A stretch of 64,000 nt of DNA, from the NCBI RefSeq assembly GCF_009740395.1, contig NZ_WOXT01000001.1, forward strand, positions 368,464 through 432,463. Direction: 5' to 3'. Below the pieces are notes generated by a model, which was given only the letters and a program-made list of their open reading frames with translations, was not told the origin of the DNA and did no database searches. The position numbers and the translations under genes were made by a program. Each line of letters opens with the position of its first letter. The stretch's first letter is position 1. Below are positions 1 to 64,000 of this stretch, piece by piece. The DNA is from Noviluteimonas gilva. GTDB lineage: Bacteria; Pseudomonadota; Gammaproteobacteria; Xanthomonadales; Xanthomonadaceae.

Positions 1-1
1 G

Positions 2-406
2 ATCGCAGCGCTCGATGCCGGCGCAGTGGGCGGCGGTTGCGCGGTCGAACTCGACGGCGACGTGCGCGGGTCCGTGCGCCTGTTCACCGCCGCGGTGATG
101 CACGTGTTCCGATGGATGCGCGTGACGCCGGGCTGCTTCGTGTACTGCACGCGCGCGGCGTTCGACGCCACCGGCGGCTTCGACACGAACTACTACGCAG
201 GCGAAGACGTCGCCTTCAGTCGCGCCCTGGCCACCGTCGGCCGCGTGCGCATCCTGCGCGAAGCGGTGCGCACGTCGGATCGAAAGCTGCGCACCTTCGG
301 CGTGCTCGACCACTTGCGCCTGATGTTCCGCTTCGCCCTGCGCGGGCGGCGCATCCTGCGGTCACGCGATCACCTGGCGCTCTGGTACGACAAGCGCCGC
401 CACTGA
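2..406 (+). CDS. Glycosyltransferase family 2, C-terminal part (5' truncated)
   Basis: The frame is open from the first bases of the window and ends at TGA 404-406, so the start lies upstream. The visible 134 residues look like the end of a GT-A family 2 glycosyltransferase. After a Gly-rich strand comes an acceptor-side segment in which a residue pair GGFD is followed by GEDVAFSRAL, the usual '(G/E)ED..f' element in which the acidic residues contribute to acceptor binding or catalysis. A basic Arg-rich tail follows. It would transfer a sugar from a nucleotide-sugar donor, probably for surface polysaccharide or glycolipid. The nucleotide-binding N-terminal half is not in the window, so substrate and start cannot be judged. 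Family assignment is fairly secure, specificity unknown. Confidence 0.75.
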   Translation: MAALDAGAVGGGCAVELDGDVRGSVRLFTAAVMHVFRWMRVTPGCFVYCTRAAFDATGGFDTNYYAGEDVAFSRALATVGRVRILREAVRTSDRKLRTFGVLDHLRLMFRFALRGRRILRSRDHLALWYDKRRH

Positions 407-409
407 CGA

Positions 410-883
410 TCAACCGCCGCCGGATTTCAGTTCGCCCAGGTCGAGCGTCCCGTCCTTGCTGGTGTCGAGCAGTTGGAAGGCTTGCTCCGCGCCGCGCGTG
501 AGTTCTTCTTCGGTGAGTTCGCCGTCGGTGTTGACGTCGACGCGGCGGATGCGATCGGCGGGCGACAGCATGCCGTCCTGCTGCGGGCCGCTCGCGCTTC
601 CCAGTTCGTCGGCGCTGACGCGGTTGTTGCGGTCGGCATCGAGGTCGCGGAACGCGCGGGTCATCGCGTCTTCGTATTCGTCTTCGCTCAGGGCGCCGTC
701 TCCGTTCGTGTCGATCGCGGCCATGCGCTGCTCGGCGTTCTGCGGCAGGCGCGTGGACGCGGGGACGGGGTTGTTGGTGCGCGGCGTCGCGTCGGGCGCC
801 GTGTTCTGGTACTGCGCCAGGCAAGGGGCTGCGCACAGGGCACCGATGAGCAAGGTGCCGAAAACAGCGGGCGAGCGGTTCAT
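410..883 (-). CDS. Secreted EF-hand calcium-binding protein
   Basis: A 157-residue protein with an N-terminal signal peptide (basic start, hydrophobic residues 7-22, cleavage probably near Ala23). Four canonical-looking EF-hand loops begin at about Asp58, Asp82, Asp116 and Asp140, each with the D-x-N/D/S-x-D/N-G...E spacing; loop 2 has Asn-Asn in place of the usual Asp-Gly and may bind weakly. This suggests a periplasmic or exported calcium-binding protein; no enzymatic domain is seen. It sits 3 bp from the end of the preceding glycosyltransferase on the other strand. A second EF-hand protein of similar design lies at 3637-4203, on the far side of the histidine kinase. Function beyond Ca2+ binding is unknown. 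Confidence 0.85.
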   Translation of the reverse strand: MNRSPAVFGTLLIGALCAAPCLAQYQNTAPDATPRTNNPVPASTRLPQNAEQRMAAIDTNGDGALSEDEYEDAMTRAFRDLDADRNNRVSADELGSASGPQQDGMLSPADRIRRVDVNTDGELTEEELTRGAEQAFQLLDTSKDGTLDLGELKSGGG

Positions 884-1013
884 GGGGGACGCTCCGGCGA
901 GGGGTGGTGCGACGCTGCGGCGTATCGCATTAAGCGGCCGTCAAGACCGACATTGAACCCACGCGCGCGCAGTCGCACACTCACCGATGAGCCCCCCGAC
1001 CCCGAGCGCCGCC

Positions 1014-1550
1014 ATGTCCACACGCCCTGTCCTTCTCGCCCTGCTGCTGGCGCTGACGGCATGCGCCACGGGTGGGCCTCGCACCGTCACCGATCAAGCG
1101 CGCCCACGCGCCGTGGGCCAGGACAGCGCCGTCTCCGTGCGCTGGGGCGATCCCGCAGAGTTCGCCGAACTGCGCTACAGCCAGAATCGGCGCCTCGCCG
1201 CGCAAGGCGACTGGGTCGTCGAACTCGCCGATTACATGCAGGAGCGACTCACGAAGGTCGTTCCCGCGGGTGAACGCGTGGACGTCGAAATCCTCGACAT
1301 CCAGCGCGCCGGCCAATACGAGTGGCTGTACAGCCAGACCGACGACGTGCGCGTGTTGCGCGATGTGTATCCGCCGCGCATGACGCTGCAGTTTTCGCGC
1401 AAGGATGCGAGCGGCGCGGTGATCGCGGAAGGCGAGCGCAAGATCGCCGACCTCGCCTACCTGCAGTCGCCCGCGCCGTTCCCGTCGAGCGATCCGCTGC
1501 GCTACGACAAGCGTTTGATCGACACGTGGATCCGCCGCGAGTTCAAGTAA
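1014..1550 (+). CDS. DUF3016-family lipoprotein
   Basis: About 178 residues from the ATG at 1014; an in-frame ATG at 987 would add nine residues, but the lipoprotein signal fits 1014 better. The N-terminus is a short basic start, a hydrophobic core and the lipobox LTAC, so Cys is probably lipidated and the protein anchored to the inner or outer membrane. The mature part resembles DUF3016, which has a conserved beta-strand with a 'V.W.DP..F.ELR' pattern, seen here as VRWGDPAEFAELR, followed by a long helical segment. No biochemical function is known for the family. The stop codon lies 1 bp from the stop of the convergent histidine kinase gene. Confidence 0.75.
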   Translation: MSTRPVLLALLLALTACATGGPRTVTDQARPRAVGQDSAVSVRWGDPAEFAELRYSQNRRLAAQGDWVVELADYMQERLTKVVPAGERVDVEILDIQRAGQYEWLYSQTDDVRVLRDVYPPRMTLQFSRKDASGAVIAEGERKIADLAYLQSPAPFPSSDPLRYDKRLIDTWIRREFK

Positions 1551-1551
1551 C

Positions 1552-3480
1552 TCAGTCCGCTTTCTGCGCTTCCAGCCGCCCGAGCGCGGCGGACAAGCCT
1601 TCGATCGTCAGCGGCTTGGTGAGATGTTCGCGGAACCCCGCGGCGTGCGTCGAGTCGCGATCCTGTTCCTGTCCGTAGCCGGTCAGCGCGATCAGTCCGA
1701 TCTTCTCGCCGAATTCTTCGCGGATCGATTTCGCCAGCGCGCGCCCGTCCATGTCGGGCAGGCCGATGTCGAGGAACGCGAAATCCGGTTGCGATGCGCG
1801 CACTTCGGCCAGCGCGCTCGCGCCGTCGTATGCGGTGCGCGCCCGATAACCGAGGCGATCGAGCAGCGCCGCCATCGTGTCCGCGGCGTCGCGGTTGTCG
1901 TCGACCACCAGCACGCTGTGCGCGCGCGGCGCGAGTGACTCCAACTCGGGCGCGGTGGTCGGCACGGGCGCTTCGATCAACGGAATGCGCACGACGAACT
2001 CCGATCCCTTGTCGATGCCCGCGCTGTACGCGGCGACATCGCCGCCATGCAGCGCCACCATCTGCTGCACCAGGCTCAATCCCAGTCCGAGGCCACCCTG
2101 CGAGTGCGCCAGATCCTGTTCGCCCTGGACGAACAGGTTGAAGATGTCCTGCAGGCGCCACGGCGCGATGCCGGGCCCGTTGTCCTTGATCGCGATTTCC
2201 GCGAACGCGCGATTGCGGCGCAGCACGACCTGGATGCGCCCGCCGCGGTCGGTGAACTTCACCGCGTTGTTGAGCAGGTTGCCGACGATCTGCTGCAAGC
2301 GTGCCGGATCGCCCGATACCCACGTTTGTCCGCCCGGCCGCTCGAGCGTCACGGTGTGTTCGCGGCTGCGGGCTTCGGGTTCGCAACCTTCGATGGCCGC
2401 GGACAACACCGCGCCGATTTCGACCGGCTTCATGTCAAGGTGGATCTTGCCGGCGGTGATGCGACCGACGTCCAGCAGATCGTCCACCAGCCGCGTGATC
2501 TGCACCAACTGGCGCGAGATCACGTCGCGGCACATGCGCAGGCGCTCGGTTTCCATCGGCTCCAGTTGCATGAGCGAGACGGCGTTGGTGATCGGCGCGA
2601 GCGGGTTGCGCAGTTCGTGCCCGAGCATCGCGAGGAAGGTGGTGACGCGCTTGCCCTCGTCCTCCAGCGCGCGCACGCGGCGGCGGTCGGTGAGATCGCG
2701 CGTGACTTTCGCAAAGCCGATGTGCGTGCCCGCTTCGTCGTGCAACGCGGTGATCACCACGCTCGCCCAGAAACGCGTGCCATCCTTGCGCATGCGCCAG
2801 CCTTCGTCTTCGCAGCGGCCGTCCTCGAGCGCGATTTCGAGTTCGCGCTCCGGCCACCCTGCCGCGACGACTTCCGGCGGATAGAACACGGAGAAGTGGC
2901 GGCCGATGATTTCGTCCGCCCGGTAACCCTTGGTGACTTCCGCGCCCGCGTTCCAACTGGCGATGTGCCCGGCGGGATCGAGCATGAAGATCGCGTAATC
3001 CACCACGCCTTCGACGAGCAACCGGAAGCGTTCCTCGCTCAGTCGGATCAGTTCTTCATGGCGGCGGCGCGTGGTGAGGTCGCGCGTGATCTTCGAAAAG
3101 CCGATCAGGCGCCCGTCGTCGTCGAGCATGCGCGTGATCACCACGTTGGCCCAGAACAGCGTGCCGTCTTTGCGCACGCGCCAACCTTCGTCTTCGAAGC
3201 GACCGGTTTCGGCTGCCACGCGCAGCTCATGGTCCGGCCACTTCGCGTCGATGCGCTCCTGCGGATAGAAGCGCGAGAAATGCTGGCCGATGATCTCGTC
3301 GGCGAGATAGCCCTTGATGCGCTGCGCGCCGGTGTTCCAGGTGCGCACGATGCCCTCGGGATCGAGCATGAAGATGGCGTAGTCCGGCACGTCGCCGACC
3401 ACGCGGCGATACAGGGCGTTGTCGTCGTTCCAATGCGTCGTCGACGCCGGAACGAGGGCGGGCTTGTTGCCGGTGTCCAC
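1552..3480 (-). CDS. Hybrid sensor histidine kinase (PAS-PAS-HisKA-HATPase-REC)
   Basis: A 642-residue soluble kinase with no transmembrane segment. Two closely similar PAS domains (about residues 33-140 and 161-268) look like an internal duplication; both contain 'YAIFMLDP', 'KGY.ADEIIG' and 'EGWR.RKDGT.FWA'. The HisKA domain has the phospho-acceptor His288 in the H-box HELRNPLAPI. The ATPase domain shows the N-box near 401-409, G1 DNGPGI (433-438) and G2 GGLGLGLSL (462-470). A C-terminal receiver domain carries acidic residues near 527-528, phospho-acceptor Asp571 and Lys622. No output domain follows, so phosphate is probably passed to a separate protein. The cytosolic PAS pair suggests sensing of redox, light or a small ligand; a Cys/His cofactor residue cannot be assigned by eye. 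No cognate regulator is adjacent. Confidence 0.93.
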   Translation of the reverse strand: MDTGNKPALVPASTTHWNDDNALYRRVVGDVPDYAIFMLDPEGIVRTWNTGAQRIKGYLADEIIGQHFSRFYPQERIDAKWPDHELRVAAETGRFEDEGWRVRKDGTLFWANVVITRMLDDDGRLIGFSKITRDLTTRRRHEELIRLSEERFRLLVEGVVDYAIFMLDPAGHIASWNAGAEVTKGYRADEIIGRHFSVFYPPEVVAAGWPERELEIALEDGRCEDEGWRMRKDGTRFWASVVITALHDEAGTHIGFAKVTRDLTDRRRVRALEDEGKRVTTFLAMLGHELRNPLAPITNAVSLMQLEPMETERLRMCRDVISRQLVQITRLVDDLLDVGRITAGKIHLDMKPVEIGAVLSAAIEGCEPEARSREHTVTLERPGGQTWVSGDPARLQQIVGNLLNNAVKFTDRGGRIQVVLRRNRAFAEIAIKDNGPGIAPWRLQDIFNLFVQGEQDLAHSQGGLGLGLSLVQQMVALHGGDVAAYSAGIDKGSEFVVRIPLIEAPVPTTAPELESLAPRAHSVLVVDDNRDAADTMAALLDRLGYRARTAYDGASALAEVRASQPDFAFLDIGLPDMDGRALAKSIREEFGEKIGLIALTGYGQEQDRDSTHAAGFREHLTKPLTIEGLSAALGRLEAQKAD

Positions 3481-3596
3481 TTGCGATGTCCCCTAGCCGG
3501 CCTGGCCGGACTGCTGCATCGCGCGGCTCGTGCGCGCGCGACGAATCATTGGACCATCGCGCACGTTAATCGGTCTTCACACCCGAACCGCGCCGA

Positions 3597-3611
3597 CCCC
3601 GGAGACCGGGG
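3597..3611 (-). terminator. GC-rich hairpin after EF-hand gene
   Basis: Perfect 6-bp inverted repeat CCCCGG-AGA-CCGGGG, about 25 bp downstream of the stop of the minus-strand EF-hand gene. There is no T-tract, so it may be only a weak or Rho-assisted terminator. Confidence 0.3.
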
Positions 3612-3636
3612 GCCGGCGCAGCGCAGGCTTGAGGCT

Positions 3637-4203
3637 TCAGCCGCCGTTGTCGTCGGCGGGCGGCGTCGAAGTCGAAGCAGCCGAGTCATGGCCCGCGTGA
3701 TCCGAAGCATCGGCCGACGTGCCCTTGTCCTTCGTGCCCCAATCGTCCTTGCCGGGCTTGTCCTTGGTCATCATCTTGTCGTGGCCGGAATCCATTTCGG
3801 TGCGCGAGAGCATGCCGTTGCCGTCGGCGTCCATCTTGCCGAACATTTCCTTCGCACCACCGCCGTACTCGGCGGCCGACAACTTGCCGTCCTTGTCGGT
3901 GTCCATCTTGGCGATCTTGTCGATGGACTTCATGTCCATGCCGTGCTTCTCGCCCTTGTCGGCGGTCTTCATCGACGCGTGCCTGGCATCCATCTCGGCG
4001 GACGTCACGAAGCCGTCCTTGTCGGCATCCATGTCGCCGAACATCTTGGTCACGGCGGCGTCGTGTTCGGCGGCGCTGACCTGGCCGTCGTTGTTGGTGT
4101 CCATCATCTTGAACTTGTCCTCGCCGCCATGGTTCGCCGAGGCGCCGAAGGCGACGCTCGAAAGAACGGCGACGAGGCACATGTGCAGTGTCTTGCGGGT
4201 CAT
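3637..4203 (-). CDS. Secreted EF-hand protein with acidic tail
   Basis: About 188 residues from ATG 4203, chosen over the in-frame ATG at 4218 because a GGAG lies about 8 bases before it. The N-terminus is a signal peptide ending near ASANHG. Four EF-hand loops start at about Asp35, Asp59, Asp101 and Asp125 with good D-x-N/D-x-D/N-G spacing and a Glu at position 12. The tail is rich in Lys, Asp, His and Ser and looks disordered. The protein is Met- and Lys-rich and probably binds calcium in the periplasm or outside the cell. It shares architecture with the protein at 410-883. No catalytic domain is visible and no partner can be named. Confidence 0.85.
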   Translation of the reverse strand: MTRKTLHMCLVAVLSSVAFGASANHGGEDKFKMMDTNNDGQVSAAEHDAAVTKMFGDMDADKDGFVTSAEMDARHASMKTADKGEKHGMDMKSIDKIAKMDTDKDGKLSAAEYGGGAKEMFGKMDADGNGMLSRTEMDSGHDKMMTKDKPGKDDWGTKDKGTSADASDHAGHDSAASTSTPPADDNGG

Positions 4204-4382
4204 GGGGTGGTGCTCCATCAGGGGAATCCCGAGCCTGCGCCGCGCTTGGTGACCGGGGCATCAATGGGGATCGACAAGCTCATCGGTGGACGATGGGATG
4301 GTTCATGGTTGTGCAAGCGGGTGTTCGACGCGGCGCTCACGCGCGCCTGATAGCGTCGGCGCATTCGCAAAGGAGCCCCACC

Positions 4383-5156
4383 ATGCGCCTGCTCGTGTTG
4401 TTGTTCGCGATCGCGATGCCCGTCGTGGCCTGGCTCACGGAACGGGGCACCTTCGGCCCGTCGTCGGCCGCGGTGTCGGCGCAGTTTCCGAACCTGCTGT
4501 TGCCGGCGGGCTGGGCGTTTTCGATCTGGGGCGTGATCTTCGTGTTCGACCTGCTCTACGGGATGTGGCAGGCAGGCAGCTCGCGTCGCGACGATGCGAC
4601 GCTGACGCACATCGCACCCTGGACCGCGGCGGGCTTCGCGCTCACGACAGCCTGGATGCCGCTGTTCTCGATGGGCCTGTACTGGTTGAACCTGATCGTG
4701 ATCTTCGGCGCGCTCGCGTGCCTGCTGCGCGCGGCCTTCGTGCTCACCGACGATCGCCAGCGCCTGCCGCAGCAATGGCTGTGGGCGTGGACGCCGATCT
4801 CGCTGCATGCCGGTTGGTTGTCGCTGGCGGCGTTCGTCAACATCGCGCAGGTCATCGTCGCGTATCGACTGCTGTCCACGACCGACATGCTGCGTTGGAG
4901 CCTGATCCTGTTCGCCGTGCTCGCCATCGTCCTGTTGGCCGTGAACCACCGCATGCGCGGCAACGCCGATTACGCGGGCGCGGCGACCTGGGGCCTGATC
5001 GGCGTCTACGTCATGCAATCGGATTGGGGCGTGCGCGGCGCGGTCACGGCGGCGTGGTGCGCGCTGGTGCTGATCGTCGCGCTGGTCGGGCAGACGGTGT
5101 ACTTGCGCTTCAAGCATCGCGGCGGCTGGGTGACCGACGCACCCGATCACGCGTAG
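4383..5156 (+). CDS. TspO/MBR-like membrane protein
   Basis: A 257-residue polytopic membrane protein starting at ATG 4383 with an AAGGAG ribosome site about 9 bases upstream. Hydrophobic segments run through nearly the whole chain and Trp is frequent (FSIWGVIF, WLWAWTPISLHAGWLSLAAF, WGLIGVY). This recalls the tryptophan-rich sensory protein (TspO/MBR) fold, although the usual family member is only about 160 residues; this would be one of the longer bacterial relatives. TspO proteins bind porphyrins or other tetrapyrroles in the membrane. Family assignment is by pattern only; it could be an unrelated small transporter-like protein. It lies alone between the EF-hand gene and the DNA-repair operon. 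Confidence 0.55.
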   Translation: MRLLVLLFAIAMPVVAWLTERGTFGPSSAAVSAQFPNLLLPAGWAFSIWGVIFVFDLLYGMWQAGSSRRDDATLTHIAPWTAAGFALTTAWMPLFSMGLYWLNLIVIFGALACLLRAAFVLTDDRQRLPQQWLWAWTPISLHAGWLSLAAFVNIAQVIVAYRLLSTTDMLRWSLILFAVLAIVLLAVNHRMRGNADYAGAATWGLIGVYVMQSDWGVRGAVTAAWCALVLIVALVGQTVYLRFKHRGGWVTDAPDHA

Positions 5157-5184
5157 TCCGCAAAGGCGCTGCAAGACTGCCGGC

Positions 5185-6186
5185 ATGCCGGCATCGAACG
5201 ACCTGATCGTCCTGCGCCCCGAAGGGCTGTACTGCCCCGCGGGCGGATTCCACATCGATCCCTGGCGCCCCGTTCCGCGCGCGGTGATCACCCATGGCCA
5301 CGGCGACCATGCACGCGGCGGCATGGGCGAATACCACGCCACGCGCGCGGGATTGCCGATCCTGCGCTGGCGCCTGGGCCTGGAGGAAACCATCCACGCC
5401 TACGAGTACGGCGAAACCTTCGTGCTCGGCGATGCGCGCGTGTCCTTCCATTCCGCCGGCCACGTGCTGGGCTCGGCGCAGGTGCGGATCGAAGTCGACG
5501 GTGAAACATGGGTCGCGTCGGGCGACTACAAACGGCAGCCCGATCCGACTTGCGCGCCGTTCCAGGTCGTGCCGTGCGATGTGTTCATCACCGAAGCGAC
5601 GTTCGGCCTGCCAGTGTATCGCTGGCCGGAGACGTCGGACGTCGCGCGCGAGATCGTCGAATGGCGCGAGGAATGCGCGGCGCGCGGCGAGGCCGCGGTG
5701 CTGTTCTGTTATGCGCTCGGGAAGTCGCAGCGCGTGCTCGCGGAACTGATGGCGCACACCGATCGGCCCGCATGGCTGCACGGCGCGATCGCCGCGGGCG
5801 TGCAGGTGTATCGCGAATGCGGCGTGCCCTTGCTCGACACGCGCCTGGTGAGCGACGAACAGCGTGGCGCGGACTTCGCCGGCGAACTCGTGCTCGCACC
5901 GCCGTCCGCCGCAGGCAGTGCGTGGATGCGGCGCTTCCGTCGCGCGCAGACGGGATTCGCATCGGGTTGGATGCGCATCCGCGGGAATCGGCGGCGGCGC
6001 AACCATGATCGGGGCTTCGTCGTGTCCGATCATGCCGATTGGCCGGACCTGCTGCGCACGATTCGCGAAACCGGTGCGCGCCGCGTGATCGCCACGCATG
6101 GCAACACCGACGCCCTCGTGCGCGCCCTGAACGAGCAAGGCATCGCGACCGGCACGTTCTCCACCGAATTTGGCGGCGACGATTGA
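5185..6186 (+). CDS. Ligase-associated DNA exonuclease (metallo-beta-lactamase/beta-CASP)
   Basis: A 333-residue MBL-fold nuclease of the ligase-associated exonuclease family. Metal ligands are visible in the HGHGDH motif at residues 37-42, in SAGHVLGS, in SGDYKR (Asp as bridging ligand) and in the C-terminal VSDHADW and ATHG elements. Such proteins process DNA or RNA ends and always travel with an ATP-dependent ligase, a helicase and PdeM. The gene opens the four-gene operon; its TGA overlaps the ATG of the ligase by one base (TGATG), implying translational coupling. The expected role is trimming ends before ligation during repair. The family identification is strong, the exact in vivo substrate is not established. 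Confidence 0.9.
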   Translation: MPASNDLIVLRPEGLYCPAGGFHIDPWRPVPRAVITHGHGDHARGGMGEYHATRAGLPILRWRLGLEETIHAYEYGETFVLGDARVSFHSAGHVLGSAQVRIEVDGETWVASGDYKRQPDPTCAPFQVVPCDVFITEATFGLPVYRWPETSDVAREIVEWREECAARGEAAVLFCYALGKSQRVLAELMAHTDRPAWLHGAIAAGVQVYRECGVPLLDTRLVSDEQRGADFAGELVLAPPSAAGSAWMRRFRRAQTGFASGWMRIRGNRRRRNHDRGFVVSDHADWPDLLRTIRETGARRVIATHGNTDALVRALNEQGIATGTFSTEFGGDD

Positions 6187-7790
6187 TGCGCCGTTTCGCC
6201 GCTCTCTATCGCCGCCTGGATCGCAGCACGGCGACCTCCGACAAGCGCGACGCGCTCATCGACTACTTCCGGCAGACGCCGCCCGAAGATGCCGCGTGGG
6301 CCTTGTGGTTGCTGTCGGGCGGGAAGATCGGCGGTGCGCGCGCGAAGATCGCGGGCACGAACGAATTGCGCGACTGGATCGCCGAAGCGAGTGGCGATCC
6401 GGCGTGGCTGGTGGAAGAGAGCTATCACCACGTGGGCGATCTCGCGGAAACGCTGACGCTGCTGCTCGACGATCCGCCGCCCGAGGCGCGCGACGACACC
6501 CCCTTGCACGTGTGGATCGAACAGCGCCTGCTCGCCGTGGCCGGTCACGACGCCGCTGCGCGCCACGACGTGATCGTCGGTGCCTGGCGAACACTGGCCT
6601 ACGACGAACGCCTCGCGTTCAACAAACTGCTTACCGGCGCGTTGCGCGTGGGCGTCTCGCAACGCCTCGTGCAGCAAGCGCTCGCGGAGATGAGCGGCGT
6701 GGACATCGCACGCATCGCGCAACGCATGCTCGGCGCGTGGTCGCCCTCGCCTGCGTTCCTGCGCGACCTGCTCACCGAAGGCGAGTTGCCCGGCGATCGT
6801 GCGCAGCCGTATCCCTTCTTCCTTGCTTCGCCGTTGGAGGCAGCGCCCGAAACACTCGGGCCCATCGACGATTGGCTGCTCGAGTGGAAATGGGACGGCA
6901 TCCGCGTGCAGTTGATCCGGCGCGGGAGCGACATCGCGTTGTGGTCGCGCGGCGAGGAGCGGCTCGACGGACGATTCCCCGAGATCGAACACGCGCTCGC
7001 CACGCTGCCGGGTGACGCGGTCATCGACGGCGAACTGCTCGGCTGGCGCGAAGGCGATGCACCCCTGCCCTTCACTGCCTTGCAGACGCGCATCCAGCGG
7101 CGCAAGCCCGGCGCGAAGATCCTCGCGGACACGCCCGTGCGCGTGCTCGCTTACGATTTGCTCGAACGCGATGGCGTCGATCTGCGCGCGCTGCCGTTAC
7201 AGGCGCGACGCGCGGCGCTCGCCGACTTGCTCGCCGCACATGCGGACCCGCGATTGGTGGTCTCGCCGGAAGTCATCGCAACCGATTGGGAGACGGCCGC
7301 CATCGCGCGTATCGGTGCTCGCGAACGCGGGGTGGAAGGCTTGATGGTCAAGCGCCGCGCGTCGCCCTACCAGGTGGGTCGACGACGCGGCGATTGGTGG
7401 AAGTGGAAGATCGATCCACTGTCGATCGACGCGGTGCTGTTGTACGCGCAATCCGGCCACGGCCGACGCAGTGCGCTCTACACCGACTACACCTTCGGCC
7501 TGTGGGATGGCGATGCACTGGTGCCGGTCGCGAAGGCGTACTCGGGCCTGGACGACAAGGAGATCCTGAAGCTCGATCGGTGGATCCGCGCGAACACCAT
7601 CGAACGCTTCGGGCCCGTGCGTTCGGTGACGCCGTCGCATGTGTTCGAACTCGGTTTCGAGGCGGTGAATCGTTCGACGCGCCACAAGTCCGGCATCGCG
7701 GTGCGTTTCCCGCGCATCCTGCGTTGGCGGATCGACAAGCCCGCGGCGGAGGCGGATCGACTCGATACGTTGCGGGCCCTGGCGCGATGA
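6186..7790 (+). CDS. ATP-dependent DNA ligase
   Basis: A 534-residue ATP-dependent ligase. The nucleotidyltransferase motif I is EWKWDGIR with the AMP-accepting Lys235. Other expected elements follow: LWSRGEERLDGRFPEI (motif III region), the acidic 'DGELLGW', EGLMVKR (motif IV) and WWKWK (motif V). The N-terminal 200 residues form the DNA-binding domain and the C-terminal 130 an OB-fold. The cell would also need a NAD-dependent LigA for replication, so this enzyme is probably a repair ligase. The start ATG overlaps the exonuclease stop and its own stop overlaps the helicase start (ATGA). The four-gene arrangement supports a dedicated repair pathway. Confidence 0.95.
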   Translation: MRRFAALYRRLDRSTATSDKRDALIDYFRQTPPEDAAWALWLLSGGKIGGARAKIAGTNELRDWIAEASGDPAWLVEESYHHVGDLAETLTLLLDDPPPEARDDTPLHVWIEQRLLAVAGHDAAARHDVIVGAWRTLAYDERLAFNKLLTGALRVGVSQRLVQQALAEMSGVDIARIAQRMLGAWSPSPAFLRDLLTEGELPGDRAQPYPFFLASPLEAAPETLGPIDDWLLEWKWDGIRVQLIRRGSDIALWSRGEERLDGRFPEIEHALATLPGDAVIDGELLGWREGDAPLPFTALQTRIQRRKPGAKILADTPVRVLAYDLLERDGVDLRALPLQARRAALADLLAAHADPRLVVSPEVIATDWETAAIARIGARERGVEGLMVKRRASPYQVGRRRGDWWKWKIDPLSIDAVLLYAQSGHGRRSALYTDYTFGLWDGDALVPVAKAYSGLDDKEILKLDRWIRANTIERFGPVRSVTPSHVFELGFEAVNRSTRHKSGIAVRFPRILRWRIDKPAAEADRLDTLRALAR

Positions 7791-10234
7791 ATCCGCTGAA
7801 CGGTTGGTTCGAATCGCAGGGATGGAAGCCGCTCCCCTTCCAACGCGAGATGTGGAAGCGCTGGAAGGCGGGTGAATCGGGTTTGCTGCACACGCCGACC
7901 GGAAGCGGCAAGACACTCGCAGCGTTCGGCGGACCGCTGCTCGACGCGATCGCCGAAGCGCCCCGCACGCCACGCAAGAAGAACGCGACGCGCCCGCTGC
8001 GCCTGCTCTGGATCACGCCGCTGCGCGCACTGGCGACCGATACGCTGCGCGCCTTGCGCGAACCGGTGGACGCGCTCGGCCTGGATTGGCGCATCGGTCT
8101 GCGAACCGGCGATGCGAGCGCGCGCGACCGTCGCCTGGCGCGCGCGGGCCAACTCGATGCGCTCGTGACCACGCCCGAATCGCTGTCGCTGTTGCTCTCG
8201 TATCCGGAATCCGCGGCGCAATTTTCTGAGCTGCGCACGATCATCGTCGACGAATGGCACGAATTGCTCGGCAACAAACGTGGCGTGCTCCTGCAACTGG
8301 CGTTGGCGCGCGTGCGTTCACTGGCGCCTTCGCTCCGTCTCTGGGGCTTGTCGGCGACACTCGGCAATCTGGAACAAGCGCGCGACGTGTTGCTGCCGCA
8401 TGCGCCCGATGCCGCACTCGTGTCAGGCTTGCCGCCGCGGGCGCTCACCCTGGATACGTTGCTTCCGGAAGCCGGTGAACGGTTCCCGTGGGCCGGTCAC
8501 CTCGGTCTCGTGCAACTCGCGCGCGTGGTGGATCGGCTCCTTTCGAAAGGCACGAGCCTGCTGTTCACCAACACGCGCTCGCAGGCCGAACTCTGGCACC
8601 GCGCGCTGTCCGCGGTGTGGCCGGAAGACCAGGGAACGCTGCTGCTGCATCACGGTTCCATCGACGCGAAGCTGCGCCAGGCCGCCGAAATCGGCTTGCG
8701 CGATGGCACGGTGCGCTGCGTGGTCGCCACCTCGAGTCTCGATCTCGGTGTCGATTTCCCTGCAGTCGATCAGGTGTTCCAACTCGGCAGCCCGAAGGGA
8801 ATGGCGCGCCTGCTGCAACGCGCGGGTCGCGCTCGCCATCGACCGGGCGAGCCGGCGCACGTCGTCTGCGTCCCCACGCATGCACTGGAAATGCTCGAAT
8901 ACGCCGCCGCGCGGCAAGCACTCGCACATGGCCGCATCGAACCGCGCCTGCCGCCCCGCCTGTCGCTCGACGTGCTCGCGCAACATTGCGTGACCCTCGC
9001 GCTGGGCGGCGGTTTCGAAGCCAAGGCCCTGTTCGATGAAGTGCGCGGCACGCATGCCTTCGCCGAACTCGATCACGCGACCTGGCAGGCGGTGCTGGAG
9101 TTCATCGTGCAGGGCGGATCGGCGCTGTCGCACTATCCCGACTATCGGCGCGTGGTCGTCGAGGCCGACGGACGTTACGTGGTCGCCGATCGCAAGGTCG
9201 CGTATCGGCATCGATTGTCGATCGGCACGATCACCAGCGACGGCAGCGTGTCCGTGAAGTTCCTGCGCGGCGGTGGGCTCGGGTCGGTCGAGGAGAATTT
9301 CATCTCGCGGCTGCGACCGGGCGATCGTTTCCAGTTCGCTGGCCGCACGCTCGAGTTGGTGCGCATGCACGAGATGACGGCGCAGGTGCGCCTGGCCAAG
9401 CGCAACGACGGCATCGTGCCGAAATGGCAGGGCGGACGTTTACCGTTGTCGGGCGAGCTGGGGCGCGAGGTCGAGCGCGTGCTCGCGGGCGTGGCGTCGG
9501 GCGAAAGCGATGCGCCGGAACTCCGCGCGTTGCAGCCGCTGCTCGCGTTGCAGCAATCGTTGTCGGCCCTGCCCGGCCCGGCGCATCTGTTGTGCGAGTG
9601 GGTGAAGACGCGCGACGGCCGCCATCTGTTCGTCTATCCCTTCGCCGGGCGTGCGGTACACGAAGGCCTGGCGGCGCTTCTCGCCTTGCGCTGGGGCCGG
9701 CGCGTGCCCAACTCGTTTTCGTTCGCGGCCAACGACTACGGATTCGTGTTGTCCGCGCAGGCGGAGGTCGATGTCGAACCGACGTTGCTCGCGGAGATGC
9801 TGCGCCCCGACGCCTTGCTCGATGATCTGACCGACAGCTTCAACCTCACCGAACTCGCGCGCCGCCAATTCCGCGAGATCGCACGCGTCGCCGGCTTGCT
9901 GCCGCCTTCGCTGCCTGGTCGCGCGCCGCGCTCGTTGCGGCAACTGCAAGCCTCCAGTGGTTTGCTCTACGACGTGTTGGCACGCCACGATCCCGGCCAT
10001 CTGCTGTTGACGCAAGCCCAGCGCGAAGTCTTCGCGCAGCAGCTTGATGTCGCGCGGCTCGCGCATACGCTCGATGATTGCGCACGACGCCCGATCGCGC
10101 TGCATCGACCGAAGTCCCTGACGCCGCTTTCGTTTCCCCTGTGGGCGGAAAGCCAGCGCGGCCACTTGAGCACCGAAGACTGGCGGGCGCGCGTCGAACG
10201 GGTCGCGGCGCAACTGGAACGCCGCCATGGCTGA
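7787..10234 (+). CDS. Ligase-associated Lhr-like DNA helicase
   Basis: An 815-residue superfamily 2 helicase of the Lhr type. Motif I is TPTGSGKT (36-43, Lys42). Motif II reads DEWH (155-158) instead of DEAD/DEAH, as is usual in Lhr-family proteins. SATLGN (motif III), TSSLDLGVDFP (motif V) and QRAGRARHR (motif VI) follow. The C-terminal half carries the Lhr core winged-helix and DUF4942-like or Lhr-specific beta-barrel regions. It is expected to translocate 3'-5' on single-stranded DNA and unwind duplexes for the neighbouring nuclease and ligase. It starts inside the ligase stop (ATGA) and its last 8 bases overlap the start of pdeM. Confidence 0.93.
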   Translation: MNPLNGWFESQGWKPLPFQREMWKRWKAGESGLLHTPTGSGKTLAAFGGPLLDAIAEAPRTPRKKNATRPLRLLWITPLRALATDTLRALREPVDALGLDWRIGLRTGDASARDRRLARAGQLDALVTTPESLSLLLSYPESAAQFSELRTIIVDEWHELLGNKRGVLLQLALARVRSLAPSLRLWGLSATLGNLEQARDVLLPHAPDAALVSGLPPRALTLDTLLPEAGERFPWAGHLGLVQLARVVDRLLSKGTSLLFTNTRSQAELWHRALSAVWPEDQGTLLLHHGSIDAKLRQAAEIGLRDGTVRCVVATSSLDLGVDFPAVDQVFQLGSPKGMARLLQRAGRARHRPGEPAHVVCVPTHALEMLEYAAARQALAHGRIEPRLPPRLSLDVLAQHCVTLALGGGFEAKALFDEVRGTHAFAELDHATWQAVLEFIVQGGSALSHYPDYRRVVVEADGRYVVADRKVAYRHRLSIGTITSDGSVSVKFLRGGGLGSVEENFISRLRPGDRFQFAGRTLELVRMHEMTAQVRLAKRNDGIVPKWQGGRLPLSGELGREVERVLAGVASGESDAPELRALQPLLALQQSLSALPGPAHLLCEWVKTRDGRHLFVYPFAGRAVHEGLAALLALRWGRRVPNSFSFAANDYGFVLSAQAEVDVEPTLLAEMLRPDALLDDLTDSFNLTELARRQFREIARVAGLLPPSLPGRAPRSLRQLQASSGLLYDVLARHDPGHLLLTQAQREVFAQQLDVARLAHTLDDCARRPIALHRPKSLTPLSFPLWAESQRGHLSTEDWRARVERVAAQLERRHG

Positions 10235-10865
10235 GGCCATGGATCTCGTCATCGCAGGCGAGCCGATGCGCCTGCTCGCCGATCGCGCGCTTTACTGGCC
10301 CGCACGCAACCGCTTGCTGCTGGCCGATCTGCACCTGGGCAAGGCCGACATCTTCCGTCGCTTCGGCATCGCATTGCCCAGTGGCGGCACGCGCCTGGAT
10401 CTGGCGCGCATCGCAACGCTCGCACGGGTCACCGGCGCGGAGACGGCGTGGGTGCTCGGTGACTTCCTGCACGGCGGCATCGAATCGCCGCAATGGCGTG
10501 CAGGGTGGGATGCGTTCCGCGCCGAGCATTCGCAGTTGCGCATCGGCGTCCTCGCCGGCAACCACGATCGCGCGCTCGTGCGCGCCGGGCTCGACATCGA
10601 TCTGCTCGGCGATGCACTCGACGATGGGCCGTTCGCGCTCCGTCATGCTCCCGATCCGCGCGCATCCGCGCACGTGCTGTGCGGCCATCTCCACCCCACG
10701 CTCCGCATCGAAGGATTTCCGGGGCGATGGCCCGCATTCTGGTTGCAGGCACGGACGTGCGTGCTGCCGGCCTTCTCCGCGTTCACCGGCGGGCGCAATC
10801 CTGAAACACACCCGGGCGATGGCCTCGTCGCCTGCATGCACGGCGACCTGCTTCGACTGGCGTGA
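10227..10865 (+). CDS. pdeM: Ligase-associated DNA damage response endonuclease PdeM
   Basis: A 212-residue calcineurin-like metallophosphoesterase. The four metal-binding blocks are in order: ADLHLGK (Asp34, His36), GDFLHGG (Asp79), GNHD (111-114) and GHLHP (153-157). These match PdeM, the Mn2+-dependent nuclease component of the ligase-associated repair operon. It closes the operon and overlaps the helicase by 8 bp. Presumed role is nicking or trimming damaged DNA; the enzyme may also act on cyclic phosphodiesters. A second in-frame Met at residue 5 could be the true start. The stop lies directly against the stop of the convergent PilZ gene. Confidence 0.9.
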   Translation: MAEAMDLVIAGEPMRLLADRALYWPARNRLLLADLHLGKADIFRRFGIALPSGGTRLDLARIATLARVTGAETAWVLGDFLHGGIESPQWRAGWDAFRAEHSQLRIGVLAGNHDRALVRAGLDIDLLGDALDDGPFALRHAPDPRASAHVLCGHLHPTLRIEGFPGRWPAFWLQARTCVLPAFSAFTGGRNPETHPGDGLVACMHGDLLRLA

Positions 10866-11192
10866 TTACTGCCGCGGGCCGAGCGAGGCGAACAGATCGT
10901 GGATGTCCTTCTCCTGCGCCGGATCGAACTCGACACCGAGATCATCCAGGCCCACGCGCGTGACATGGCCGCGCAAGGTGATCGATTCCTCCGCGTCGCC
11001 ATTCTCGAAGTACAGGCGCAGCGTCGCCCCGTTCTCCGGCGACCAATGCTGCGGCAGCGTCACGCGCGCGCCGCCGAGCGACAGATCCAGCAGGTGCGCG
11101 TCGAGCTTGTGCCCGTTGGGACGCACCAGGATGGTCCGCACCATGGGTTGGCGCGGATAGCGGCGGCGATCGTCGTGTTGTTCGTCGCTCAT
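10866..11192 (-). CDS. PilZ domain protein
   Basis: A 108-residue single-domain PilZ protein. The two c-di-GMP binding motifs are visible: RRRYPRQ near residues 9-15 and DLSLGGARV near 36-44. It is therefore a likely c-di-GMP receptor acting on motility, adhesion or polysaccharide production through an unidentified partner. No other domain is attached. It is convergent with pdeM (adjacent stops) and follows the NYN-domain gene on the minus strand with a 39-bp gap, so those two may be cotranscribed. Confidence 0.9.
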   Translation of the reverse strand: MSDEQHDDRRRYPRQPMVRTILVRPNGHKLDAHLLDLSLGGARVTLPQHWSPENGATLRLYFENGDAEESITLRGHVTRVGLDDLGVEFDPAQEKDIHDLFASLGPRQ

Positions 11193-11231
11193 GGCCCGCG
11201 AAATCTAGCGCCGGGCGCGTGAAGCCGACGC

Positions 11232-11936
11232 TCAGGCCGGATAGACCAGCTTCCGGCCTTCGATCGTCAGCACGCCGGCGGCTTGCAGGGCCTGCAGCAT
11301 GGTGTCGATCTGCGCTTCGTCGAACGGCGGGTTGAAGCTCGCCAGCGAGGAATGCATTGTCTTCAGCGTGCGCGGCGCGGCGTGCTTCATCTTCTTCAGC
11401 CGCTCGACGACTTCCTGGAAACGCGGCGGCTCTGACGGCTTGCGTGCGGCCACTTTCTTCGCGGGCTGCTTCGCGACCTGTTTTGCCGGCTGCTTGGTTG
11501 CCTGTTTTGCCGGCGCCTTCGCGACCACCTTCGCCACCTTCGCGACGGGCGCGGGTTTCGCCGTCGGCAACTTCACCGACGCACCCGGGATCGTCGCCAC
11601 GCGCTTGCACTGGATGCCGAGCTTGTCGAGGTGCTTGATCAAGGGATCGAAGCCCGTGTCCTTCGACACGATCACGAAGTTTGCGCCCGGCTGTTCCGCC
11701 GACACCTTGCCGATGTAGAACGCGATGTGGAAATCGAGCGCGTCCTTGCCGTTGCCGACGATCGGGATGTACTGCGCATTGGGCCCGAAGGCTTGCACCG
11801 CCTGCACGAGCCCGAGTTCGAGCCGCGTCTGGTGCTGCCCGAGGAACACGAGGATGCGCCACTCGCTCGGCTTCAGGCCGCCGAGGTTGTCGGGCTGCAC
11901 GTTCTCGAAATCGACGAGGAGATATTGGTTGGCCAT
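11232..11936 (-). CDS. NYN/PIN-like nuclease-fold protein with Lys-Ala-Pro linker
   Basis: A 234-residue protein with three parts. Residues 1-115 are a PIN-like (NYN) domain with the typical first strand YLLVDFENV (catalytic-type Asp) and later acidic residues in GKDALDFHIAFYIG and SKDTGFDPLI. Residues 120-165 form a low-complexity Lys/Ala/Pro/Gln linker with repeated KQPAKQ-like units, which could bind nucleic acid. Residues 170-234 look like a small winged-helix-type module. The domain combination suggests an RNA- or DNA-directed nuclease or a nucleic-acid-binding regulator; metal-dependent cleavage is inferred from the family only. The linker varies in length between relatives as expected for disordered repeats. 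Confidence 0.75.
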   Translation of the reverse strand: MANQYLLVDFENVQPDNLGGLKPSEWRILVFLGQHQTRLELGLVQAVQAFGPNAQYIPIVGNGKDALDFHIAFYIGKVSAEQPGANFVIVSKDTGFDPLIKHLDKLGIQCKRVATIPGASVKLPTAKPAPVAKVAKVVAKAPAKQATKQPAKQVAKQPAKKVAARKPSEPPRFQEVVERLKKMKHAAPRTLKTMHSSLASFNPPFDEAQIDTMLQALQAAGVLTIEGRKLVYPA

Positions 11937-11967
11937 GGGGCGAGTCTAGGCGATCGGCCGTGAGGCG

Positions 11968-14532
11968 CTAACCCTGCAGTAATCCCAGGAGCCGCGCGCG
12001 GCTCACGGCCTGCGTGCGCGTGGTCGCCGACAACTTGGCGAACAGGTTTTTCAGGTGCCACTTGACCGTTTCGCCGCTGACATCGAGTGCGTTGCCGATC
12101 GCCTTGTTCGACAGGCCCTGGTCGAGCAGGCGCAGGACGTCGCCTTCCTTCGTCGTCAACAACCGGGAAGTCACCGGCGCAACGGGGGGTTCGGCCGCTG
12201 CGAGCGCGGCGACGAGGGGTCGGGTTTCCGCAGCGACGCGCGCATCGCCGCTGAGCGAGGCCATGTCGATGGCTTCGCGCATCAACGCGGCGCCGCCCGG
12301 CTGGCCCTGCATCGACGTCGCAATCCCCCGCATCGCGCGGACACGTTGCGTATCGCCGCCGCGATTGAGCGTCGTGGCGAGCCGATCGGCGGTCTCGAGC
12401 CATTGCATCGCACCGGCCGCATCCTTCTTCAACAGCGCGACGCTGGCTTGCGCGATGGCCATCGTCAGTCGACAGCCTTCGCGCAGCGGCAGGAAATCGG
12501 GCGTGTCCAGCGCGACCGCAACGGCTTCCATCTTTCGCAAGGCACGTTCGGCGGATTCGAAGCGGCCTTGCTCTGCATGCGCACGCGCTTGCTCCGCGAG
12601 CGCATGGACGCGCATGCGCGGAATGTCGCGCCGCTTGCCGAGCGCGTCGAAGGCTTCGAGCAACAGCAATCCGCGCTGCACATCGCCTTCGGAAAACGCG
12701 ATGCGCGCCAGCGTGCGGTACGCGCAGATCAAATGGTCGGGGAATCCGCAACGCTCGATCACGTCGAGCCGGTCGGCGAGCATCGCGCGCGCCGCCGCGA
12801 GTTCGCCGCATTCGAACAACGCGCACGCCACGAACGATGAGAGCACGCATGCCAATGCGCCGCGTCGTCCTTCCTGCTCGGCGTCGCGCAGCGGTTCGCG
12901 AAGCGATTCCTCCGCCAGGCGCGGATGGCCTTCCAACAACAGCGACAAACCGCGGATGGAACGCCCCAGGCCCGCCGCCCAGCGTTGCGTGCCCGTATCG
13001 CCGAACACCGCCTGCTGCGACACCAACGCGCGCGCCTGCGCACCTTCGCCCGCATGCAGCGCGAGCACCGCGCGGAAATTGAGGTTCGAGATGCGGAACA
13101 GCGGTGGCAGTTGCGCAAGGTCGAGTTGATCCCAACGAGGGACCAGTTGCTCGACCTGGCCCAGGCGATCGGTCTGCGCCAGGCCACCGCCGGCGATGCG
13201 CAGCGCGGCGGCCACGGCCTGCTGCGGCGCTTCGGGATCGTCGAGGACTTCCTTCGCGATCGCGATGGCTTCTTCGTTGCGATCGCCGAAGCCGAGGACC
13301 GAACCCACGACCAGGCGCAACTCCATGTCGCGTTCCCACATTTCGCGCGGCAGGCGGTCGATCCATTCGCGCGCTTCAGGCAGATGCCCGCCCGTGCTCA
13401 GGGCCCAGAGCGAACGCGCCGCCAACTTCAGCGCCATCGCTTCGTCGCCGGAGGCCAAGGCGTGCTTCGCCGCTTCCGGAAAACGTTCGTGGCCCGCGAA
13501 CCAGCGGGACGCGGTTCCATGCAATTGCATTTGTTCCTCGCGCGGCAGGCGCTCGAAGCGTTCGAGCAGGAAGTCGCGGGCCAGCGGATGCATGCGCATC
13601 CACGTGGTGCCCTCGCCCGTCATCAGGATCGGCGTCCTGCGCCCGAGGTCTTCCAGCAACGGGCCCGCGGGCGAAGCGCCCGTGAGCGCTTCGAACAACG
13701 CGACGTCGAACCGCGGCAGGATCGAGGCGCGCACGAGCGCGTCGGCGACGTCCGGGCTCAGGCGCGACATCAGCGATTCGACGAAGTAGGTCTGCAGCGT
13801 GCCGCTGCGTCCGCTCGGCGACCATGCGGCGTTGCGCGCGCCCGGCTCGCGTTCGATCGCGGCCAGCGCGAGTTGCAACCCGAGCGGCCAGCCTTCGGTC
13901 GCATCGTGCAGGCGCGCGCATTCGTCCGGATCGAGGCGTTGCTCGAGGCGGTGCGACATGATGTCCATCGCTTCGTCGAGCGTGAGACGCAGGTCTTTCA
14001 CGCCGAGCGTGGCGCCGTGCCCCTTCGCGATCATTTCCGAGACCGGCAACGGCAGGCGCACGCGCGAGCCGATTGCGACGCGGAGGTTCGCCGGCGCGTT
14101 GTGCAGCAGGTAACGCAGTGCGAGGGCGACGGTCGGTGCGGGGAGATTTTCCGCATCATCGATGATCAGCACCGCGGGCTCGCCGTGTGCGCCGATGGCG
14201 GCGAGCAATTCGGTGATGGCTTCGAATTTCGCCGCGCGGCCCGGATTCACCGCGTTGGGTGCGTGATCGAAGGCGTGTTGCAAGGCCATCGCGAAACGTT
14301 CGGGCGTGTCGCCTTCATCGGCCGTGAGCCACGCGACGCGCACCCCTTCAGCCTGCCATTGCAGCCGCCATTGCAGGAGCAGCGTGGTCTTGCCGTAACC
14401 CGCGGGCGCTTCCACGACCAGCGCCGTGCAGTCGCGATGCGCATCGCGGAACCGCAGTAACGCCGGCCGCATGCGCGCGTCGCGCGGCATGCGGGGCGGC
14501 AGGCACTTCAGCAGGATCTCGGACGCGGACAT
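11968..14532 (-). CDS. MalT-like LuxR-family ATP-dependent transcriptional regulator
   Basis: About 854 residues from ATG 14532; the reading frame continues to 14688 but the upstream 52 codons look non-coding. The N-terminus has an AAA/STAND-type NTPase with Walker A EAPAGYGKTT and a Walker B-like LIIDDAEN. A long helical TPR-like region (about 350-780) follows, and the last 60 residues are a LuxR helix-turn-helix with the pattern LTTKEGDVLRLLDQG...SNKAIGNAL...VKWHLKNLFAKL. This matches large STAND-class regulators of the MalT type, which bind an inducer through the TPR part and activate transcription when ATP-bound. It stands just downstream of the autotransporter gene on the same strand (79-bp gap), which it may control; that link is an inference. 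Confidence 0.9.
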   Translation of the reverse strand: MSASEILLKCLPPRMPRDARMRPALLRFRDAHRDCTALVVEAPAGYGKTTLLLQWRLQWQAEGVRVAWLTADEGDTPERFAMALQHAFDHAPNAVNPGRAAKFEAITELLAAIGAHGEPAVLIIDDAENLPAPTVALALRYLLHNAPANLRVAIGSRVRLPLPVSEMIAKGHGATLGVKDLRLTLDEAMDIMSHRLEQRLDPDECARLHDATEGWPLGLQLALAAIEREPGARNAAWSPSGRSGTLQTYFVESLMSRLSPDVADALVRASILPRFDVALFEALTGASPAGPLLEDLGRRTPILMTGEGTTWMRMHPLARDFLLERFERLPREEQMQLHGTASRWFAGHERFPEAAKHALASGDEAMALKLAARSLWALSTGGHLPEAREWIDRLPREMWERDMELRLVVGSVLGFGDRNEEAIAIAKEVLDDPEAPQQAVAAALRIAGGGLAQTDRLGQVEQLVPRWDQLDLAQLPPLFRISNLNFRAVLALHAGEGAQARALVSQQAVFGDTGTQRWAAGLGRSIRGLSLLLEGHPRLAEESLREPLRDAEQEGRRGALACVLSSFVACALFECGELAAARAMLADRLDVIERCGFPDHLICAYRTLARIAFSEGDVQRGLLLLEAFDALGKRRDIPRMRVHALAEQARAHAEQGRFESAERALRKMEAVAVALDTPDFLPLREGCRLTMAIAQASVALLKKDAAGAMQWLETADRLATTLNRGGDTQRVRAMRGIATSMQGQPGGAALMREAIDMASLSGDARVAAETRPLVAALAAAEPPVAPVTSRLLTTKEGDVLRLLDQGLSNKAIGNALDVSGETVKWHLKNLFAKLSATTRTQAVSRARLLGLLQG

Positions 14533-14611
14533 GGCGGTCGGGTCGCGGAACGGAGGCCTCGCCCGATTCTGCGCCGTTCCCGCCACCACTTCCACGAAGC
14601 CCCCCGTGCCC

Positions 14612-17600
14612 TTACCAGCGTCGGCGCAGCACGACCTGCCCGCCGAAAGCACCGTCGCGCGAACCGCCGTCAAGCCAATGCAGCCCACCGGTCACCGACC
14701 AGGCGCCGCGCTGGAAGCCCACGCCACCTTCGACCAGCGCGCTCGTGCCGTTGGTGTCGACCACGCCGGCGAACACATCGTTGACCGCGTAGTCGAACTC
14801 CGCGCCGGAGACGTGCACCGCATTGAGCGATGCGTACGGCGTCCAGACCGCGCCATTGCGTTCGATGGCGGTGTCGGCGAGCAGACCGGCGCGCCATCGC
14901 GAGACATCGCTGCCCTCCGCGGTGAAGGTCGACAGCGCGCCTTCCAACGGCGAGAGATCGGCGATGCGCGTCCACGTGTATTGCAACTGCGGCATCAGGC
15001 GCAGGCCGTTGCCCAGCGTCCACGCATAGCCGCCTTCGACATTGAAGGCCTGCGCGCTGGCGCTCGATTCATGCACGCCGCTTGCAGCGCGCAGCTCCGC
15101 ATCGACGCCGATCCAGCGATACGACGCATCGACGTAGGCGGCGTCGGTCGGCATCCAGGTCGCGAAAAGACCGAACGTGGTCGCATCCAGGCGATCTTCA
15201 CCGCCCGCATCGAGCCGCTGCGTCGCATCCGACACCGCAACGAGCGCACCGACGGCGACGGTTTCGACCGGGCGCGCTTCGAGCCCCGCTTCCCAGCCCG
15301 TCGTGGATTGATCGAACGCGCCGCCCTGCGTGGGCACGAGCCCCGCATGCGTGGCGTCGATATCGCCGCTCTCGGAGAACCAGCGCACGAACGGCGCGAG
15401 CACGCCGGGGCCCGGACGCAACACACCCATGCGTTCGCGCCAAGTGCCGACCTGCGCTTCGACGAGCGCTTGCACGCCCGGCGCCAACGCACTGCCGAGC
15501 GCGCCCATCGCGTTGAGGCCATCGACGTGCACGCCGAGCGTGATCAGGTCGGGTGTCGCATTCGATGCATCGACGTGCGAACCCAGTTGGAAGCCCATCG
15601 ACAGGAAGCCATCGGCGGCCTGCGTCACACGACCGAGTGCGAAGGATTGCGCGTCGGCATCGCCGGTGACGGAGACGAGTTGGATTTCAGTGTTGGTCGA
15701 AGTGGGCACCGCGATCAGCGCGACATCCACCACTTGTTGCGTGCCGGCCGCGACGTTGCCCTGCACGGTGAGTGCATCGTGCGCGCCGGTGATGCCGTCG
15801 ACGTCGAAGGCAAGGCGACCATTGCCGGACAGCTCGCCGACGAGCGTCAGCGCATCGTCGGTGTCGCCATCGACGAAGCCGATGGCCCCGTCGTTGCGAA
15901 GCGTGTTGGACGCGCCCAGCAGCAACGAGGCTTCGCCTTCCACCTGCATCATGCCGGCGTTGGTGAAGCGGTTCGCGCCCGCGCCGAAGTCGGAGTCTCC
16001 GACCAGGCGCCACGCGCCGCCGGCCGCATTGTTGAAGGCATCGTCCAACGCGCCCGTGCGAATCGCACCCACCAGCACGCCGCCGTTGTTGATCGTCGCG
16101 CGCGCATCGCCGACCACCGAGATGGCGATCCGCTCGCCATCGCCGAATGCCGCGATGGTGCCGGTGTTGTGCACGATCGCATCGCCCGTCGCGGACAGGA
16201 AGGCCGCCGTGGACGACGCCTGCGCGCCGTATGCGGTCGCAACGATGTTGCCGCTGTTGTCGAGCGTCGCCGCGCCGTCGACGGCGCGCGTGAGGCTGCC
16301 GACCGCGAGCGCGTCGTCGGCGTCGACCATGGCGGAGATGCGCCCGGTGTTCGACGTCGCCGCCGCCTCCAAACCGATCACGACGGACCCGTAGGCGTAG
16401 CCGATCCCGCCGACCGCCGACGCACCGGCGTGGATGTCGCCCGCGTTGTCGATGCGGGCATCGCCGCCCACCGGCGCGTAATGGCATCCGGTCTCGTCGC
16501 ACCCCTGGTATTCGAAGATCTGCGCATACGTGTACGCGCCGACCGCGAATGCATTGCCGTTGTCCGAACGCGCGAGCGCCGTGATCGCGCCCGCATTCGT
16601 CGTCAGGCCCGCATAGCCGCCCTGGACGAACGTGCCGTACGCCGAGGCCATGCCGAAGTCCGCGCGCGCGCTGACCGCGATGTCGCCGTCGTTGACGATG
16701 GTCGAAGACATCGTCGCGCTGTTCTTCGCACCAAAGGCCATGGAAATCGCGCTGCCGGCGTTCTCGTTGGCCTCCACGTGGGTGATGGCATACGCGGTGA
16801 TCGAGCCGGTGTTCTCGGTCAGGCCGATCTCCGAGCCGTAGAGCGTGGTGCCCGTGGCGAACGAACGCCCCGCGGCGTAGTCGCCCGCCAAGGTACCCAC
16901 GCTGGCATAGGCGACGATGTCGCCGCTGTTCGAGAAGTGGCCGTAATACTTGCCTTCCGTGATCCCGCCGTAGGCGCTGGCGATGCCGATCTCGGAAATG
17001 CCGGTCGCGGTGATCGTGCCACTGTTGTCGATGATGGCGTCGTACTTGGCGTACGTATCGATGCCGACGGCGCGCACGCCCTGGGCGAAGAAGGTCACGC
17101 CGTCGACCGCCACCGACGTCGCGGTGATGTCGCCGTTGTTGACGATGGAGATATCGCCGTACACGTTGGCGACGGCCTCGATGCCGGTCGCGCGGCTCGC
17201 GCCGTAGTACTGGCCGTAGTCGTGCGCCAGGCCGTAAGCGACGATGTCGCCATCGTTGACGATGTCCACCGCGTGCTTGCCGTAGACGCTGATGGCCGTC
17301 GCAAACGCGCCGCCGAACAATTCCGTCTCCGCCGTCGCGAGGATGGTGGCGCCCGCCGCGTTGTTCACCACCGACGTGTCGCCCTGCATCTGGATCGCGC
17401 GGCCGAACACGATCGCGCCATGCCCGACGGCGTGCGCTTCGATCTGGCCGTGGTTGTCGATGGTGGACGCACCGTAGAAGCCGTTCGCCGGCGCGCTGAT
17501 CGCGTTGATGCCGGTGACGTACGCATACCCATCGCCGACCCAGCCGGACGCGACGATGTCGCCTTCGTTCACGACATCCGAGTATCCGGCGATCGTTTGC

Positions 17601-19063
17601 AGGTACGCACCGGTGGCATACACCAGGCCGATGTCTGCATGGCCGTACACGGAGATGTCGCCCGTGTTGTCGATGGACGCGTTGCCGAGCGGGCCGCGCG
17701 ATTGCGCCACCGCGCCCCAGCCTTGCGCGATGCCGTACTCGACGGAAGCGACCGATGCGATGCTGCCGTCGTTGTCGACGTGCGCGGCGCCGTAGTCGAA
17801 GCCGTAGGTTTGCACGGCTTGCGAGCCGATCGCCGCCGCGTATTGCACGGTCGCGCCATCGCCGCCCTCGACGACCGCCGAAGCGACGATGCCGCCGGTG
17901 TTCACGATGGTGGCGTCGTAGACCCACGAGAGGTCGTACGCGCCGACGGCCGCGGCGTTCACCGTCGCGTGTGCGTCGACTTGCACGTCGCCGGCATTCG
18001 TCACCGACGCGATGCCGATGTAATAGGTCGCGTTGACGAGGCCGGCGGCGATGGCCTCGTCGCCCTGCGCGAGGACCGAGACGTTGCCGTCGTTGGAGAT
18101 CGTCGCGTCGAAGTAGTAACCGATCGAGCGCACGCCGGTGGCGTTGGCTTCCCCGCCCGCGGCATCGGCCACGACGGTGATGTCGGCGACGTTCACCGCG
18201 CTCGCGCCGTAATAGCCGAAGGCGTCCAGCCCGACGGCATTCGCCAGACCCGCTTCGGCCTGCGCAAACGCGGAGAGGGTGCCATTGTTCTCGATCGCGA
18301 CATACGAGCCGAACACGTGCGCCGCGGTTGCCTCGGCGGTGCCGCCGGACTGCGCGATCGCGCTGGCGGTGGCGCTTGCGTCGTTGAAGATCGACGCGAC
18401 GTTCGCATTGACGAGCAGGCCCTGCGCAGTCGCGTCGGTGCCGGTCGCCGTGGCGGAAACATCGCCACCGTTGATCATCAGGCCGATGCCCGCGCCGCCG
18501 CTGTAAGCCACCGCGCCGTACGCAGCAGCCTCACCGTTCTCGCTCGCTGCGTGCGCGTCGATCGAACCATAGTTCACCAGCGTCGCCACACCGCCCGCCG
18601 CTGCGTACGCGCCGACGGCCATCGCGTCGCCGTCCACCGTGTGCGCGTTGGCGACGATCGTGGCGTCGACCACGTTCGCCAGGTACGCCTCGAAGCCGCC
18701 GATCGATTCGACGCCGTACGACGTCGCGTCGATGGCGGCGCCGGTCGCATTCGCGGTGATCGACGACAGATTGGAAACCGACGCGGCGTACGCGTTGTAT
18801 TCGCTCAATCCGACCGCGTCGCCGTAACCGTCGACGACGATGACGTCGCTGTTGTCGGCCATCGCCACGACGCTCGCCGAAAGCGGCACGCGCGTGAGGT
18901 CCACGGGCGCCACGGCCGCACCGTTGCCGGCGAGGGAGGCGACGGGCGCGGAGAGGGCCAGCATCGCGATGCCGATGCGGATCGCGCGCGCCACGGGGGC
19001 GATCGCGGGGATCGATCGGCCGTGTGCGCCGTGGCGACCATGGATACGTGCAGGTGCGGACAT
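14612..19063 (-). CDS. Giant autotransporter (type Va) with repetitive passenger
   Basis: A 1483-residue exported protein. The start at 19063 has GAGGGAG a few bases upstream. Residues 1-46 form an extended signal peptide ending near PVASLAG. The passenger, roughly 50-1195, consists of many imperfect repeats in which 'I.N.G.I.A.A' strands alternate with Tyr/Gly-rich turns such as 'YGYYDA...'; this is the signature of a right-handed beta-helix. The last about 280 residues are an autotransporter beta-barrel with the C-terminal motif VVLRRRW, ending in an aromatic residue. The protein would be surface-exposed, perhaps for adhesion or autoaggregation; no protease triad is visible. Long opposite-strand open frames over this gene result from its codon bias. 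Confidence 0.9.
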   Translation of the reverse strand: MSAPARIHGRHGAHGRSIPAIAPVARAIRIGIAMLALSAPVASLAGNGAAVAPVDLTRVPLSASVVAMADNSDVIVVDGYGDAVGLSEYNAYAASVSNLSSITANATGAAIDATSYGVESIGGFEAYLANVVDATIVANAHTVDGDAMAVGAYAAAGGVATLVNYGSIDAHAASENGEAAAYGAVAYSGGAGIGLMINGGDVSATATGTDATAQGLLVNANVASIFNDASATASAIAQSGGTAEATAAHVFGSYVAIENNGTLSAFAQAEAGLANAVGLDAFGYYGASAVNVADITVVADAAGGEANATGVRSIGYYFDATISNDGNVSVLAQGDEAIAAGLVNATYYIGIASVTNAGDVQVDAHATVNAAAVGAYDLSWVYDATIVNTGGIVASAVVEGGDGATVQYAAAIGSQAVQTYGFDYGAAHVDNDGSIASVASVEYGIAQGWGAVAQSRGPLGNASIDNTGDISVYGHADIGLVYATGAYLQTIAGYSDVVNEGDIVASGWVGDGYAYVTGINAISAPANGFYGASTIDNHGQIEAHAVGHGAIVFGRAIQMQGDTSVVNNAAGATILATAETELFGGAFATAISVYGKHAVDIVNDGDIVAYGLAHDYGQYYGASRATGIEAVANVYGDISIVNNGDITATSVAVDGVTFFAQGVRAVGIDTYAKYDAIIDNSGTITATGISEIGIASAYGGITEGKYYGHFSNSGDIVAYASVGTLAGDYAAGRSFATGTTLYGSEIGLTENTGSITAYAITHVEANENAGSAISMAFGAKNSATMSSTIVNDGDIAVSARADFGMASAYGTFVQGGYAGLTTNAGAITALARSDNGNAFAVGAYTYAQIFEYQGCDETGCHYAPVGGDARIDNAGDIHAGASAVGGIGYAYGSVVIGLEAAATSNTGRISAMVDADDALAVGSLTRAVDGAATLDNSGNIVATAYGAQASSTAAFLSATGDAIVHNTGTIAAFGDGERIAISVVGDARATINNGGVLVGAIRTGALDDAFNNAAGGAWRLVGDSDFGAGANRFTNAGMMQVEGEASLLLGASNTLRNDGAIGFVDGDTDDALTLVGELSGNGRLAFDVDGITGAHDALTVQGNVAAGTQQVVDVALIAVPTSTNTEIQLVSVTGDADAQSFALGRVTQAADGFLSMGFQLGSHVDASNATPDLITLGVHVDGLNAMGALGSALAPGVQALVEAQVGTWRERMGVLRPGPGVLAPFVRWFSESGDIDATHAGLVPTQGGAFDQSTTGWEAGLEARPVETVAVGALVAVSDATQRLDAGGEDRLDATTFGLFATWMPTDAAYVDASYRWIGVDAELRAASGVHESSASAQAFNVEGGYAWTLGNGLRLMPQLQYTWTRIADLSPLEGALSTFTAEGSDVSRWRAGLLADTAIERNGAVWTPYASLNAVHVSGAEFDYAVNDVFAGVVDTNGTSALVEGGVGFQRGAWSVTGGLHWLDGGSRDGAFGGQVVLRRRW

Positions 19064-19109
19064 CGCTCCCTCTCTCGGCGGGCTGTCGTGGATGGAAGGA
19101 ACGTGGGTG

Positions 19110-20654
19110 TCAGTTGACCGCGACGGCGGACCATGCGGCCGCGACGCGTGCTGCCTCGGGCGAGGTCGTGCCGAACAGATCGCGGGCCGCGGCGATCGTC
19201 GCGACGCGCGCGGCGGCGTAATCGGTCGTGGACGTGAAGTACACCGTCAGCGCGCGATACCAGATGCGCTCGGCCTTCGCGCGACCGATGCCGACGATGA
19301 TCGTGCCGTTGCACGTCGGCGCCGAATGCACCATGCCGCCGAAGGTTTTCGAAGCGCTGCCTTCGGCGAGCAAGTAGTAGAAGCGATTCGCCACGCCCGA
19401 GGAGTAATGCACGTCGAGCGTGCCCAACGTTGGCGACCAGCAGTTGGGCGAACGGCCGTCGGCGATCGGGTTGGACATGTTGCGCAGGAAGCGCTGGTTG
19501 GCGCTGTTCGGCACGTTGGCGCGGAAGATCTTTTCGCCGATCAGATAGTCCGGCGGGTCGCTCGGGTTGTTGGCGAAGAACTCGACCATCGTGCCGAGGA
19601 TGTCGGAGTTGGCTTCGTTCAAGCCGCCCGACTCGCCCTCGTACACGAGGTTGGCCGTGTGCGCGTTCACGCCGTGGCTCATCTCGTGGCCTGCGATGTC
19701 CAGCGACAGCAGCGCGCCGATGACGGTGCCGTCGCCGTCGCCGTAGGTCATGCAGAAGCACGCGTCGTTCCAGAACGCGTTCTGATAACGGGTGCCGAAG
19801 TGCACGCGGTTGTAGGCACCGCGCCCATCGTTGGCGATGCCGTTGCGGGCATGCCGGCTGAGGTAGTAATCCCAGGTCACCGCGGCGCCGTATTGCGCAT
19901 CGGCGGCGGCACTGGCGACATCGGTCGAGGCGTTGTTGCCCCAGGTGTTGTCGGCGTCTTTGTAGACCTGGCCCGACGTGCGGCTGTTCGAGCCATCGAG
20001 CGTGCGCGAGTTGCCGCGCGCGGGATCGCGCAGTTCAAAACCGCTGGCGAGGCTGTTGGTGCCCAGCGGCACTTCGCCGGAATACAGCGTGCGGCCCTTG
20101 CCGGTGGCGGCCGCCGTTTCGAGATTGCTCCAGCGGTCCACGACCTTGCCGGTCTTCGCATCCACGAAGTACGTGCGGTCGTCGCGCAGGTTGACCATGT
20201 GCACCTGCCACGCCAGACGCGGCGCCGACGTGCGCGCATGCACCACGAGCTTCGCTTCGGGCGCTTGGGTGAAGTTGGATCCGAACTCGGTCCGGGCCGT
20301 TGCGATCGCCGTGGTCTGCGCAACGGTCGGTGCGATCGACGGCGACAGCGGCGCCGCTTGCCGGATCGACATCGAACGCAACACGCCACCGCGCGAATGC
20401 ACGACCAGGTCGCCGCCGATCACAGGCAAGCCTGCGTGCGTGCGGTCGAAGCGCACGTGCTCGGTGCCGTCGGCGTCGACGATCACGTCGCGGGCGACGA
20501 AACGATCGAGCGGCGACAGGCGCGCGGCCGCGGCATTGGCCTGGATCAGCGCGAGGGCGCGATCAACGGAAGGCTTCGCGGCGGGGACCGTCGCTCCCGC
20601 GACGGCAATGGAGGCGGCGAGCGCCACCCCAAGCAAACCAAACGTCCGATGCAT
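19110..20654 (-). CDS. Secreted M4-family zinc metalloprotease (thermolysin-like)
   Basis: A 514-residue preproenzyme. It has a signal peptide (1-25), an FTP/PepSY-type propeptide (about 30-185) and a catalytic M4 domain. The zinc motif is HEMSH at 323-327 with the third ligand Glu347 in GGLNEANSD, and the active-site histidine region LDVHYSSGVANRFYYLL follows. It would be secreted, self-process, and degrade extracellular protein. It lies between the autotransporter (46 bp downstream) and the aminopeptidase, all on the minus strand, suggesting a predatory or degradative secretion locus. A shortened tail with no pre-peptidase C-terminal domain is seen. Confidence 0.93.
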   Translation of the reverse strand: MHRTFGLLGVALAASIAVAGATVPAAKPSVDRALALIQANAAAARLSPLDRFVARDVIVDADGTEHVRFDRTHAGLPVIGGDLVVHSRGGVLRSMSIRQAAPLSPSIAPTVAQTTAIATARTEFGSNFTQAPEAKLVVHARTSAPRLAWQVHMVNLRDDRTYFVDAKTGKVVDRWSNLETAAATGKGRTLYSGEVPLGTNSLASGFELRDPARGNSRTLDGSNSRTSGQVYKDADNTWGNNASTDVASAAADAQYGAAVTWDYYLSRHARNGIANDGRGAYNRVHFGTRYQNAFWNDACFCMTYGDGDGTVIGALLSLDIAGHEMSHGVNAHTANLVYEGESGGLNEANSDILGTMVEFFANNPSDPPDYLIGEKIFRANVPNSANQRFLRNMSNPIADGRSPNCWSPTLGTLDVHYSSGVANRFYYLLAEGSASKTFGGMVHSAPTCNGTIIVGIGRAKAERIWYRALTVYFTSTTDYAAARVATIAAARDLFGTTSPEAARVAAAWSAVAVN

Positions 20655-20727
20655 CGAAGGAAAACTCCCCTTGCACTACGTACAACAAATGAAGTGCTGG
20701 ATTGGAACAAGGTCTACGCGCCGGCAC

Positions 20728-20748
20728 AGCCCCCGGTTCGGGGGGGCT
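20728..20748 (-). terminator. Hairpin between M29-like peptidase and M4 protease genes
   Basis: Inverted repeat AGCCCCC/GGGGGCT with a 7-base loop, in the 111-bp gap between the two minus-strand peptidase genes. No T-tract follows, so a role as terminator is tentative. Confidence 0.3.
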
Positions 20749-20765
20749 GGCCTGAGGGCTGGCAT

Positions 20766-22037
20766 TCAGAGCTTCAGCGTCCCCGCTTCGATGATGGGCT
20801 TGCCGTCGAGCGTCACCGTGCTGCCGGGGAGCGAGACGATCTGTCCATACGGCACGGTGTTGTCGCCGCCGGCCCATGTGTTGACGCCGGTGCCGACGGT
20901 GATCGTGCCTGCGGGCACCCAGTTGCCGACGGTCGCGGTCGCGGGGAACTTGATGCTCGGGTTGATGCCGAGGTCGACGAAGCTGAAGTCGTCCTTGCGT
21001 GCGTCGTCGACGGCGTCGTACTCGGCCTTCAACGCGGCGTAGCCCGGGCCCGATCCGGTCATCTCGGTCACCTTGCCGTCCTTGAAGGTCAGCGTCAGGT
21101 TGTCGACCTGCTGCCCGCGATAGAACGAGCGCGTATTGACGAGCTTGCCGTTGGCGCTGCCAGCGACCGGTGTCGTATAGACCTCGCCGGCGGGCAAGTA
21201 CACCGCGTTCGCCGCGCCGCCCGCCTGGATGTCTTCGGCGGAGATCACGCCGTCGCTCACGCCGACCGGGCGTCCCTTGATGTTGACGGTCAGGTCGGTG
21301 CCGTTGGGATGCGTGATGTGCATTTCGCTGCCGCCGGCGAGTGCGCCCTTCACTTCCGCGCCGCGTTTGACGAGATCGGCGTAGTCCAGGTTCACGCCGC
21401 CCCAGAACAGTTTCGACAACTCGTCTTCGCTGATGCCCAGGCGCGATGCGCGCCATGGCGTCGGATACAGGTTGTTGCCGACATCCAGCGTGCGCACGCC
21501 CTTGCGCTGATACAGCGCGCCGATGCCTTCGTTCGCCTTGCCGCGCGCGGCCATGCGCTTGGGATCGGCGCCTTCGAACAGGTTTTCGCTGGTGCCGTTG
21601 CCAAGCGAAATGATCACGTCGATGACGTCGGCCAGGTCCGTATCCAGTTGGTCGACCTGCGAGTCCCACTTTTCGGGCACGTCGAAGAACATCCGCTTGG
21701 CCAGGCGATCGCTGCTGTAGTTGATCCACGGGAACGCGCCGACCTTGCGCGCGGCGACCGCGATGTCTTCCATCAACTCCGCGTCGTGCACGCGGCCGGT
21801 GATCATCACAACCTCGCCTTCCTTCACGGCGGCGTTGGCGACCAGGCGGTCGGCGAGCTGGTTGAAGTCGGTCGGCGCGGCTTTCGTCGCGGCCGCGGTG
21901 GTCGCGGTCGATGCGGGCGCGGCGGCGGTCGAAGTCGATGGCGTGGCGCTCGTCGGTGCTTCCTGCTTCTGGCAACCGGCGAGCATGGTGGTTGCGAGCG
22001 CGGCCGCCAGGGCGGTCGCAGTCAAATGACGTGTCAT
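20766..22037 (-). CDS. M29-like aminopeptidase lipoprotein
   Basis: About 423 residues from ATG 22037, preferred over 22079 because it directly precedes a lipoprotein signal with lipobox LAGC. An Ala/Thr/Pro-rich tether (about 25-50) leads to a domain that resembles thermophilic metalloprotease (M29) aminopeptidases: an N-terminal Rossmann-like half (MITGRVHDAELMEDIAVAARKVGAFPW) and a C-terminal half with ITHPNGTDLTVNIKGRP, PAGEVYTTP and a closing VDLGINPSI segment. M29 enzymes use two metals bound by Glu, His and Asp residues in the C-terminal half; some candidates are visible, but the full set cannot be confirmed by eye. Probably a membrane-anchored peptidase that trims peptides released by the M4 protease next door. 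Confidence 0.75.
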   Translation of the reverse strand: MTRHLTATALAAALATTMLAGCQKQEAPTSATPSTSTAAAPASTATTAAATKAAPTDFNQLADRLVANAAVKEGEVVMITGRVHDAELMEDIAVAARKVGAFPWINYSSDRLAKRMFFDVPEKWDSQVDQLDTDLADVIDVIISLGNGTSENLFEGADPKRMAARGKANEGIGALYQRKGVRTLDVGNNLYPTPWRASRLGISEDELSKLFWGGVNLDYADLVKRGAEVKGALAGGSEMHITHPNGTDLTVNIKGRPVGVSDGVISAEDIQAGGAANAVYLPAGEVYTTPVAGSANGKLVNTRSFYRGQQVDNLTLTFKDGKVTEMTGSGPGYAALKAEYDAVDDARKDDFSFVDLGINPSIKFPATATVGNWVPAGTITVGTGVNTWAGGDNTVPYGQIVSLPGSTVTLDGKPIIEAGTLKL

Positions 22038-22158
22038 GGCGGAGCCCCTCTGCGCCCGGGGGTGGGCGTTACGGGCCAACGTGCGCGCCGTGGTGGGTCG
22101 GACACCGCCGGTCGTCAGAGTGAACGCGTGCCGACGCGCGGTTGCCTAGACTCCGCGC

Positions 22159-22761
22159 ATGGCTCGACGCAAACGCTTGCCCCGCGCGTTCTATCGCCGC
22201 GACACCGTGCACGTGGCGCGCGATCTGCTCAACAAGGTCCTCGCCATGCCCGACGGCCGCGCGGGCCGCATCGTCGAAGTCGAGGCGTACCTGGCGGGCA
22301 TCGACCCCGCCGCGCACACCTATCGCGGCCGCACGCCGCGCAACGCGACGATGTTCGGTCCGCCCGGCCACATGTATGTCTACTTCACCTACGGCATGCA
22401 TTGGTGCGCGAACGCGGTGGCTTGGGACAAGACCCCCGGCGCGGGCGTGCTCATCCGTGCGCTCGAACCGATCGCGGGGTTGGATCTCATGCACGAGGCA
22501 CGCGGTGGCGTCTCCGAGCGCCTGCTATGCAGCGGCCCGGCGCGATTGACGCAGGCACTCGGCATCAACGGCGATCAGAACGGCGCCGACCTTGTGAAGG
22601 GCGATGGACCGCGCATCGTCGACGATGGTGTTGCGCCTCCGTTGCATCCGATCGCGACGCCACGCATCGGCATCAGCGCCGGGAAGGAACATCTCTGGCG
22701 TTTCGTCGTGCCGAACAACCTGCATGTGAGCCCGGCGCGCGTGAAGCAGGTGCACGCCTGA
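22159..22761 (+). CDS. DNA-3-methyladenine glycosylase (AAG/MPG family)
   Basis: A 200-residue single-domain glycosylase of the AAG/MPG fold (Pur_DNA_glyco). Typical elements are VARDLLNKVL near the start, RIVEVEAYLAGIDPAAHTYRG with the catalytic-type Glu, the intercalating-Tyr region GHMYVYFTYGMHWCANAV, and GVLIRALEP. It removes alkylated bases such as 3-methyladenine and hypoxanthine as the first step of base excision repair. Length agrees with bacterial members (about 190-220). It is divergent from the M29-like gene and is followed after 14 bp by the gluzincin-like gene on the same strand. Confidence 0.93.
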   Translation: MARRKRLPRAFYRRDTVHVARDLLNKVLAMPDGRAGRIVEVEAYLAGIDPAAHTYRGRTPRNATMFGPPGHMYVYFTYGMHWCANAVAWDKTPGAGVLIRALEPIAGLDLMHEARGGVSERLLCSGPARLTQALGINGDQNGADLVKGDGPRIVDDGVAPPLHPIATPRIGISAGKEHLWRFVVPNNLHVSPARVKQVHA

Positions 22762-22775
22762 GCTAGGCTGGGCGC

Positions 22776-23732
22776 ATGCCCGCTCCTCGCCGGATCCTGT
22801 TGCCGATGCTCGCGCTCATCGCGCTGGGCATCGCCGTCCATGGTTGGATCCTGACGCAGCGCAAGGACGCCGCCACCGCACGCGCGACAGCAACCGCGCG
22901 GAAGGCGTGGCACGAAACACGCACGCCGCATTACGTGGTCGTTTCGAACGCGCCGCAGGACCAGGTCGCGTTGACCGGCGCGGCCGTCGAACAATTGCAC
23001 GATGCGTGGTCGCAGGTCTTCCCCGACATGCCGCGCACGCATGCACCACTGCGCCTGGTGCTGTATCGCACGCGCGCCGAGTTCAAGGCCAACAACCGCA
23101 GCGTGCCGTGGGCCGAGGCGATCTATCGCACGCCCGAGTGCCACGCCTACGTCGCCGATGGACCGAATCGCGTGCACTGGATGGTGCACGAGGCCGCGCA
23201 CCAACTCTCGCGCGAAGTGATGGGCTTCAAGCGCGAGCGCTGGATCGACGAAGGCCTGGCCGGTTATTTCGGCGCGAGTCGCATCGATGCACAAGGCTTA
23301 CATCCGGGCACGCTCGATCCGAACACCTATCCACTTTGGTGGCTGCCGCAATTCCATTGGTCGGGCAACCTCGAACAGGATCTGCGCGACGGCCGGCTGA
23401 TTCCGTTGCGCGCGCTGCTTGATGGCTCCGGCCCGCCGATCGCCGGCTACGTGAATCTGTACTACATCGAATACTGGAGCCTCACGCATTTCTTGTTGCA
23501 CGGCGAGAAAGGCAAGTACGCGGCCGGCTACAAGCGGCTGCTCGCGAACGGTGCAACCCTGGCCGACTTCGAACGCGAGATCGGCCCCACGTGGCAAATC
23601 CAGGTCGCGTGGTATGCGTGGATGCGCGCGCAGCGTGCGCGCTTGTTAGCCGAAGCTGCGGAAGGCCGCGATGGCGCGCTCGATCCCGGCGTCGTCGATG
23701 TCCAGGTGCGTGACCATGCGGATGCGCGGTAG
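22776..23732 (+). CDS. Membrane-anchored gluzincin-like metalloprotein
   Basis: A 318-residue protein with one N-terminal hydrophobic segment (about 8-26, signal anchor). The soluble part has the zinc-protease motif HEAAH at 138-142 and a downstream DEGLAGYFG containing Glu159, the usual third ligand in peptidase MA/DUF1570-like proteins. It is likely a periplasmic metallopeptidase of unknown substrate. The final 29 codons overlap the 3' end of the convergent threonine aldolase gene by 87 bp, an unusually long antisense overlap; the protein tail there (after about residue 288) may be non-essential. Family assignment is moderate. Confidence 0.7.
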
Positions 23733-24656
23733 ATAGCCGATCGACATGCGGATGCCGGCGGCGTCCATGTGCTTGCGGAAAGCGTCGAGTTTGTCCTTCG
23801 GCACGTCGATGAACACCATGTTGGTCTGCTGGCCGGCGACGGTGACGTGCTTCAAACCCTGCAAGCCATCGGCGAGCGTCTTCGCGCGGCGATGATCGTC
23901 GGCGAGGCGTTCGACGTGGTGATCGAGTGCGTGCAGACCCGCGGCAGCAAGCAAACCCGCCTGACGCCAGCCACCACCGGCGACCTTGCGCCAACGACGC
24001 GCGTCATCGATCAACGCCCGCGAACCGACCAGCACCGAACCAACCGGCGCGCCGAGGCCTTTCGACAAACACACCGACACGCTGTCGAAGTGTTTCGCGA
24101 TCTCGCGCGGGGCCACGCCATCGGCGACTGCTGCGTTGTAGAGACGCGCGCCATCCAGATGCAGCTTCAATCCGCGGCGATCGCACAGTGCGCGCGCTTC
24201 GGCGAGATACGTACGCGGCAACACGCGGCCATGCCACGTGTTTTCGAGACAGAGGATCTTCGTGCGCGCGAAATGCGGATCGACCGGCTTGATCGCACTT
24301 TCGACGATTGCCAGCGGCAGCGTGCCGTCTTCCGCCTGCACGATCGGCTGCGGCTGGATCGAACCCAACACCGCCGCGCCGCCGCCTTCGAACTTGTAGG
24401 TGTGCGCCTCCATGCCGACGATGTATTCATCGCCGCGCTGGCAATGCGCGAGCAACGCCAGCAGGTTGGCTTGCGTTCCGCTCGGCGCGAACAGGCCCGC
24501 TTCGAAGCCGAGGTCGCGCGCGAGACGCTCCTGCAACGCGATGACGGTAGGATCTTCGCCGTAAACGTCGTCGCCGACTTCGGCGTCGAGCATCGCCTCG
24601 CGCATGGCGCGGGTGGGCTTGGTGACGGTGTCGCTGCGGAGGTCGATGCGGTCCAT
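23646..24656 (-). CDS. ltaE: Low-specificity L-threonine aldolase
   Basis: A 336-residue PLP enzyme of the threonine aldolase family. It begins [14 protein letters not shown] as expected, has [11 protein letters not shown], an [11 protein letters not shown] phosphate/ring contact region, [11 protein letters not shown] with Asp168, and [14 protein letters not shown] with the Schiff-base Lys199. It cleaves L-threonine and L-allo-threonine to glycine and acetaldehyde. The length fits bacterial LtaE (333-350). Its 3' end overlaps the convergent gene by 87 bp. No operon partner is visible; the gene upstream on this strand starts 30 bp away and encodes an unrelated membrane protein. Confidence 0.95.
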
Positions 24657-24686
24657 CGGCGAAGCTTATCTCAAGCCCCGCTTTCA

Positions 24687-25259
24687 TCACGCCGCTTCGT
24701 GCACGATCCCCATCAGTCGCTTGTGCACCGGCTTTCCGTGGTCGGTGATGACCATGTAGCCGGTGAAGCGCAGGTCTTCGGCGAGCGCGGCCAGGTGGTT
24801 GTCGACTTCCTTGGCGAGCTCGAACACTTCGGCGTCGTCGGAGCGCCGCCCTTGCGTGGTCATTTGCGCCTGCAGGTCGCTGCGGAAATCGACGAAGGCC
24901 GCCAGCCTGCGCACGTCGTCGAAGAACTGGCTGAGGATCACGCGCTGGTCGACGTTGCGGCACAGGGACGTGAAGTGCCCGTGGCTCGCGTACCACACCG
25001 CCGTTTCCAGATCGGCGTGCAGCAAGCGCGGACAATGCGTGCTGCCGATCAGTCGCAGGATGCGCTTGGCCTCCGCCGTGTTTTTCACGACGGAGCCCAG
25101 GATCGAATCGATCACGCGCTCGTACTCGGCCAGCTGCAGCGCGTCGCGCTCCACCGTGTCCTCGGTCTTGCGCCGGCGCTCGACGATGAGCGCCAGCCAG
25201 ATACCGACGAACACGGCGACCACGCCGCTCAGCGTCTGGGTGATGAACTCGGCGAACAT
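24687..25259 (-). CDS. Unrecognised single-pass membrane protein
   Basis: A 190-residue protein I do not recognise. One hydrophobic segment lies at residues 7-26 and is followed by basic residues (ERRRK), so the long C-terminal part is likely cytoplasmic. That part is helical, charged, and contains a small cluster of Cys and His (THCPRLLHADLE, LCRNVDQR). GGAG stands about 8 bases before the start. It lies 15 bp downstream of the DUF4242 gene and 30 bp upstream of ltaE on the same strand, so cotranscription is possible. No function can be proposed. Confidence 0.6.
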   Translation of the reverse strand: MFAEFITQTLSGVVAVFVGIWLALIVERRRKTEDTVERDALQLAEYERVIDSILGSVVKNTAEAKRILRLIGSTHCPRLLHADLETAVWYASHGHFTSLCRNVDQRVILSQFFDDVRRLAAFVDFRSDLQAQMTTQGRRSDDAEVFELAKEVDNHLAALAEDLRFTGYMVITDHGKPVHKRLMGIVHEAA

Positions 25260-25274
25260 GGGTGGCTCCGCGCG

Positions 25275-25547
25275 TTACTCCGCCGTGGTCGGATCGATGA
25301 CCGTCGCGACCTGGGTGACGCGGGTGACCGGGAAACTGCCCAGGCGCCCGTGTTCGCGGATCATTTCCTCGTCCGGCGCGACGTACACGCAATACAGGGC
25401 GTCGCCGGTGACATAGCTGTGGACCCACTGGATCTCGGGCCCGAGTTGACGCAGCACGCCGACCGAGCGGCGCGCCAGGCTCTGCAGTTCCTGCCCGGTC
25501 ATGTTGGACGCACCGGGGACTTCACGTTCGATCACGAACTTCGGCAT
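25275..25547 (-). CDS. DUF4242 (nickel-binding-like) protein
   Basis: 90 residues from ATG 25547, which has a strong GGAGGT ribosome site about 10 bases upstream; a longer reading frame to 25643 lacks such a site. The fold is a short ferredoxin-like repeat starting MPKFVIEREVPGA, with SYVTGDALYCVYVAPDEE and a C-terminal DPTT. These match DUF4242, which includes the small nickel-binding protein studied in Streptomyces. The metal role in this organism is not known. The gene is close to two other minus-strand genes. Confidence 0.75.
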   Translation of the reverse strand: MPKFVIEREVPGASNMTGQELQSLARRSVGVLRQLGPEIQWVHSYVTGDALYCVYVAPDEEMIREHGRLGSFPVTRVTQVATVIDPTTAE

Positions 25548-25664
25548 GTTGGTGTTACCTCCGTGACTCAAAGAACGCGCCGGAGGTATTGGAGAGGCCG
25601 TGTTTCGAACACGGCCGTTGCACTGGCGTTTCAACTCCCTCACGAAAACCGTTGAACCGGTCGC

Positions 25665-26729
25665 TCAGTCGGCTTTGCGCGTGCGGGTGAAGCACTGGCG
25701 GCCGGCGCCGTGCTTCCATTCCTGTGCCGGCCAGCCTTCGTTGGGATGGCGCGCGGTATCGGTGGCGAAGTCCGCGCAGACCAGGAAACGGTTGGCGTCG
25801 ACGCGCACGTATTCGTAAGGCGCACCGGATTCGGGATCCAGGAGAATCCGCGAACCGGGCTGCCCCTGGAGCTGCGCGAGATCCGCCGGCAGCGCGTTGT
25901 TCGCCTTCGCGAACGCGCGGGCCGCCTCGTCCAGTTGCTGGAGATCCTCGATACGACGCTGGTCGATGCGCACCTCGCGCTGCGACGACGGCGATCCCAT
26001 CAACCAGATCCCCGTGCCGATGGCGAAGACCGCGAGCAATGTCCCGCCGACGGCAAGCCACTTGCCCAATCGATCCGCGGCATGGCTGCTCATGTCTTCC
26101 CCGCGGCGCAGGTCGAGCAGGTAATAGCTGAAGATCGAACCCGCGACGACCGCGACGATGAGCACCTTCAACAGGAAGCGCATGTTGAGATCGCCCGCGA
26201 GCAGGTTGTTCACCAGCGTGATCATGTCGCCGATCAGCGACACCGCCGCGAGGAACAGCGTGAGATACGTCAGCCAGCGCCGCACGGGCGAAAGCCGCGC
26301 GAGCGGATCGCGCGACACCGAGCGCGCGACGATCCGCGCCATCCACAGGAAGACCGGCAACGCGATGATGATCGACGCCGTCGACCAGCGCATGCTCGCG
26401 TCGGTGAACTCGTAGGTCCGGGTTGCGTCCGCTGCGTCGGGGAAGGTGCGGTTGAGGATCGTGAACAACAGATCGCACACATGCCACGCGGCCATGTACA
26501 GCGCGGCGAACATCAACAGATAGAAGAACGCCTCGCGCGCCGACAACGAAGCACGCGGCCGCGGCACCGGCACGGGGAACGGCACGTCCGCCCAGGCATT
26601 GAGCGCGCGTTGCACCTGCGCCTGCGACCAGCCCGCGCCGGTGAGGGTGGAGGCGATCGTCTCGCGCGGCGTGCCTTGCGCGAGCGCGTCGCGCACGAAT
26701 GATTCGAGATCCTGCGTCGCCGAAGCCAT
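25665..26729 (-). CDS. DUF5671-like membrane protein
   Basis: A 354-residue protein. Residues 1-45 look like a helical UBA-like or 'helix-x-helix' repeat. Four to five hydrophobic segments follow between about 65 and 250, typical of DUF5671-type membrane domains. The C-terminal 100 residues are soluble and carry Asp/Gln-rich helices, a short Pro-rich stretch and an ESGAPYEYVRVD beta-hairpin. No catalytic motif is seen. The gene is not obviously part of an operon; 117 bp separate its stop from the DUF4242 gene, on the same strand. Confidence 0.6.
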   Translation of the reverse strand: MASATQDLESFVRDALAQGTPRETIASTLTGAGWSQAQVQRALNAWADVPFPVPVPRPRASLSAREAFFYLLMFAALYMAAWHVCDLLFTILNRTFPDAADATRTYEFTDASMRWSTASIIIALPVFLWMARIVARSVSRDPLARLSPVRRWLTYLTLFLAAVSLIGDMITLVNNLLAGDLNMRFLLKVLIVAVVAGSIFSYYLLDLRRGEDMSSHAADRLGKWLAVGGTLLAVFAIGTGIWLMGSPSSQREVRIDQRRIEDLQQLDEAARAFAKANNALPADLAQLQGQPGSRILLDPESGAPYEYVRVDANRFLVCADFATDTARHPNEGWPAQEWKHGAGRQCFTRTRKAD

Positions 26730-26874
26730 GCGTCCCCTCCCCCGGTTGGTGGACGCAATCTAGCAGCTCGCCGCCATTCCGCCACGTGGTGGAACACGGT
26801 GGGCGCGGTGATGCAACGCCGCGACAACACTGGGCGCGCGACCATACGCGGCCGCGTCCCCCACGGATGATGAG

Positions 26875-28023
26875 ATGTCCAAGCCCAAGCTGTTCGAACC
26901 CCTGCGCGTCGGCAACGTCAAGCTCGACAACCGCATCGTGATCGCCCCGATGTGCCAGTACTCCTGCGACAACGACGGCCGCGCCAACGACTGGCACGCG
27001 ATCCACCTGGGGCACCTCGCCCTCTCGGGCGCGGGCCTGCTGACGATCGAAGCGACCGCCGTCCTGCCCGAAGGCCGCATCACCTGGGGCGACCTCGGTT
27101 TGTGGGACGACGCCACCGAAACCGCACTGCGCGACGTGCTCCAACGCGTGCGCGCCTGGTCGGACATGCCGATCGCGATCCAACTCGCGCACGCCGGACG
27201 CAAGGCGAGCTGCGAAACCCCGTGGGCCGGTGGCCATCAACTTGCGCCGGACGACGCACACGGATGGCAAACCGTCTCGGCGAGCGCGCTCCCGCATTAC
27301 CCGAAAGAGAACGCGCCGACTGCACTCGATGCCGCAGGCATGCAGAAGATCCGCGACGCCTTCGCCGAAGCGGCAAAGCGTTCCGCGCGCCTGGGCATCG
27401 ACGCCGTGCAGATCCACGCCGCACACGGCTACCTCCTGCATCAATTCCTCTCCCCGCTGAGCAACAAGCGCGACGACGAATACGGCGGCAGCCTCGAAAA
27501 CCGCATGCGCTTCCCGCTCGAAGTGTTCGACGCCGTGCGCGCCGCATTCCCGAGCGACCGCACCGTGACCGTGCGCGTCTCGGGCACCGACTGGATGGAC
27601 GGCGGATGGGATGTCGAACAAACCATCGCATTCGCGAAAGCATTGGAAGCGCGCGGCTGCGACGCGATCCACGTGAGCAGCGGCGGCGTGGCGGCGGAAC
27701 AACGCCTGCACCCCGTGCCCGGTTACCAGGTGCCGCTCGCGCGCGCAGTGAAACAAGCGGTGAGCATGCCCGTCGTCGCCGTCGGCCTGATCACCGAACC
27801 CGAACATGCAGAGGCGATCGTCGCGAACGGCGACGCCGACGTCGTCGCGATCGCCCGCGGCATCCTCTACGACCCGCGCTGGCCGTGGCATGCAGCGGCG
27901 AAACTCGGCGCCACCGTGCGCCCGCCGAAGCAATACCTGCGCAGCGAACCGAGACAGGACCGCGGCATCTTTCCGCACGGCCCGTTCAACCCGGCCGCGC
28001 ACTGGCGCAACGACGCGGGATAG
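26875..28023 (+). CDS. Old yellow enzyme-family NADPH dehydrogenase (YqjM/XenA-like)
   Basis: A 382-residue FMN oxidoreductase. The thermophilic-like OYE subgroup (YqjM/XenA) is indicated by APMCQY with Cys27, the QLAHAGRKAS segment, the paired His and Arg region QIHAAHGYLLHQFLSPLSNKR, and the C-terminal FMN-phosphate segment VGLITEPEHAE followed by ARGILYDPRWPWHAA. It would reduce alpha,beta-unsaturated carbonyls or nitro compounds with NAD(P)H in the cytosol. Substrate in vivo is unknown. The gene is divergent from the DUF5671 gene and is followed by the lipoprotein hydrolase gene after about 90 bp. Confidence 0.93.
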   Translation: MSKPKLFEPLRVGNVKLDNRIVIAPMCQYSCDNDGRANDWHAIHLGHLALSGAGLLTIEATAVLPEGRITWGDLGLWDDATETALRDVLQRVRAWSDMPIAIQLAHAGRKASCETPWAGGHQLAPDDAHGWQTVSASALPHYPKENAPTALDAAGMQKIRDAFAEAAKRSARLGIDAVQIHAAHGYLLHQFLSPLSNKRDDEYGGSLENRMRFPLEVFDAVRAAFPSDRTVTVRVSGTDWMDGGWDVEQTIAFAKALEARGCDAIHVSSGGVAAEQRLHPVPGYQVPLARAVKQAVSMPVVAVGLITEPEHAEAIVANGDADVVAIARGILYDPRWPWHAAAKLGATVRPPKQYLRSEPRQDRGIFPHGPFNPAAHWRNDAG

Positions 28024-28116
28024 CACTTCCGCTCACGGCGAGAGTTCTGTTCACGGGCTGGCCGAGCCGCCGACGTATCGCCGTATTGGGGAATGTCGAC
28101 GGCACCGGAAACGGCC

Positions 28117-29928
28117 ATGCATGGGCTCGCGAAAGGCACGATCGCAACGCTGCTGGTGGCGCTTGCGTTGGTGGGATGCAAGCAACCCGCGGAGCCCTCG
28201 ACCGGCGACGCGGTGATGGAAGAACCGACCACGACCGGAGACTCCACCAAGGACCCCGGCTGGATCTATCAGGATCCGAACAAGCGCCACCCCGTCGCCG
28301 TCGTGTTCGTGCACGGCTTGTTCGGCGACGTGCGGGAGTCCTGGTCCAACGGCAACAAATCGTTCTTCGATTACCTGCACGAGTCGGGCATCGGCGACAA
28401 GGTCGACATCTACGCCTTCGGCTTCACCTCGAGCATGATCGGTCAAGGCTCGTTGAAGGTGGGCCAGGCCGCGATCAAGCTCGATCAGTTCATGAAGATC
28501 GACGGCGTGGACAAGTACGACCAGATCGTCTTCGTCGCGCACAGCATGGGCGGACTGATCACGATGCGCGAGTTGATCAGCAACCCGGCATTGCGCGCGA
28601 AGGTGCCACTGGTGGTGTTGTATGCGACGCCGCAGGACGGCGCGGAGCTCGCGAAACTCGGCGCGTACGCGGCGGCGAACAACCTCGCCGTCCGCCAGAT
28701 GAAACCCGCCGACGACAACGACTACCTGGAGCAATTGCAGGAAGATTGGGTGAACGTGCGCAACACGCCGCGGCACCCGGAAGTGATCTGCGCATACGAA
28801 ACGAAGGACCTCCCGATCCTCGGCAGGGTGGTGCCGAAATCCAGCGGCACCCGCTTCTGCGACCAGAACGCCGCCGCCATCGAGAACAGCGACCATCTCT
28901 CGATCGTGAAGCCGGATCGGCCGAAGCATCCCTCCGTCGTTGCACTGCTGACCGCATTGAATGATTTCGCGATGCCGGCGCTGAGCGATGCCTCGTGGGA
29001 GACGAAAAAGTTCGACACCGCCACCGACCCGTGGTCTTACGACATCAAGGATGCGGGCGGGCGCAACACCGTCACCTTCGCCAACCACGCGCAGATCCCC
29101 ATGCAGTACTCGATCCGCTCGCAGGATGCCGGCCTACTGGCCGACCCGAACGTCATGCCGCGCCTCGCACAGCCCGACGGCAACGAAGCGGTCGACCTGA
29201 TCCTGCTCAACCCGCTCAAGAAGGAATACACGTTGGAAGTGCGCCTGGGCATGGCGCCGCCGCGCACGGTGATCGCACGCATCGCCGACATGGACCAGGC
29301 GATCGCGCAACGCAACGCACTGGAAGCGGGCGCCGCGCAACACATGAGCGGATACCTCGCCACCGGCGACAACCAGGCAGCGTTCAAACTGCTCACGCCC
29401 GAACAGCAACAGGAGAAATTCCTGACACTGGCAAGCGAGTCGATCGCCGAACGACAACCCGGTTTGCCCGAGAGCGCGCGACTTGTGCTGGCCGCCGACA
29501 CCCTCGCCACGCTCGGCCTCTCCGACGCCGCGGCCCACACCTTGTCGACGGTGGAAGCCAAGTATCCCGACGTCGCGAAGACCGCCGGCGTCCGCCACCT
29601 CGCGGGCGTGGTCTCCGCACGCACCGGCAGGACCGACGTGCTCGAACACGCCGAAGTCCCGGTGGTGCCCGCCGAGGAAGCCCTCAAACCTGCCGACTTC
29701 TCGCGCGCGACCGAAGTCCAACGCCGCGACCTGAGCGTGCTCGCCGACCAACTGCGCACCAACCCCGCGACGGAAGCCGAAGGCTTCGTGCTGAAAGGCG
29801 ACGTCGCCAAAGCCTCGGGCGACCAGGCCGCGGCGATGCGCGCCTACACCGAAGCGCAAACCGTCGACACCACCCCCAAACCCGTGGTGCGCGCACGCAT
29901 GCGCGCCGCGACAGATGTCGATCACTGA
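28117..29928 (+). CDS. Alpha/beta-hydrolase lipoprotein with C-terminal helical region
   Basis: Start chosen at ATG 28117 because the lipoprotein signal (basic start, hydrophobic run, LVGC) then sits at the N-terminus; an ATG at 28093 is also in frame. The mature protein begins with a short linker, then an alpha/beta-hydrolase domain with oxyanion-type FVHGLFGD and nucleophile VFVAHSMGG. This is like PGAP1/DUF676 lipases or esterases. The second half has no further lipase motif; it is charged and helical, with TPR-like alternation from about 400 on. Probably an outer or inner membrane-anchored esterase or lipase. The partner or substrate is unknown. Confidence 0.75.
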   Translation: MHGLAKGTIATLLVALALVGCKQPAEPSTGDAVMEEPTTTGDSTKDPGWIYQDPNKRHPVAVVFVHGLFGDVRESWSNGNKSFFDYLHESGIGDKVDIYAFGFTSSMIGQGSLKVGQAAIKLDQFMKIDGVDKYDQIVFVAHSMGGLITMRELISNPALRAKVPLVVLYATPQDGAELAKLGAYAAANNLAVRQMKPADDNDYLEQLQEDWVNVRNTPRHPEVICAYETKDLPILGRVVPKSSGTRFCDQNAAAIENSDHLSIVKPDRPKHPSVVALLTALNDFAMPALSDASWETKKFDTATDPWSYDIKDAGGRNTVTFANHAQIPMQYSIRSQDAGLLADPNVMPRLAQPDGNEAVDLILLNPLKKEYTLEVRLGMAPPRTVIARIADMDQAIAQRNALEAGAAQHMSGYLATGDNQAAFKLLTPEQQQEKFLTLASESIAERQPGLPESARLVLAADTLATLGLSDAAAHTLSTVEAKYPDVAKTAGVRHLAGVVSARTGRTDVLEHAEVPVVPAEEALKPADFSRATEVQRRDLSVLADQLRTNPATEAEGFVLKGDVAKASGDQAAAMRAYTEAQTVDTTPKPVVRARMRAATDVDH

Positions 29929-29968
29929 GGTCCCACGCTAGACTCGCGCATCGTGACGGGGGAACACG

Positions 29969-30367
29969 ATGCAATCAGATTCGATGCGCTTCTGGATCTT
30001 CGTGGGCGTCTCGTTGGTGGCGTTCATCGCCATCTTGCGATTCGTCACCCGCCACCGCAGCACGCGCCCGCGACACGCCACGGTGCTGGCGGTCGCGGCT
30101 GTCGTCGTGATCGGCGGAATGGTGTTCGCGAAGTACGGCCACAACGCCGGGCTGCCGTGGTGGATTTACTACACGATGCCTGCGCTGGCGACGCTGTTGC
30201 TGCCGCCGATGGTTTTCAAACTGCGCGGCGGCGAACTAGCGTGGTATTTGGGCCTGGCGTTTCTCTCATCGCCGGCGATCCACGTTGCGTTCTCCTTCCT
30301 GCTGGGGTGGAAGGAATACATGCCGTTTATTGCGGTGCCATCGTGGCGGGATCTGGTGGGGGCGTAA
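29969..30367 (+). CDS. Small membrane protein, unknown
   Basis: 132 residues with three to four hydrophobic segments (about 8-25, 36-55, 62-82, 93-112) and short basic loops. A GGGGGA lies about 7 bases upstream of ATG 29969. I do not recognise a family. It lies 40 bp after the hydrolase gene on the same strand and may be cotranscribed with it. Confidence 0.6.
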   Translation: MQSDSMRFWIFVGVSLVAFIAILRFVTRHRSTRPRHATVLAVAAVVVIGGMVFAKYGHNAGLPWWIYYTMPALATLLLPPMVFKLRGGELAWYLGLAFLSSPAIHVAFSFLLGWKEYMPFIAVPSWRDLVGA

Positions 30368-30381
30368 CGCACCCCCAACCC

Positions 30382-30588
30382 TCAGTGCACATACCCCGAC
30401 TCCTGGCACGAGGCGCGCACCTCCGACTCGACCATCTCCCAAGTCGGCGACCCCTCCTCCCGCAACGCATCCCAACTTTTGTGCAGCACCGGCGACAGCT
30501 CGTCCCAGGTGCCGTGCGCGCATTCCTCGCGCGCGACCTTGAGGACGGCTTCGAAGAGTTCCGCATCGATGTCCCGGATCATGGGCAT
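30382..30588 (-). CDS. Small acidic protein, unknown
   Basis: 68 residues starting at ATG 30588 with AGGAGG five bases upstream, which is the best support for this small gene. The protein is acidic and helical, with one Trp-rich segment and two Cys. It converges on the small membrane gene. No family or function is recognised. Confidence 0.55.
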   Translation of the reverse strand: MPMIRDIDAELFEAVLKVAREECAHGTWDELSPVLHKSWDALREEGSPTWEMVESEVRASCQESGYVH

Positions 30589-30784
30589 CGGTCCTCCTGG
30601 GGCTTGTTGCTCAGGGGGACGATGGGGGAGCGGGCGTCAAAGCAGAGGCTGGAAACTGTGCGGAAGGCTGACTGATTCAGCCTTCAGCGCGAGCCCGGGT
30701 AGCACAGCTCTTTCGGTGCCCTTTGTCCGGGACGGCCGGTGCGACGCGTATCCTCCACCGACGCGATGGCGCCGGGGGGAAGCC

Positions 30785-31123
30785 ATGGGAACTCAGATGC
30801 GCTCGACATGCGCCGCGGCGATTGCAGTGGCTTTGGTTTTGGGCGGAACGACGGCAAGGGATGCGAGCGCACATAGCGGCGGGCTCGACGCCAATGGCTG
30901 CCACCACGATCGGAAGCATGGTGGGTATCACTGCCATCGCGGGCCGGCGGCTAATGCCGCACCGAAAGCGAATGTGGCGCCTCGATCGAGTTTGAACTCG
31001 GAGAGCGTGTACTTCCGGAATTGCTCGGAGGCACGGGCGGCTGGGGCTGCGCCGGTTAGGCGTGGTGATCCGGGGTATGCGCCGCATTTGGATCGGGATA
31101 ACGACGGGGTCGGGTGCGAATAG
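30785..31123 (+). CDS. Secreted YHYH and excalibur-domain protein
   Basis: 112 residues with a signal peptide (residues 1-30, cleavage near DASAHS). The mature start has the YHYH-type pattern DANGCHHDRKHGGYHCH. The C-terminal part (about 77-112) is an excalibur domain with YFRNCSEAR and DRDNDGVGCE, whose D-x-D-x-D-G calcium-like loop and Cys pair are characteristic. This combination is usually found on secreted or surface proteins. A GGGGGAAG precedes the ATG. A calcium-binding role is likely; the target is unknown. Confidence 0.8.
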   Translation: MGTQMRSTCAAAIAVALVLGGTTARDASAHSGGLDANGCHHDRKHGGYHCHRGPAANAAPKANVAPRSSLNSESVYFRNCSEARAAGAAPVRRGDPGYAPHLDRDNDGVGCE

Positions 31124-31142
31124 CGCCCGGCGAGCTGTAGGA

Positions 31143-31170
31143 AGCCCTGCCAAGTTGTCTCGGCAGGGCT
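31143..31170. terminator. Convergent hairpin
   Basis: Perfect 9-bp stem AGCCCTGCC/GGCAGGGCT with a 10-base loop, between the excalibur gene (+) and the GmrSD-like gene (-). It could end transcription from both sides. Confidence 0.5.
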
Positions 31171-31177
31171 GTGCTAC

Positions 31178-32968
31178 TTAAGACTTTTCCTTCGATTTGG
31201 CGCCTTCAAGTTGAAAGACCGGAGTACTCACGTCAGCCCAACGCGATAGCGCCCAAATCGCAATCCTCTGGGAGCGGACTTCAAGACTCTCGGGATTCCA
31301 GTCCGAAAACTCATCCAAGAGATGCTTTGTAGTTGCAAAGACCGTCTCATTACCTAGTCGATCACGCGTCTCGCGCCAAGACCGATTGCCTTTGCCGGAG
31401 TTCGCTTGAGCTGAGAGGGGAACCAGGTTCGCCCATGTGTCGATCCACCTATTAATCTGGGCCTTGGTGAACTTCGACGCCCAGTCAGCGGTTGGAGATT
31501 GTGGAAGAACATGGTCCGCGGTCATCTCAGGGAAGGTCTTGAGAACATCCCCTTTGGTAAACGAACGCTCAAGTTCCAGCATCGCAAAGTTTCGAATCTT
31601 GCGCGTGTAGAGCGGAGCGCTATCGATTGCGATCTTGAACTCCTCGTCGTTGGGGAACTTCACGGTCTTGTTTTCGAGTTGGGCGCGTAGCTTTCCAATA
31701 TTTGTGCCCACCTGCGGCCAAAGGCCTTTGAAAACCGCATGGAGGCCAGTGGGCTCGATGCCAGACATCGCACGTCTAAACAAGAAGGTTTCGACTAACA
31801 GGAGCGCCTTGGCCGCATCCTGCTCAGATTCCGCCCCAGATCGAACTGCTGAGTGAAGGGAGAAGATGTAAGGGTAAACAACCGATGGGCAGCGCATTCG
31901 GTGCAGCGCGTCTAGACGATCGGTGTAAACACTTCTGGGCAAGCTAACGGACTTGCCTTCGCGCAAGTGGTGATAGACGTCGACGTGCTCGCGCAGATCA
32001 TCCATCACGGCCGAAATCTGCTCGATCGGGGTCGCCGCCGCCCCATAGGTAGCAGCCCATCGCTTGGACAAGGAAATAAAGGTCCTTGACTTAGTAACGC
32101 CGCTATCCCGAGTCAACGCGTGTGGAAAGAAATAACCCTCCATAGTTTCTTGAGAATTGAAACTCTCCTCAAAGGGTCGCCACTGTGTGGTGTACACCTC
32201 TTCCGCCGAGGATGCGTCGTCCTTGAGCCGCTTTAAGACCTCATTTCGAATGAGATCAACGATGCCGAGTCGGGCGCCTTCCTTATTGAGACGATCAAAG
32301 ACCTCGTTGGCGTCATGCTTTTGGCCCAATCTGATTTCAACAAATTCTAGCTTTTCGAGCAGCACTTCTCGCAGGCGGCTCACAAGCTCGACTGATACTT
32401 TATTTTCAGCATCTAGACACCTACGACGAACCTCTTTTCTGATTAGTTCATACGCATCAATAAGAGTGCCCGTGGAAGCGCCGGACTCCTGCGCCCGAAA
32501 GACCTTCGCCTTCTCTCCTAGCGTCGAGAGTACGACCTGATTGAACTGGCGGGTGTCCTGCAGTGTCGGTGAAAGCTTTGGCTGGAGCCGCGAAGTTGTC
32601 TTTCGCGACAACAAGTACTCATCGGAAAGTGCATCGGATAGTTCCGAACTACCTGCTTCCTTCGCAACGAGACTCAAAGCACAAAGACTCAAGTACAGCG
32701 ATGTCAATCGCTGTTGCCCATCGATGATCCAATAAAGTCCTGGCGAACTAGATGTCGAGGCCGACTCATTGTCAAAAACGAGGGCGCCCAAAAATCTCAC
32801 ATCGCATTGGCCTTCGAGAACTGAGTCAATATCGTCCCAAAGCCTTTTGATGTTATCCGGCTTCCACACGTATGGCCGCTGAAATAACGGGCAACGCAGC
32901 GAGTTGTCCGCTGAAAAGAGTTGATGAAGAGTTACAGGATCAGCAGCAAGTTGTTCTGTGGTTGCCAT
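31178..32968 (-). CDS. GmrSD-like DUF262/DUF1524 protein (candidate anti-phage nuclease)
   Basis: A 596-residue protein with both halves of the GmrSD type IV restriction family in one chain. The DUF262 (GmrS-like) half has LFQRPYVW near 28-35 and the signature DGQQR at 83-87, which bind and hydrolyse nucleotide. The DUF1524 (GmrD-like) half has the His-Me nuclease motif DHVLPQ starting near residue 485 followed by ANLVPLSAQANSGKGN. Such proteins restrict phages with modified DNA or phosphorothioate-dependent systems; which modification is targeted cannot be told. The base composition is visibly lower in GC than the flanks and its codons include ATA, AGA and TTA-type ones, suggesting recent transfer. 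The small gene at 33102-33413 lies upstream on the same strand. Confidence 0.88.
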   Translation of the reverse strand: MATTEQLAADPVTLHQLFSADNSLRCPLFQRPYVWKPDNIKRLWDDIDSVLEGQCDVRFLGALVFDNESASTSSSPGLYWIIDGQQRLTSLYLSLCALSLVAKEAGSSELSDALSDEYLLSRKTTSRLQPKLSPTLQDTRQFNQVVLSTLGEKAKVFRAQESGASTGTLIDAYELIRKEVRRRCLDAENKVSVELVSRLREVLLEKLEFVEIRLGQKHDANEVFDRLNKEGARLGIVDLIRNEVLKRLKDDASSAEEVYTTQWRPFEESFNSQETMEGYFFPHALTRDSGVTKSRTFISLSKRWAATYGAAATPIEQISAVMDDLREHVDVYHHLREGKSVSLPRSVYTDRLDALHRMRCPSVVYPYIFSLHSAVRSGAESEQDAAKALLLVETFLFRRAMSGIEPTGLHAVFKGLWPQVGTNIGKLRAQLENKTVKFPNDEEFKIAIDSAPLYTRKIRNFAMLELERSFTKGDVLKTFPEMTADHVLPQSPTADWASKFTKAQINRWIDTWANLVPLSAQANSGKGNRSWRETRDRLGNETVFATTKHLLDEFSDWNPESLEVRSQRIAIWALSRWADVSTPVFQLEGAKSKEKS

Positions 32969-33101
32969 AGCGCCCCCGCGCTTGGTTGATTACATATCAC
33001 CGCAAGAACGCGGAACGAATGCGGCTGTCCCGCGAGAGTCGTTCGGGCCAATTGGTAAAGGCGTGTTTATCGGTGTTGCGAGTACTTGGTCGCTCTAAGG
33101 A

Positions 33102-33413
33102 CTACTTCTCTGCTGCCGCTCTTTCGAGATCGGCAATCATCTTTTCTATTTTTTCGCCTACGTTCGCGCCGACATGCTTTGCTGGCTTTAAGCCGTCTAT
33201 CCACGAACGCCCCATTGAGGACAGAACAAAGGAGATGTTCTGCATGCGAAATTCGAAGGACTTAACACTTCGACCAAACGTGTTGGACAGCTCCTCGTAA
33301 ACGTGGCGTTTGACGACAGGCCGCCCCTCTCGTGCATCCTTCTGCATGGCCAGGTATGCGCCCACGGCTGCCCGCAATTCTTCGTCCGTCCAGTCTTCTT
33401 TCGGCATCTTCAT
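33102..33413 (-). CDS. Stand-alone HNH-associated N-terminal domain protein
   Basis: 103 residues from ATG 33413 (GGGAG four bases upstream); ATG 33407 is also possible, and the frame extends to 33560 without a better start. The sequence fits the domain often fused to the N-terminus of HNH endonucleases: WTDEELRAAVGAYLAM, then a basic linker, RSVKSFEFRMQNIS and a closing 'G..WIDGLKPAKH'. Here no HNH domain follows, because the protein stops soon after. It may be a DNA-binding accessory or a remnant. It lies 133 bp upstream of the GmrSD-like gene, shares its lower GC, and was probably acquired with it. Confidence 0.6.
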   Translation of the reverse strand: MKMPKEDWTDEELRAAVGAYLAMQKDAREGRPVVKRHVYEELSNTFGRSVKSFEFRMQNISFVLSSMGRSWIDGLKPAKHVGANVGEKIEKMIADLERAAAEK

Positions 33414-33756
33414 AAGCTCCCTATCTTGGGACTTATCGCGAAATTTCGCAGAACAAGCAAGCGAAGATCGCATGAGGTTGATGACCTTCGCTCCTTTAGC
33501 CAAAGCCGACCTGCAATTCGCGTCTTGAGCGTGTTGACTAAAAGCGAGCAATGACCCCAAGCCTCAACATCTCTATGGGCTTGAGTTGCGTTGGCCACTG
33601 AGAATTACGCTTCTCTCGCTTAAGCGCTGCAGCAGATATCCACAGCCGCGCTAACGCGCAAATGAAGCTTCCTCACTTGTCTGATGTGACTCATAGTCCG
33701 TCGCCATCCACAAACCACGCTGCTCCAATCTCGCGACCACCCACGCGAGATCAACG
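33414..33756. other. Intergenic region, no gene
   Basis: About 340 bp, moderately low in GC, separating the small HNH-associated gene from the YegP-like gene. It must hold promoters for the two divergent genes, but I can see no clear -35/-10 pair, hairpin or repeat that I would defend. Confidence 0.5.
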
Positions 33757-33993
33757 ATGCACGCGACCTCCGACTACCGCCGCCAGTTCGTCCTCTCCCT
33801 CAACGCCCACAACCGCTGGCGCTGGTTCCTCTACGACGTGGGCATGAAGCCCATCGCCAGCGGGTTCGGCACCTATCGGACCTACGACGAGTGCGTCGCA
33901 AGCACTCGCCAGGCCATCGGCATCGCGCACGACGCAGCGATCTGGGATGCAACACACCAGCGCTGGGAGGAAGGCGTCGGCGTTAGCGCTTGA
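33757..33993 (+). CDS. Small YegP-like protein
   Basis: 78 residues. The segment NRWRWFLYDVGMKPIASGFGTYRTYDECVASTRQAI has the strand-turn-helix layout of the YegP/DUF1508 repeat ('F.l...G..ia.s..Y.s...c...i..vk'), though with only one unit and few identities, so this is tentative. The ribosome site is weak (GAGA). Its stop lies about 40 bp before the hairpin repeat array, which could be its 3' untranslated region. Function unknown. Confidence 0.5.
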   Translation: MHATSDYRRQFVLSLNAHNRWRWFLYDVGMKPIASGFGTYRTYDECVASTRQAIGIAHDAAIWDATHQRWEEGVGVSA

Positions 33994-34031
33994 GGATCGC
34001 CCTGCGCAATCGATGGCGAAGTCTTTCCTCT

Positions 34032-34619
34032 GAGATGCTTCGAAGGGATTCCGAGATGGAGAACTCCTCCTTCGAGATCCGCTTGGAGCATCTCAGCTTG
34101 GAAATTTCCGCCTCCGAGATACGTTCGAGCGATCTCAATTGGGAAATTTCCGGCTCCGAGATACGTTCGACGTATCTCAGCTTGCAAACTTCCCATGTGA
34201 GAGCACGTTCGAAGTGCTCCAGTTGGGAATATTCTGCCAATGGAGCACGTTTGAAGTCCTCTGCTGGGGAAAATTCCGCCTTCGAAGCACGTTTGAAGAC
34301 CTCCAACGCGGAAAATCCCTCCTCCGTTGCACGATTGGAAGGCTTCAATGGACAAAGTTTGTCCATTGAAGCCCGATCGAAGGGCAAAGGAAGGGAAAAT
34401 TCCGGCATCGGAGCACGTTTGAAGTTCTCGCGAGAAGCCACTTCCTTCTCGCGACACCGATTGAGGTTCTCCCGAGACGAAGATTCGTACTCGTGAGACC
34501 GATTGATGGTCACGGGAGAAGACAACTCCTTCTCACGACACCGATCGAAGGTCTTGGGAGAGGAAGATTCGTTGTCGCGAGACCGATTGGAGGTCTCCGA
34601 TCAGCTCGCGACCTTCTCC
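34032..34619. repeat. Array of 14 imperfect 42-bp hairpin-forming repeats
   Basis: Fourteen units of exactly 42 bp, starting at 34032, 34074, 34116, 34158, 34200, 34242, 34284, 34326, 34368, 34410, 34452, 34494, 34536 and 34578. A conserved 'CG[A/T]T[C/T]G[A/G]' box lies about 6 bases into nearly every unit. Each unit can pair within itself around that box and with the next unit around a GGAAATTTCC-like centre. Arm sequences change along the array yet remain complementary: GAGATACG/CGTATCTC at 34158-34178, GTGCTCCA/TGGAGCAC at 34214-34248, a perfect 33-base palindrome at 34341-34373, TCGCGAGAAG/CTTCTCGCGA at 34428-34454 and GAGACC/GGTCTC at 34579-34597. Open frames on both strands lack credible starts, so I treat it as non-coding. 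Confidence 0.9.
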
Positions 34620-34729
34620 GATGAAGAAAAAGCACTCATCCATGAAGTCCGGAGCGCCAACCGGGCGCCGTCCGCGTCGGTGACCCGCTCTCCACCCCAC
34701 CCCTCCGCCCCCAGGCGTACCCTTCCCCC

Positions 34730-35266
34730 ATGCCCCCCGACTTCGACAACTTCGACCCCGACGACAACTTCGGCGCGTCCTTCTCCGCCTCGACCGATCT
34801 CGACGAGGACGCCGCGCTCGAGGCCGTCGTCTGGCAGCTGCTGCTCCTGATCAATCCGGGGGACGAGGATTCGGCGACGCTGCAGTTCGCCGAGATCCGC
34901 GAGGCGCTCACCGGCGGGGCGGAGCCCATCGATGCCATCCGCGATGCGATCGACTGGAAGGCGGGGTTCTTCCTCGCCGAGGACGATGCGGGCGGGGTGG
35001 TCGAGGCGGTCGATGAGCTCGCGGCGCGGGTCGGGGTGCGGGTGGATTGGGACCTCGACGACGAGGCCGACGACGCGCTCGCCGATGCCGATGCCGGGTC
35101 GCTGCTTTCGCGGGCGGCGGTGCAGTTGCGGGAGCGGGGGTATTCGCTCTGGTTGTGGGAGAGCGGGAGCGAGCATGTCGCCGGGTGGATCGCGGCGCGC
35201 TCGGACGACGAGGCGTTACCGATGGTCGCCGGGGCGATCGGGTTTCATGTGCGGGCCGCGATCTGA
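34730..35266 (+). CDS. Acidic protein, possibly DUF6630
   Basis: 178 residues, rich in Asp and Glu (DFDNFDPDDNFG at the start, DLDDEADDALADADAG near 118). A helical segment LEAVVWQLLLLINPGDEDSA and a later RERGYSLWLWESGSEHVAGWI recall DUF6630 proteins, but I hold this loosely. It is cytosolic, with no signal or membrane segment. It follows the repeat array by 110 bp, and no RBS stands out. Its high GC matches the chromosome, marking the right edge of the lower-GC accessory stretch. Confidence 0.55.
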   Translation: MPPDFDNFDPDDNFGASFSASTDLDEDAALEAVVWQLLLLINPGDEDSATLQFAEIREALTGGAEPIDAIRDAIDWKAGFFLAEDDAGGVVEAVDELAARVGVRVDWDLDDEADDALADADAGSLLSRAAVQLRERGYSLWLWESGSEHVAGWIAARSDDEALPMVAGAIGFHVRAAI

Positions 35267-35277
35267 CTAACTGCTGA

Positions 35278-35706
35278 TCAGCAATCCCCGCCGGCCTGCA
35301 CCCAGCCGTTGTCCACGCGTTTCATGCGCTGGCCGTTGATGCAGCGTTCGTTTTCCGCGGGGCGTTCGGCGGCCTGTGCGCGGGCGCGGGCGTCCTGGCG
35401 GAGTTTCTGCTGGACCTTGAGGGTTTGTTCGCGCGCGGCGCGGGCGGCGGCGTCGCGGGCTTCGGCTTCATCCATGAAGGTCGCGGTGTGCGCGGCGGCC
35501 GCGCTCATGGTCGCGGGTACCGGGGGCGGCAGCGGGACGGGTTGGGCGACGGCGGTAGTGACGACGGGCGCGGCGGTCTCGTGGCCCGGCGGTTTGATCG
35601 GCAGGTTCCCTTTCCAATACTGGAAGCCGACATACCCCAGCGCGCCCACGACGACGAGCGCGAGCGTCCAACGCAATCCACTGTTCTTCTTACGACGGCG
35701 CCGCAT
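35278..35706 (-). CDS. Membrane-anchored Ala/Pro-rich protein
   Basis: About 142 residues from ATG 35706 (GGAG and AGGGG upstream); longer starts to 35781 add an unlikely leader. A basic N-terminus (MRRRRKK) and one transmembrane helix (about 11-29) are followed by a Pro/Ala/Val linker, an Ala/Arg/Glu-rich coiled segment and a short Cys-bounded end RCINGQRMKRVDNGWVQAGGDC. That small Cys module is repeated in other Xanthomonadaceae secreted proteins as far as I can recall, but I cannot name it. Convergent with the acidic protein gene. Confidence 0.6.
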   Translation of the reverse strand: MRRRRKKNSGLRWTLALVVVGALGYVGFQYWKGNLPIKPPGHETAAPVVTTAVAQPVPLPPPVPATMSAAAAHTATFMDEAEARDAAARAAREQTLKVQQKLRQDARARAQAAERPAENERCINGQRMKRVDNGWVQAGGDC

Positions 35707-35830
35707 GCCCCTGTCTCCAACCATTCCTGCCCCTGCGCGGAGCATAGCGGGCCGGCTGGCGGGAAACGTGTTGCGGTGCAATGTTTCGTGTCTTGGTCCG
35801 ACGGATGGGAATGGTTGGAAACCCCGGCCG

Positions 35831-36244
35831 TCAGGGCGAATGCCGCGACAACGGCAACGTGCCTTCGAGGTCGGCTTCCAGGTATGCAGCGAGGATTGCG
35901 TCGCGCAACTCGGGCGGCAATGCCTGGTAGTCCGCGGCGCGGTCGTCGAATTTCAGTTCGAGGTCGGTGTGTAGATCGGCGCCGTCGGCGACGGCTTGCA
36001 GGATCAGCAGCGTGCACAACGCGAACTCGCGTTCGTGGCCGGGCTTGAGCGTGTGCGAGGTGAGTTCGACGACTTCGTAGGGATGCCAGGATTGATCGGC
36101 TTCGAACTTCCCTTTCTGTTCGAACACTCGGCGAAGGGCGGCCATGTGCGTGTCGATGTCTTGCCCGTAGTCGGCGGACGCGATGAAGCGCAACTCGTCG
36201 TCGGTGATTGTGGCAATCAGTTGGTCGAGCACCGTGCGATTCAT
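35831..36244 (-). CDS. Unrecognised helical protein
   Basis: 137 residues from ATG 36244, which overlaps the stop of the membrane gene at 36241 (ATGA), so the two are translationally coupled. The protein is soluble and charged with long helices (TDDELRFIASADYGQDIDTHMAALRRVFEQKG) and no visible motif. The coupling implies a shared function with the DUF4386-like membrane protein. I cannot assign a family. Confidence 0.65.
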   Translation of the reverse strand: MNRTVLDQLIATITDDELRFIASADYGQDIDTHMAALRRVFEQKGKFEADQSWHPYEVVELTSHTLKPGHEREFALCTLLILQAVADGADLHTDLELKFDDRAADYQALPPELRDAILAAYLEADLEGTLPLSRHSP

Positions 36245-36912
36245 GCGGTTTCGCGCCCCTTCCACAACCACACCGCGATGCCACCGAAGACCACGTACAC
36301 CAGCGGCAGGTAAAGCACGTCGTACACGGCGTCGAACTTCGGGCCGATCACGTAGACATCGAGCATTCGCAGCCCGAGTCGCAATGCATTGATCGCGAAT
36401 GCAGCGCGCGCCCATACGCTCCACGGGCCACGCAACGTCGCGGCCAGCAGCACGCTCGCAATCAGTTGCACCAGGCCCAGCGGGAAATACACGGCGCCTT
36501 GCACGGCGTAAAACGTTTCGTGCAAGGCAAGGATGTCGGCGCGGCCTGCAACATCGGCGGCGGCGAATTTCGCCGGCAACGCGAGATACACCCAGAAGAG
36601 TTCGATTGAGCGCAGCACCACTTCCAGCAGGCAGAACACGAACAGGCCGACGAACGCGGCGATGCTGGCGATCGGTGCGCGGCGCACGTTCGTCGCGCAC
36701 GTGATCAGGAATAGATAGAACAGGAAGAAGAACGCGGAGAGCATCGTCATCGCGCGCGCGAGGTTGATCGTCGAGGCGCCTGCGAGCAGCGAGGCTTCGG
36801 GTGTGCCTTCTGCCGGCATCACGGAGAAGGCGTACCACTGGAAGGACTGGATCGCGATGTACGCGATGGCGGCCCAGGCGGCGGCTTTGCGATGCGATTG
36901 CGAGATCTGCAT
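36241..36912 (-). CDS. DUF4386-like membrane protein
   Basis: 223 residues with six to seven hydrophobic segments. The pattern (basic start, then repeated helices with short loops, an extracytoplasmic ALPAKFAAADVAG loop and a final VYVVFGGIAVWLW) resembles DUF4386. No catalytic or binding motif is seen. It overlaps the following small gene by 4 bp (ATGA). Confidence 0.55.
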   Translation of the reverse strand: MQISQSHRKAAAWAAIAYIAIQSFQWYAFSVMPAEGTPEASLLAGASTINLARAMTMLSAFFFLFYLFLITCATNVRRAPIASIAAFVGLFVFCLLEVVLRSIELFWVYLALPAKFAAADVAGRADILALHETFYAVQGAVYFPLGLVQLIASVLLAATLRGPWSVWARAAFAINALRLGLRMLDVYVIGPKFDAVYDVLYLPLVYVVFGGIAVWLWKGRETA

Positions 36913-36945
36913 TGACGTTCCCCTTCGGAAGCGACCCCTCCCCGG

Positions 36946-36971
36946 CCCTCCCCTGCCTTCGCAGGGGAGGG
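36946..36971 (-). terminator. Perfect 11-bp hairpin
   Basis: CCCTCCCCTGC-CTTC-GCAGGGGAGGG, 5 bp downstream of the stop of the minus-strand gene 36976-37761 and upstream of the DUF4386-like gene. No T-tract. This kind of GC-rich hairpin is a common intergenic repeat in this group; it may act as a terminator or mRNA stabiliser. Confidence 0.5.
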
Positions 36972-36975
36972 AGTG

Positions 36976-37761
36976 TCACAGGGCGGGAATCAAACTCAAG
37001 TCAGCGCGATACGACCAGATTTCCGACTGCACTTCATCGACCGTTGCGGCATAGCCTTCCAGCAACTGTTGTCGCACCGTCGCGTCTTCCACCGATGCGA
37101 GCACGCCTTCGAGCCCGCCGTTTGCTTCATCGAATGTCGCCCAGCCATCGCGCGACACCATCAGCATGTAACCGGGCGACGACGTGCCGCTGATGCCTTC
37201 GTACCAGGTGTACGACGACTTGGGTTCCGTCGCGTCGAGCGTGGCGCGCATGCGTTTGACGATCTTTTCGAAGCGTTCGCTGCGGCCCAGGCGGACCTTG
37301 TACGTGTAGACCTGCACCATGCGCGTGGGCTGCCATTGTTCGAGCGGCGTGCCGTTGCTCAGGTCGCGGCGCACCCGGAACACCGCGCGATAGTTCGCTT
37401 CGCCGTACGGCAGGAAACTGCGTTCGGCGTCCTTGCCGTCGTCGGCGATCGCGACGCGGTTGTCGAACGCGGCGAAAGGCGCACCGAATGAGCCGTCCAT
37501 GAACATCCCCATCCGCGGCCCGTGCGTGACGTACCAGCCGTACCAGACCAGCGGATCGTTGTGCGTGCGGTGCCATTCCAGATGGCGTTTGTAGCCGGCG
37601 TCGAATTGCGACTCCATGCCGTCCTTCGGGCGATAGCCGAAGAGGTGGGCGGCGTCGCCGCTGTCGCGCAGGGTCGGGGTGGGTTCGGCGGCGCCGGTGG
37701 GAAGCGCGGTGAGGGCGATCGCGAGGGCGGCGAAGGCCTGGAGCAGGGACAAACGCGGCAT
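36976..37761 (-). CDS. Secreted protein, unknown
   Basis: About 261 residues from ATG 37761; a GTG at 37776 is also in frame. A signal peptide (1-25, ending near PTGAAEP) is followed by a soluble domain with no family I can name. Residues with possible meaning are several Trp, Tyr and His in EWHRTHNDPLVWYGWYVTHG and the acidic DDGKDAERSF. The protein probably acts in the periplasm. It ends beside a perfect GC-rich hairpin. Confidence 0.6.
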   Translation of the reverse strand: MPRLSLLQAFAALAIALTALPTGAAEPTPTLRDSGDAAHLFGYRPKDGMESQFDAGYKRHLEWHRTHNDPLVWYGWYVTHGPRMGMFMDGSFGAPFAAFDNRVAIADDGKDAERSFLPYGEANYRAVFRVRRDLSNGTPLEQWQPTRMVQVYTYKVRLGRSERFEKIVKRMRATLDATEPKSSYTWYEGISGTSSPGYMLMVSRDGWATFDEANGGLEGVLASVEDATVRQQLLEGYAATVDEVQSEIWSYRADLSLIPAL

Positions 37762-37831
37762 GTGGCGGGGGGGCACGTGTCGGCGGGGAGCGTCGAGTGT
37801 ATCGCCCGGATGCGGCGAGGCTAAAACGAAG

Positions 37832-37905
37832 AAGGGCCAATCTTTCGATTGGCCCCTCGGGTAGCTCGCGGCCTTTTGGGCCGCCCGTGCTTCGCGGAAT
37901 CATGC
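37832..37905. repeat. Hairpin plus GGTAGCTC element, copy 1
   Basis: Stem GGGCCAATC-TTTC-GATTGGCCC (37834-37855), then CTCGGGTAGCTCGCGGCC, a small GGCC...GGCC hairpin, and the variable segment GCCCGTGCTTCGC (37883-37895). The variable segment is identical over 13 bases to the middle of the tRNA-like gene at 38091-38164. The rest of the 315-bp gap between the secreted-protein gene and that tRNA-like gene holds no gene. Confidence 0.7.
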
Positions 37906-38090
37906 TGCCCCTGCCAATGGTCGTTGTCAACATGACGCCCGCTTACAAGCACTCTTCTTATCGCAAGGCGAGGATTTGTTGGCAGCGCTGCAAGGTCTGA
38001 TTCTTTCCCGCGCGGCGAACTCGCTCGCTCGGTTCTAGGGCGAACTACGACATCGAACCGATCGTTAGAGTCGGTTCGCGGTCGAGTTTG

Positions 38091-38164
38091 GCCCCGGTAG
38101 CTCAAGCGGAAAGAGCCCGTGCTTCGCATGCCGGAGGTTGTGGGTTCGAGTCCCACTCGGGGCA
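38091..38164 (+). tRNA. tRNA-like gene 1 (identity uncertain)
   Basis: Acceptor stem GCCCCGG/TCGGGGC (one G.T), D-arm GCTC...GAGC with GG in the loop, perfect T-arm GTGGG-TTCGAGT-CCCAC and discriminator A. By position the anticodon would be CGC in loop TTCGCAT, but the anticodon stem CGTGC/GCCGG has two mismatches, and no 3' CCA is encoded. It could be an unusual tRNA, a decayed one or a tRNA-like RNA. The same outline recurs at 41201-41274. Confidence 0.55.
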
Positions 38165-38228
38165 CTCTTGCGAGGGCCGCAACAACAGGGATAGCAACCT
38201 TGGGAGGGCGCCGAGAAGGCGCCCTTTT
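38165..38228 (+). terminator. Conserved 3' tail and intrinsic terminator of tRNA-like gene 1
   Basis: A 3' tail shared with the second tRNA-like locus (CAACAACAGGGATAGCAACC, then TTGGGA) is followed by GGGCGCC-GAGAA-GGCGCCC and TTTT (38206-38228), a classic intrinsic terminator. Confidence 0.8.
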
Positions 38229-38295
38229 CGTTTTGGCATTTGCGCGCGGGGGATTCCGACGCACAATCGGCCGCGTGCCCACCCGGAATGCCCCC

Positions 38296-39480
38296 ATGGC
38301 GATCGCGAAGTGGCTGTCCCTGCTGGCGCTCTTGCCGTCGATCCCCCTCGCCGCGGACACGGCCACGCCCCCCGCCCTCGCCGACTACGTCGCGCATTGC
38401 GACGCCGAAGGTCGCAAGGTCTGGAACGAATCGCTCTGCGCGCCCGTCGTCGTAGTCACGCAAGACGGCACCGTCGTGTGGACCAGCATCACCCCGTCGT
38501 CCGCGCCCTTGCCTTCCACGCGCGCCAACACCTCCATCGAATGGGGCGGCCGCAAGTGGGTGATGTTGCTCGCGCCGTTGCCGGGCGACGAGGCCGCGTT
38601 GCGTCGCCTCGTGTATCACGAGTCGTTCCACGTGCAGCAGGCGGCGCTCGGGTTCCCCGACAACATGGCCGTCGCCGCGCATCTGGAATCGGAGCAGGCG
38701 CGCGTGTCGATGCGCCTGGAGTGGAATGCGCTGGAGCGCGCGCTCGCCAGCATGGGCGCTGAGCGCAAGAAGCACGTCGCGCAGGCCCTCGCGTTCCGTC
38801 AGCAACGCCTTGGCGACGCCACCGCGCGCAATGACGAACGTGCGCAGATGCGCCACGAGGGGCTGGCCGAATACACGGGCACGGTGTTGTCGGGCGATGC
38901 GAAGGGACTTGCGCTCGAGAGCCTGCAGCGCGGCAACGACCGGCCTTCGTTCGCGCGCAGCTTCGCGTATGTGAGCGGCCCGGCGTGGGGCTTGCTGCTC
39001 GACGATCTCGCACCGGAGTGGAAGACGACGATCGCGAAGACACCCGACGCCGACCTGCCCGACCTGATCCCGCTGAAAACCTCGCGCATGCCCAAGCCCG
39101 ACGCGTACGACGGCGACGCCATCGCGCGCGAGGAAGCCGAGCGCGCCACGCGTCGCAAGCAGATCATCGATGACGCCACGCAGCGCACGTCGGAGGCCAA
39201 CGGCCTGCACCTTCCGCTCGCGAAGATCCAGCTCGACTTCGATCCCAATCGCGTGACGCCGATGCCCGACGGCTCGCAGGTCTACGACAAGATCACGCTG
39301 ACCAGCGACTGGGGCACGATCCAGGTGGAGGGCGCGCCGCTGCGCATCGTCAAGGATTGGAACGCGGCGTATGTGCCGTGGCCGCTGCCGGACACGATGA
39401 CGTTGAAGCTGGCCGATGGTTGGTCGGCGCAACGCGACGCCGACGGGCGGATGGAAGTCGGGAAGAAGGCGACGCCATGA
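38296..39480 (+). CDS. Secreted HExxH metallopeptidase-like protein
   Basis: About 394 residues from ATG 38296; a GTG at 38275 and a longer frame reaching back through the tRNA-like gene are less likely. The signal peptide is MAIAKWLSLLALLPSIPLAAD. The motif HESFH lies about 95 residues into the chain, and a second HEGLAEYTG about 85 residues later supplies a Glu that could be the third ligand, as in gluzincins. A putative periplasmic zinc peptidase; substrate unknown. Its stop overlaps the start of the next gene (ATGA), so it is coupled to the membrane protein there. Confidence 0.65.
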   Translation: MAIAKWLSLLALLPSIPLAADTATPPALADYVAHCDAEGRKVWNESLCAPVVVVTQDGTVVWTSITPSSAPLPSTRANTSIEWGGRKWVMLLAPLPGDEAALRRLVYHESFHVQQAALGFPDNMAVAAHLESEQARVSMRLEWNALERALASMGAERKKHVAQALAFRQQRLGDATARNDERAQMRHEGLAEYTGTVLSGDAKGLALESLQRGNDRPSFARSFAYVSGPAWGLLLDDLAPEWKTTIAKTPDADLPDLIPLKTSRMPKPDAYDGDAIAREEAERATRRKQIIDDATQRTSEANGLHLPLAKIQLDFDPNRVTPMPDGSQVYDKITLTSDWGTIQVEGAPLRIVKDWNAAYVPWPLPDTMTLKLADGWSAQRDADGRMEVGKKATP

Positions 39481-39923
39481 CACGTGATCGCATCTGGACG
39501 GCTTACGTCGCCGGAATCCTGGCGAGTGCCGCGGCACCGGCGCTGTGCATCGTCGCGTGGATCCTCTCGACGTCGGAAGTCCGCTCCGACCCGACGCGGG
39601 TGCCGATGGCGTTCCTGTTCGTCTTCGTCGTCGCGCTCGCACATTCGGTTTTGCTGGGGGCGCCGTATGCGGCCTGGCTGCGGCGACGCGGTTGGTTCGC
39701 CGTGCTGCCGATGGTGATGGGTGGGTTCGTCGCCGGCGTGGTGCCCGTCATGCTGATCGCGAGCGGCGCGTCGCTGACGCGCGACGACGGGATGGCGCTG
39801 GATTGGATCGTGCGCCAGGCCAAGGACCTGCTGTTGTTCGCCACGCTGGGCGCCACGGGCGCGCTGGCGTTCTATGGCGCGTTCCGTGCCGTGCAACCCG
39901 AATCCGCGGCGACCGCCGGATAG
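39477..39923 (+). CDS. Membrane protein, paralogue A
   Basis: 148 residues with four hydrophobic segments. Start ATG 39477 overlaps the stop of the metallopeptidase-like gene. It shares layout and several positions with the gene at 40034-40465 (N-terminal AAA.P.L...A...L, a mid-loop with a Trp, and a C-terminal GA..ALAFY.. segment), so the two look like tandem duplicates. No known family. Confidence 0.65.
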   Translation: MTRDRIWTAYVAGILASAAAPALCIVAWILSTSEVRSDPTRVPMAFLFVFVVALAHSVLLGAPYAAWLRRRGWFAVLPMVMGGFVAGVVPVMLIASGASLTRDDGMALDWIVRQAKDLLLFATLGATGALAFYGAFRAVQPESAATAG

Positions 39924-40033
39924 AATCGCGCTGTCGCCGGACAACGGATGCGAGATCGAGCGCGGCGAGGATGGCAGGATGCCTCTCACGCGCTGGCGCA
40001 TCGCCGGCGCAGTCGAACACCAAGGGGCCCCTC

Positions 40034-40465
40034 ATGCAGCAGAAACCAGGCGTACTCGCGATCGTGTTGGCGACGCTCGCGGCGGCCGCCATTCCGACGC
40101 TCGCCGTGTCCGCGATGATGTTGTACTTCCGCGAAGAGGACGGTTGGATCCAGTGGCTCGCTTTCGTGGCCGCGCTGACATTCGGCATCGCGCTCGTGCA
40201 CATGGCCGTGCTGGGATTGCCTGCCGTCGCATGGTTGATCGCGAAGCAGAAGTTCCGCCTTTGGACGATGGCTGCGGTCGGTGCGATCGTCGCGATGGTG
40301 CCGGTGGGATTGCTCGCTTTGCCAGGCGCACCGTGGGGCGATCAAGGGGATACGTGGGGCGAGTGGGTGCAGATCCTGGTGGTGTTTGCGCCGATCGGTG
40401 CGGTGAGCGCGCTGGCGTTTTATTGCGTGTGCCGTGCGATGACGAAGCCGGCTGCGGCGGGGTAA
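40034..40465 (+). CDS. Membrane protein, paralogue B
   Basis: 143 residues with four hydrophobic segments; AAGGGG lies seven bases before ATG 40034. Similar in order and length to the upstream gene 39477-39923, ending IGAVSALAFYCVCRAM where the paralogue has LGATGALAFYGAFRAV. A tandem duplication is the simplest reading. Function unknown. It ends at the bidirectional hairpin at 40468-40497. Confidence 0.65.
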   Translation: MQQKPGVLAIVLATLAAAAIPTLAVSAMMLYFREEDGWIQWLAFVAALTFGIALVHMAVLGLPAVAWLIAKQKFRLWTMAAVGAIVAMVPVGLLALPGAPWGDQGDTWGEWVQILVVFAPIGAVSALAFYCVCRAMTKPAAAG

Positions 40466-40467
40466 GA

Positions 40468-40540
40468 AAAGAGGCCAACCTTTCGGTTGGCCTCTTTGGT
40501 AGCTCAACGGCCTTTCGGCCAGCACAGGCTACGCAAGACC
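40468..40540. repeat. Bidirectional terminator plus GGTAGCTC element, copy 2
   Basis: Perfect 13-bp stem AAAGAGGCCAACC-TTTC-GGTTGGCCTCTTT (40468-40497), which ends both the gene before (+) and the gene after (-). It continues as GGTAGCTCAACGGCC and a GGCC hairpin, then a variable segment GCACAGGCTACGCAAGACC that has no partner in the window. Confidence 0.75.
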
Positions 40541-40553
40541 AGCGATCGTCGAC

Positions 40554-40886
40554 TCAACTCGCCAACGCCGCAATGCTTCCAGCGGCGACCAAGAAAACGC
40601 CTATCTGCAAAACAGCCGCGAACACCGACACCGCCATCCCGCGCCAGAACGTCGTCCCGAGGATCAGCGCCAGCATTCCCGCGCCGGCCACTGCGGATGC
40701 GATGAACGCCACGATCGGCCCGAGTCCCAACGTCTGCACGATCACCGCCAGCACGCCCAGGCAGAACACCGCGAGCACCGCGGACCAGAACCCCGTCTTC
40801 TCCGCGCCCACCATCCGCGCGCCGATCATCACGGGCACGACGAGCACCAACACGAATACGAACAGCATGACCAGCAAGGTCAGCAT
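40554..40886 (-). CDS. Small hydrophobic membrane protein, unknown
   Basis: 110 residues with three to four transmembrane helices and almost no charged loops (MLTLLVMLFVFVLVLVVPV, AVLAVFCLGVLAVIVQTLG, IVAFIASAVAGAGMLALILG). No motif is seen. Convergent with paralogue B; its upstream side faces the third hairpin element. Confidence 0.6.
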   Translation of the reverse strand: MLTLLVMLFVFVLVLVVPVMIGARMVGAEKTGFWSAVLAVFCLGVLAVIVQTLGLGPIVAFIASAVAGAGMLALILGTTFWRGMAVSVFAAVLQIGVFLVAAGSIAALAS

Positions 40887-40967
40887 GCGACCTTCTCCCC
40901 TCGCCGCGGAATGCGGCGTCCCCGGGGGCGATTATGCAGACCTTCGGAGCAGGGGCCAGAAACGAGA

Positions 40968-41040
40968 AAGGGCCAACCTTTCGGCTGGCCCTTCGGTAGC
41001 TCAACGGCCTTGGGGCCGCGCACTCGTTTCGCCAAGACAT
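40968..41040. repeat. Hairpin plus GGTAGCTC element, copy 3
   Basis: Stem AAGGGCCAACC-TTTC-GGCTGGCCCTT (40968-40993, one mismatch), then CGGTAGCTCAACGGCC, a GGCC hairpin and the variable segment GCACTCGTTTCGCCAA (41020-41035). That 16-base segment is identical to 41225-41240 in the second tRNA-like gene. The remaining gap (40887-41200) holds no gene. Confidence 0.75.
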
Positions 41041-41200
41041 CGTCTGCGCGGGCGGATCGGTTGTCAAGTCTGACCGAGAGGGGCGAGAAACGAGGATGGA
41101 TTGGAGGCGTCTCCGTCTGTGGTGTTCGGCGAATTTGCTACAGCTTCTTTCGAGACCGTTGCGGCACGCAGTTGATCGATACAGTCACTCCGCAGTCGAC

Positions 41201-41274
41201 GCCTCGGTAGCTCAAGTGGATAGAGCACTCGTTTCGCCAACAGAAGGTTGTGGGTTCGAGTCCCACCCGAGGCG
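41201..41274 (+). tRNA. tRNA-like gene 2 (identity uncertain)
   Basis: Perfect acceptor stem GCCTCGG/CCGAGGC, D-arm GCTC...GAGC with GG, perfect T-arm GTGGG-TTCGAGT-CCCAC and discriminator G. The positional anticodon is again CGC, in loop TTCGCCA, with a pyrimidine at position 37, and the anticodon stem CTCGT/ACAGA pairs at only two or three positions. No CCA is encoded. Its identity as a working tRNA is doubtful. Confidence 0.55.
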
Positions 41275-41336
41275 CTCTGCGATGACTGCAACAACAGGGA
41301 TAGCAACCTTGGGAGGGCGCCGAAAGGCGCCCTTTT
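41275..41336 (+). terminator. Conserved 3' tail and intrinsic terminator of tRNA-like gene 2
   Basis: The same 3' tail as at 38165-38205 is followed by GGGCGCC-GAAA-GGCGCCC-TTTT (41315-41336). Confidence 0.85.
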
Positions 41337-41362
41337 CGTTGCGCTTGAATCCGACAAAAAAG

Positions 41363-41384
41363 AAAGGCGCCTTCCGGCGCCTTT
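41363..41384 (-). terminator. aceE terminator
   Basis: AAAGGCGCC-TTCC-GGCGCCTTT; on the minus strand it is followed by a run of T (TTTCTTTTTT), 13 bases downstream of the aceE stop. A strong intrinsic terminator, partly bidirectional. Confidence 0.85.
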
Positions 41385-41396
41385 CATTCGACTCGA

Positions 41397-44084
41397 TCAA
41401 GCACTCAGCGGATTCATCCGCTCCACATCGATCTTGTACAACTTGATCGCGCGCGCCACATCCTTCCCGGCCATCTTGCCTTCGGCGGCAAGCGCCGCAA
41501 TCGCGGCATGTGCGATGTAATAGCGATCGACTTCGAAGTGGCGACGCAAATTCGCACGCGTATCCGAGCGACCAAAGCCGTCGGTCCCGAGCACCGTGTA
41601 ACGCATCGGCACGAACCCACGAATCTGCTCCGCGAACGTGCGGATGTAATCCGTCGCCGCAATCGCAGGCCCCTGGCGGCCTTCCAACATCTCCGTGACA
41701 TACGCCTTGCGCTGCTTGTCTTCCGGATGCAGGCGATTCCAACGCTCGGCGTCGAAGCCGTCGCGTGCGAGTTCGTTGAAGCTCGGGCAGCTCCAGATGT
41801 CGGCGGTGACGCCGAAATCCTTGTCGAGCAGTTCGGCGGCCGCGATCGCTTCGCGCAGGATCGTGCCGCTGCCCAGCAACTGCACGCGCTGCTCGCCCTT
41901 CTTCGGCTTGCCGGCATCCTTCAGCAGGTACATGCCCTTGATGATGCCGTCCTCGGCGCCCGCGGGCATGTCGGGGTGCGCGTAGTTTTCGTTCATCAGC
42001 GTGAGATAGAAATACTCGTCGCGCTGTTCTTCGATCATGCGCTTCATGCCGTACTGCAGGATCACGGCGACTTCGTAACCGAAGGTCGGGTCGTAGCTCT
42101 TGCAGTTCGGGATCACGCTCGCGAAGACCTGGCTGTGGCCGTCTTCGTGTTGCAGGCCTTCGCCGTTGAGCGTGGTGCGGCCCGCGGTGGCGCCGAGGAG
42201 GAAGCCGCGCGCGCGCATGTCCGCCGCTTGCCACGCGCTGTCGCCGATGCGCTGGAAGCCGAACATCGAGTAGTAGATGTAGAACGGCACCATCTGCAGA
42301 TCGTTGGTGCTGTAGCTGGTGGCCGCGGCCATCCAGCTGGAGAACGCACCGCACTCGGTGATGCCTTCTTCCAGCACCTGGCCGGCCGCGTCTTCGCGGT
42401 AATACATCAGCTGATCGCGATCGACCGGCTTGTACTTCTGGCCATGCGGGGCGTAGATGCCCAGCTGGCGGAACATGCCTTCCATGCCGAAGGTGCGCGC
42501 TTCATCGGCGACGATCGGCACGCAACGCGGGCCGACGTCCTTGTCGCGCAACACGATCGACAGGCTCTGCACGAACGCCATCGTCGTGCTGATCTCGCGG
42601 TCGCCGCTGCTCTTGAGCAAGCGGTCGAACACTTCGAGCTTCGGCGCGGTGAGCGATTCGGTCGCCTTGCGACGGCGCTGCGGCAGGTGGCCGCCGAGTG
42701 CGCGGCGAAGCTCCTGCAGGTATTCCACTTCGGGCGACTTCTCGCCCGGGTGGAAGAACGGCACGGCGCTGTCTTTGAGTTGATCGTCGGTGACCGGGAT
42801 GTTGAAGCGGTCGCGGAAGATGCGCACCGCTTCGTCGTCGAGCTTCTTGGTCTGATGCGTCGGGTTGAGCGCTTCGCCCGCCGCGCCCATGCCGTAGCCC
42901 TTCACCGTCTTGGCGAGGATGACCGTCGGCATGCCCTTGGTCTGCGTGGCCTGGTGGTAGGCCGCGTACACCTTGTGCGGATCGTGGCCGCCGCGGTTGA
43001 GGCGCCAGATGTCGTCGTCGGAGAGGTTGGCGACCATCGCCTTCGTCTCCGGATACTTGCCGAAGAAATGCTCGCGCGTGTACGCGCCGCCGAAGGCCTT
43101 GCAGTTCTGGTATTCGCCGTCGACGGTTTCCATCATGAGCTTCTTGAGCACGCCGTGCGTGTCGCGCGCCAGGAGCGGATCCCAGTAGCTGCCCCAGATG
43201 AGCTTGATCACGTTCCAGCCGGCGCCGCGGAAGCCGCCTTCGAGTTCCTGGATGATCTTGCCGTTGCCGCGCACCGGGCCGTCCAGGCGCTGCAGGTTGC
43301 AGTTGATGACGAAGACCAGGTTGTCGAGGCCTTCGCGGCCCGCGACGGAAATCGCGCCCAGCGATTCGGGCTCGTCCGTCTCGCCGTCGCCGAGGAAGCA
43401 CCACACCTTGCGGTCGGTCTTCGGCATCAGGCCGCGGCCTTCGAGGTACTTCCAGAAGCGCGCCTGGTAGATCGCCGAGATCGGGCCCAGGCCCATGCTG
43501 ACCGTCGGCGTCTGCCAGTAATCGGGCATCAGCCACGGATGCGGGTAAGACGAGATACCGCGCCCGTCGACTTCCATGCGGAAGTTGTCGAGCTGCGATT
43601 CGCTGATGCGGCCTTCCAGGAAGCTGCGCGCGTAGATGCCCGGCGAGCTGTGGCCCTGGATGTAGAGCAGGTCGCCCGGATGCTCGGCGGACGGGCCGCG
43701 CCAGAAATGGTTGAAGCCCACGTCGTACAGCGTGGCCGCCGAGGCGAAGGACGCGATGTGGCCGCCGAGATCGCCGGGCTTGCGGTTGGCGCGCACGACC
43801 ATCGCCAGTGCGTTCCAGCGGATGATCGAACGGATGCGCCATTCCATCGCCGAGTCGCCGGGCGACTTGGCCTCGAGCGTCGGCGAGATGGTGTTGATGT
43901 ATTCGGTCGTCGGCGCGAAGGGCAGGTGCGCGCCCGCGCGACGGGTGAGCTCGACCATGCCGTCGAGCAACTGGTGCGCGCGCTCGGGGCCGTCGTTGTC
44001 GATGACCGCCTTGAGCGCCTCGACCCATTCACGGGTCTCGGTGGGGTCCGGATCGTTGGAGAGCAGGTCGTTGAGCCAATTCAT
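41397..44084 (-). CDS. aceE: Pyruvate dehydrogenase E1 component, homodimeric type
   Basis: An 895-residue E1p enzyme, the length expected for AceE (about 885-900). It has the thiamine diphosphate motif LGDGETDEPES...VFVINCNLQRLDGPV, the substrate and loop region HGPSSP-like GHSSPGIYARSFLEGRI, and the C-terminal KMIEEQRDEYFYLTLMNENYAHP-type segment. It decarboxylates pyruvate and reductively acetylates the lipoyl domain of E2. The genes for E2 and E3 are not in this window, so aceE stands apart from aceF here. No clear ribosome site is seen; the start agrees with family N-termini. It ends with a strong hairpin terminator. Confidence 0.97.
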   Translation of the reverse strand: MNWLNDLLSNDPDPTETREWVEALKAVIDNDGPERAHQLLDGMVELTRRAGAHLPFAPTTEYINTISPTLEAKSPGDSAMEWRIRSIIRWNALAMVVRANRKPGDLGGHIASFASAATLYDVGFNHFWRGPSAEHPGDLLYIQGHSSPGIYARSFLEGRISESQLDNFRMEVDGRGISSYPHPWLMPDYWQTPTVSMGLGPISAIYQARFWKYLEGRGLMPKTDRKVWCFLGDGETDEPESLGAISVAGREGLDNLVFVINCNLQRLDGPVRGNGKIIQELEGGFRGAGWNVIKLIWGSYWDPLLARDTHGVLKKLMMETVDGEYQNCKAFGGAYTREHFFGKYPETKAMVANLSDDDIWRLNRGGHDPHKVYAAYHQATQTKGMPTVILAKTVKGYGMGAAGEALNPTHQTKKLDDEAVRIFRDRFNIPVTDDQLKDSAVPFFHPGEKSPEVEYLQELRRALGGHLPQRRRKATESLTAPKLEVFDRLLKSSGDREISTTMAFVQSLSIVLRDKDVGPRCVPIVADEARTFGMEGMFRQLGIYAPHGQKYKPVDRDQLMYYREDAAGQVLEEGITECGAFSSWMAAATSYSTNDLQMVPFYIYYSMFGFQRIGDSAWQAADMRARGFLLGATAGRTTLNGEGLQHEDGHSQVFASVIPNCKSYDPTFGYEVAVILQYGMKRMIEEQRDEYFYLTLMNENYAHPDMPAGAEDGIIKGMYLLKDAGKPKKGEQRVQLLGSGTILREAIAAAELLDKDFGVTADIWSCPSFNELARDGFDAERWNRLHPEDKQRKAYVTEMLEGRQGPAIAATDYIRTFAEQIRGFVPMRYTVLGTDGFGRSDTRANLRRHFEVDRYYIAHAAIAALAAEGKMAGKDVARAIKLYKIDVERMNPLSA

Positions 44085-44200
44085 GGGGGTCGAAAGCTTG
44101 GCGGTTAGAGTCGGGATTCTAGCAGCGGGCCCGTGGGCGCCACCCTTCGCTTTCCGGTGAAACTAACCGGCCGCAACGCAGGGGCCTTAGGATCGACGCA

Positions 44201-45172
44201 ATGACCATCGTCCTCCCCCGCATTTCGGTCGCCCTCTGCGTTCACGACGGCGCCCGCTGGCTTCGCGAGCAGCTCGACTCGGTGCTGGCGCAGGAAGGCG
44301 TGCTGCTCGAAGTGGTCGCGCTCGACGACATGTCGAAGGACGACTCGCTCGCGATCCTCCGCGAATACGCCGCGCGCGACCCGCGCGTGCGCGTGGAGGC
44401 GAACGAAACCAACCTCGGCCACGTGCGTTCGTTCGAGAAGTGCATGGCGCTGTGCACGATGCCGTTGATCGCGCCCTGCGACCAGGACGATGTGTGGGAA
44501 CCGCAAAAGCTCCTGACACTCGCGAAGGCCCTGCGCGATGCGGACCTGGCGTACTGCGATTCGGCGTACATCGATGCCGAGGGGCGCTCGCTCGGGCGGC
44601 GCTTCTCGCAGGATCTGAACGTGATGCTGTCGGGCGGCGATGCGTTGCGCTTCGCGTTCGGCAACACGGTGTCGGGGCATGCGCTGCTCGTGCGGCGCGA
44701 TGTGTTCGAAAGCGCGCGGCCGTTCCCGAGCCTGCTGTATCACGACTGGTGGTTGGCGCTGCGCGCGGCGTCCGGCATGGGCGTGGTGTATGTCGACCAA
44801 CCGTTGGTGCGTTTCAGGCGCCATGCGGGTGCGGCGTCGCCGGCCGGCAAGAATGTCGCCGCGGGCGTGCGTCGCAAACGGTCGTCGTCGCACAACAAGC
44901 GGTGGCTGGCGCAGCAGGCGTATGTGTTCGAACAGCTCGGTTACGCCGAGTGGTTTCCGAAGACACTGGCCGCGCGGTGGTTGTTCGCGATGCTGGCGGC
45001 GGAAAAAGGACACGTGTGGCCGCTGGCGCAGGCGGTGTGGCGCGATCGCAGGTCCGTGCCGCCGCAGAGTGCGCCGCGGATGATCGCGGCGGCGCGTTAC
45101 TTCACGCGTGTCGCGAACAAGGTCATGCGCGCCAAGCGCGAGCGTTCGTTCTACGGGCCCTTGTTCAAGTAA
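44201..45172 (+). CDS. Family 2 glycosyltransferase
   Basis: 323 residues, GT-A fold. The first strand ISVALCVHDGARWLREQLDSVLAQE, the nucleotide-site LDDMSKDDS, the DxD-like CDQDDVW, and the acceptor-side HDWWLAL are all present. It likely adds a sugar to a polysaccharide or glycan chain. It is a close paralogue of the gene at 46138-47193 (NLGHVRSFEKCMA, IAPCDQDD and YCDSAYID recur), with an extra C-terminal basic region. It is divergent from aceE, and its 3' end overlaps the convergent gene by 8 bp. Confidence 0.92.
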   Translation: MTIVLPRISVALCVHDGARWLREQLDSVLAQEGVLLEVVALDDMSKDDSLAILREYAARDPRVRVEANETNLGHVRSFEKCMALCTMPLIAPCDQDDVWEPQKLLTLAKALRDADLAYCDSAYIDAEGRSLGRRFSQDLNVMLSGGDALRFAFGNTVSGHALLVRRDVFESARPFPSLLYHDWWLALRAASGMGVVYVDQPLVRFRRHAGAASPAGKNVAAGVRRKRSSSHNKRWLAQQAYVFEQLGYAEWFPKTLAARWLFAMLAAEKGHVWPLAQAVWRDRRSVPPQSAPRMIAAARYFTRVANKVMRAKRERSFYGPLFK

Positions 45173-45842
45173 GCGCTTCGGGGATTTGCCACGCCGCGTG
45201 CAGGCGATCGCGATCGGCGCGTTGGTGATGGCGGCCGAGAAGGCGCGCGATGGTCGAGGGTTCGATGAGGCGCACCGGCAGCGATGACAGCGTGCGGTGC
45301 TTCAAACCGCGCAAGCCGATGCGCAGTGCGAGGTCGGCCGTCGCGCAATCGAGGTCGCGATAGGACGGATCGAATCCGCTTGCGCGCAGGAACACGTTGC
45401 GACGCGCGGCGATGCATCCCCAGGCGATCGCATGGCTGTCGATCGTTTCATCATTGCGTTGCGGACCGACGAGACCGACGCCCGCTTGTCTTGCGTGCGA
45501 CGCAAGTTCGGTCAACCACTGCGCGTCGAAGCCCTGGCATCGACTGTCGACGAGCACGACGATGTCGTTGGAGATCGCATCGATCGCACGATTGCACGCG
45601 TCGGCGATGCCTGCGTGCGCGGCGCTGGCCCAACGCACGCCGGTGAAGGTCGCGTTGCGCAGCGGCGGCGCGCGCGTGGATGCCACGACGACGTCGAACG
45701 GCGCGTGGGCCGTTCGCGTCCGCATTTCATGGAGGCATTGCTGCAGGCCGCCGAGCCCGGCGCGATCGACAATCACGACAGCGATTTCGCGCGCTACCGC
45801 AGGTTCGAAGGAGAGCTCGGGGTCCGGAAACGTGATGTCCAT
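45165..45842 (-). CDS. Glycosyltransferase-like protein, atypical
   Basis: About 225 residues from ATG 45842 (no strong RBS). It resembles a reduced GT-A domain: IAVVIVDRAGLGGLQQCLHEM, ACNRAIDAISNDIVVLVDSRCQG, then ADLALRIGLRGLKHRTLSSLPV, which matches the last third of the large glycosyltransferase at 47236-49893. The central DxD is replaced by VDSR, so catalysis is doubtful. It may be a degenerate copy or an accessory subunit of the locus. Confidence 0.6.
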   Translation of the reverse strand: MDITFPDPELSFEPAVAREIAVVIVDRAGLGGLQQCLHEMRTRTAHAPFDVVVASTRAPPLRNATFTGVRWASAAHAGIADACNRAIDAISNDIVVLVDSRCQGFDAQWLTELASHARQAGVGLVGPQRNDETIDSHAIAWGCIAARRNVFLRASGFDPSYRDLDCATADLALRIGLRGLKHRTLSSLPVRLIEPSTIARLLGRHHQRADRDRLHAAWQIPEALT

Positions 45843-46137
45843 CGAATCGCCGCTGTATTGCTGAGAAGGCGGCGCACAAGTTATGCGGCGTTTACCTACG
45901 CATCGATGAGAAATTTCTCTGAATAGAGAAATGCAGGACGTACCGTTGCAAACCGGCGGATTGGATGCGTTCGGTGCGGTATCAATCTGCCTTCGAGGCC
46001 AATGGGAAAGCGGTTTCAGGGATCGTCGAATAAGTGAAAGCTGAACGCCGTCCGTGTTTTCCCCCAATTCGTGGCCTATCCGTATGGCAAGTCCACGTAA
46101 CCTTTCAGTCACCTGCCCAGGAAGTACCAGGCCCCCA
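45843..46137. promoter_or_regulatory. Divergent control region between glycosyltransferase genes
   Basis: 295 bp between divergent genes. It contains a perfect palindrome GAGAAATTTCTC (45908-45919) overlapping a second inverted repeat TCTC-TGAATA-GAGA (45916-45929), AT-rich in a GC-rich setting, and therefore a plausible operator or promoter site. No regulator can be named. Confidence 0.4.
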
Positions 46138-47193
46138 ATGCCGCTAGGAAGCGCATCGTCAGCACGTCGTCGACCGGAGCTACGGCTCCCCGAGGTCGAA
46201 GCCGCGCCGCCTGCCCCCCATCTGCCGCGCGTGTCGGTCGCCCTGTGCGTCTACAACGGCGAGCGGTGGCTGCCTGCGCAGCTGGATTCGTTGCTGGCGC
46301 AGCAGGACGTCGCGCTCGAAATCATCATCGTCGACGATTGCTCGACCGATCGTTCGCGCGAAATCCTGCGCTGGTATGCGCGGCGCGATGCGCGCATCCA
46401 GGTGCATGAAAACAAGTTCAACCTCGGCCATCTGCGTTCGTTCGAAAAATGCATGGCGATGTGCACCTCGCCGTTGATCGCGCCGTGCGACCAGGACGAC
46501 ATCTGGCATCCGCGCAAGCTCGCGATCCTCGCCGACGCCATCGGCAATGCCGACATGGCGTATTGCGATTCGGCGTACATCGACGAAGCGGGCCGTCCGC
46601 TCAACCGTTGCATCTCCGACGATCTCGGTCCGATGCACGCCGGCCACGACGCATTGCGTTACGCCTTCCAGAACACCGCGTCGGGCCACGCGATGCTGGT
46701 GCGTCGTCGCGTGTTCGACAACGCGCGCCCCTTCCCCGAAAAGCTCTACCACGACTGGTGGCTCGCGCTGTGCGCGGCAAGCGGCAACGGCGTGGCGTAC
46801 GTCGATCAACCGCTGGTGCAGTTCCGTCGTCATGACGATGCGGCCTCGCCGCTCGGCAAGGATGCGAACGGCAAACCGCAGCCGACGCCACCGGGTGCGC
46901 GTTCGCGCAATCGCAAGTGGCTCGAGCAACTCTCGTACATGATGCAGGCGATCGGCGATACGAATTGGTCGGTCGCCGCGCAGGCGCGCGACTGGCACGA
47001 AGCACTGCGCACCGGCCTGGAATGCAACTTCCGCGGATTGATGAAGCTGACGTGGCGCGATCGCGCGTCGGTGCCGCCGTGGAATGGCGGCTTTGCGTGG
47101 TTGCGCGCGGTGCGCTTCTACGCGCGCTTCCGTCGCAAGGCCAATCGCGCACGTCGCGAGCCGAAGCTCACCACGCCCCTGTTCGGCGGCTGA
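46138..47193 (+). CDS. Family 2 glycosyltransferase, paralogue
   Basis: About 351 residues from ATG 46138; ATGs at 46084 and 46054 are also in frame and the choice is uncertain. It has VSVALCVYNGERWLPAQLDSLLAQQD, VDDCSTDRS, CDQDDIW, YCDSAYIDEAGR and HDWWLAL. Same family as 44201-45172 and closely similar over about 230 residues, so a local duplication is likely. A basic C-terminal region may associate with the membrane. It ends with a strong terminator just before the convergent large glycosyltransferase. Confidence 0.9.
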   Translation: MPLGSASSARRRPELRLPEVEAAPPAPHLPRVSVALCVYNGERWLPAQLDSLLAQQDVALEIIIVDDCSTDRSREILRWYARRDARIQVHENKFNLGHLRSFEKCMAMCTSPLIAPCDQDDIWHPRKLAILADAIGNADMAYCDSAYIDEAGRPLNRCISDDLGPMHAGHDALRYAFQNTASGHAMLVRRRVFDNARPFPEKLYHDWWLALCAASGNGVAYVDQPLVQFRRHDDAASPLGKDANGKPQPTPPGARSRNRKWLEQLSYMMQAIGDTNWSVAAQARDWHEALRTGLECNFRGLMKLTWRDRASVPPWNGGFAWLRAVRFYARFRRKANRARREPKLTTPLFGG

Positions 47194-47206
47194 TCCGGAT
47201 CTTCGA

Positions 47207-47236
47207 AACGCGCGCCCGAAACGGCGCGCGTTTTTT
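47207..47236. terminator. Intrinsic terminator
   Basis: Perfect 10-bp stem AACGCGCGCC/GGCGCGCGTT with loop CGAAAC and a run of six T in all, between the convergent glycosyltransferase genes. Confidence 0.85.
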
Positions 47237-49893
47237 CATGCCCGGATGCGCGGCGGATGCGCGTACCAATAGTGCCGCGACCGGTTGCCCAGGTTCGGGT
47301 TGTAGGCCGGATCCACCATCTTCGACAACGCCCACGTGGCTTCCAGCTTCTGGTTGTCGGCGTCGTTCGTGTCGAACGCGTTCCCGGGCGCATCCACCTG
47401 CATTCGCAGCGACGGCACCCATGTGTGGCGCAGGCCGCTGCGGCCGATGCGCAGCGTGAGATCGAGCATCGCGCCGGTGAGCGTTGCGTAGGTTTCGTCC
47501 AGGCCCCCTGCGTCGACGAACAAACCGCGCGGCATCGCGACCAGGCCATGCATCAACGCGGTCAGGTTCTGCGGCAGCTTCGCGCGGCCGACGTAACCGA
47601 CGCCATCCGCGCGCGCGCCGCCGTCCATCGCCGACCACGCGCCATCGACGCCGATGAGCACACCGCTCGAGAGGACGCGACGTTCGGCATCGAACACCTT
47701 GCCGCCGATCGCACCGTTGTTCGGACGCGCGGCCCAGGCCACTGCGCGCAGCAGCCATGTGTCGTCTTCGGGCACGCATCGGCCATCGAGGATGACGACG
47801 ATCGCGCCGGCGCTTTCGCGCACCGCGACGTTGAGTGCAGCGGGCGTTGCCGCGGCGACACGCACGTCGAGTCCGGGATAGCCGGTGCCCTGCACGGCGT
47901 CGCGACATGCGGCCAGCGCCTTCGCATCACCGGGATCGGCGATCACGACGGTCACGCTCGGCAGCGGCGACGGCGGTGTGTAATCGACGACGTAATAGCC
48001 CGTCGGATGCGATTGCACGTCTCCGGTGAGGCCGTTGCGCGCGAGATGTTCGAGGATCGCGCGACGCCCGGCTTCCAGCGCATACGGCTTCACCGCGTTG
48101 CCGGCGGCGGTGCTCGCGTCGTGGATGCGCCAGTGATACAGCACATGCGGGATGTGCACGATCTGCGTCGGCGCGATGCGATCCACGCAGCGCAGCATCA
48201 GGTCGTAATCCTGCGCGCCTTCGTATCCCACCTGGAAGCCGCCGACCTCGCGCAGCAACGCGGTCCGGTACGCGCCGAAGTGCGACACCATGTTGTAGGC
48301 GCGCGCCAGCTCGGGATTCCAGTCGGGCTTGAAGAACGCTTCGCGGCGATGGTTCGCGTCGTCGATCTTGTCTTCGTCCGAATAGATCACCGCGACCTCG
48401 GGCGCCGCCGCGATGGCTTCGGCGACGCACAGCAGCGCGTGTTCAGCGAGCAGGTCGTCGTGATCGAGCAGCGTGACCCACGGCGCGGTGACGATTTCGA
48501 GTGCCGAGTTCGACGCCGCGGAGATATGCCCGTTGACGGCGCGATGGATCACACGGATGCGCTTGTCGCGTTGCGCGTAGGCATCGAGCGTCGCGATGAC
48601 TTGCGGATCGGTCGACAGATCGTCGGCGATGCACAACTCCCAATGCGGGTAGGCCTGCGCGATGACCGAGTCGATCGCTTCGGCGAGCCACGCCGGCGAC
48701 GGGTTGTACACCGGCATCACGATGGCGATCGGCACCGGCGGCAGCTTGTTCGCGCGTTCGATCAGCGCGGCGCGCTTGGCGTCATCCATCGTGTCGAACT
48801 GCGCCACCCACTGCGTGTAATCCGGGCCTTCGCCGCGGCGATCGGCATGGCGAATGCGGCGCGCATCCAGCCGGCGCCGGTTCCAATCCTTGAAACGACC
48901 GCCCGCGCGCCCGGCGATGTCGCCCTGCCCGAACGTACTACGCGGCAACACGAGTTTCACCGCGCGCTCCACGCTCTTGCGGCGCAGCCCCGGATGCATC
49001 AGCCCGCGCCACAGCGGCGCCACCCAGCGATGCCGCGGCTGGTCGAGCACGGCTTCGCGCATATCGGCTTCCAGCGCATACATCTGCGCGAGTTGCAGCC
49101 CGACGACACGCTTGGCTTCCGGGAGATCCGGCCGCGCGGCGACGCACTTGCGCTGGTCGGCCGCGATCTCGCGATACATCTGCAGCACGCGTCGATTGCG
49201 ACGTTCATACGTGGCCGCGTCGTTGGCGCTGCGGTCGAACACCCAGTCGCCGAGGTTCGCATCGTGCCGGCGATAGCCGATCAACGACTGCTGCACGCAG
49301 AAGCAACGGCCCGCGAGCACCGCGCGCAGGGTGAGCATGTTGTCTTCGACCATGCCTTCCATCGGCGGGAAGTCGGTCAGCAAGGTGCGGCGGATCGCCA
49401 TCGAAGCGCCCAGCACCGCGGCGAGCTTGCCACGTCGCAGCAGCCAGCCCTGGTCGACTTCGAACGGCGTGCCACGCACCGCGAGTTCGATCGGCTTGCC
49501 GCGCGCGTCGATGTCGTCCACGAGCGAGCCGACGATCTGCGCATCGGGATATTTGACGAAGGTCGCGAGCAGACGCTCCACGCGCTGCGGATACGAGACG
49601 TCGTCGCCCGCCTGGAAGACGAGTACCTCGCCGGTCGCGATGCCCGCCAGTTCCGTGAGATGCGCGCACAGGCCGAGGTTGCGCGGCGTGCTGCGCACCG
49701 AGACGCGATGCGGGCCGCTGTAGCCTTCGACCGCCTTGCGCGCGGCGTCCAGCGTGCCGTCGGGCGAGCAATCGTCGGAGACGATGATCTCGCACGGGAT
49801 CGTTTGCGCCAGCGCGGAGCGGATCGCCTCCGCGATCATCGCCTCCATCTTGTAGGCGATGACGAGGATCGTCGCGGTCGGGTTGTCGGACAT
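47236..49893 (-). CDS. Multidomain glycosyltransferase (two to three GT-A domains)
   Basis: 885 residues. Domain 1 (about 8-235) begins ATILVIAYKMEAMIAEAIRSALAQ with DDCSPDGT. A helical linker (240-380) follows. Domain 2 (about 390-640) begins IVMPVYNPSPAWLAEAIDSV with DDLSTD, a DxD region LDHDDLLAEHAL and the acceptor-side GGFQVGYEGAQDYDLMLR. Domain 3 (about 650-870) is a third, weaker GT-like unit with VILDGRCVPEDD and a closing LDLTLRIGRSGLRHTW, which the gene at 45165-45842 resembles. Such chains usually extend O-antigen, rhamnan or capsule backbones. Cytosolic, with no membrane segment. Confidence 0.92.
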   Translation of the reverse strand: MSDNPTATILVIAYKMEAMIAEAIRSALAQTIPCEIIVSDDCSPDGTLDAARKAVEGYSGPHRVSVRSTPRNLGLCAHLTELAGIATGEVLVFQAGDDVSYPQRVERLLATFVKYPDAQIVGSLVDDIDARGKPIELAVRGTPFEVDQGWLLRRGKLAAVLGASMAIRRTLLTDFPPMEGMVEDNMLTLRAVLAGRCFCVQQSLIGYRRHDANLGDWVFDRSANDAATYERRNRRVLQMYREIAADQRKCVAARPDLPEAKRVVGLQLAQMYALEADMREAVLDQPRHRWVAPLWRGLMHPGLRRKSVERAVKLVLPRSTFGQGDIAGRAGGRFKDWNRRRLDARRIRHADRRGEGPDYTQWVAQFDTMDDAKRAALIERANKLPPVPIAIVMPVYNPSPAWLAEAIDSVIAQAYPHWELCIADDLSTDPQVIATLDAYAQRDKRIRVIHRAVNGHISAASNSALEIVTAPWVTLLDHDDLLAEHALLCVAEAIAAAPEVAVIYSDEDKIDDANHRREAFFKPDWNPELARAYNMVSHFGAYRTALLREVGGFQVGYEGAQDYDLMLRCVDRIAPTQIVHIPHVLYHWRIHDASTAAGNAVKPYALEAGRRAILEHLARNGLTGDVQSHPTGYYVVDYTPPSPLPSVTVVIADPGDAKALAACRDAVQGTGYPGLDVRVAAATPAALNVAVRESAGAIVVILDGRCVPEDDTWLLRAVAWAARPNNGAIGGKVFDAERRVLSSGVLIGVDGAWSAMDGGARADGVGYVGRAKLPQNLTALMHGLVAMPRGLFVDAGGLDETYATLTGAMLDLTLRIGRSGLRHTWVPSLRMQVDAPGNAFDTNDADNQKLEATWALSKMVDPAYNPNLGNRSRHYWYAHPPRIRA

Positions 49894-49933
49894 CGGGGGG
49901 ATGCGTCCTGCGAGGCGTGCTTGTCGAAGCCGG

Positions 49934-52204
<2,271 letters not shown>

Positions 52205-52307
52205 GCTGGCCGTGGCGCGGGTGGGGTCGTCGATTCTACCTACCGGGCCGGGCGCTGGTCGCTGGCCGGTGCTTAGAATGCGGGCTGTCTTCACGGAACC
52301 CCCTTTG

Positions 52308-53654
52308 ATGGCCGCTGCGTCCTCCCCTCGACGCTGGACCGCGCTACTGGACAGCCCGGCCCCCTGGGCCGTCGCGCTCGCCGCGTTCCTGCTCCAGGCG
52401 CCGCTCGTGCTGAACCCGGGGTACTTCAGCCACGACGAGCTCCAGTGGGCGTACTACGCCACGCACCTGGGCCATCCGGTCGATTGGTTCGATGTCGCGA
52501 CGTTCCAGTACCGCCCGCTGACCTTCAACCTGTGGATGACGCTGTCGCGCTGGCTGTTCGAAACGCCGCAGGCCTTCCATGCGGTGCTCGTGGCCTGGGG
52601 TGCCGGGAATGCGGCCTTGCTGTATTCGATCGGCCGCCGCGCCGGCATCGAGGCGCGCACGAGCGCCCTGGCGGCGCTCGTGTTCGCGATGAGCCCGTAC
52701 GCGGTGGTCGCGCACGGATGGATCGGCACGATCGCGGACCTGGCATGGCTGACGTGCGGGCTGGCGATCGCGTGGGCTGCGTTGCGCCTGCGTTCGCTCT
52801 GGGCGATCGCGGCGGTGGCGGCGCTCGCGACGCTCGTCGGTTTGCTCGCGAAGGAAGCCGCGCTGTCGATTCCCCTCGTCGCGACCGTCGCGTGGGTCTT
52901 CACGCGCGAGAAGCGCTGGAGCGCGGCCGCGATCGGCGCATGGGCCGCAGCCGCGGCGTATCTCGCGGTACGCCTGCCGGTGCTGCTGCACGCTTCGGGC
53001 GCGCCGACGCTCTACACCGCCAAGGTGTCGAACATCGCCGTGCGCTGGGTCGAATACCAGTTGTTCTCGCCGATGGTGCGCGTGATCGAAACGCACAGCA
53101 CGCTGCCCAGTTCGGGTTTCAAGTTCCTGCTGATGTCGGCCGTGCTGTGGTGCGCGTGGCTCGCCGCGATGTGGCGCGGCAGCCCGCGCCTGGCGGCCTT
53201 CGCGATCATCGCGGGCGGCGCGGCGCTCGGCCCGGTGCTGCTGCTGGGCTCGGCGTCGAACCACTACGCCTACGGTTTCGCCGCCGTGTATGCGCTGAGC
53301 GGCGCGGCCGCATGGGCGCGCACCGCGCGCTGGGGCCGCATGGCGCTCGGCACGATGGCGTTGATGACCGTGCTGCACGGCGTCGTGGTGATGGGCGTGA
53401 TGCTCGAAGTGGGCCGCGTGCAGTCGGTGTTCTCGCCCGCGCTCGCGGAAGTGCTGCGTGCGCGTGCACCCGATGCGCCGCCAGTGCGCCTGCGGCCGGA
53501 TGCGGATGCGAAGGAATGGATGTTCGTGCGCCTCACGCACGCGATTCCCGAATATCGCGGCGTCAGGATGGGCGATCGCGTGCGGCTCGTCGGGCCGAAC
53601 GAACCGGCTGATTTCACGATCGCGCGCGACGGCCAGCTCTCGCCGGCCCGCTGA
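52308..53654 (+). CDS. Polytopic membrane glycosyltransferase-like protein (GT39/GT-C type)
   Basis: 448 residues with about ten hydrophobic segments. The first periplasmic loop has GYFSHDELQWAYYATHLG with Asp-Glu, the acidic pair typical of GT-C enzymes such as ArnT and protein mannosyltransferases, followed by YRPLTFNLW. A soluble C-terminal tail of about 60 residues follows the last helix. Likely transfers a sugar or ethanolamine-like group from a lipid carrier, or acts as a flippase-associated protein. Family call by topology and the SHDE motif. Confidence 0.65.
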   Translation: MAAASSPRRWTALLDSPAPWAVALAAFLLQAPLVLNPGYFSHDELQWAYYATHLGHPVDWFDVATFQYRPLTFNLWMTLSRWLFETPQAFHAVLVAWGAGNAALLYSIGRRAGIEARTSALAALVFAMSPYAVVAHGWIGTIADLAWLTCGLAIAWAALRLRSLWAIAAVAALATLVGLLAKEAALSIPLVATVAWVFTREKRWSAAAIGAWAAAAAYLAVRLPVLLHASGAPTLYTAKVSNIAVRWVEYQLFSPMVRVIETHSTLPSSGFKFLLMSAVLWCAWLAAMWRGSPRLAAFAIIAGGAALGPVLLLGSASNHYAYGFAAVYALSGAAAWARTARWGRMALGTMALMTVLHGVVVMGVMLEVGRVQSVFSPALAEVLRARAPDAPPVRLRPDADAKEWMFVRLTHAIPEYRGVRMGDRVRLVGPNEPADFTIARDGQLSPAR

Positions 53655-54920
53655 TCACTGCAGTTCGAACAAGCCTTCCGACGCCATCACCTGGTCGAGC
53701 CGAATGCGGTTGGCGAACAACGAGAAGGCGAGCATGCCGGCGAGCCCGTTGGCGCGCGCGACCCACTGCGGCAACCAGCGCGGCGGCACCAGCGCGCCGC
53801 AATCGAACATCGGCTCGAAGCGCTGCACGTCGGCGAGCGTCATCTTCCCTGCGAACAACATGCGGCACAGGCGCAACTTGCGATTGCGCAGCGCCCAGCG
53901 GAAGAACGTGTGCACGCCGATCAGGCCGCGCACGTACACCGTGTCCTTGGTGAAAGCGTAGCCGCCGGTCGTCGGTACGCCGCGGAACACGCGCTGCGCG
54001 GAGACGAAGCTTTCCAGCGGCGGGTTCTCTGCGTCGAGGAAGAAGCGGAACACCTCGATGAAATCCGCGCCTTCCAACGCGCGCGCGACCGCCTCGATGC
54101 GCAGGCTGATGCGCTTCATGCGCTCGATGTCGATGCTGCCGGTGATCTGTTCGGCGAAGGTCGCCAGGCCTTCCTGCGTCGCGGTGGTGCGCGGCGAGGA
54201 CAGCGACAGACTCTGCAATTGCGGCTGTTCGCGCCCATTGAGGGCGGTCAGCGAATGGACGAACGCCTCGTGTTCGAGCAATTGGTGGCGGTCGTAGTCG
54301 CTGAAGGCCGCGCTCGAACGCAGGCGGATGCGCGTGGCGCCGGCGGCGGCCTTCGCGATCAATTCGGGATCGAGCACGACTTCGATCATGCGCGCGTTGA
54401 AGAAATCGTCCAGCGACGCCTGGAGCTGCAACTGCAACGCCGTCGCGGAAATCTGCACCTGTTCTTCCGGCGCGAGCAATTCCTTGTCGAGTTCGTTGGC
54501 GATGTCGATGAAGTGGTGCGCGGCTTCGCGCGTCGTCGGTCCGCCGCCGGGCAAGGGCTCGTCGGGGCGGCCGAACAGGCGGATCGAATGGCGCGTCACA
54601 TCGGGCGTGCCGAGACATTCCAGCAGCTCGCACGCGATGCCCCAGCTGCGCGCGGAATCGCCGACGTAATGGCCGAGCGGGTGGTCGGGGTCGGCGGCGG
54701 CTTCGACCGCCGCGAGTTCGCGACGTGCCTCGGTGAAATCGAACTTCGGGTATTCGTGCCGCGGCAGCGAGTATTCGCCGCGGTTGTAGCCCTCCATGAA
54801 ACGGGCCTGCTCGCTCGCCGCCCAGCTCACCGAGTTCAGGAGGCGGATGCCGCGCGCGGCCTTCACCATGCGCGCGTCGAGCGCGGCGTGATAGAGGACG
54901 TCGTCGGCCAGTTCGACCAT
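53655..54920 (-). CDS. QEGLA-motif protein (flavohemoglobin expression-modulating family, DUF1704)
   Basis: 421 residues with the defining TATQEGLATFAEQITG motif and the upstream LLEHEAFVHSLTALNG (HExxxH-type), giving a tyrosine-carboxypeptidase-like metal site. This family is annotated as modulating flavohemoglobin expression or, in eukaryotic relatives, as tubulin tyrosine carboxypeptidases. Start ATG 54920 overlaps the stop of rsgA (ATGA), so both are translated together. No nitric-oxide genes are near. Confidence 0.9.
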   Translation of the reverse strand: MVELADDVLYHAALDARMVKAARGIRLLNSVSWAASEQARFMEGYNRGEYSLPRHEYPKFDFTEARRELAAVEAAADPDHPLGHYVGDSARSWGIACELLECLGTPDVTRHSIRLFGRPDEPLPGGGPTTREAAHHFIDIANELDKELLAPEEQVQISATALQLQLQASLDDFFNARMIEVVLDPELIAKAAAGATRIRLRSSAAFSDYDRHQLLEHEAFVHSLTALNGREQPQLQSLSLSSPRTTATQEGLATFAEQITGSIDIERMKRISLRIEAVARALEGADFIEVFRFFLDAENPPLESFVSAQRVFRGVPTTGGYAFTKDTVYVRGLIGVHTFFRWALRNRKLRLCRMLFAGKMTLADVQRFEPMFDCGALVPPRWLPQWVARANGLAGMLAFSLFANRIRLDQVMASEGLFELQ

Positions 54921-56026
54921 CAGTGGCGCCCGTATTTGTCGTCGATGCGTTTGTACAAGGCCTTGTTCTGCACCTTGTCGTTGGCCTTCTGGTTCAGGCG
55001 CGTGGCGAGCTGGTTCGCGGCGCCGGCGACTTCGTCGCGCAACTTGAGGAAGTTGGCGAAGCGCGCGGCATCCAGCTTGCCGGCATCGATCGCCGCGCGC
55101 ACTGCGCAACCCGGTTCCTTCGCATGCTTGCAGTCGCGGAAACGACATTGCTCGGCGAGCGCTTCGATGTCGCCGAAGTTTTCCGCGATGTCTTCCTCGC
55201 CCGTCGGCTTGAGTTCGCGCATGCCGGGCGTATCGATCATGCACGCGCCGGACGGCAGCGGGATCAGCGCACGATGCGTCGTCGTGTGGCGGCCGCGCGA
55301 ATCGCTCTCGCGCACTTCGCCGGTCTTCATCTTTTCCACGCCGAGCAGCGTGTTGGTGACCGTGGATTTGCCCGCACCGGACGAACCGACCAGCACGATG
55401 CTCTGCCCTGCGCCCAACCAGGGCGCGAGCGCGGCGACGCTGTCGGGGTCCTTCGCGTTCACCGCGACGACCTGCACGCCCTGCGCGACGCCTTCGAGCG
55501 CGGCACGCGCATCGTCGATGGCGTTCGCGTTCTCGGCCAGCGCCTTGTCCGCCTTCGTCAGCACGACGACGGGCGTGACGCCGCTGCCGCCGATCAGCAC
55601 GAGGTAGCGTTCGATGCGCCGCGGGTTGAAGTCCGCGTCGAGCCCGCACACGACGAACACCGTGTCGATGTTGGCCGCGATCAATTGCTGCTTGTAATGC
55701 TCGCCCGCCGCGCCGCGCTTGATCGCGGTATGTCGCGGCAGCAGCGCAACGATTTTCTTGCCTTCGAGCAGCACCCAGTCGCCGACGGCCGCGCGATCTT
55801 CCGGCGCGATGCCGCCCTTGCGATAGCTGGAGGCGCGTTGCCATTCCGGCGGAGATTCGGCCTTGAAGCCCGCGTCGGGGCCTTCGGCGACGACATAACC
55901 GGTGCGATGTTGCTCGGTCACGCGTGCCGGCCGCGCCTGCGGATGCGCTGAAAGCGTTTCCTGCCACGCCGCGTCTTCCACCTGCGCGGCGTAGGGCCAA
56001 CCGATGGCGCGCAGGGAGGGGGTCAC
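54920..56026 (-). CDS. rsgA: Ribosome small subunit-dependent GTPase RsgA
   Basis: About 368 residues if translation starts at GTG 56026, the first sensible in-frame start; the frame runs to 56374. The N-terminal OB domain is followed by a circularly permuted GTPase: G4 TKAD first, then G1 GSSGAGKST, and G3 DTPGMREL. A C-terminal zinc-binding stretch has CRFRDCKHAKEPGC. RsgA matures the 30S subunit and is stimulated by the ribosome. The start codon choice is uncertain because no ATG fits. Stop overlaps the QEGLA gene start. Confidence 0.95.
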   Translation of the reverse strand: MTPSLRAIGWPYAAQVEDAAWQETLSAHPQARPARVTEQHRTGYVVAEGPDAGFKAESPPEWQRASSYRKGGIAPEDRAAVGDWVLLEGKKIVALLPRHTAIKRGAAGEHYKQQLIAANIDTVFVVCGLDADFNPRRIERYLVLIGGSGVTPVVVLTKADKALAENANAIDDARAALEGVAQGVQVVAVNAKDPDSVAALAPWLGAGQSIVLVGSSGAGKSTVTNTLLGVEKMKTGEVRESDSRGRHTTTHRALIPLPSGACMIDTPGMRELKPTGEEDIAENFGDIEALAEQCRFRDCKHAKEPGCAVRAAIDAGKLDAARFANFLKLRDEVAGAANQLATRLNQKANDKVQNKALYKRIDDKYGRH

Positions 56027-56113
56027 GGGCGGGTGTGGGTCGTCATTGCTCCGGATTCTAGCGCTCAATGTCCTGCTAGGCTTGCGTGCCTCCACGTTTT
56101 CGAATCTCCCCCG

Positions 56114-57364
56114 ATGTCGATGCGCAGCCTGAAGACCCGCGAACGCCTGTCCGAAGTCCGATACGAGATCCGCGGAGAGCTGGCACGACGCGCCCGCGAG
56201 CTGGAGGCCCAGGGCCGCACGCTCGTGAAGCTCAACATCGGCAATCCGGGCGCTTTCGGCTTCCGCGCACCGGAACACCTGCAGCGCGCGATCGCCGACG
56301 GCATCGCCCACACCGATCCCTACACGCACCAGCAGGGCCTGCCCGCCGCGCGTGAGGCGATCGCCGAATTCCATCGCCGCCGCGGCACGCCGAACGCATC
56401 ACCCGAACGTGTGTTCGTCGGCAACGGCGTGAGCGAGTTGATCGACCTCAGCCTGCGCGCGCTGCTCAATCCGGGCGACGAAGTACTGCTGCCCTCGCCC
56501 GACTATCCGCTGTGGTCGGCCGCGACGATCCTCAACGACGGCCGTCCGGTGTACTACCGCTGCCTGCCGGAAAACGGATTCCTTCCGGATCCAGAGGAGA
56601 TCGCGAAGCTCGTGTCGCCGCGCACGCGCGCGATCGTGCTGATCAATCCGAACAACCCGACCGGCGCGAGCTATCCGCGCGAACTGCTCGAACGCATCGT
56701 CGCCATCGCCGCGAAGCACCACCTGCTGCTGATGTCCGACGAGATCTACGACGAGATCCTGTACGACGACGCGACGTTCCAGCCCCTGGCACCGCTCGCC
56801 GGCGACCTGCCCTGCCTGTCCTTCGGCGGCTTGTCGAAGGTGCATCGCGCGTGCGGTTGGCGCGTGGGCTGGGCCGTGCTGAGCGGCGATCCGCTCGCCA
56901 GCGGCGACTTCCACCATGCGATGGATCTGCTCGGCGCGCTGCGCTTGTGCGCGAACGTGCCGGGGCAATTCGCGATCGAGCAGGCGCTGCATGGCGTCGA
57001 CACGATCCGCGCATTGACCTCGCCGGGCGGCCGTTTGCACGACACCCGCCAGGCGTTGATCGAAAGCTGCGATGCGAGCGAACACTTGTCGCTCGTCGCG
57101 CCGCAAGGGGCGTTGTACGGCTTCCCCGCCGTCGTCGGCGATGCGGCCGAGGGTTTCGACGATCACGCCTTCGCGCTGGAGATGCTGGAAGCCGAAGACG
57201 TGCTGGTCGTGCCGGGTTCGAGCTTCAACGTGCCCTTCCGCAATCATTTCCGCGTGACGCTGTTGCCTGAAGCACCGATGTTGCGCGAAGTGTTCGCGCG
57301 CATCGAACGCGTGCTTGCCCGCCGCGCCGAAACCGCGGCCGCGCGCCGCAGTGCGGTGGCGTGA
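56114..57364 (+). CDS. alaA: Alanine transaminase (AlaA-type PLP aminotransferase)
   Basis: 416 residues, fold-type I. LKLNIGNP-like VKLNIGNPGAFGF, GNGVSELIDL, PSPDYPLW, INPNNPTGA, SDEIYDEILYDD and SFGGLSKVHRACGWRVGW (PLP lysine) follow the AlaA/YfbQ pattern closely. It makes alanine from pyruvate and glutamate. The start at ATG 56114 gives SMRSLKTRERL. The stop overlaps the ATG of the GDSL gene (TGATG), so the alaA-GDSL-methyltransferase set is an operon. Confidence 0.93.
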   Translation: MSMRSLKTRERLSEVRYEIRGELARRARELEAQGRTLVKLNIGNPGAFGFRAPEHLQRAIADGIAHTDPYTHQQGLPAAREAIAEFHRRRGTPNASPERVFVGNGVSELIDLSLRALLNPGDEVLLPSPDYPLWSAATILNDGRPVYYRCLPENGFLPDPEEIAKLVSPRTRAIVLINPNNPTGASYPRELLERIVAIAAKHHLLLMSDEIYDEILYDDATFQPLAPLAGDLPCLSFGGLSKVHRACGWRVGWAVLSGDPLASGDFHHAMDLLGALRLCANVPGQFAIEQALHGVDTIRALTSPGGRLHDTRQALIESCDASEHLSLVAPQGALYGFPAVVGDAAEGFDDHAFALEMLEAEDVLVVPGSSFNVPFRNHFRVTLLPEAPMLREVFARIERVLARRAETAAARRSAVA

Positions 57365-57978
57365 TGGCCAAGCCCGCCGGCATGCGGTACCTCGCGCTGG
57401 GCGACAGCTACACGATCGGCGAAGGCGTCGATGCGTCCCTGCGCTGGCCCGTGCAGCTCGCGCGCGCCTTGCGCGAGGAGCAGATCGCGCTGCGCGATCC
57501 GCGCATCATCGCAACCACGGGCTGGACGACCGACGAACTCAACTCGGCGATCGATGTTGCCGAGCCGCTCGGCCACTGGGACCTGGTGTCGCTGCTGATC
57601 GGCGTGAACAACCAGTATCGCGGGCGCACCGTCACCGACTATCGCAGCGAGTTCCGCGCGTTGCTGGCGCGTGCGATCGGGTTCGCGAACGGCCGCGCCG
57701 ATCGCGTGTTCGTCGTGAGCATCCCCGATTGGGGCGTCACGCCCTTCGCGAAGACCGAAGCGCGCGATCGCGTGAATGTCTCCGCAGAGATCGATGCCTT
57801 CAACGCCGTCGCGCGCGAGATCGCGCAGGCGCATGGCGTGGTGTTCGTCGACATCACGCCGGCCAGCCGCGCCAACGCCGCGCAGGTCGCCGAAGACGGC
57901 CTGCATCCCGATGGCGCGATGTACACCACGTGGACGCAGCTCGCGCTCCCCGTCGCACGCAAGTTGCTCGCGCAATGA
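57364..57978 (+). CDS. SGNH/GDSL hydrolase
   Basis: 204 residues. Block I is YLALGDSYTIGEG (nucleophile Ser), block III GVNNQYRG, and block V DGLHPDG (catalytic Asp and His), the complete SGNH set. A cytosolic esterase or lipase/acyl-transferase-like enzyme with no signal peptide. It overlaps alaA and the methyltransferase gene by one and four bases. Confidence 0.92.
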   Translation: MAKPAGMRYLALGDSYTIGEGVDASLRWPVQLARALREEQIALRDPRIIATTGWTTDELNSAIDVAEPLGHWDLVSLLIGVNNQYRGRTVTDYRSEFRALLARAIGFANGRADRVFVVSIPDWGVTPFAKTEARDRVNVSAEIDAFNAVAREIAQAHGVVFVDITPASRANAAQVAEDGLHPDGAMYTTWTQLALPVARKLLAQ

Positions 57979-58661
57979 CCGACGCCGCGCTGCCGTCGGC
58001 CGACGCGCTGCGCATCGCCCGCGCGTTCCTGCCGGATCGTTGGTACGGCAATCGTTCGCTCTACTACTACTCGCGCGTGAAGTTGCGCACCGATCCCTTG
58101 TATCCGGGCGTGCTCGATGCGTTGCGCGGTACGTCCGCGCCCGTGCTCGACCTGGGCTGCGGCATCGGCCTGCTCGCGCATGCGCTGCGCACGAATGGCC
58201 TGTCGATGCCCTACCGGGGCGTGGACATCGATGCGCCGAAGATCGCGCAGGCGCAGCGCGGCGCGGCGCGTGCGGGATTGCAGGACGTCGCGTTCGATGT
58301 CGTCGATCTCGCGCTGGGGATGCCCGTGCACCTCGGCAGCGTCGCGGTGCTCGACGTGTTGCAGTTCGTGCCGCCGCAAGCGCAGGACGCGCTGCTGGAG
58401 ACCGCCATCGCGTGCATCGCACCCGGCGCGAAACTCGTGATTCGCACGGGCCTGGACGACGGCAGCATGCGTTCGCGCACGACGCGGCGCATGGACATCC
58501 TCTCGCGTGTCGTGCATTGGATGCCGTCGGCACCGAAGGCGTATCCGGATGCGGAACGGCTGCGCGCGCGATTCGAAGCCGCGGGTCTGCGTGCGACATT
58601 CACGCCGCTCTATGGCAGCACGCCGTTCAACAACTGGCGGATCGTCGCAGCGCGCGACTAG
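57975..58661 (+). CDS. Class I SAM-dependent methyltransferase
   Basis: 228 residues. The SAM site is VLDLGCGIGLLAH followed by GVDIDAPKI, as in Rossmann-like methyltransferases. The insertion FVPPQAQDALLE and the C-terminal FNNWRIV vary from known subfamilies, so the methyl acceptor is unknown. Start overlaps the GDSL stop (ATGA); the stop overlaps the convergent deacetylase stop (CTAG). Confidence 0.85.
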   Translation: MTDAALPSADALRIARAFLPDRWYGNRSLYYYSRVKLRTDPLYPGVLDALRGTSAPVLDLGCGIGLLAHALRTNGLSMPYRGVDIDAPKIAQAQRGAARAGLQDVAFDVVDLALGMPVHLGSVAVLDVLQFVPPQAQDALLETAIACIAPGAKLVIRTGLDDGSMRSRTTRRMDILSRVVHWMPSAPKAYPDAERLRARFEAAGLRATFTPLYGSTPFNNWRIVAARD

Positions 58662-59434
58662 TCGGGCAGCACCGCGCGATAACCCCGCGCCTGCAATCGT
58701 TCGAGCACCACGCGCAAGACTTCGACATTGCGCCCGTGTTTCGCGCCTTCATGCAGCAACACGATCGCGCCGGGCGAAAGCTGCCCTTCGATGCGATCGG
58801 CGACGCGTTGCGGATCCGAGGCGAACGCATCGTAACCACGCGCACTCCACGCCACGCGCGTAAGGCCGTTTGCTTTCAACACGGACGCGACGAAGGGATT
58901 GGCCATGCCGACGACGGCGCGGAACCAGTGCGGCGTGGTGCCCGTGAGTTCGCGCAGGGTCGCCTGCGTGCGCTCGATTTCATCGCGCATGCGCGTGGGC
59001 GGCAACGCCCAGAACCAGGCCTGCGGATGCGTCGCGCTGTGATTGCCGATGCCGTGGCCGCGGCGCGCGATTTCGCGCACGAGGTCCGGATGCGCGCGGG
59101 CGCGTTCGCCGACGAGGAAGAAGGTGGCCTTCGCATCGAAGGCATCCAGCAGGTCCAGCACCGCGCGCGTGTCCGGCGAGGGGCCGTCGTCGATCGTCAG
59201 CCAGGCGACCTGCGCCGGCGTCGGCAGGCGCCGCAGCACCGGGCTGAACAGGGCCGAATCCGGCACCAGCGTCGCCCACCAGAAGGGCGCATGCGAGGCG
59301 ACCATCGCCGGCAACCCGACCTGCCAGCCGAAGCGCCACCACAGCCACACGACGAGCACCTGCGACGCCACGAGGCACCACGCCCAGGCATGCGGGCGGC
59401 GCGGGACACGGCGGGGAGCGACGACCTCGGTCAT
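58658..59434 (-). CDS. Polysaccharide deacetylase (NodB-like)
   Basis: 258 residues from ATG 59434 (59452 possible). Two N-terminal hydrophobic stretches (about 14-34 and 40-60) anchor it. The NodB domain has LTIDDGPSP (metal Asp pair), GIGNHSATHPQ (metal His and His) and LLHEG near the end. It likely deacetylates an N-acetyl sugar in cell-wall or surface polysaccharide. It abuts the methyltransferase gene tail to tail. Confidence 0.9.
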   Translation of the reverse strand: MTEVVAPRRVPRRPHAWAWCLVASQVLVVWLWWRFGWQVGLPAMVASHAPFWWATLVPDSALFSPVLRRLPTPAQVAWLTIDDGPSPDTRAVLDLLDAFDAKATFFLVGERARAHPDLVREIARRGHGIGNHSATHPQAWFWALPPTRMRDEIERTQATLRELTGTTPHWFRAVVGMANPFVASVLKANGLTRVAWSARGYDAFASDPQRVADRIEGQLSPGAIVLLHEGAKHGRNVEVLRVVLERLQARGYRAVLPD

Positions 59435-59495
59435 GGGGCCATCTTGCCTCAAGGCTTACAATGGCGGCTCCCCCCAGCAGTCCCGGAATCGCACC

Positions 59496-60419
59496 ATGTC
59501 CCTCGACCCCGCCCTCCGCTCGCGCATCGACACGCTGCTCGCGGACAACCGCATCGTCCTGTTCATGAAGGGACAACCGCAGGCGCCGCAATGCGGCTTC
59601 TCGGCGAAGGCCGTGGGCGCGCTCAACTCGCTGGGCATCGACTACAAGCACGTCGACGTGCTGGCCGATCCGGAAATCCGCGACGCCATCAAGCTCTACG
59701 GCGACTGGCCGACGATCCCGCAGCTTTACATCGGCGGTGAGCTCGTCGGCGGCAGCGACATCATCGAGCAGATGGCGAACTCCGGCGAACTGCACGGCGC
59801 GCTCGGCCTGCCGCCGCCGGATCGCACGCCGCCTCAGATCGAAATCGGCGAAGCCGCGATTGCGATGTTGCGCACCGCGATCACCGATGCCGGCGGCGAC
59901 GTCGTCGTGCGCATGGACATCGATCCGCAATACCGCACGCGCTTGCATCTGGCGCAGCCGGATCCGAACGCGATCACCACGGTGGTCGACGGCATCCGTG
60001 TCGAATTCGACCTCGCCGGCGCACGCCGCGCGAAGGGCCTGCGCATCGATTGGGCCGACGACGCTCGCGGCCGCGGCCTGGTCATCGAGAACCCGAATGC
60101 ACCGCCGGTCGTGAAGTCGATGACGCCGGCCGAAGCCATCGCACGCCGCGCTGCCGGCACGCTGCGCATCGTCGACGTGCGTCCGTCGGAAGAACGCGCG
60201 CTCGCGGCCATCGGCGGCGAAGTGCTGAATTTCGACGACGGCCTGGAACCGATCGACGCGTTGCCGAAGGACACGGCGCTCGCGTTCCTGTGCCACCACG
60301 GCAACCGCAGCGCGCAGGCAGCGGAACATTTCCGCCAGCAGGGCTTCCGCGAGGTTTACAACATCGCCGGCGGCATCGACGCCTGGGCGGACGTCGAGCC
60401 GGGCGTCGCGAAGTACTGA
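59496..60419 (+). CDS. Glutaredoxin-HesB-like-rhodanese fusion protein
   Basis: 307 residues in three domains. Residues 1-105 are a monothiol glutaredoxin with CGFS at 33-36 (Grx4/GrxD type). Residues 113-205 look like an A-type Fe-S carrier (HesB/IscA fold) but lack the three cysteines normally found there; the usual C-terminal CGC position reads GLVIENPN. Residues 215-307 are a rhodanese with active-site Cys266 in LCHHGNRS. The fusion probably delivers or repairs iron-sulfur clusters and handles sulfane sulfur. It is typical of the Xanthomonadaceae. Confidence 0.93.
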   Translation: MSLDPALRSRIDTLLADNRIVLFMKGQPQAPQCGFSAKAVGALNSLGIDYKHVDVLADPEIRDAIKLYGDWPTIPQLYIGGELVGGSDIIEQMANSGELHGALGLPPPDRTPPQIEIGEAAIAMLRTAITDAGGDVVVRMDIDPQYRTRLHLAQPDPNAITTVVDGIRVEFDLAGARRAKGLRIDWADDARGRGLVIENPNAPPVVKSMTPAEAIARRAAGTLRIVDVRPSEERALAAIGGEVLNFDDGLEPIDALPKDTALAFLCHHGNRSAQAAEHFRQQGFREVYNIAGGIDAWADVEPGVAKY

Positions 60420-60420
60420 G

Positions 60421-60654
60421 TCAGCGCCGCGACAGCAGCGTTCGCACGCCGCGCAGGAACGAGACGACGCCGAGCACGGCGAACATCGCATGCAGGACGA
60501 CGCGCCCGCGGAAGGGCGCGGACGCTCCATTGGCCTGCATGAACTCGGCCATCTGCCAGAAACCCCAGCCCGCCATCACGACGCCGATGATCAGCAGCCC
60601 GATCCCGACGCGCACGTCGGGCTTCGGCGGATGTTTGTATTCGCCGAGCGTCAT
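60421..60654 (-). CDS. Small two-helix membrane protein, unknown
   Basis: 77 residues with two hydrophobic segments (about 17-36 and 51-69). Its start overlaps the stop of the secreted gene upstream (ATGA), so both are translated together. Not recognised. Confidence 0.6.
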   Translation of the reverse strand: MTLGEYKHPPKPDVRVGIGLLIIGVVMAGWGFWQMAEFMQANGASAPFRGRVVLHAMFAVLGVVSFLRGVRTLLSRR

Positions 60655-61055
60655 TTCGTGAACGAGACTTCGAACGAGATGTAGAACGGCGCCTTCTGCG
60701 GCACGTAGAACATCTGCCGCGAAAGCTTCTCGTCCATGCACTTGGCCAGCCCGGTGTCCTCGCTGCGCCAGTGGTTGGTCGCGCGGCCCTGCGCGTCGAG
60801 TTCGAGCACGACCGTGAAGGACTTCGGCGCTTCGTCCGTGCGGCACGAATCGGCGGCGCGATCGAGCACGCCGGCCTGCGAGCGGCGCAGCATGTCGGCG
60901 GAGAGTTTCGACATCCCGGCTTCGTCGCGATCGGCGAGTGCCTTGGCGGCGTCGTAGTCGAGCGTTGCAACGTGAGCGGCGGGCGCGGGAGCCACCGTCG
61001 CGGGGGCGGCGGGCGTGGTCGCCGTGGCGGCGAGGAGAATGAGCGTGGTGATCAT
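60651..61055 (-). CDS. Secreted protein, unknown
   Basis: 134 residues with a signal peptide (1-19), a Pro/Ala linker and a soluble domain containing two Cys (SCRTDE, AKCMDE) that could form a disulphide, plus a beta-rich end FYISFEVSF. The final part has a TonB-C/energy-transducer-like look (VVLELDAQGRATNHW.SEDTGLAKC), held weakly. Overlaps the two-helix membrane gene by 4 bp. Confidence 0.6.
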   Translation of the reverse strand: MITTLILLAATATTPAAPATVAPAPAAHVATLDYDAAKALADRDEAGMSKLSADMLRRSQAGVLDRAADSCRTDEAPKSFTVVLELDAQGRATNHWRSEDTGLAKCMDEKLSRQMFYVPQKAPFYISFEVSFTK

Positions 61056-61072
61056 GCGGCGATGCTAGCGCA

Positions 61073-61612
61073 CTAACCGAATCCACCACCCGCATCCAGC
61101 CACGCTTGTTCAGCCGCCGTGCTCTCGCGCCCCAGCACGCGATTGCGATGCGGATAGCGGCCGAATTGCGCGATGACGTCGAAATGCTTCTTCGCCCACC
61201 CGCCCTGGTCGCCGTCGGGCATCGCCGCGTACAGCGCCTGCGCGCGCACCTGGTCGGCGTGATCCTCGGAGTGTTCGAACGGGAGGTAGACGAAGATGCG
61301 CAGCGCCGGTTCGATCTGCTGGTCGAAGCCGGCATCGACGGCATGCCGCGCGATGCTGCGCGCCAGGCTGTCGGTCGCGTACTGGTGCGCGGTGCCGCGG
61401 AAGATGTTGCGCGGGATCTGGTCGAGCAGGATCAGCAGCGCGAGCGTGCCGTCCGCCGATTCCAGCCATGCATCGAGCGAGCGTGATGCCGCGCGGAAAT
61501 GCAGGTCGTGGAAGCGCGCGTCGCACTCGCTGTCGAATTCGGCGCCGCCGCCGAACCACTTTTTCTGCCCGGCTTCGCGCCAGAAATCGATGATGTCGCT
61601 CGGTGTCGTCAT
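61073..61612 (-). CDS. DUF924 family protein
   Basis: 179 residues. Typical DUF924 elements: IDFWREAGQKKWF at the start, LLILLDQIPRNIFRGTAHQYATD in the middle, VYLPFEHSED and FGRYPHRNRVLGRES near the end. TPR-like helical fold, function unknown. Start overlaps the amn stop (ATGA), so the two are coupled. Confidence 0.9.
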   Translation of the reverse strand: MTTPSDIIDFWREAGQKKWFGGGAEFDSECDARFHDLHFRAASRSLDAWLESADGTLALLILLDQIPRNIFRGTAHQYATDSLARSIARHAVDAGFDQQIEPALRIFVYLPFEHSEDHADQVRAQALYAAMPDGDQGGWAKKHFDVIAQFGRYPHRNRVLGRESTAAEQAWLDAGGGFG

Positions 61613-62391
61613 TCGTCGAACCTCAGGTGCTTCACGCTCTTGCCGTGGCGTCGAATCAGGCGCAAGGCTTCGATGCCGATCTGGATGTGGCGCTCGACGA
61701 ACTCCGCGCTCACGCGCGCATCGGACGCTTCGGTCTTCACGCCTTCGGGCACCATCGGCTGGTCGCTGACCAGCAACAGCGCGCCGCTCGGAATGCGATT
61801 GGCGAAACCCGCGGCGAACACCGTCGCCGTTTCCATGTCGATCGCCATGCAGCGCATCACGCGCAGGCGTTCCTTGAAGGCTTCGTCGTGTTCCCACACA
61901 CGGCGGTTGGTGGTGTACACCGTGCCGGTCCAGTAGTCGTGGCCGAGGTCGCGGATCATCGTCGACACCGCGCGTTGCAGCGCGAAGGCCGGCAACGCGG
62001 GGACTTCGGGCAGCAGGTAATCGTCGGACGTGCCTTCGCCACGGATCGCGGCGATGGGCAGCACGAGATCGCCGAGTTGGTTCTTGCGCTTGAGCCCACC
62101 GCACTTGCCGAGGAACAACACGGCCTTGGGCATGATCGCCGAGAGCAGGTCCATCATCGTCGCGGCATTGGGGCTGCCCATGCCGAAGTTGATCATCGTG
62201 ATGCCGTCGGCCGTCGCGCTGGGCATCGGGCGGTCCAGGCCGACGACTTCCGCGCCCGTGAGCCGCGCGAAGTGTCCGAGATAGCCGCCGAAATTGGTGA
62301 GCAGGATGGTTTCGCCGAACTGGTCCAGCGGCACGCCCGTGTAACGCGGCAGCCAGTTTTCGACGATCTGGGGCTTGTCCTTCATGGCCAT
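61609..62391 (-). CDS. amn: AMP nucleosidase
   Basis: About 260 residues from ATG 62391; ATGs at 62385 and 62409 also fit and the frame continues to 62604. The nucleoside phosphorylase-like fold shows FGGYLGHFARLTGAEV, GMGSPNAATMMDLLSAI, KAVLFLGKCGGL and the active-site CMAIDMETATVFAAGF. It cleaves AMP to adenine and ribose 5-phosphate. It matches the shorter AMP nucleosidase without the regulatory N-terminal domain. Coupled to the DUF924 gene downstream. Confidence 0.85.
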   Translation of the reverse strand: MAMKDKPQIVENWLPRYTGVPLDQFGETILLTNFGGYLGHFARLTGAEVVGLDRPMPSATADGITMINFGMGSPNAATMMDLLSAIMPKAVLFLGKCGGLKRKNQLGDLVLPIAAIRGEGTSDDYLLPEVPALPAFALQRAVSTMIRDLGHDYWTGTVYTTNRRVWEHDEAFKERLRVMRCMAIDMETATVFAAGFANRIPSGALLLVSDQPMVPEGVKTEASDARVSAEFVERHIQIGIEALRLIRRHGKSVKHLRFDE

Positions 62392-62470
62392 GATTATGAC
62401 CAAAGACATGGTGGCGTTCGCATCGGGCAGCGGATAGCGTTCGGGACTTGCGCCATCAAGGGGATCGACC

Positions 62471-63889
62471 GTGTTGCTCAAGCCCATCGTTGCCGTCATC
62501 GCGACGGTCCTCATCGCCGGCTGCGCAAGCTCCGCGACGAAGTCCGACGCACCCGCCGCCGCATCCGCCAGGCCCAGCTGGCTGGACGATCCGTATCCGA
62601 GCACCTACCAGCGCGTGCAATCGCCGCCGGTGCTCATCACCGGCGCGACCGTGCTCACCGGCACCGGCACGCGCCTGGAGAATGCGGACGTGTTGTTGCA
62701 GGACGGCAAGGTCGTCGCCGTCGGCACGGGCCTGCAGGCGCCCGCGGGTGCCACGCGCGTGGATGCGCAGGGCAAGTGGGTCACGCCGGGCATCATCGAC
62801 ATCCACTCGCACCTGGGCGTGTATCCGAGCCCGGGCATGAGCGCGCACAGCGACGGCAACGAGATGACCGGTCCGGTCACGCCGAACGTCTGGGCCGAGC
62901 ATTCGATCTGGCCGCAGGATCCGGGCTTCCTCACCGCGCTCGCGGGCGGCATCACGAGCCTGCAGGTGTTGCCGGGTTCGGCCAACCTCATCGGTGGCCG
63001 CGGCGCAACGCTGAAGAACGTGCCGTCGACGACCTACCAGTCAATGAAATTCCCCGGCGCGCCGTGGGGCCTGAAGATGGCCTGCGGCGAAAACCCCAAG
63101 CGCGTCTATGGCCAGAAGGGCGGCCCGGCCACGCGCATGGCCAACGTCGCCGGTTACCGCGCCGCTTTCATCGAAGCGGCCGATTACATGAAGAAGCAGA
63201 AGGGCGGCGAAGGAAAGGACGCCGAACCGGGCAAGCGCGATCTCAAGAACGATACGTTGGCCGGCGCGATCAACGGCGACATCCGCGTGCACATCCACTG
63301 CTATCGCGCCGATGAAATGGCGACGATGCTGGACCTGGCGAAGGAATTCGGCTTCAAGATTTCCGCGTTCCACCACGGCGTGGAGGCCTACAAGATCGCC
63401 GACAAGCTCGCCGCGGCGGGCACGTGCGGCGCGCTGTGGGCCGACTGGTGGGGCTTCAAGATGGAAGCCTTCGATGGCATCCAGGAAAACATCGCGCTCG
63501 TCGACCGCGCGCCCAACGGCTGCGCGATCGTGCATTCCGACAGCGAGGAAGGCATCCAGCGCCTCAACCAGGAAGCGGCGAAGGTGATCGCCAACGCGCA
63601 TCGCATCGGCATCGACATCACGCCCGAGCACGCGATCGTCTGGATCACGCAGAACCCCGCCAAGGCGATGGGCATCGACGGCATGACCGGCACGCTCGAG
63701 CCGGGGAAGATGGGCGATCTCGTCGTGTGGAACGGCAATCCGTTCACCGTGTACGCGCACGCCGAACAGGTCTACGTCGACGGCGCGCGTTTGTACGATC
63801 GCAACGATCCATCGCGCCAACCGAAATCGGATTTCATGCTCGGCCAGGACGACTCGCCTGCTCAGAGCGGGCGCGGAGGTGTGCGATGA
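62471..63889 (+). CDS. Amidohydrolase lipoprotein
   Basis: 472 residues starting at GTG 62471. Lipobox IAGC places it in the membrane. The metal-binding IDIHSHLG is followed by HIHCYRADE, an SAFHHGVEAYK segment and the C-terminal TQNPAKAMGIDGMTGTLEPGKMGDLVVWNGNPF, which closes the amidohydrolase barrel (imidazolonepropionase/dipeptidase-like). Periplasmic hydrolysis of an amide or peptide-like substrate is expected; the exact one is unknown. Stop overlaps the next amidohydrolase (ATGA), so they form a pair. Confidence 0.88.
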   Translation: MLLKPIVAVIATVLIAGCASSATKSDAPAAASARPSWLDDPYPSTYQRVQSPPVLITGATVLTGTGTRLENADVLLQDGKVVAVGTGLQAPAGATRVDAQGKWVTPGIIDIHSHLGVYPSPGMSAHSDGNEMTGPVTPNVWAEHSIWPQDPGFLTALAGGITSLQVLPGSANLIGGRGATLKNVPSTTYQSMKFPGAPWGLKMACGENPKRVYGQKGGPATRMANVAGYRAAFIEAADYMKKQKGGEGKDAEPGKRDLKNDTLAGAINGDIRVHIHCYRADEMATMLDLAKEFGFKISAFHHGVEAYKIADKLAAAGTCGALWADWWGFKMEAFDGIQENIALVDRAPNGCAIVHSDSEEGIQRLNQEAAKVIANAHRIGIDITPEHAIVWITQNPAKAMGIDGMTGTLEPGKMGDLVVWNGNPFTVYAHAEQVYVDGARLYDRNDPSRQPKSDFMLGQDDSPAQSGRGGVR

Positions 63890-64000
63890 ACGCTGCACTG
63901 AAGACACTCGCCGTCGCGTGCGCGCTCGCCCTGTCGGGCACCGCGATGGCGCAGGATTTGCTCGTGCGCAACGCGAAGGTGCACACCGCGACGTCGCGCG
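63886..64000 (+). CDS. Second amidohydrolase, N-terminal fragment (3' truncated)
   Basis: ATG 63886 overlaps the previous stop. A signal peptide ending near ALSGTAMAQ is followed by LLVRNAKVHTA, the typical start of a metal-dependent amidohydrolase. The rest is outside the window. Likely a paralogue in the same operon, exported rather than lipidated. Confidence 0.75.
   Translation, partial: MNAALKTLAVACALALSGTAMAQDLLVRNAKVHTATSR

Follow-up and report, generated by a model that had tools for sequence, protein, structure and literature searches.

Intergenic minisatellites, or VNTRs, are built of tandem units arranged head to tail that differ among relatives. A CRISPR array is composed of near-identical repeats with unrelated spacers between them, and REP/BIME elements are dispersed in many copies through genomes that carry a Y1 (RAYT) transposase. 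In the passage cited here, REP elements are small palindromes of 20–40 bp that lie outside genes (PMC3733652). The palindromic amphipathic repeat coding elements (PARCEL) are dyad-symmetric tandem repeats of varied sequence which, in the section of the source that is cited, encode repeats of 25 residues (75 nt), most of them recognised by DUF285 (PMC2996958). At the level of mutation, quasi-palindrome template switching is an established class in Escherichia coli (PMC7202029) and template switching gives multi-base compensatory change and maintains hairpins (PMC8794818); in the cited parts of these two papers the arms of imperfect inverted repeats converge by arm-to-arm copying at separate hairpins. 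Borg repeats are the subject of a further source (PMC9879509). Among the matches listed from open-licence PMC papers, an array such as the one reported here is not described.

The array lies in a 64-kb window (the whole stretch of DNA that was analysed). Like minisatellites it consists of head-to-tail units of constant length; unlike minisatellites it combines diverged units with an absence of indels and with covarying palindromic arms. In a comparison between species, the orthologous arrays of the congeners G002 and G004 differ from it in length and sequence. It is not divided into near-identical repeats and unrelated spacers as a CRISPR array is, the whole unit being partly conserved (mean column identity 65%). 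With PARCEL it shares tandem repetition, dyad symmetry and diverse sequence, but its period is 21/42 bp and not 75 nt, it shows no coding signal, and no family of the DUF285/TIGR02167 type was found in five (Pfam) or three (NCBIfam) array frames. The difference from the published hairpins is that here the changes would have built up along 14 tandem units whose boxes are conserved. Spread by a transposase, as a mobile or REP-like element, would suit an array that is palindromic and intergenic, varies among congeners and lies near defence-type genes. However, blastn found the array as a single copy in its own genome, with no dispersed copies, and the Y1 transposase was present in one of the five genus genomes (G003) and absent from the three array-bearing genomes (G000, G002 and G004). 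We consider such an origin exceedingly improbable.

Architecture of the array

The array occupies positions 34031–34618 and consists of 14 units of 42 bp, each made of two 21-bp halves, without indels; neither the array nor its palindromes are assigned to a strand. The exact period and the number of units had been recognised in a sequence-only reading of the window, which placed the array one position too high. Self-comparison gave an identity of 0.617 at a lag of 42, 0.583 at 84 and 0.545 at 126, and at the other lags from 1 to 129 the identity never exceeded 0.36. Neighbouring units are on average about 62% identical, yet no insertion or deletion was found. The GC content of the array is 0.524, compared with 0.661 for the window, and the array is best described as a non-coding, AT-richer intergenic satellite. 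A 7-bp rhythm in A/T content was detected in this array (power 14.2) and also in that of G002 (9.7).

Two boxes recur on the forward strand. Box 1, with the consensus CGNTYGR (34038–34590), occurs once per 42 bp in units 2–14, unit 1 being deviant; its columns hold C in 14 of the 14 units and G, T and G in 13 each. Box 2, about GGAAAATTCC (34058–34613), starts with a copy at 34058–34067 and returns every 42 bp; it is weaker than box 1 and is degenerate in units 8, 10, 12 and 14. The two boxes are spaced about 21 bp apart within each unit. A search of the window for three copies of the box core CGNTYG set 42 bp apart gave 12 matches, 11 of them inside the array, compared with 0.03 in shuffles. 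Both the column counts and these matches support the earlier observation that the box between the arms is conserved.

Related arrays

Homologous arrays, for which the sequence-only reading had proposed a search, exist in G002 and G004. G002 (Lysobacter dokdonensis) carries a shorter 42-bp array at the same intergenic place. In G004 the same place is occupied by a 42-bp (2 × 21) array of largely different sequence (G004a; lag-42 identity 0.85), and a second array, L046, lies at another locus; no array was found at the orthologous place in G001 and G003. Using blastn, the window array was matched in G000 and G002 only, among 395 family genomes, with no match in plasmids or phages. G004a was matched in G004 only, among 297 genomes, and L046 in G004 and in one sequence from another family (L108, which has no tandem repeat), among 60. 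A pooled sequence model was built from 25 of 51 units, hand-picked for an in-register TTYGR-like box (12 of the 14 units of the window array, 5 of 12 of G004a, 4 of 13 of G002 and 4 of 12 of L046). Among 198 genomes it detected G000, G002, G004 and a weak single match in G147 (E 0.075), with a sensitivity that is limited, since the search missed L046. The HTH ORF adjacent to L046 runs into the array as listed, although its start may lie further downstream, as an internal ATG suggests; a dyad, TGTACGCCACTGGCGTACA (L046:1443–1461, 9-nt arms), lies near this HTH-type gene and would perhaps be an operator if the internal ATG is the start.

Low-GC tandem arrays were sought in 2.46 Mb, that is 120 stretches and the window, several of the stretches having been chosen for a known array or a DUF6630 site. 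Thirteen places were obtained. Four were the window, G002, G004a and L046 arrays, and two others, L181 (G001) and L227 (G004), also had lags of 21n; the remaining seven had other best lags, and the one inspected was a 23-bp repeat. This repeat, at L227:10573–10687, has about five units and a low GC content and falls outside the 21n class. Periods of 21n are thus a rule among the related arrays, L181 and L227 having been picked partly for their 21n lag. The L181 array (18306–18600) has a 21-bp period and lies 5′ of a NERD gene, about 7.5 kb from the DUF6630 gene of G001. The L227 array (3795–4070) is a palindromic 21-bp array at the 5′ end of a DUF938 gene, with a heptad coiled-coil reading on both strands. 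Several other candidates were discarded: loose periodicity scans returned many GC-driven matches, L089 and L103 were judged by eye to contain surface-adhesin-like heptads and L075 dispersed palindromes, and L144:16481–16880 was adhesin-like.

Palindromic arms and their covariation

The unit has two palindrome axes, at position 11 (box 1) and at 31.5–32 (box 2). All the arm pairs singled out beforehand were located: GAGATACG/CGTATCTC within 34158–34178, where the hairpin GAGATACGTTCGACGTATCTC surrounds box 1 in unit 4, GTGCTCCA/TGGAGCAC at 34214–34221 and 34241–34248, TCGCGAGAAG/CTTCTCGCGA at 34428–34437 and 34445–34454, and GAGACC/GGTCTC at 34579–34584 and 34592–34597. In unit 10, the third of these pairs forms the perfect 10-nt arms of a palindrome that surrounds box 2 (34428–34454) and has a 7-nt centre. 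The 33-bp perfect palindrome that had been reported is likewise present, at 34341–34373, with 16-nt arms, a 1-nt centre and a template-switch-like character; no perfect arms of 16 nt were found in 105 further blocks of 588 bp taken from the window, where the longest were of 13. Palindromy was evaluated against a column permutation that keeps the tandem structure, a plain base shuffle being too lenient. The window array exceeded this null (0/500), as did L046 and L227 (0/500 each) and G002 (3/500); G004a was marginal (25/500). L181 was not significant (148/500) and therefore counts merely as a 21-bp array. Near-palindromes of 9 pairs were not denser in the window array (18) than in the 105 background blocks (mean 21.8), and the excess over these blocks was limited to its strongest near-palindromes.

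Covariation is commonly taken to prove selection for an RNA stem. Around box 1, the stem (7 pairs in 14 units) gave a covariation score of 0.484, compared with 0.226 ± 0.045 in shuffles that take no account of kinship among the units (0/500), and the score fell to 0.042–0.214 when the partner was slid by 1–3 columns. Standard pairs filled 74.5% of the cells versus 58.4% in shuffles, the Watson–Crick pairing per unit at this axis being only 3–7 of 7. Changes were two-sided in 23 cells and one-sided in 3, where cells represent sequences and not events. The stem around box 2 was weaker (0.326 versus 0.220 in shuffles, 15/500), and no covariation was detected with its axis half a base off, at 31.5 (235/500). 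The arms covary, as had been claimed, and do so in excess of shuffled repeats.

Local likeness of the arms in both orientations

The arms had also been described as complementary both within units and across their boundaries, and the two proved equal in degree. The left arm pairs with the right arm of its own unit at 0.70, with that of the adjacent unit at 0.71, with that two units away at 0.57 and at ten units at about 0.27; the values at lags 12 and 13 were 0.36 (n = 4) and 0.43 (n = 2). This slope of decay was matched by 2 of 1000 permuted unit orders. At lag 1 the direct identity of the same arms was 0.68 and 0.59 and the inverted identity 0.69, so that arm likeness is equal in the two orientations. 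Likeness among the arms of the window array is local, reaching about 1–3 units, and is as strong in direct as in inverted orientation. The identity of box 1 stays at 0.63–0.79 up to lag 7, while that of the arms drops to about 0.3. A similar decay was observed in the orthologous array of G002 (from 0.59 to 0.31 by lag 7). The L046 and G004a arrays showed pairing without decay over distance, and in L046 pairing within axes was not significantly above pairing between axes (445/5000).

These measurements bear on the possibility that the array is selected as RNA, forming successive hairpins either in the transcript leader of DUF6630 or in a separate RNA. The strong fold of the window array (z = −9.55) and its covariation would agree with such an RNA. 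However, when each strand was folded, as the sequence-only reading had recommended, the opposite one was equally strong (z = −9.82). G–T and A–C mismatches were equally frequent, 18 of each among 252 pairs in a small sample that takes the better of neighbouring axes at 28 places, and pairing with the neighbouring unit matched that within the unit. With one strand folded in each, L046 gave z = −5.17 and G002 z = −2.05. In G004a there was no strand symmetry, the gene strand being no better than shuffles (z = 0.15) and the other strand giving −3.72. A search of Rfam over 33500–35000 returned no family above its gathering score; the two matches obtained (E 1.0 and 1.2), one of them in the array, were far below it. 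No promoter- or terminator-like site was found by simple consensus. A selected RNA appears distinctly improbable to us. Selection for structure and template-switch repair that remakes the palindromes had been offered as alternative causes. Our data lean towards the latter; selection on RNA is disfavoured by the symmetric mismatches, the folding of both strands, the neighbour pairing and the preponderance of two-sided changes.

Copying of arms at the DNA level

The arm pattern fits copying at the DNA level better than RNA selection. We give somewhat better than even chances to the explanation that the arms of the window array have been copied in both directions at that level, through quasi-palindrome template switching combined with local duplication. 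Arms would spread in direct orientation by slippage or unequal exchange and in inverted orientation by template switching, in which a stalled nascent strand would fold at a quasi-palindrome and one arm would serve as template for the other. Such copying, repeated over time, would cause arms to change together without selection on RNA. As judged from the sequence, a copying origin is suggested by the equality of neighbour and own pairing, by the symmetry of mismatches and by the dominance of two-sided changes, and the strong covariation seems to have arisen through copying of the DNA in both directions. If this is confirmed, methods that detect covariation could use the array as a control, and template switching could be measured there across evolutionary time.

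Template-switch-like axes numbered 2 of 40 (28 in the window array and 12 in L046). At axis 34357 the arms pair at 11 of 11 positions and their best homologues match only 8 and 7; because both arms deviate from their homologues, donor and recipient are indistinguishable. At axis 1736.5 of L046 the arms pair at 9 of 10 positions, the right arm has a 10/10 homologue in another unit and the left arm reaches at most 7/10, so that one arm matches its homologues and the other only the reverse complement of its partner. The same test gave 0 of 26 in L227, an array that was set aside as support for copying because it looks coding. A tally of L046 arm types by eye (XX′ 3, XY 6, Y′Y 3 and Y′X′ 0 of 12) agrees with template switching; it is not significant (0.75 expected) and was kept out of the support. 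We infer template switching as a probable cause of arm likeness, on the strength of these two events and of what has been published on quasi-palindromes. Copying alone predicts neither the conservation of the boxes nor zero indels at about 40% divergence of adjacent units, and it leaves the persistence of the boxes and of the 21-bp register without explanation while the arms drift.

Conserved boxes as a possible DNA element

Because the boxes are conserved while the arms drift, the array may have a structural role at the DNA level; that box and register stay constant also allows for a function. In a selected DNA element the boxes would be recognised either as sites in double-stranded DNA, separated by two helical turns, or as the loops of extruded hairpins, and the arms would need only to pair. 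This would explain why the boxes are kept while the arms drift to chance. By eye, TTYGR-like boxes were also seen in the arrays G002, G004a and L046, where they recur at every other 21-bp step or at some of these steps, and all four arrays with such boxes have 21n periods. In the inspected cases the arrays lie 5′ of a gene, with a small ORF intervening in G004. On the other hand, four units have a degenerate box 2, and the array is absent from the orthologous place in two of the five genus genomes (G001 and G003). Curvature was rejected as a common property of the arrays: computed with wedge parameters, it exceeded shuffles in G004a alone, and 192 of the 200 shuffles were more curved than the window array. 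A selected element of this kind is in our view rather unlikely. It is unlikely, too, that the arrays form a lineage-restricted class of DNA elements in which loop boxes two helical turns apart are selected, as sites or as loops, and template switching keeps the arms paired with their sequence free; if true, this would be a self-repairing palindrome array whose structure is kept without its sequence being kept. Compared with a proven working part, the array looks more like the trace of a DNA copying habit.

Coding potential

If translated, the array would yield a peptide that repeats every 14 (or 7) residues in one frame. The period is divisible by three, there are no indels and both strands have long open frames. 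Stops were fewer than in column-shuffled arrays (16 versus 27.7 in the window array, 23 versus 26.0 in G004a, 16 versus 24.1 in L046 and 8 versus 13.2 in G002), a deficit to which we give little weight because the column shuffle breaks the arms too. The L227 array does resemble a coiled coil read in heptads, its two stop-free frames having a mean BLOSUM62 of 1.44 and 1.73 for changed codons. In the window array, by contrast, no frame had more conservative codon changes (−0.29 to 0.12) and conservation showed no three-base rhythm (4266/10000). One frame, interrupted by a single stop in the window array and open throughout in G002, contains five stops in G004a when matched by eye through the boxes, and the most conservative frame of G004a (1.69) contains five stops. 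Pfam gave no matches for five array frames and NCBIfam none for three. We regard translation of the window array as very improbable.

Flanking genes

The array is flanked by a small gene of 78 aa (33757–33993, + strand) that had been called YegP-like, an assignment that found no support, as no family was matched in Pfam or NCBIfam. Among 395 genomes of the family, this gene was detected in 5, and it lies on the same side of the array in G002 and G004. The DUF6630 gene (34730–35266, + strand; PF20335, E 8.9e-18) begins 111 bp after the array and was found in 232 of the 395. In G004 the small ORF between the array and DUF6630 (L013:2064–2378, − strand) has QIVNRFADYK-like internal repeats, as seen by eye, and no Pfam match. 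The candidate defence module that had been placed next to the array was recovered: a GmrSD-type gene (31178–32968, − strand; PF03235 and PF07510) is matched by PADLOC to Orf5/HEC-06, and beside it a gene at 33102–33560 (− strand) matches PDC-S36. The two genes likely form a small defence cassette that adjoins the array.
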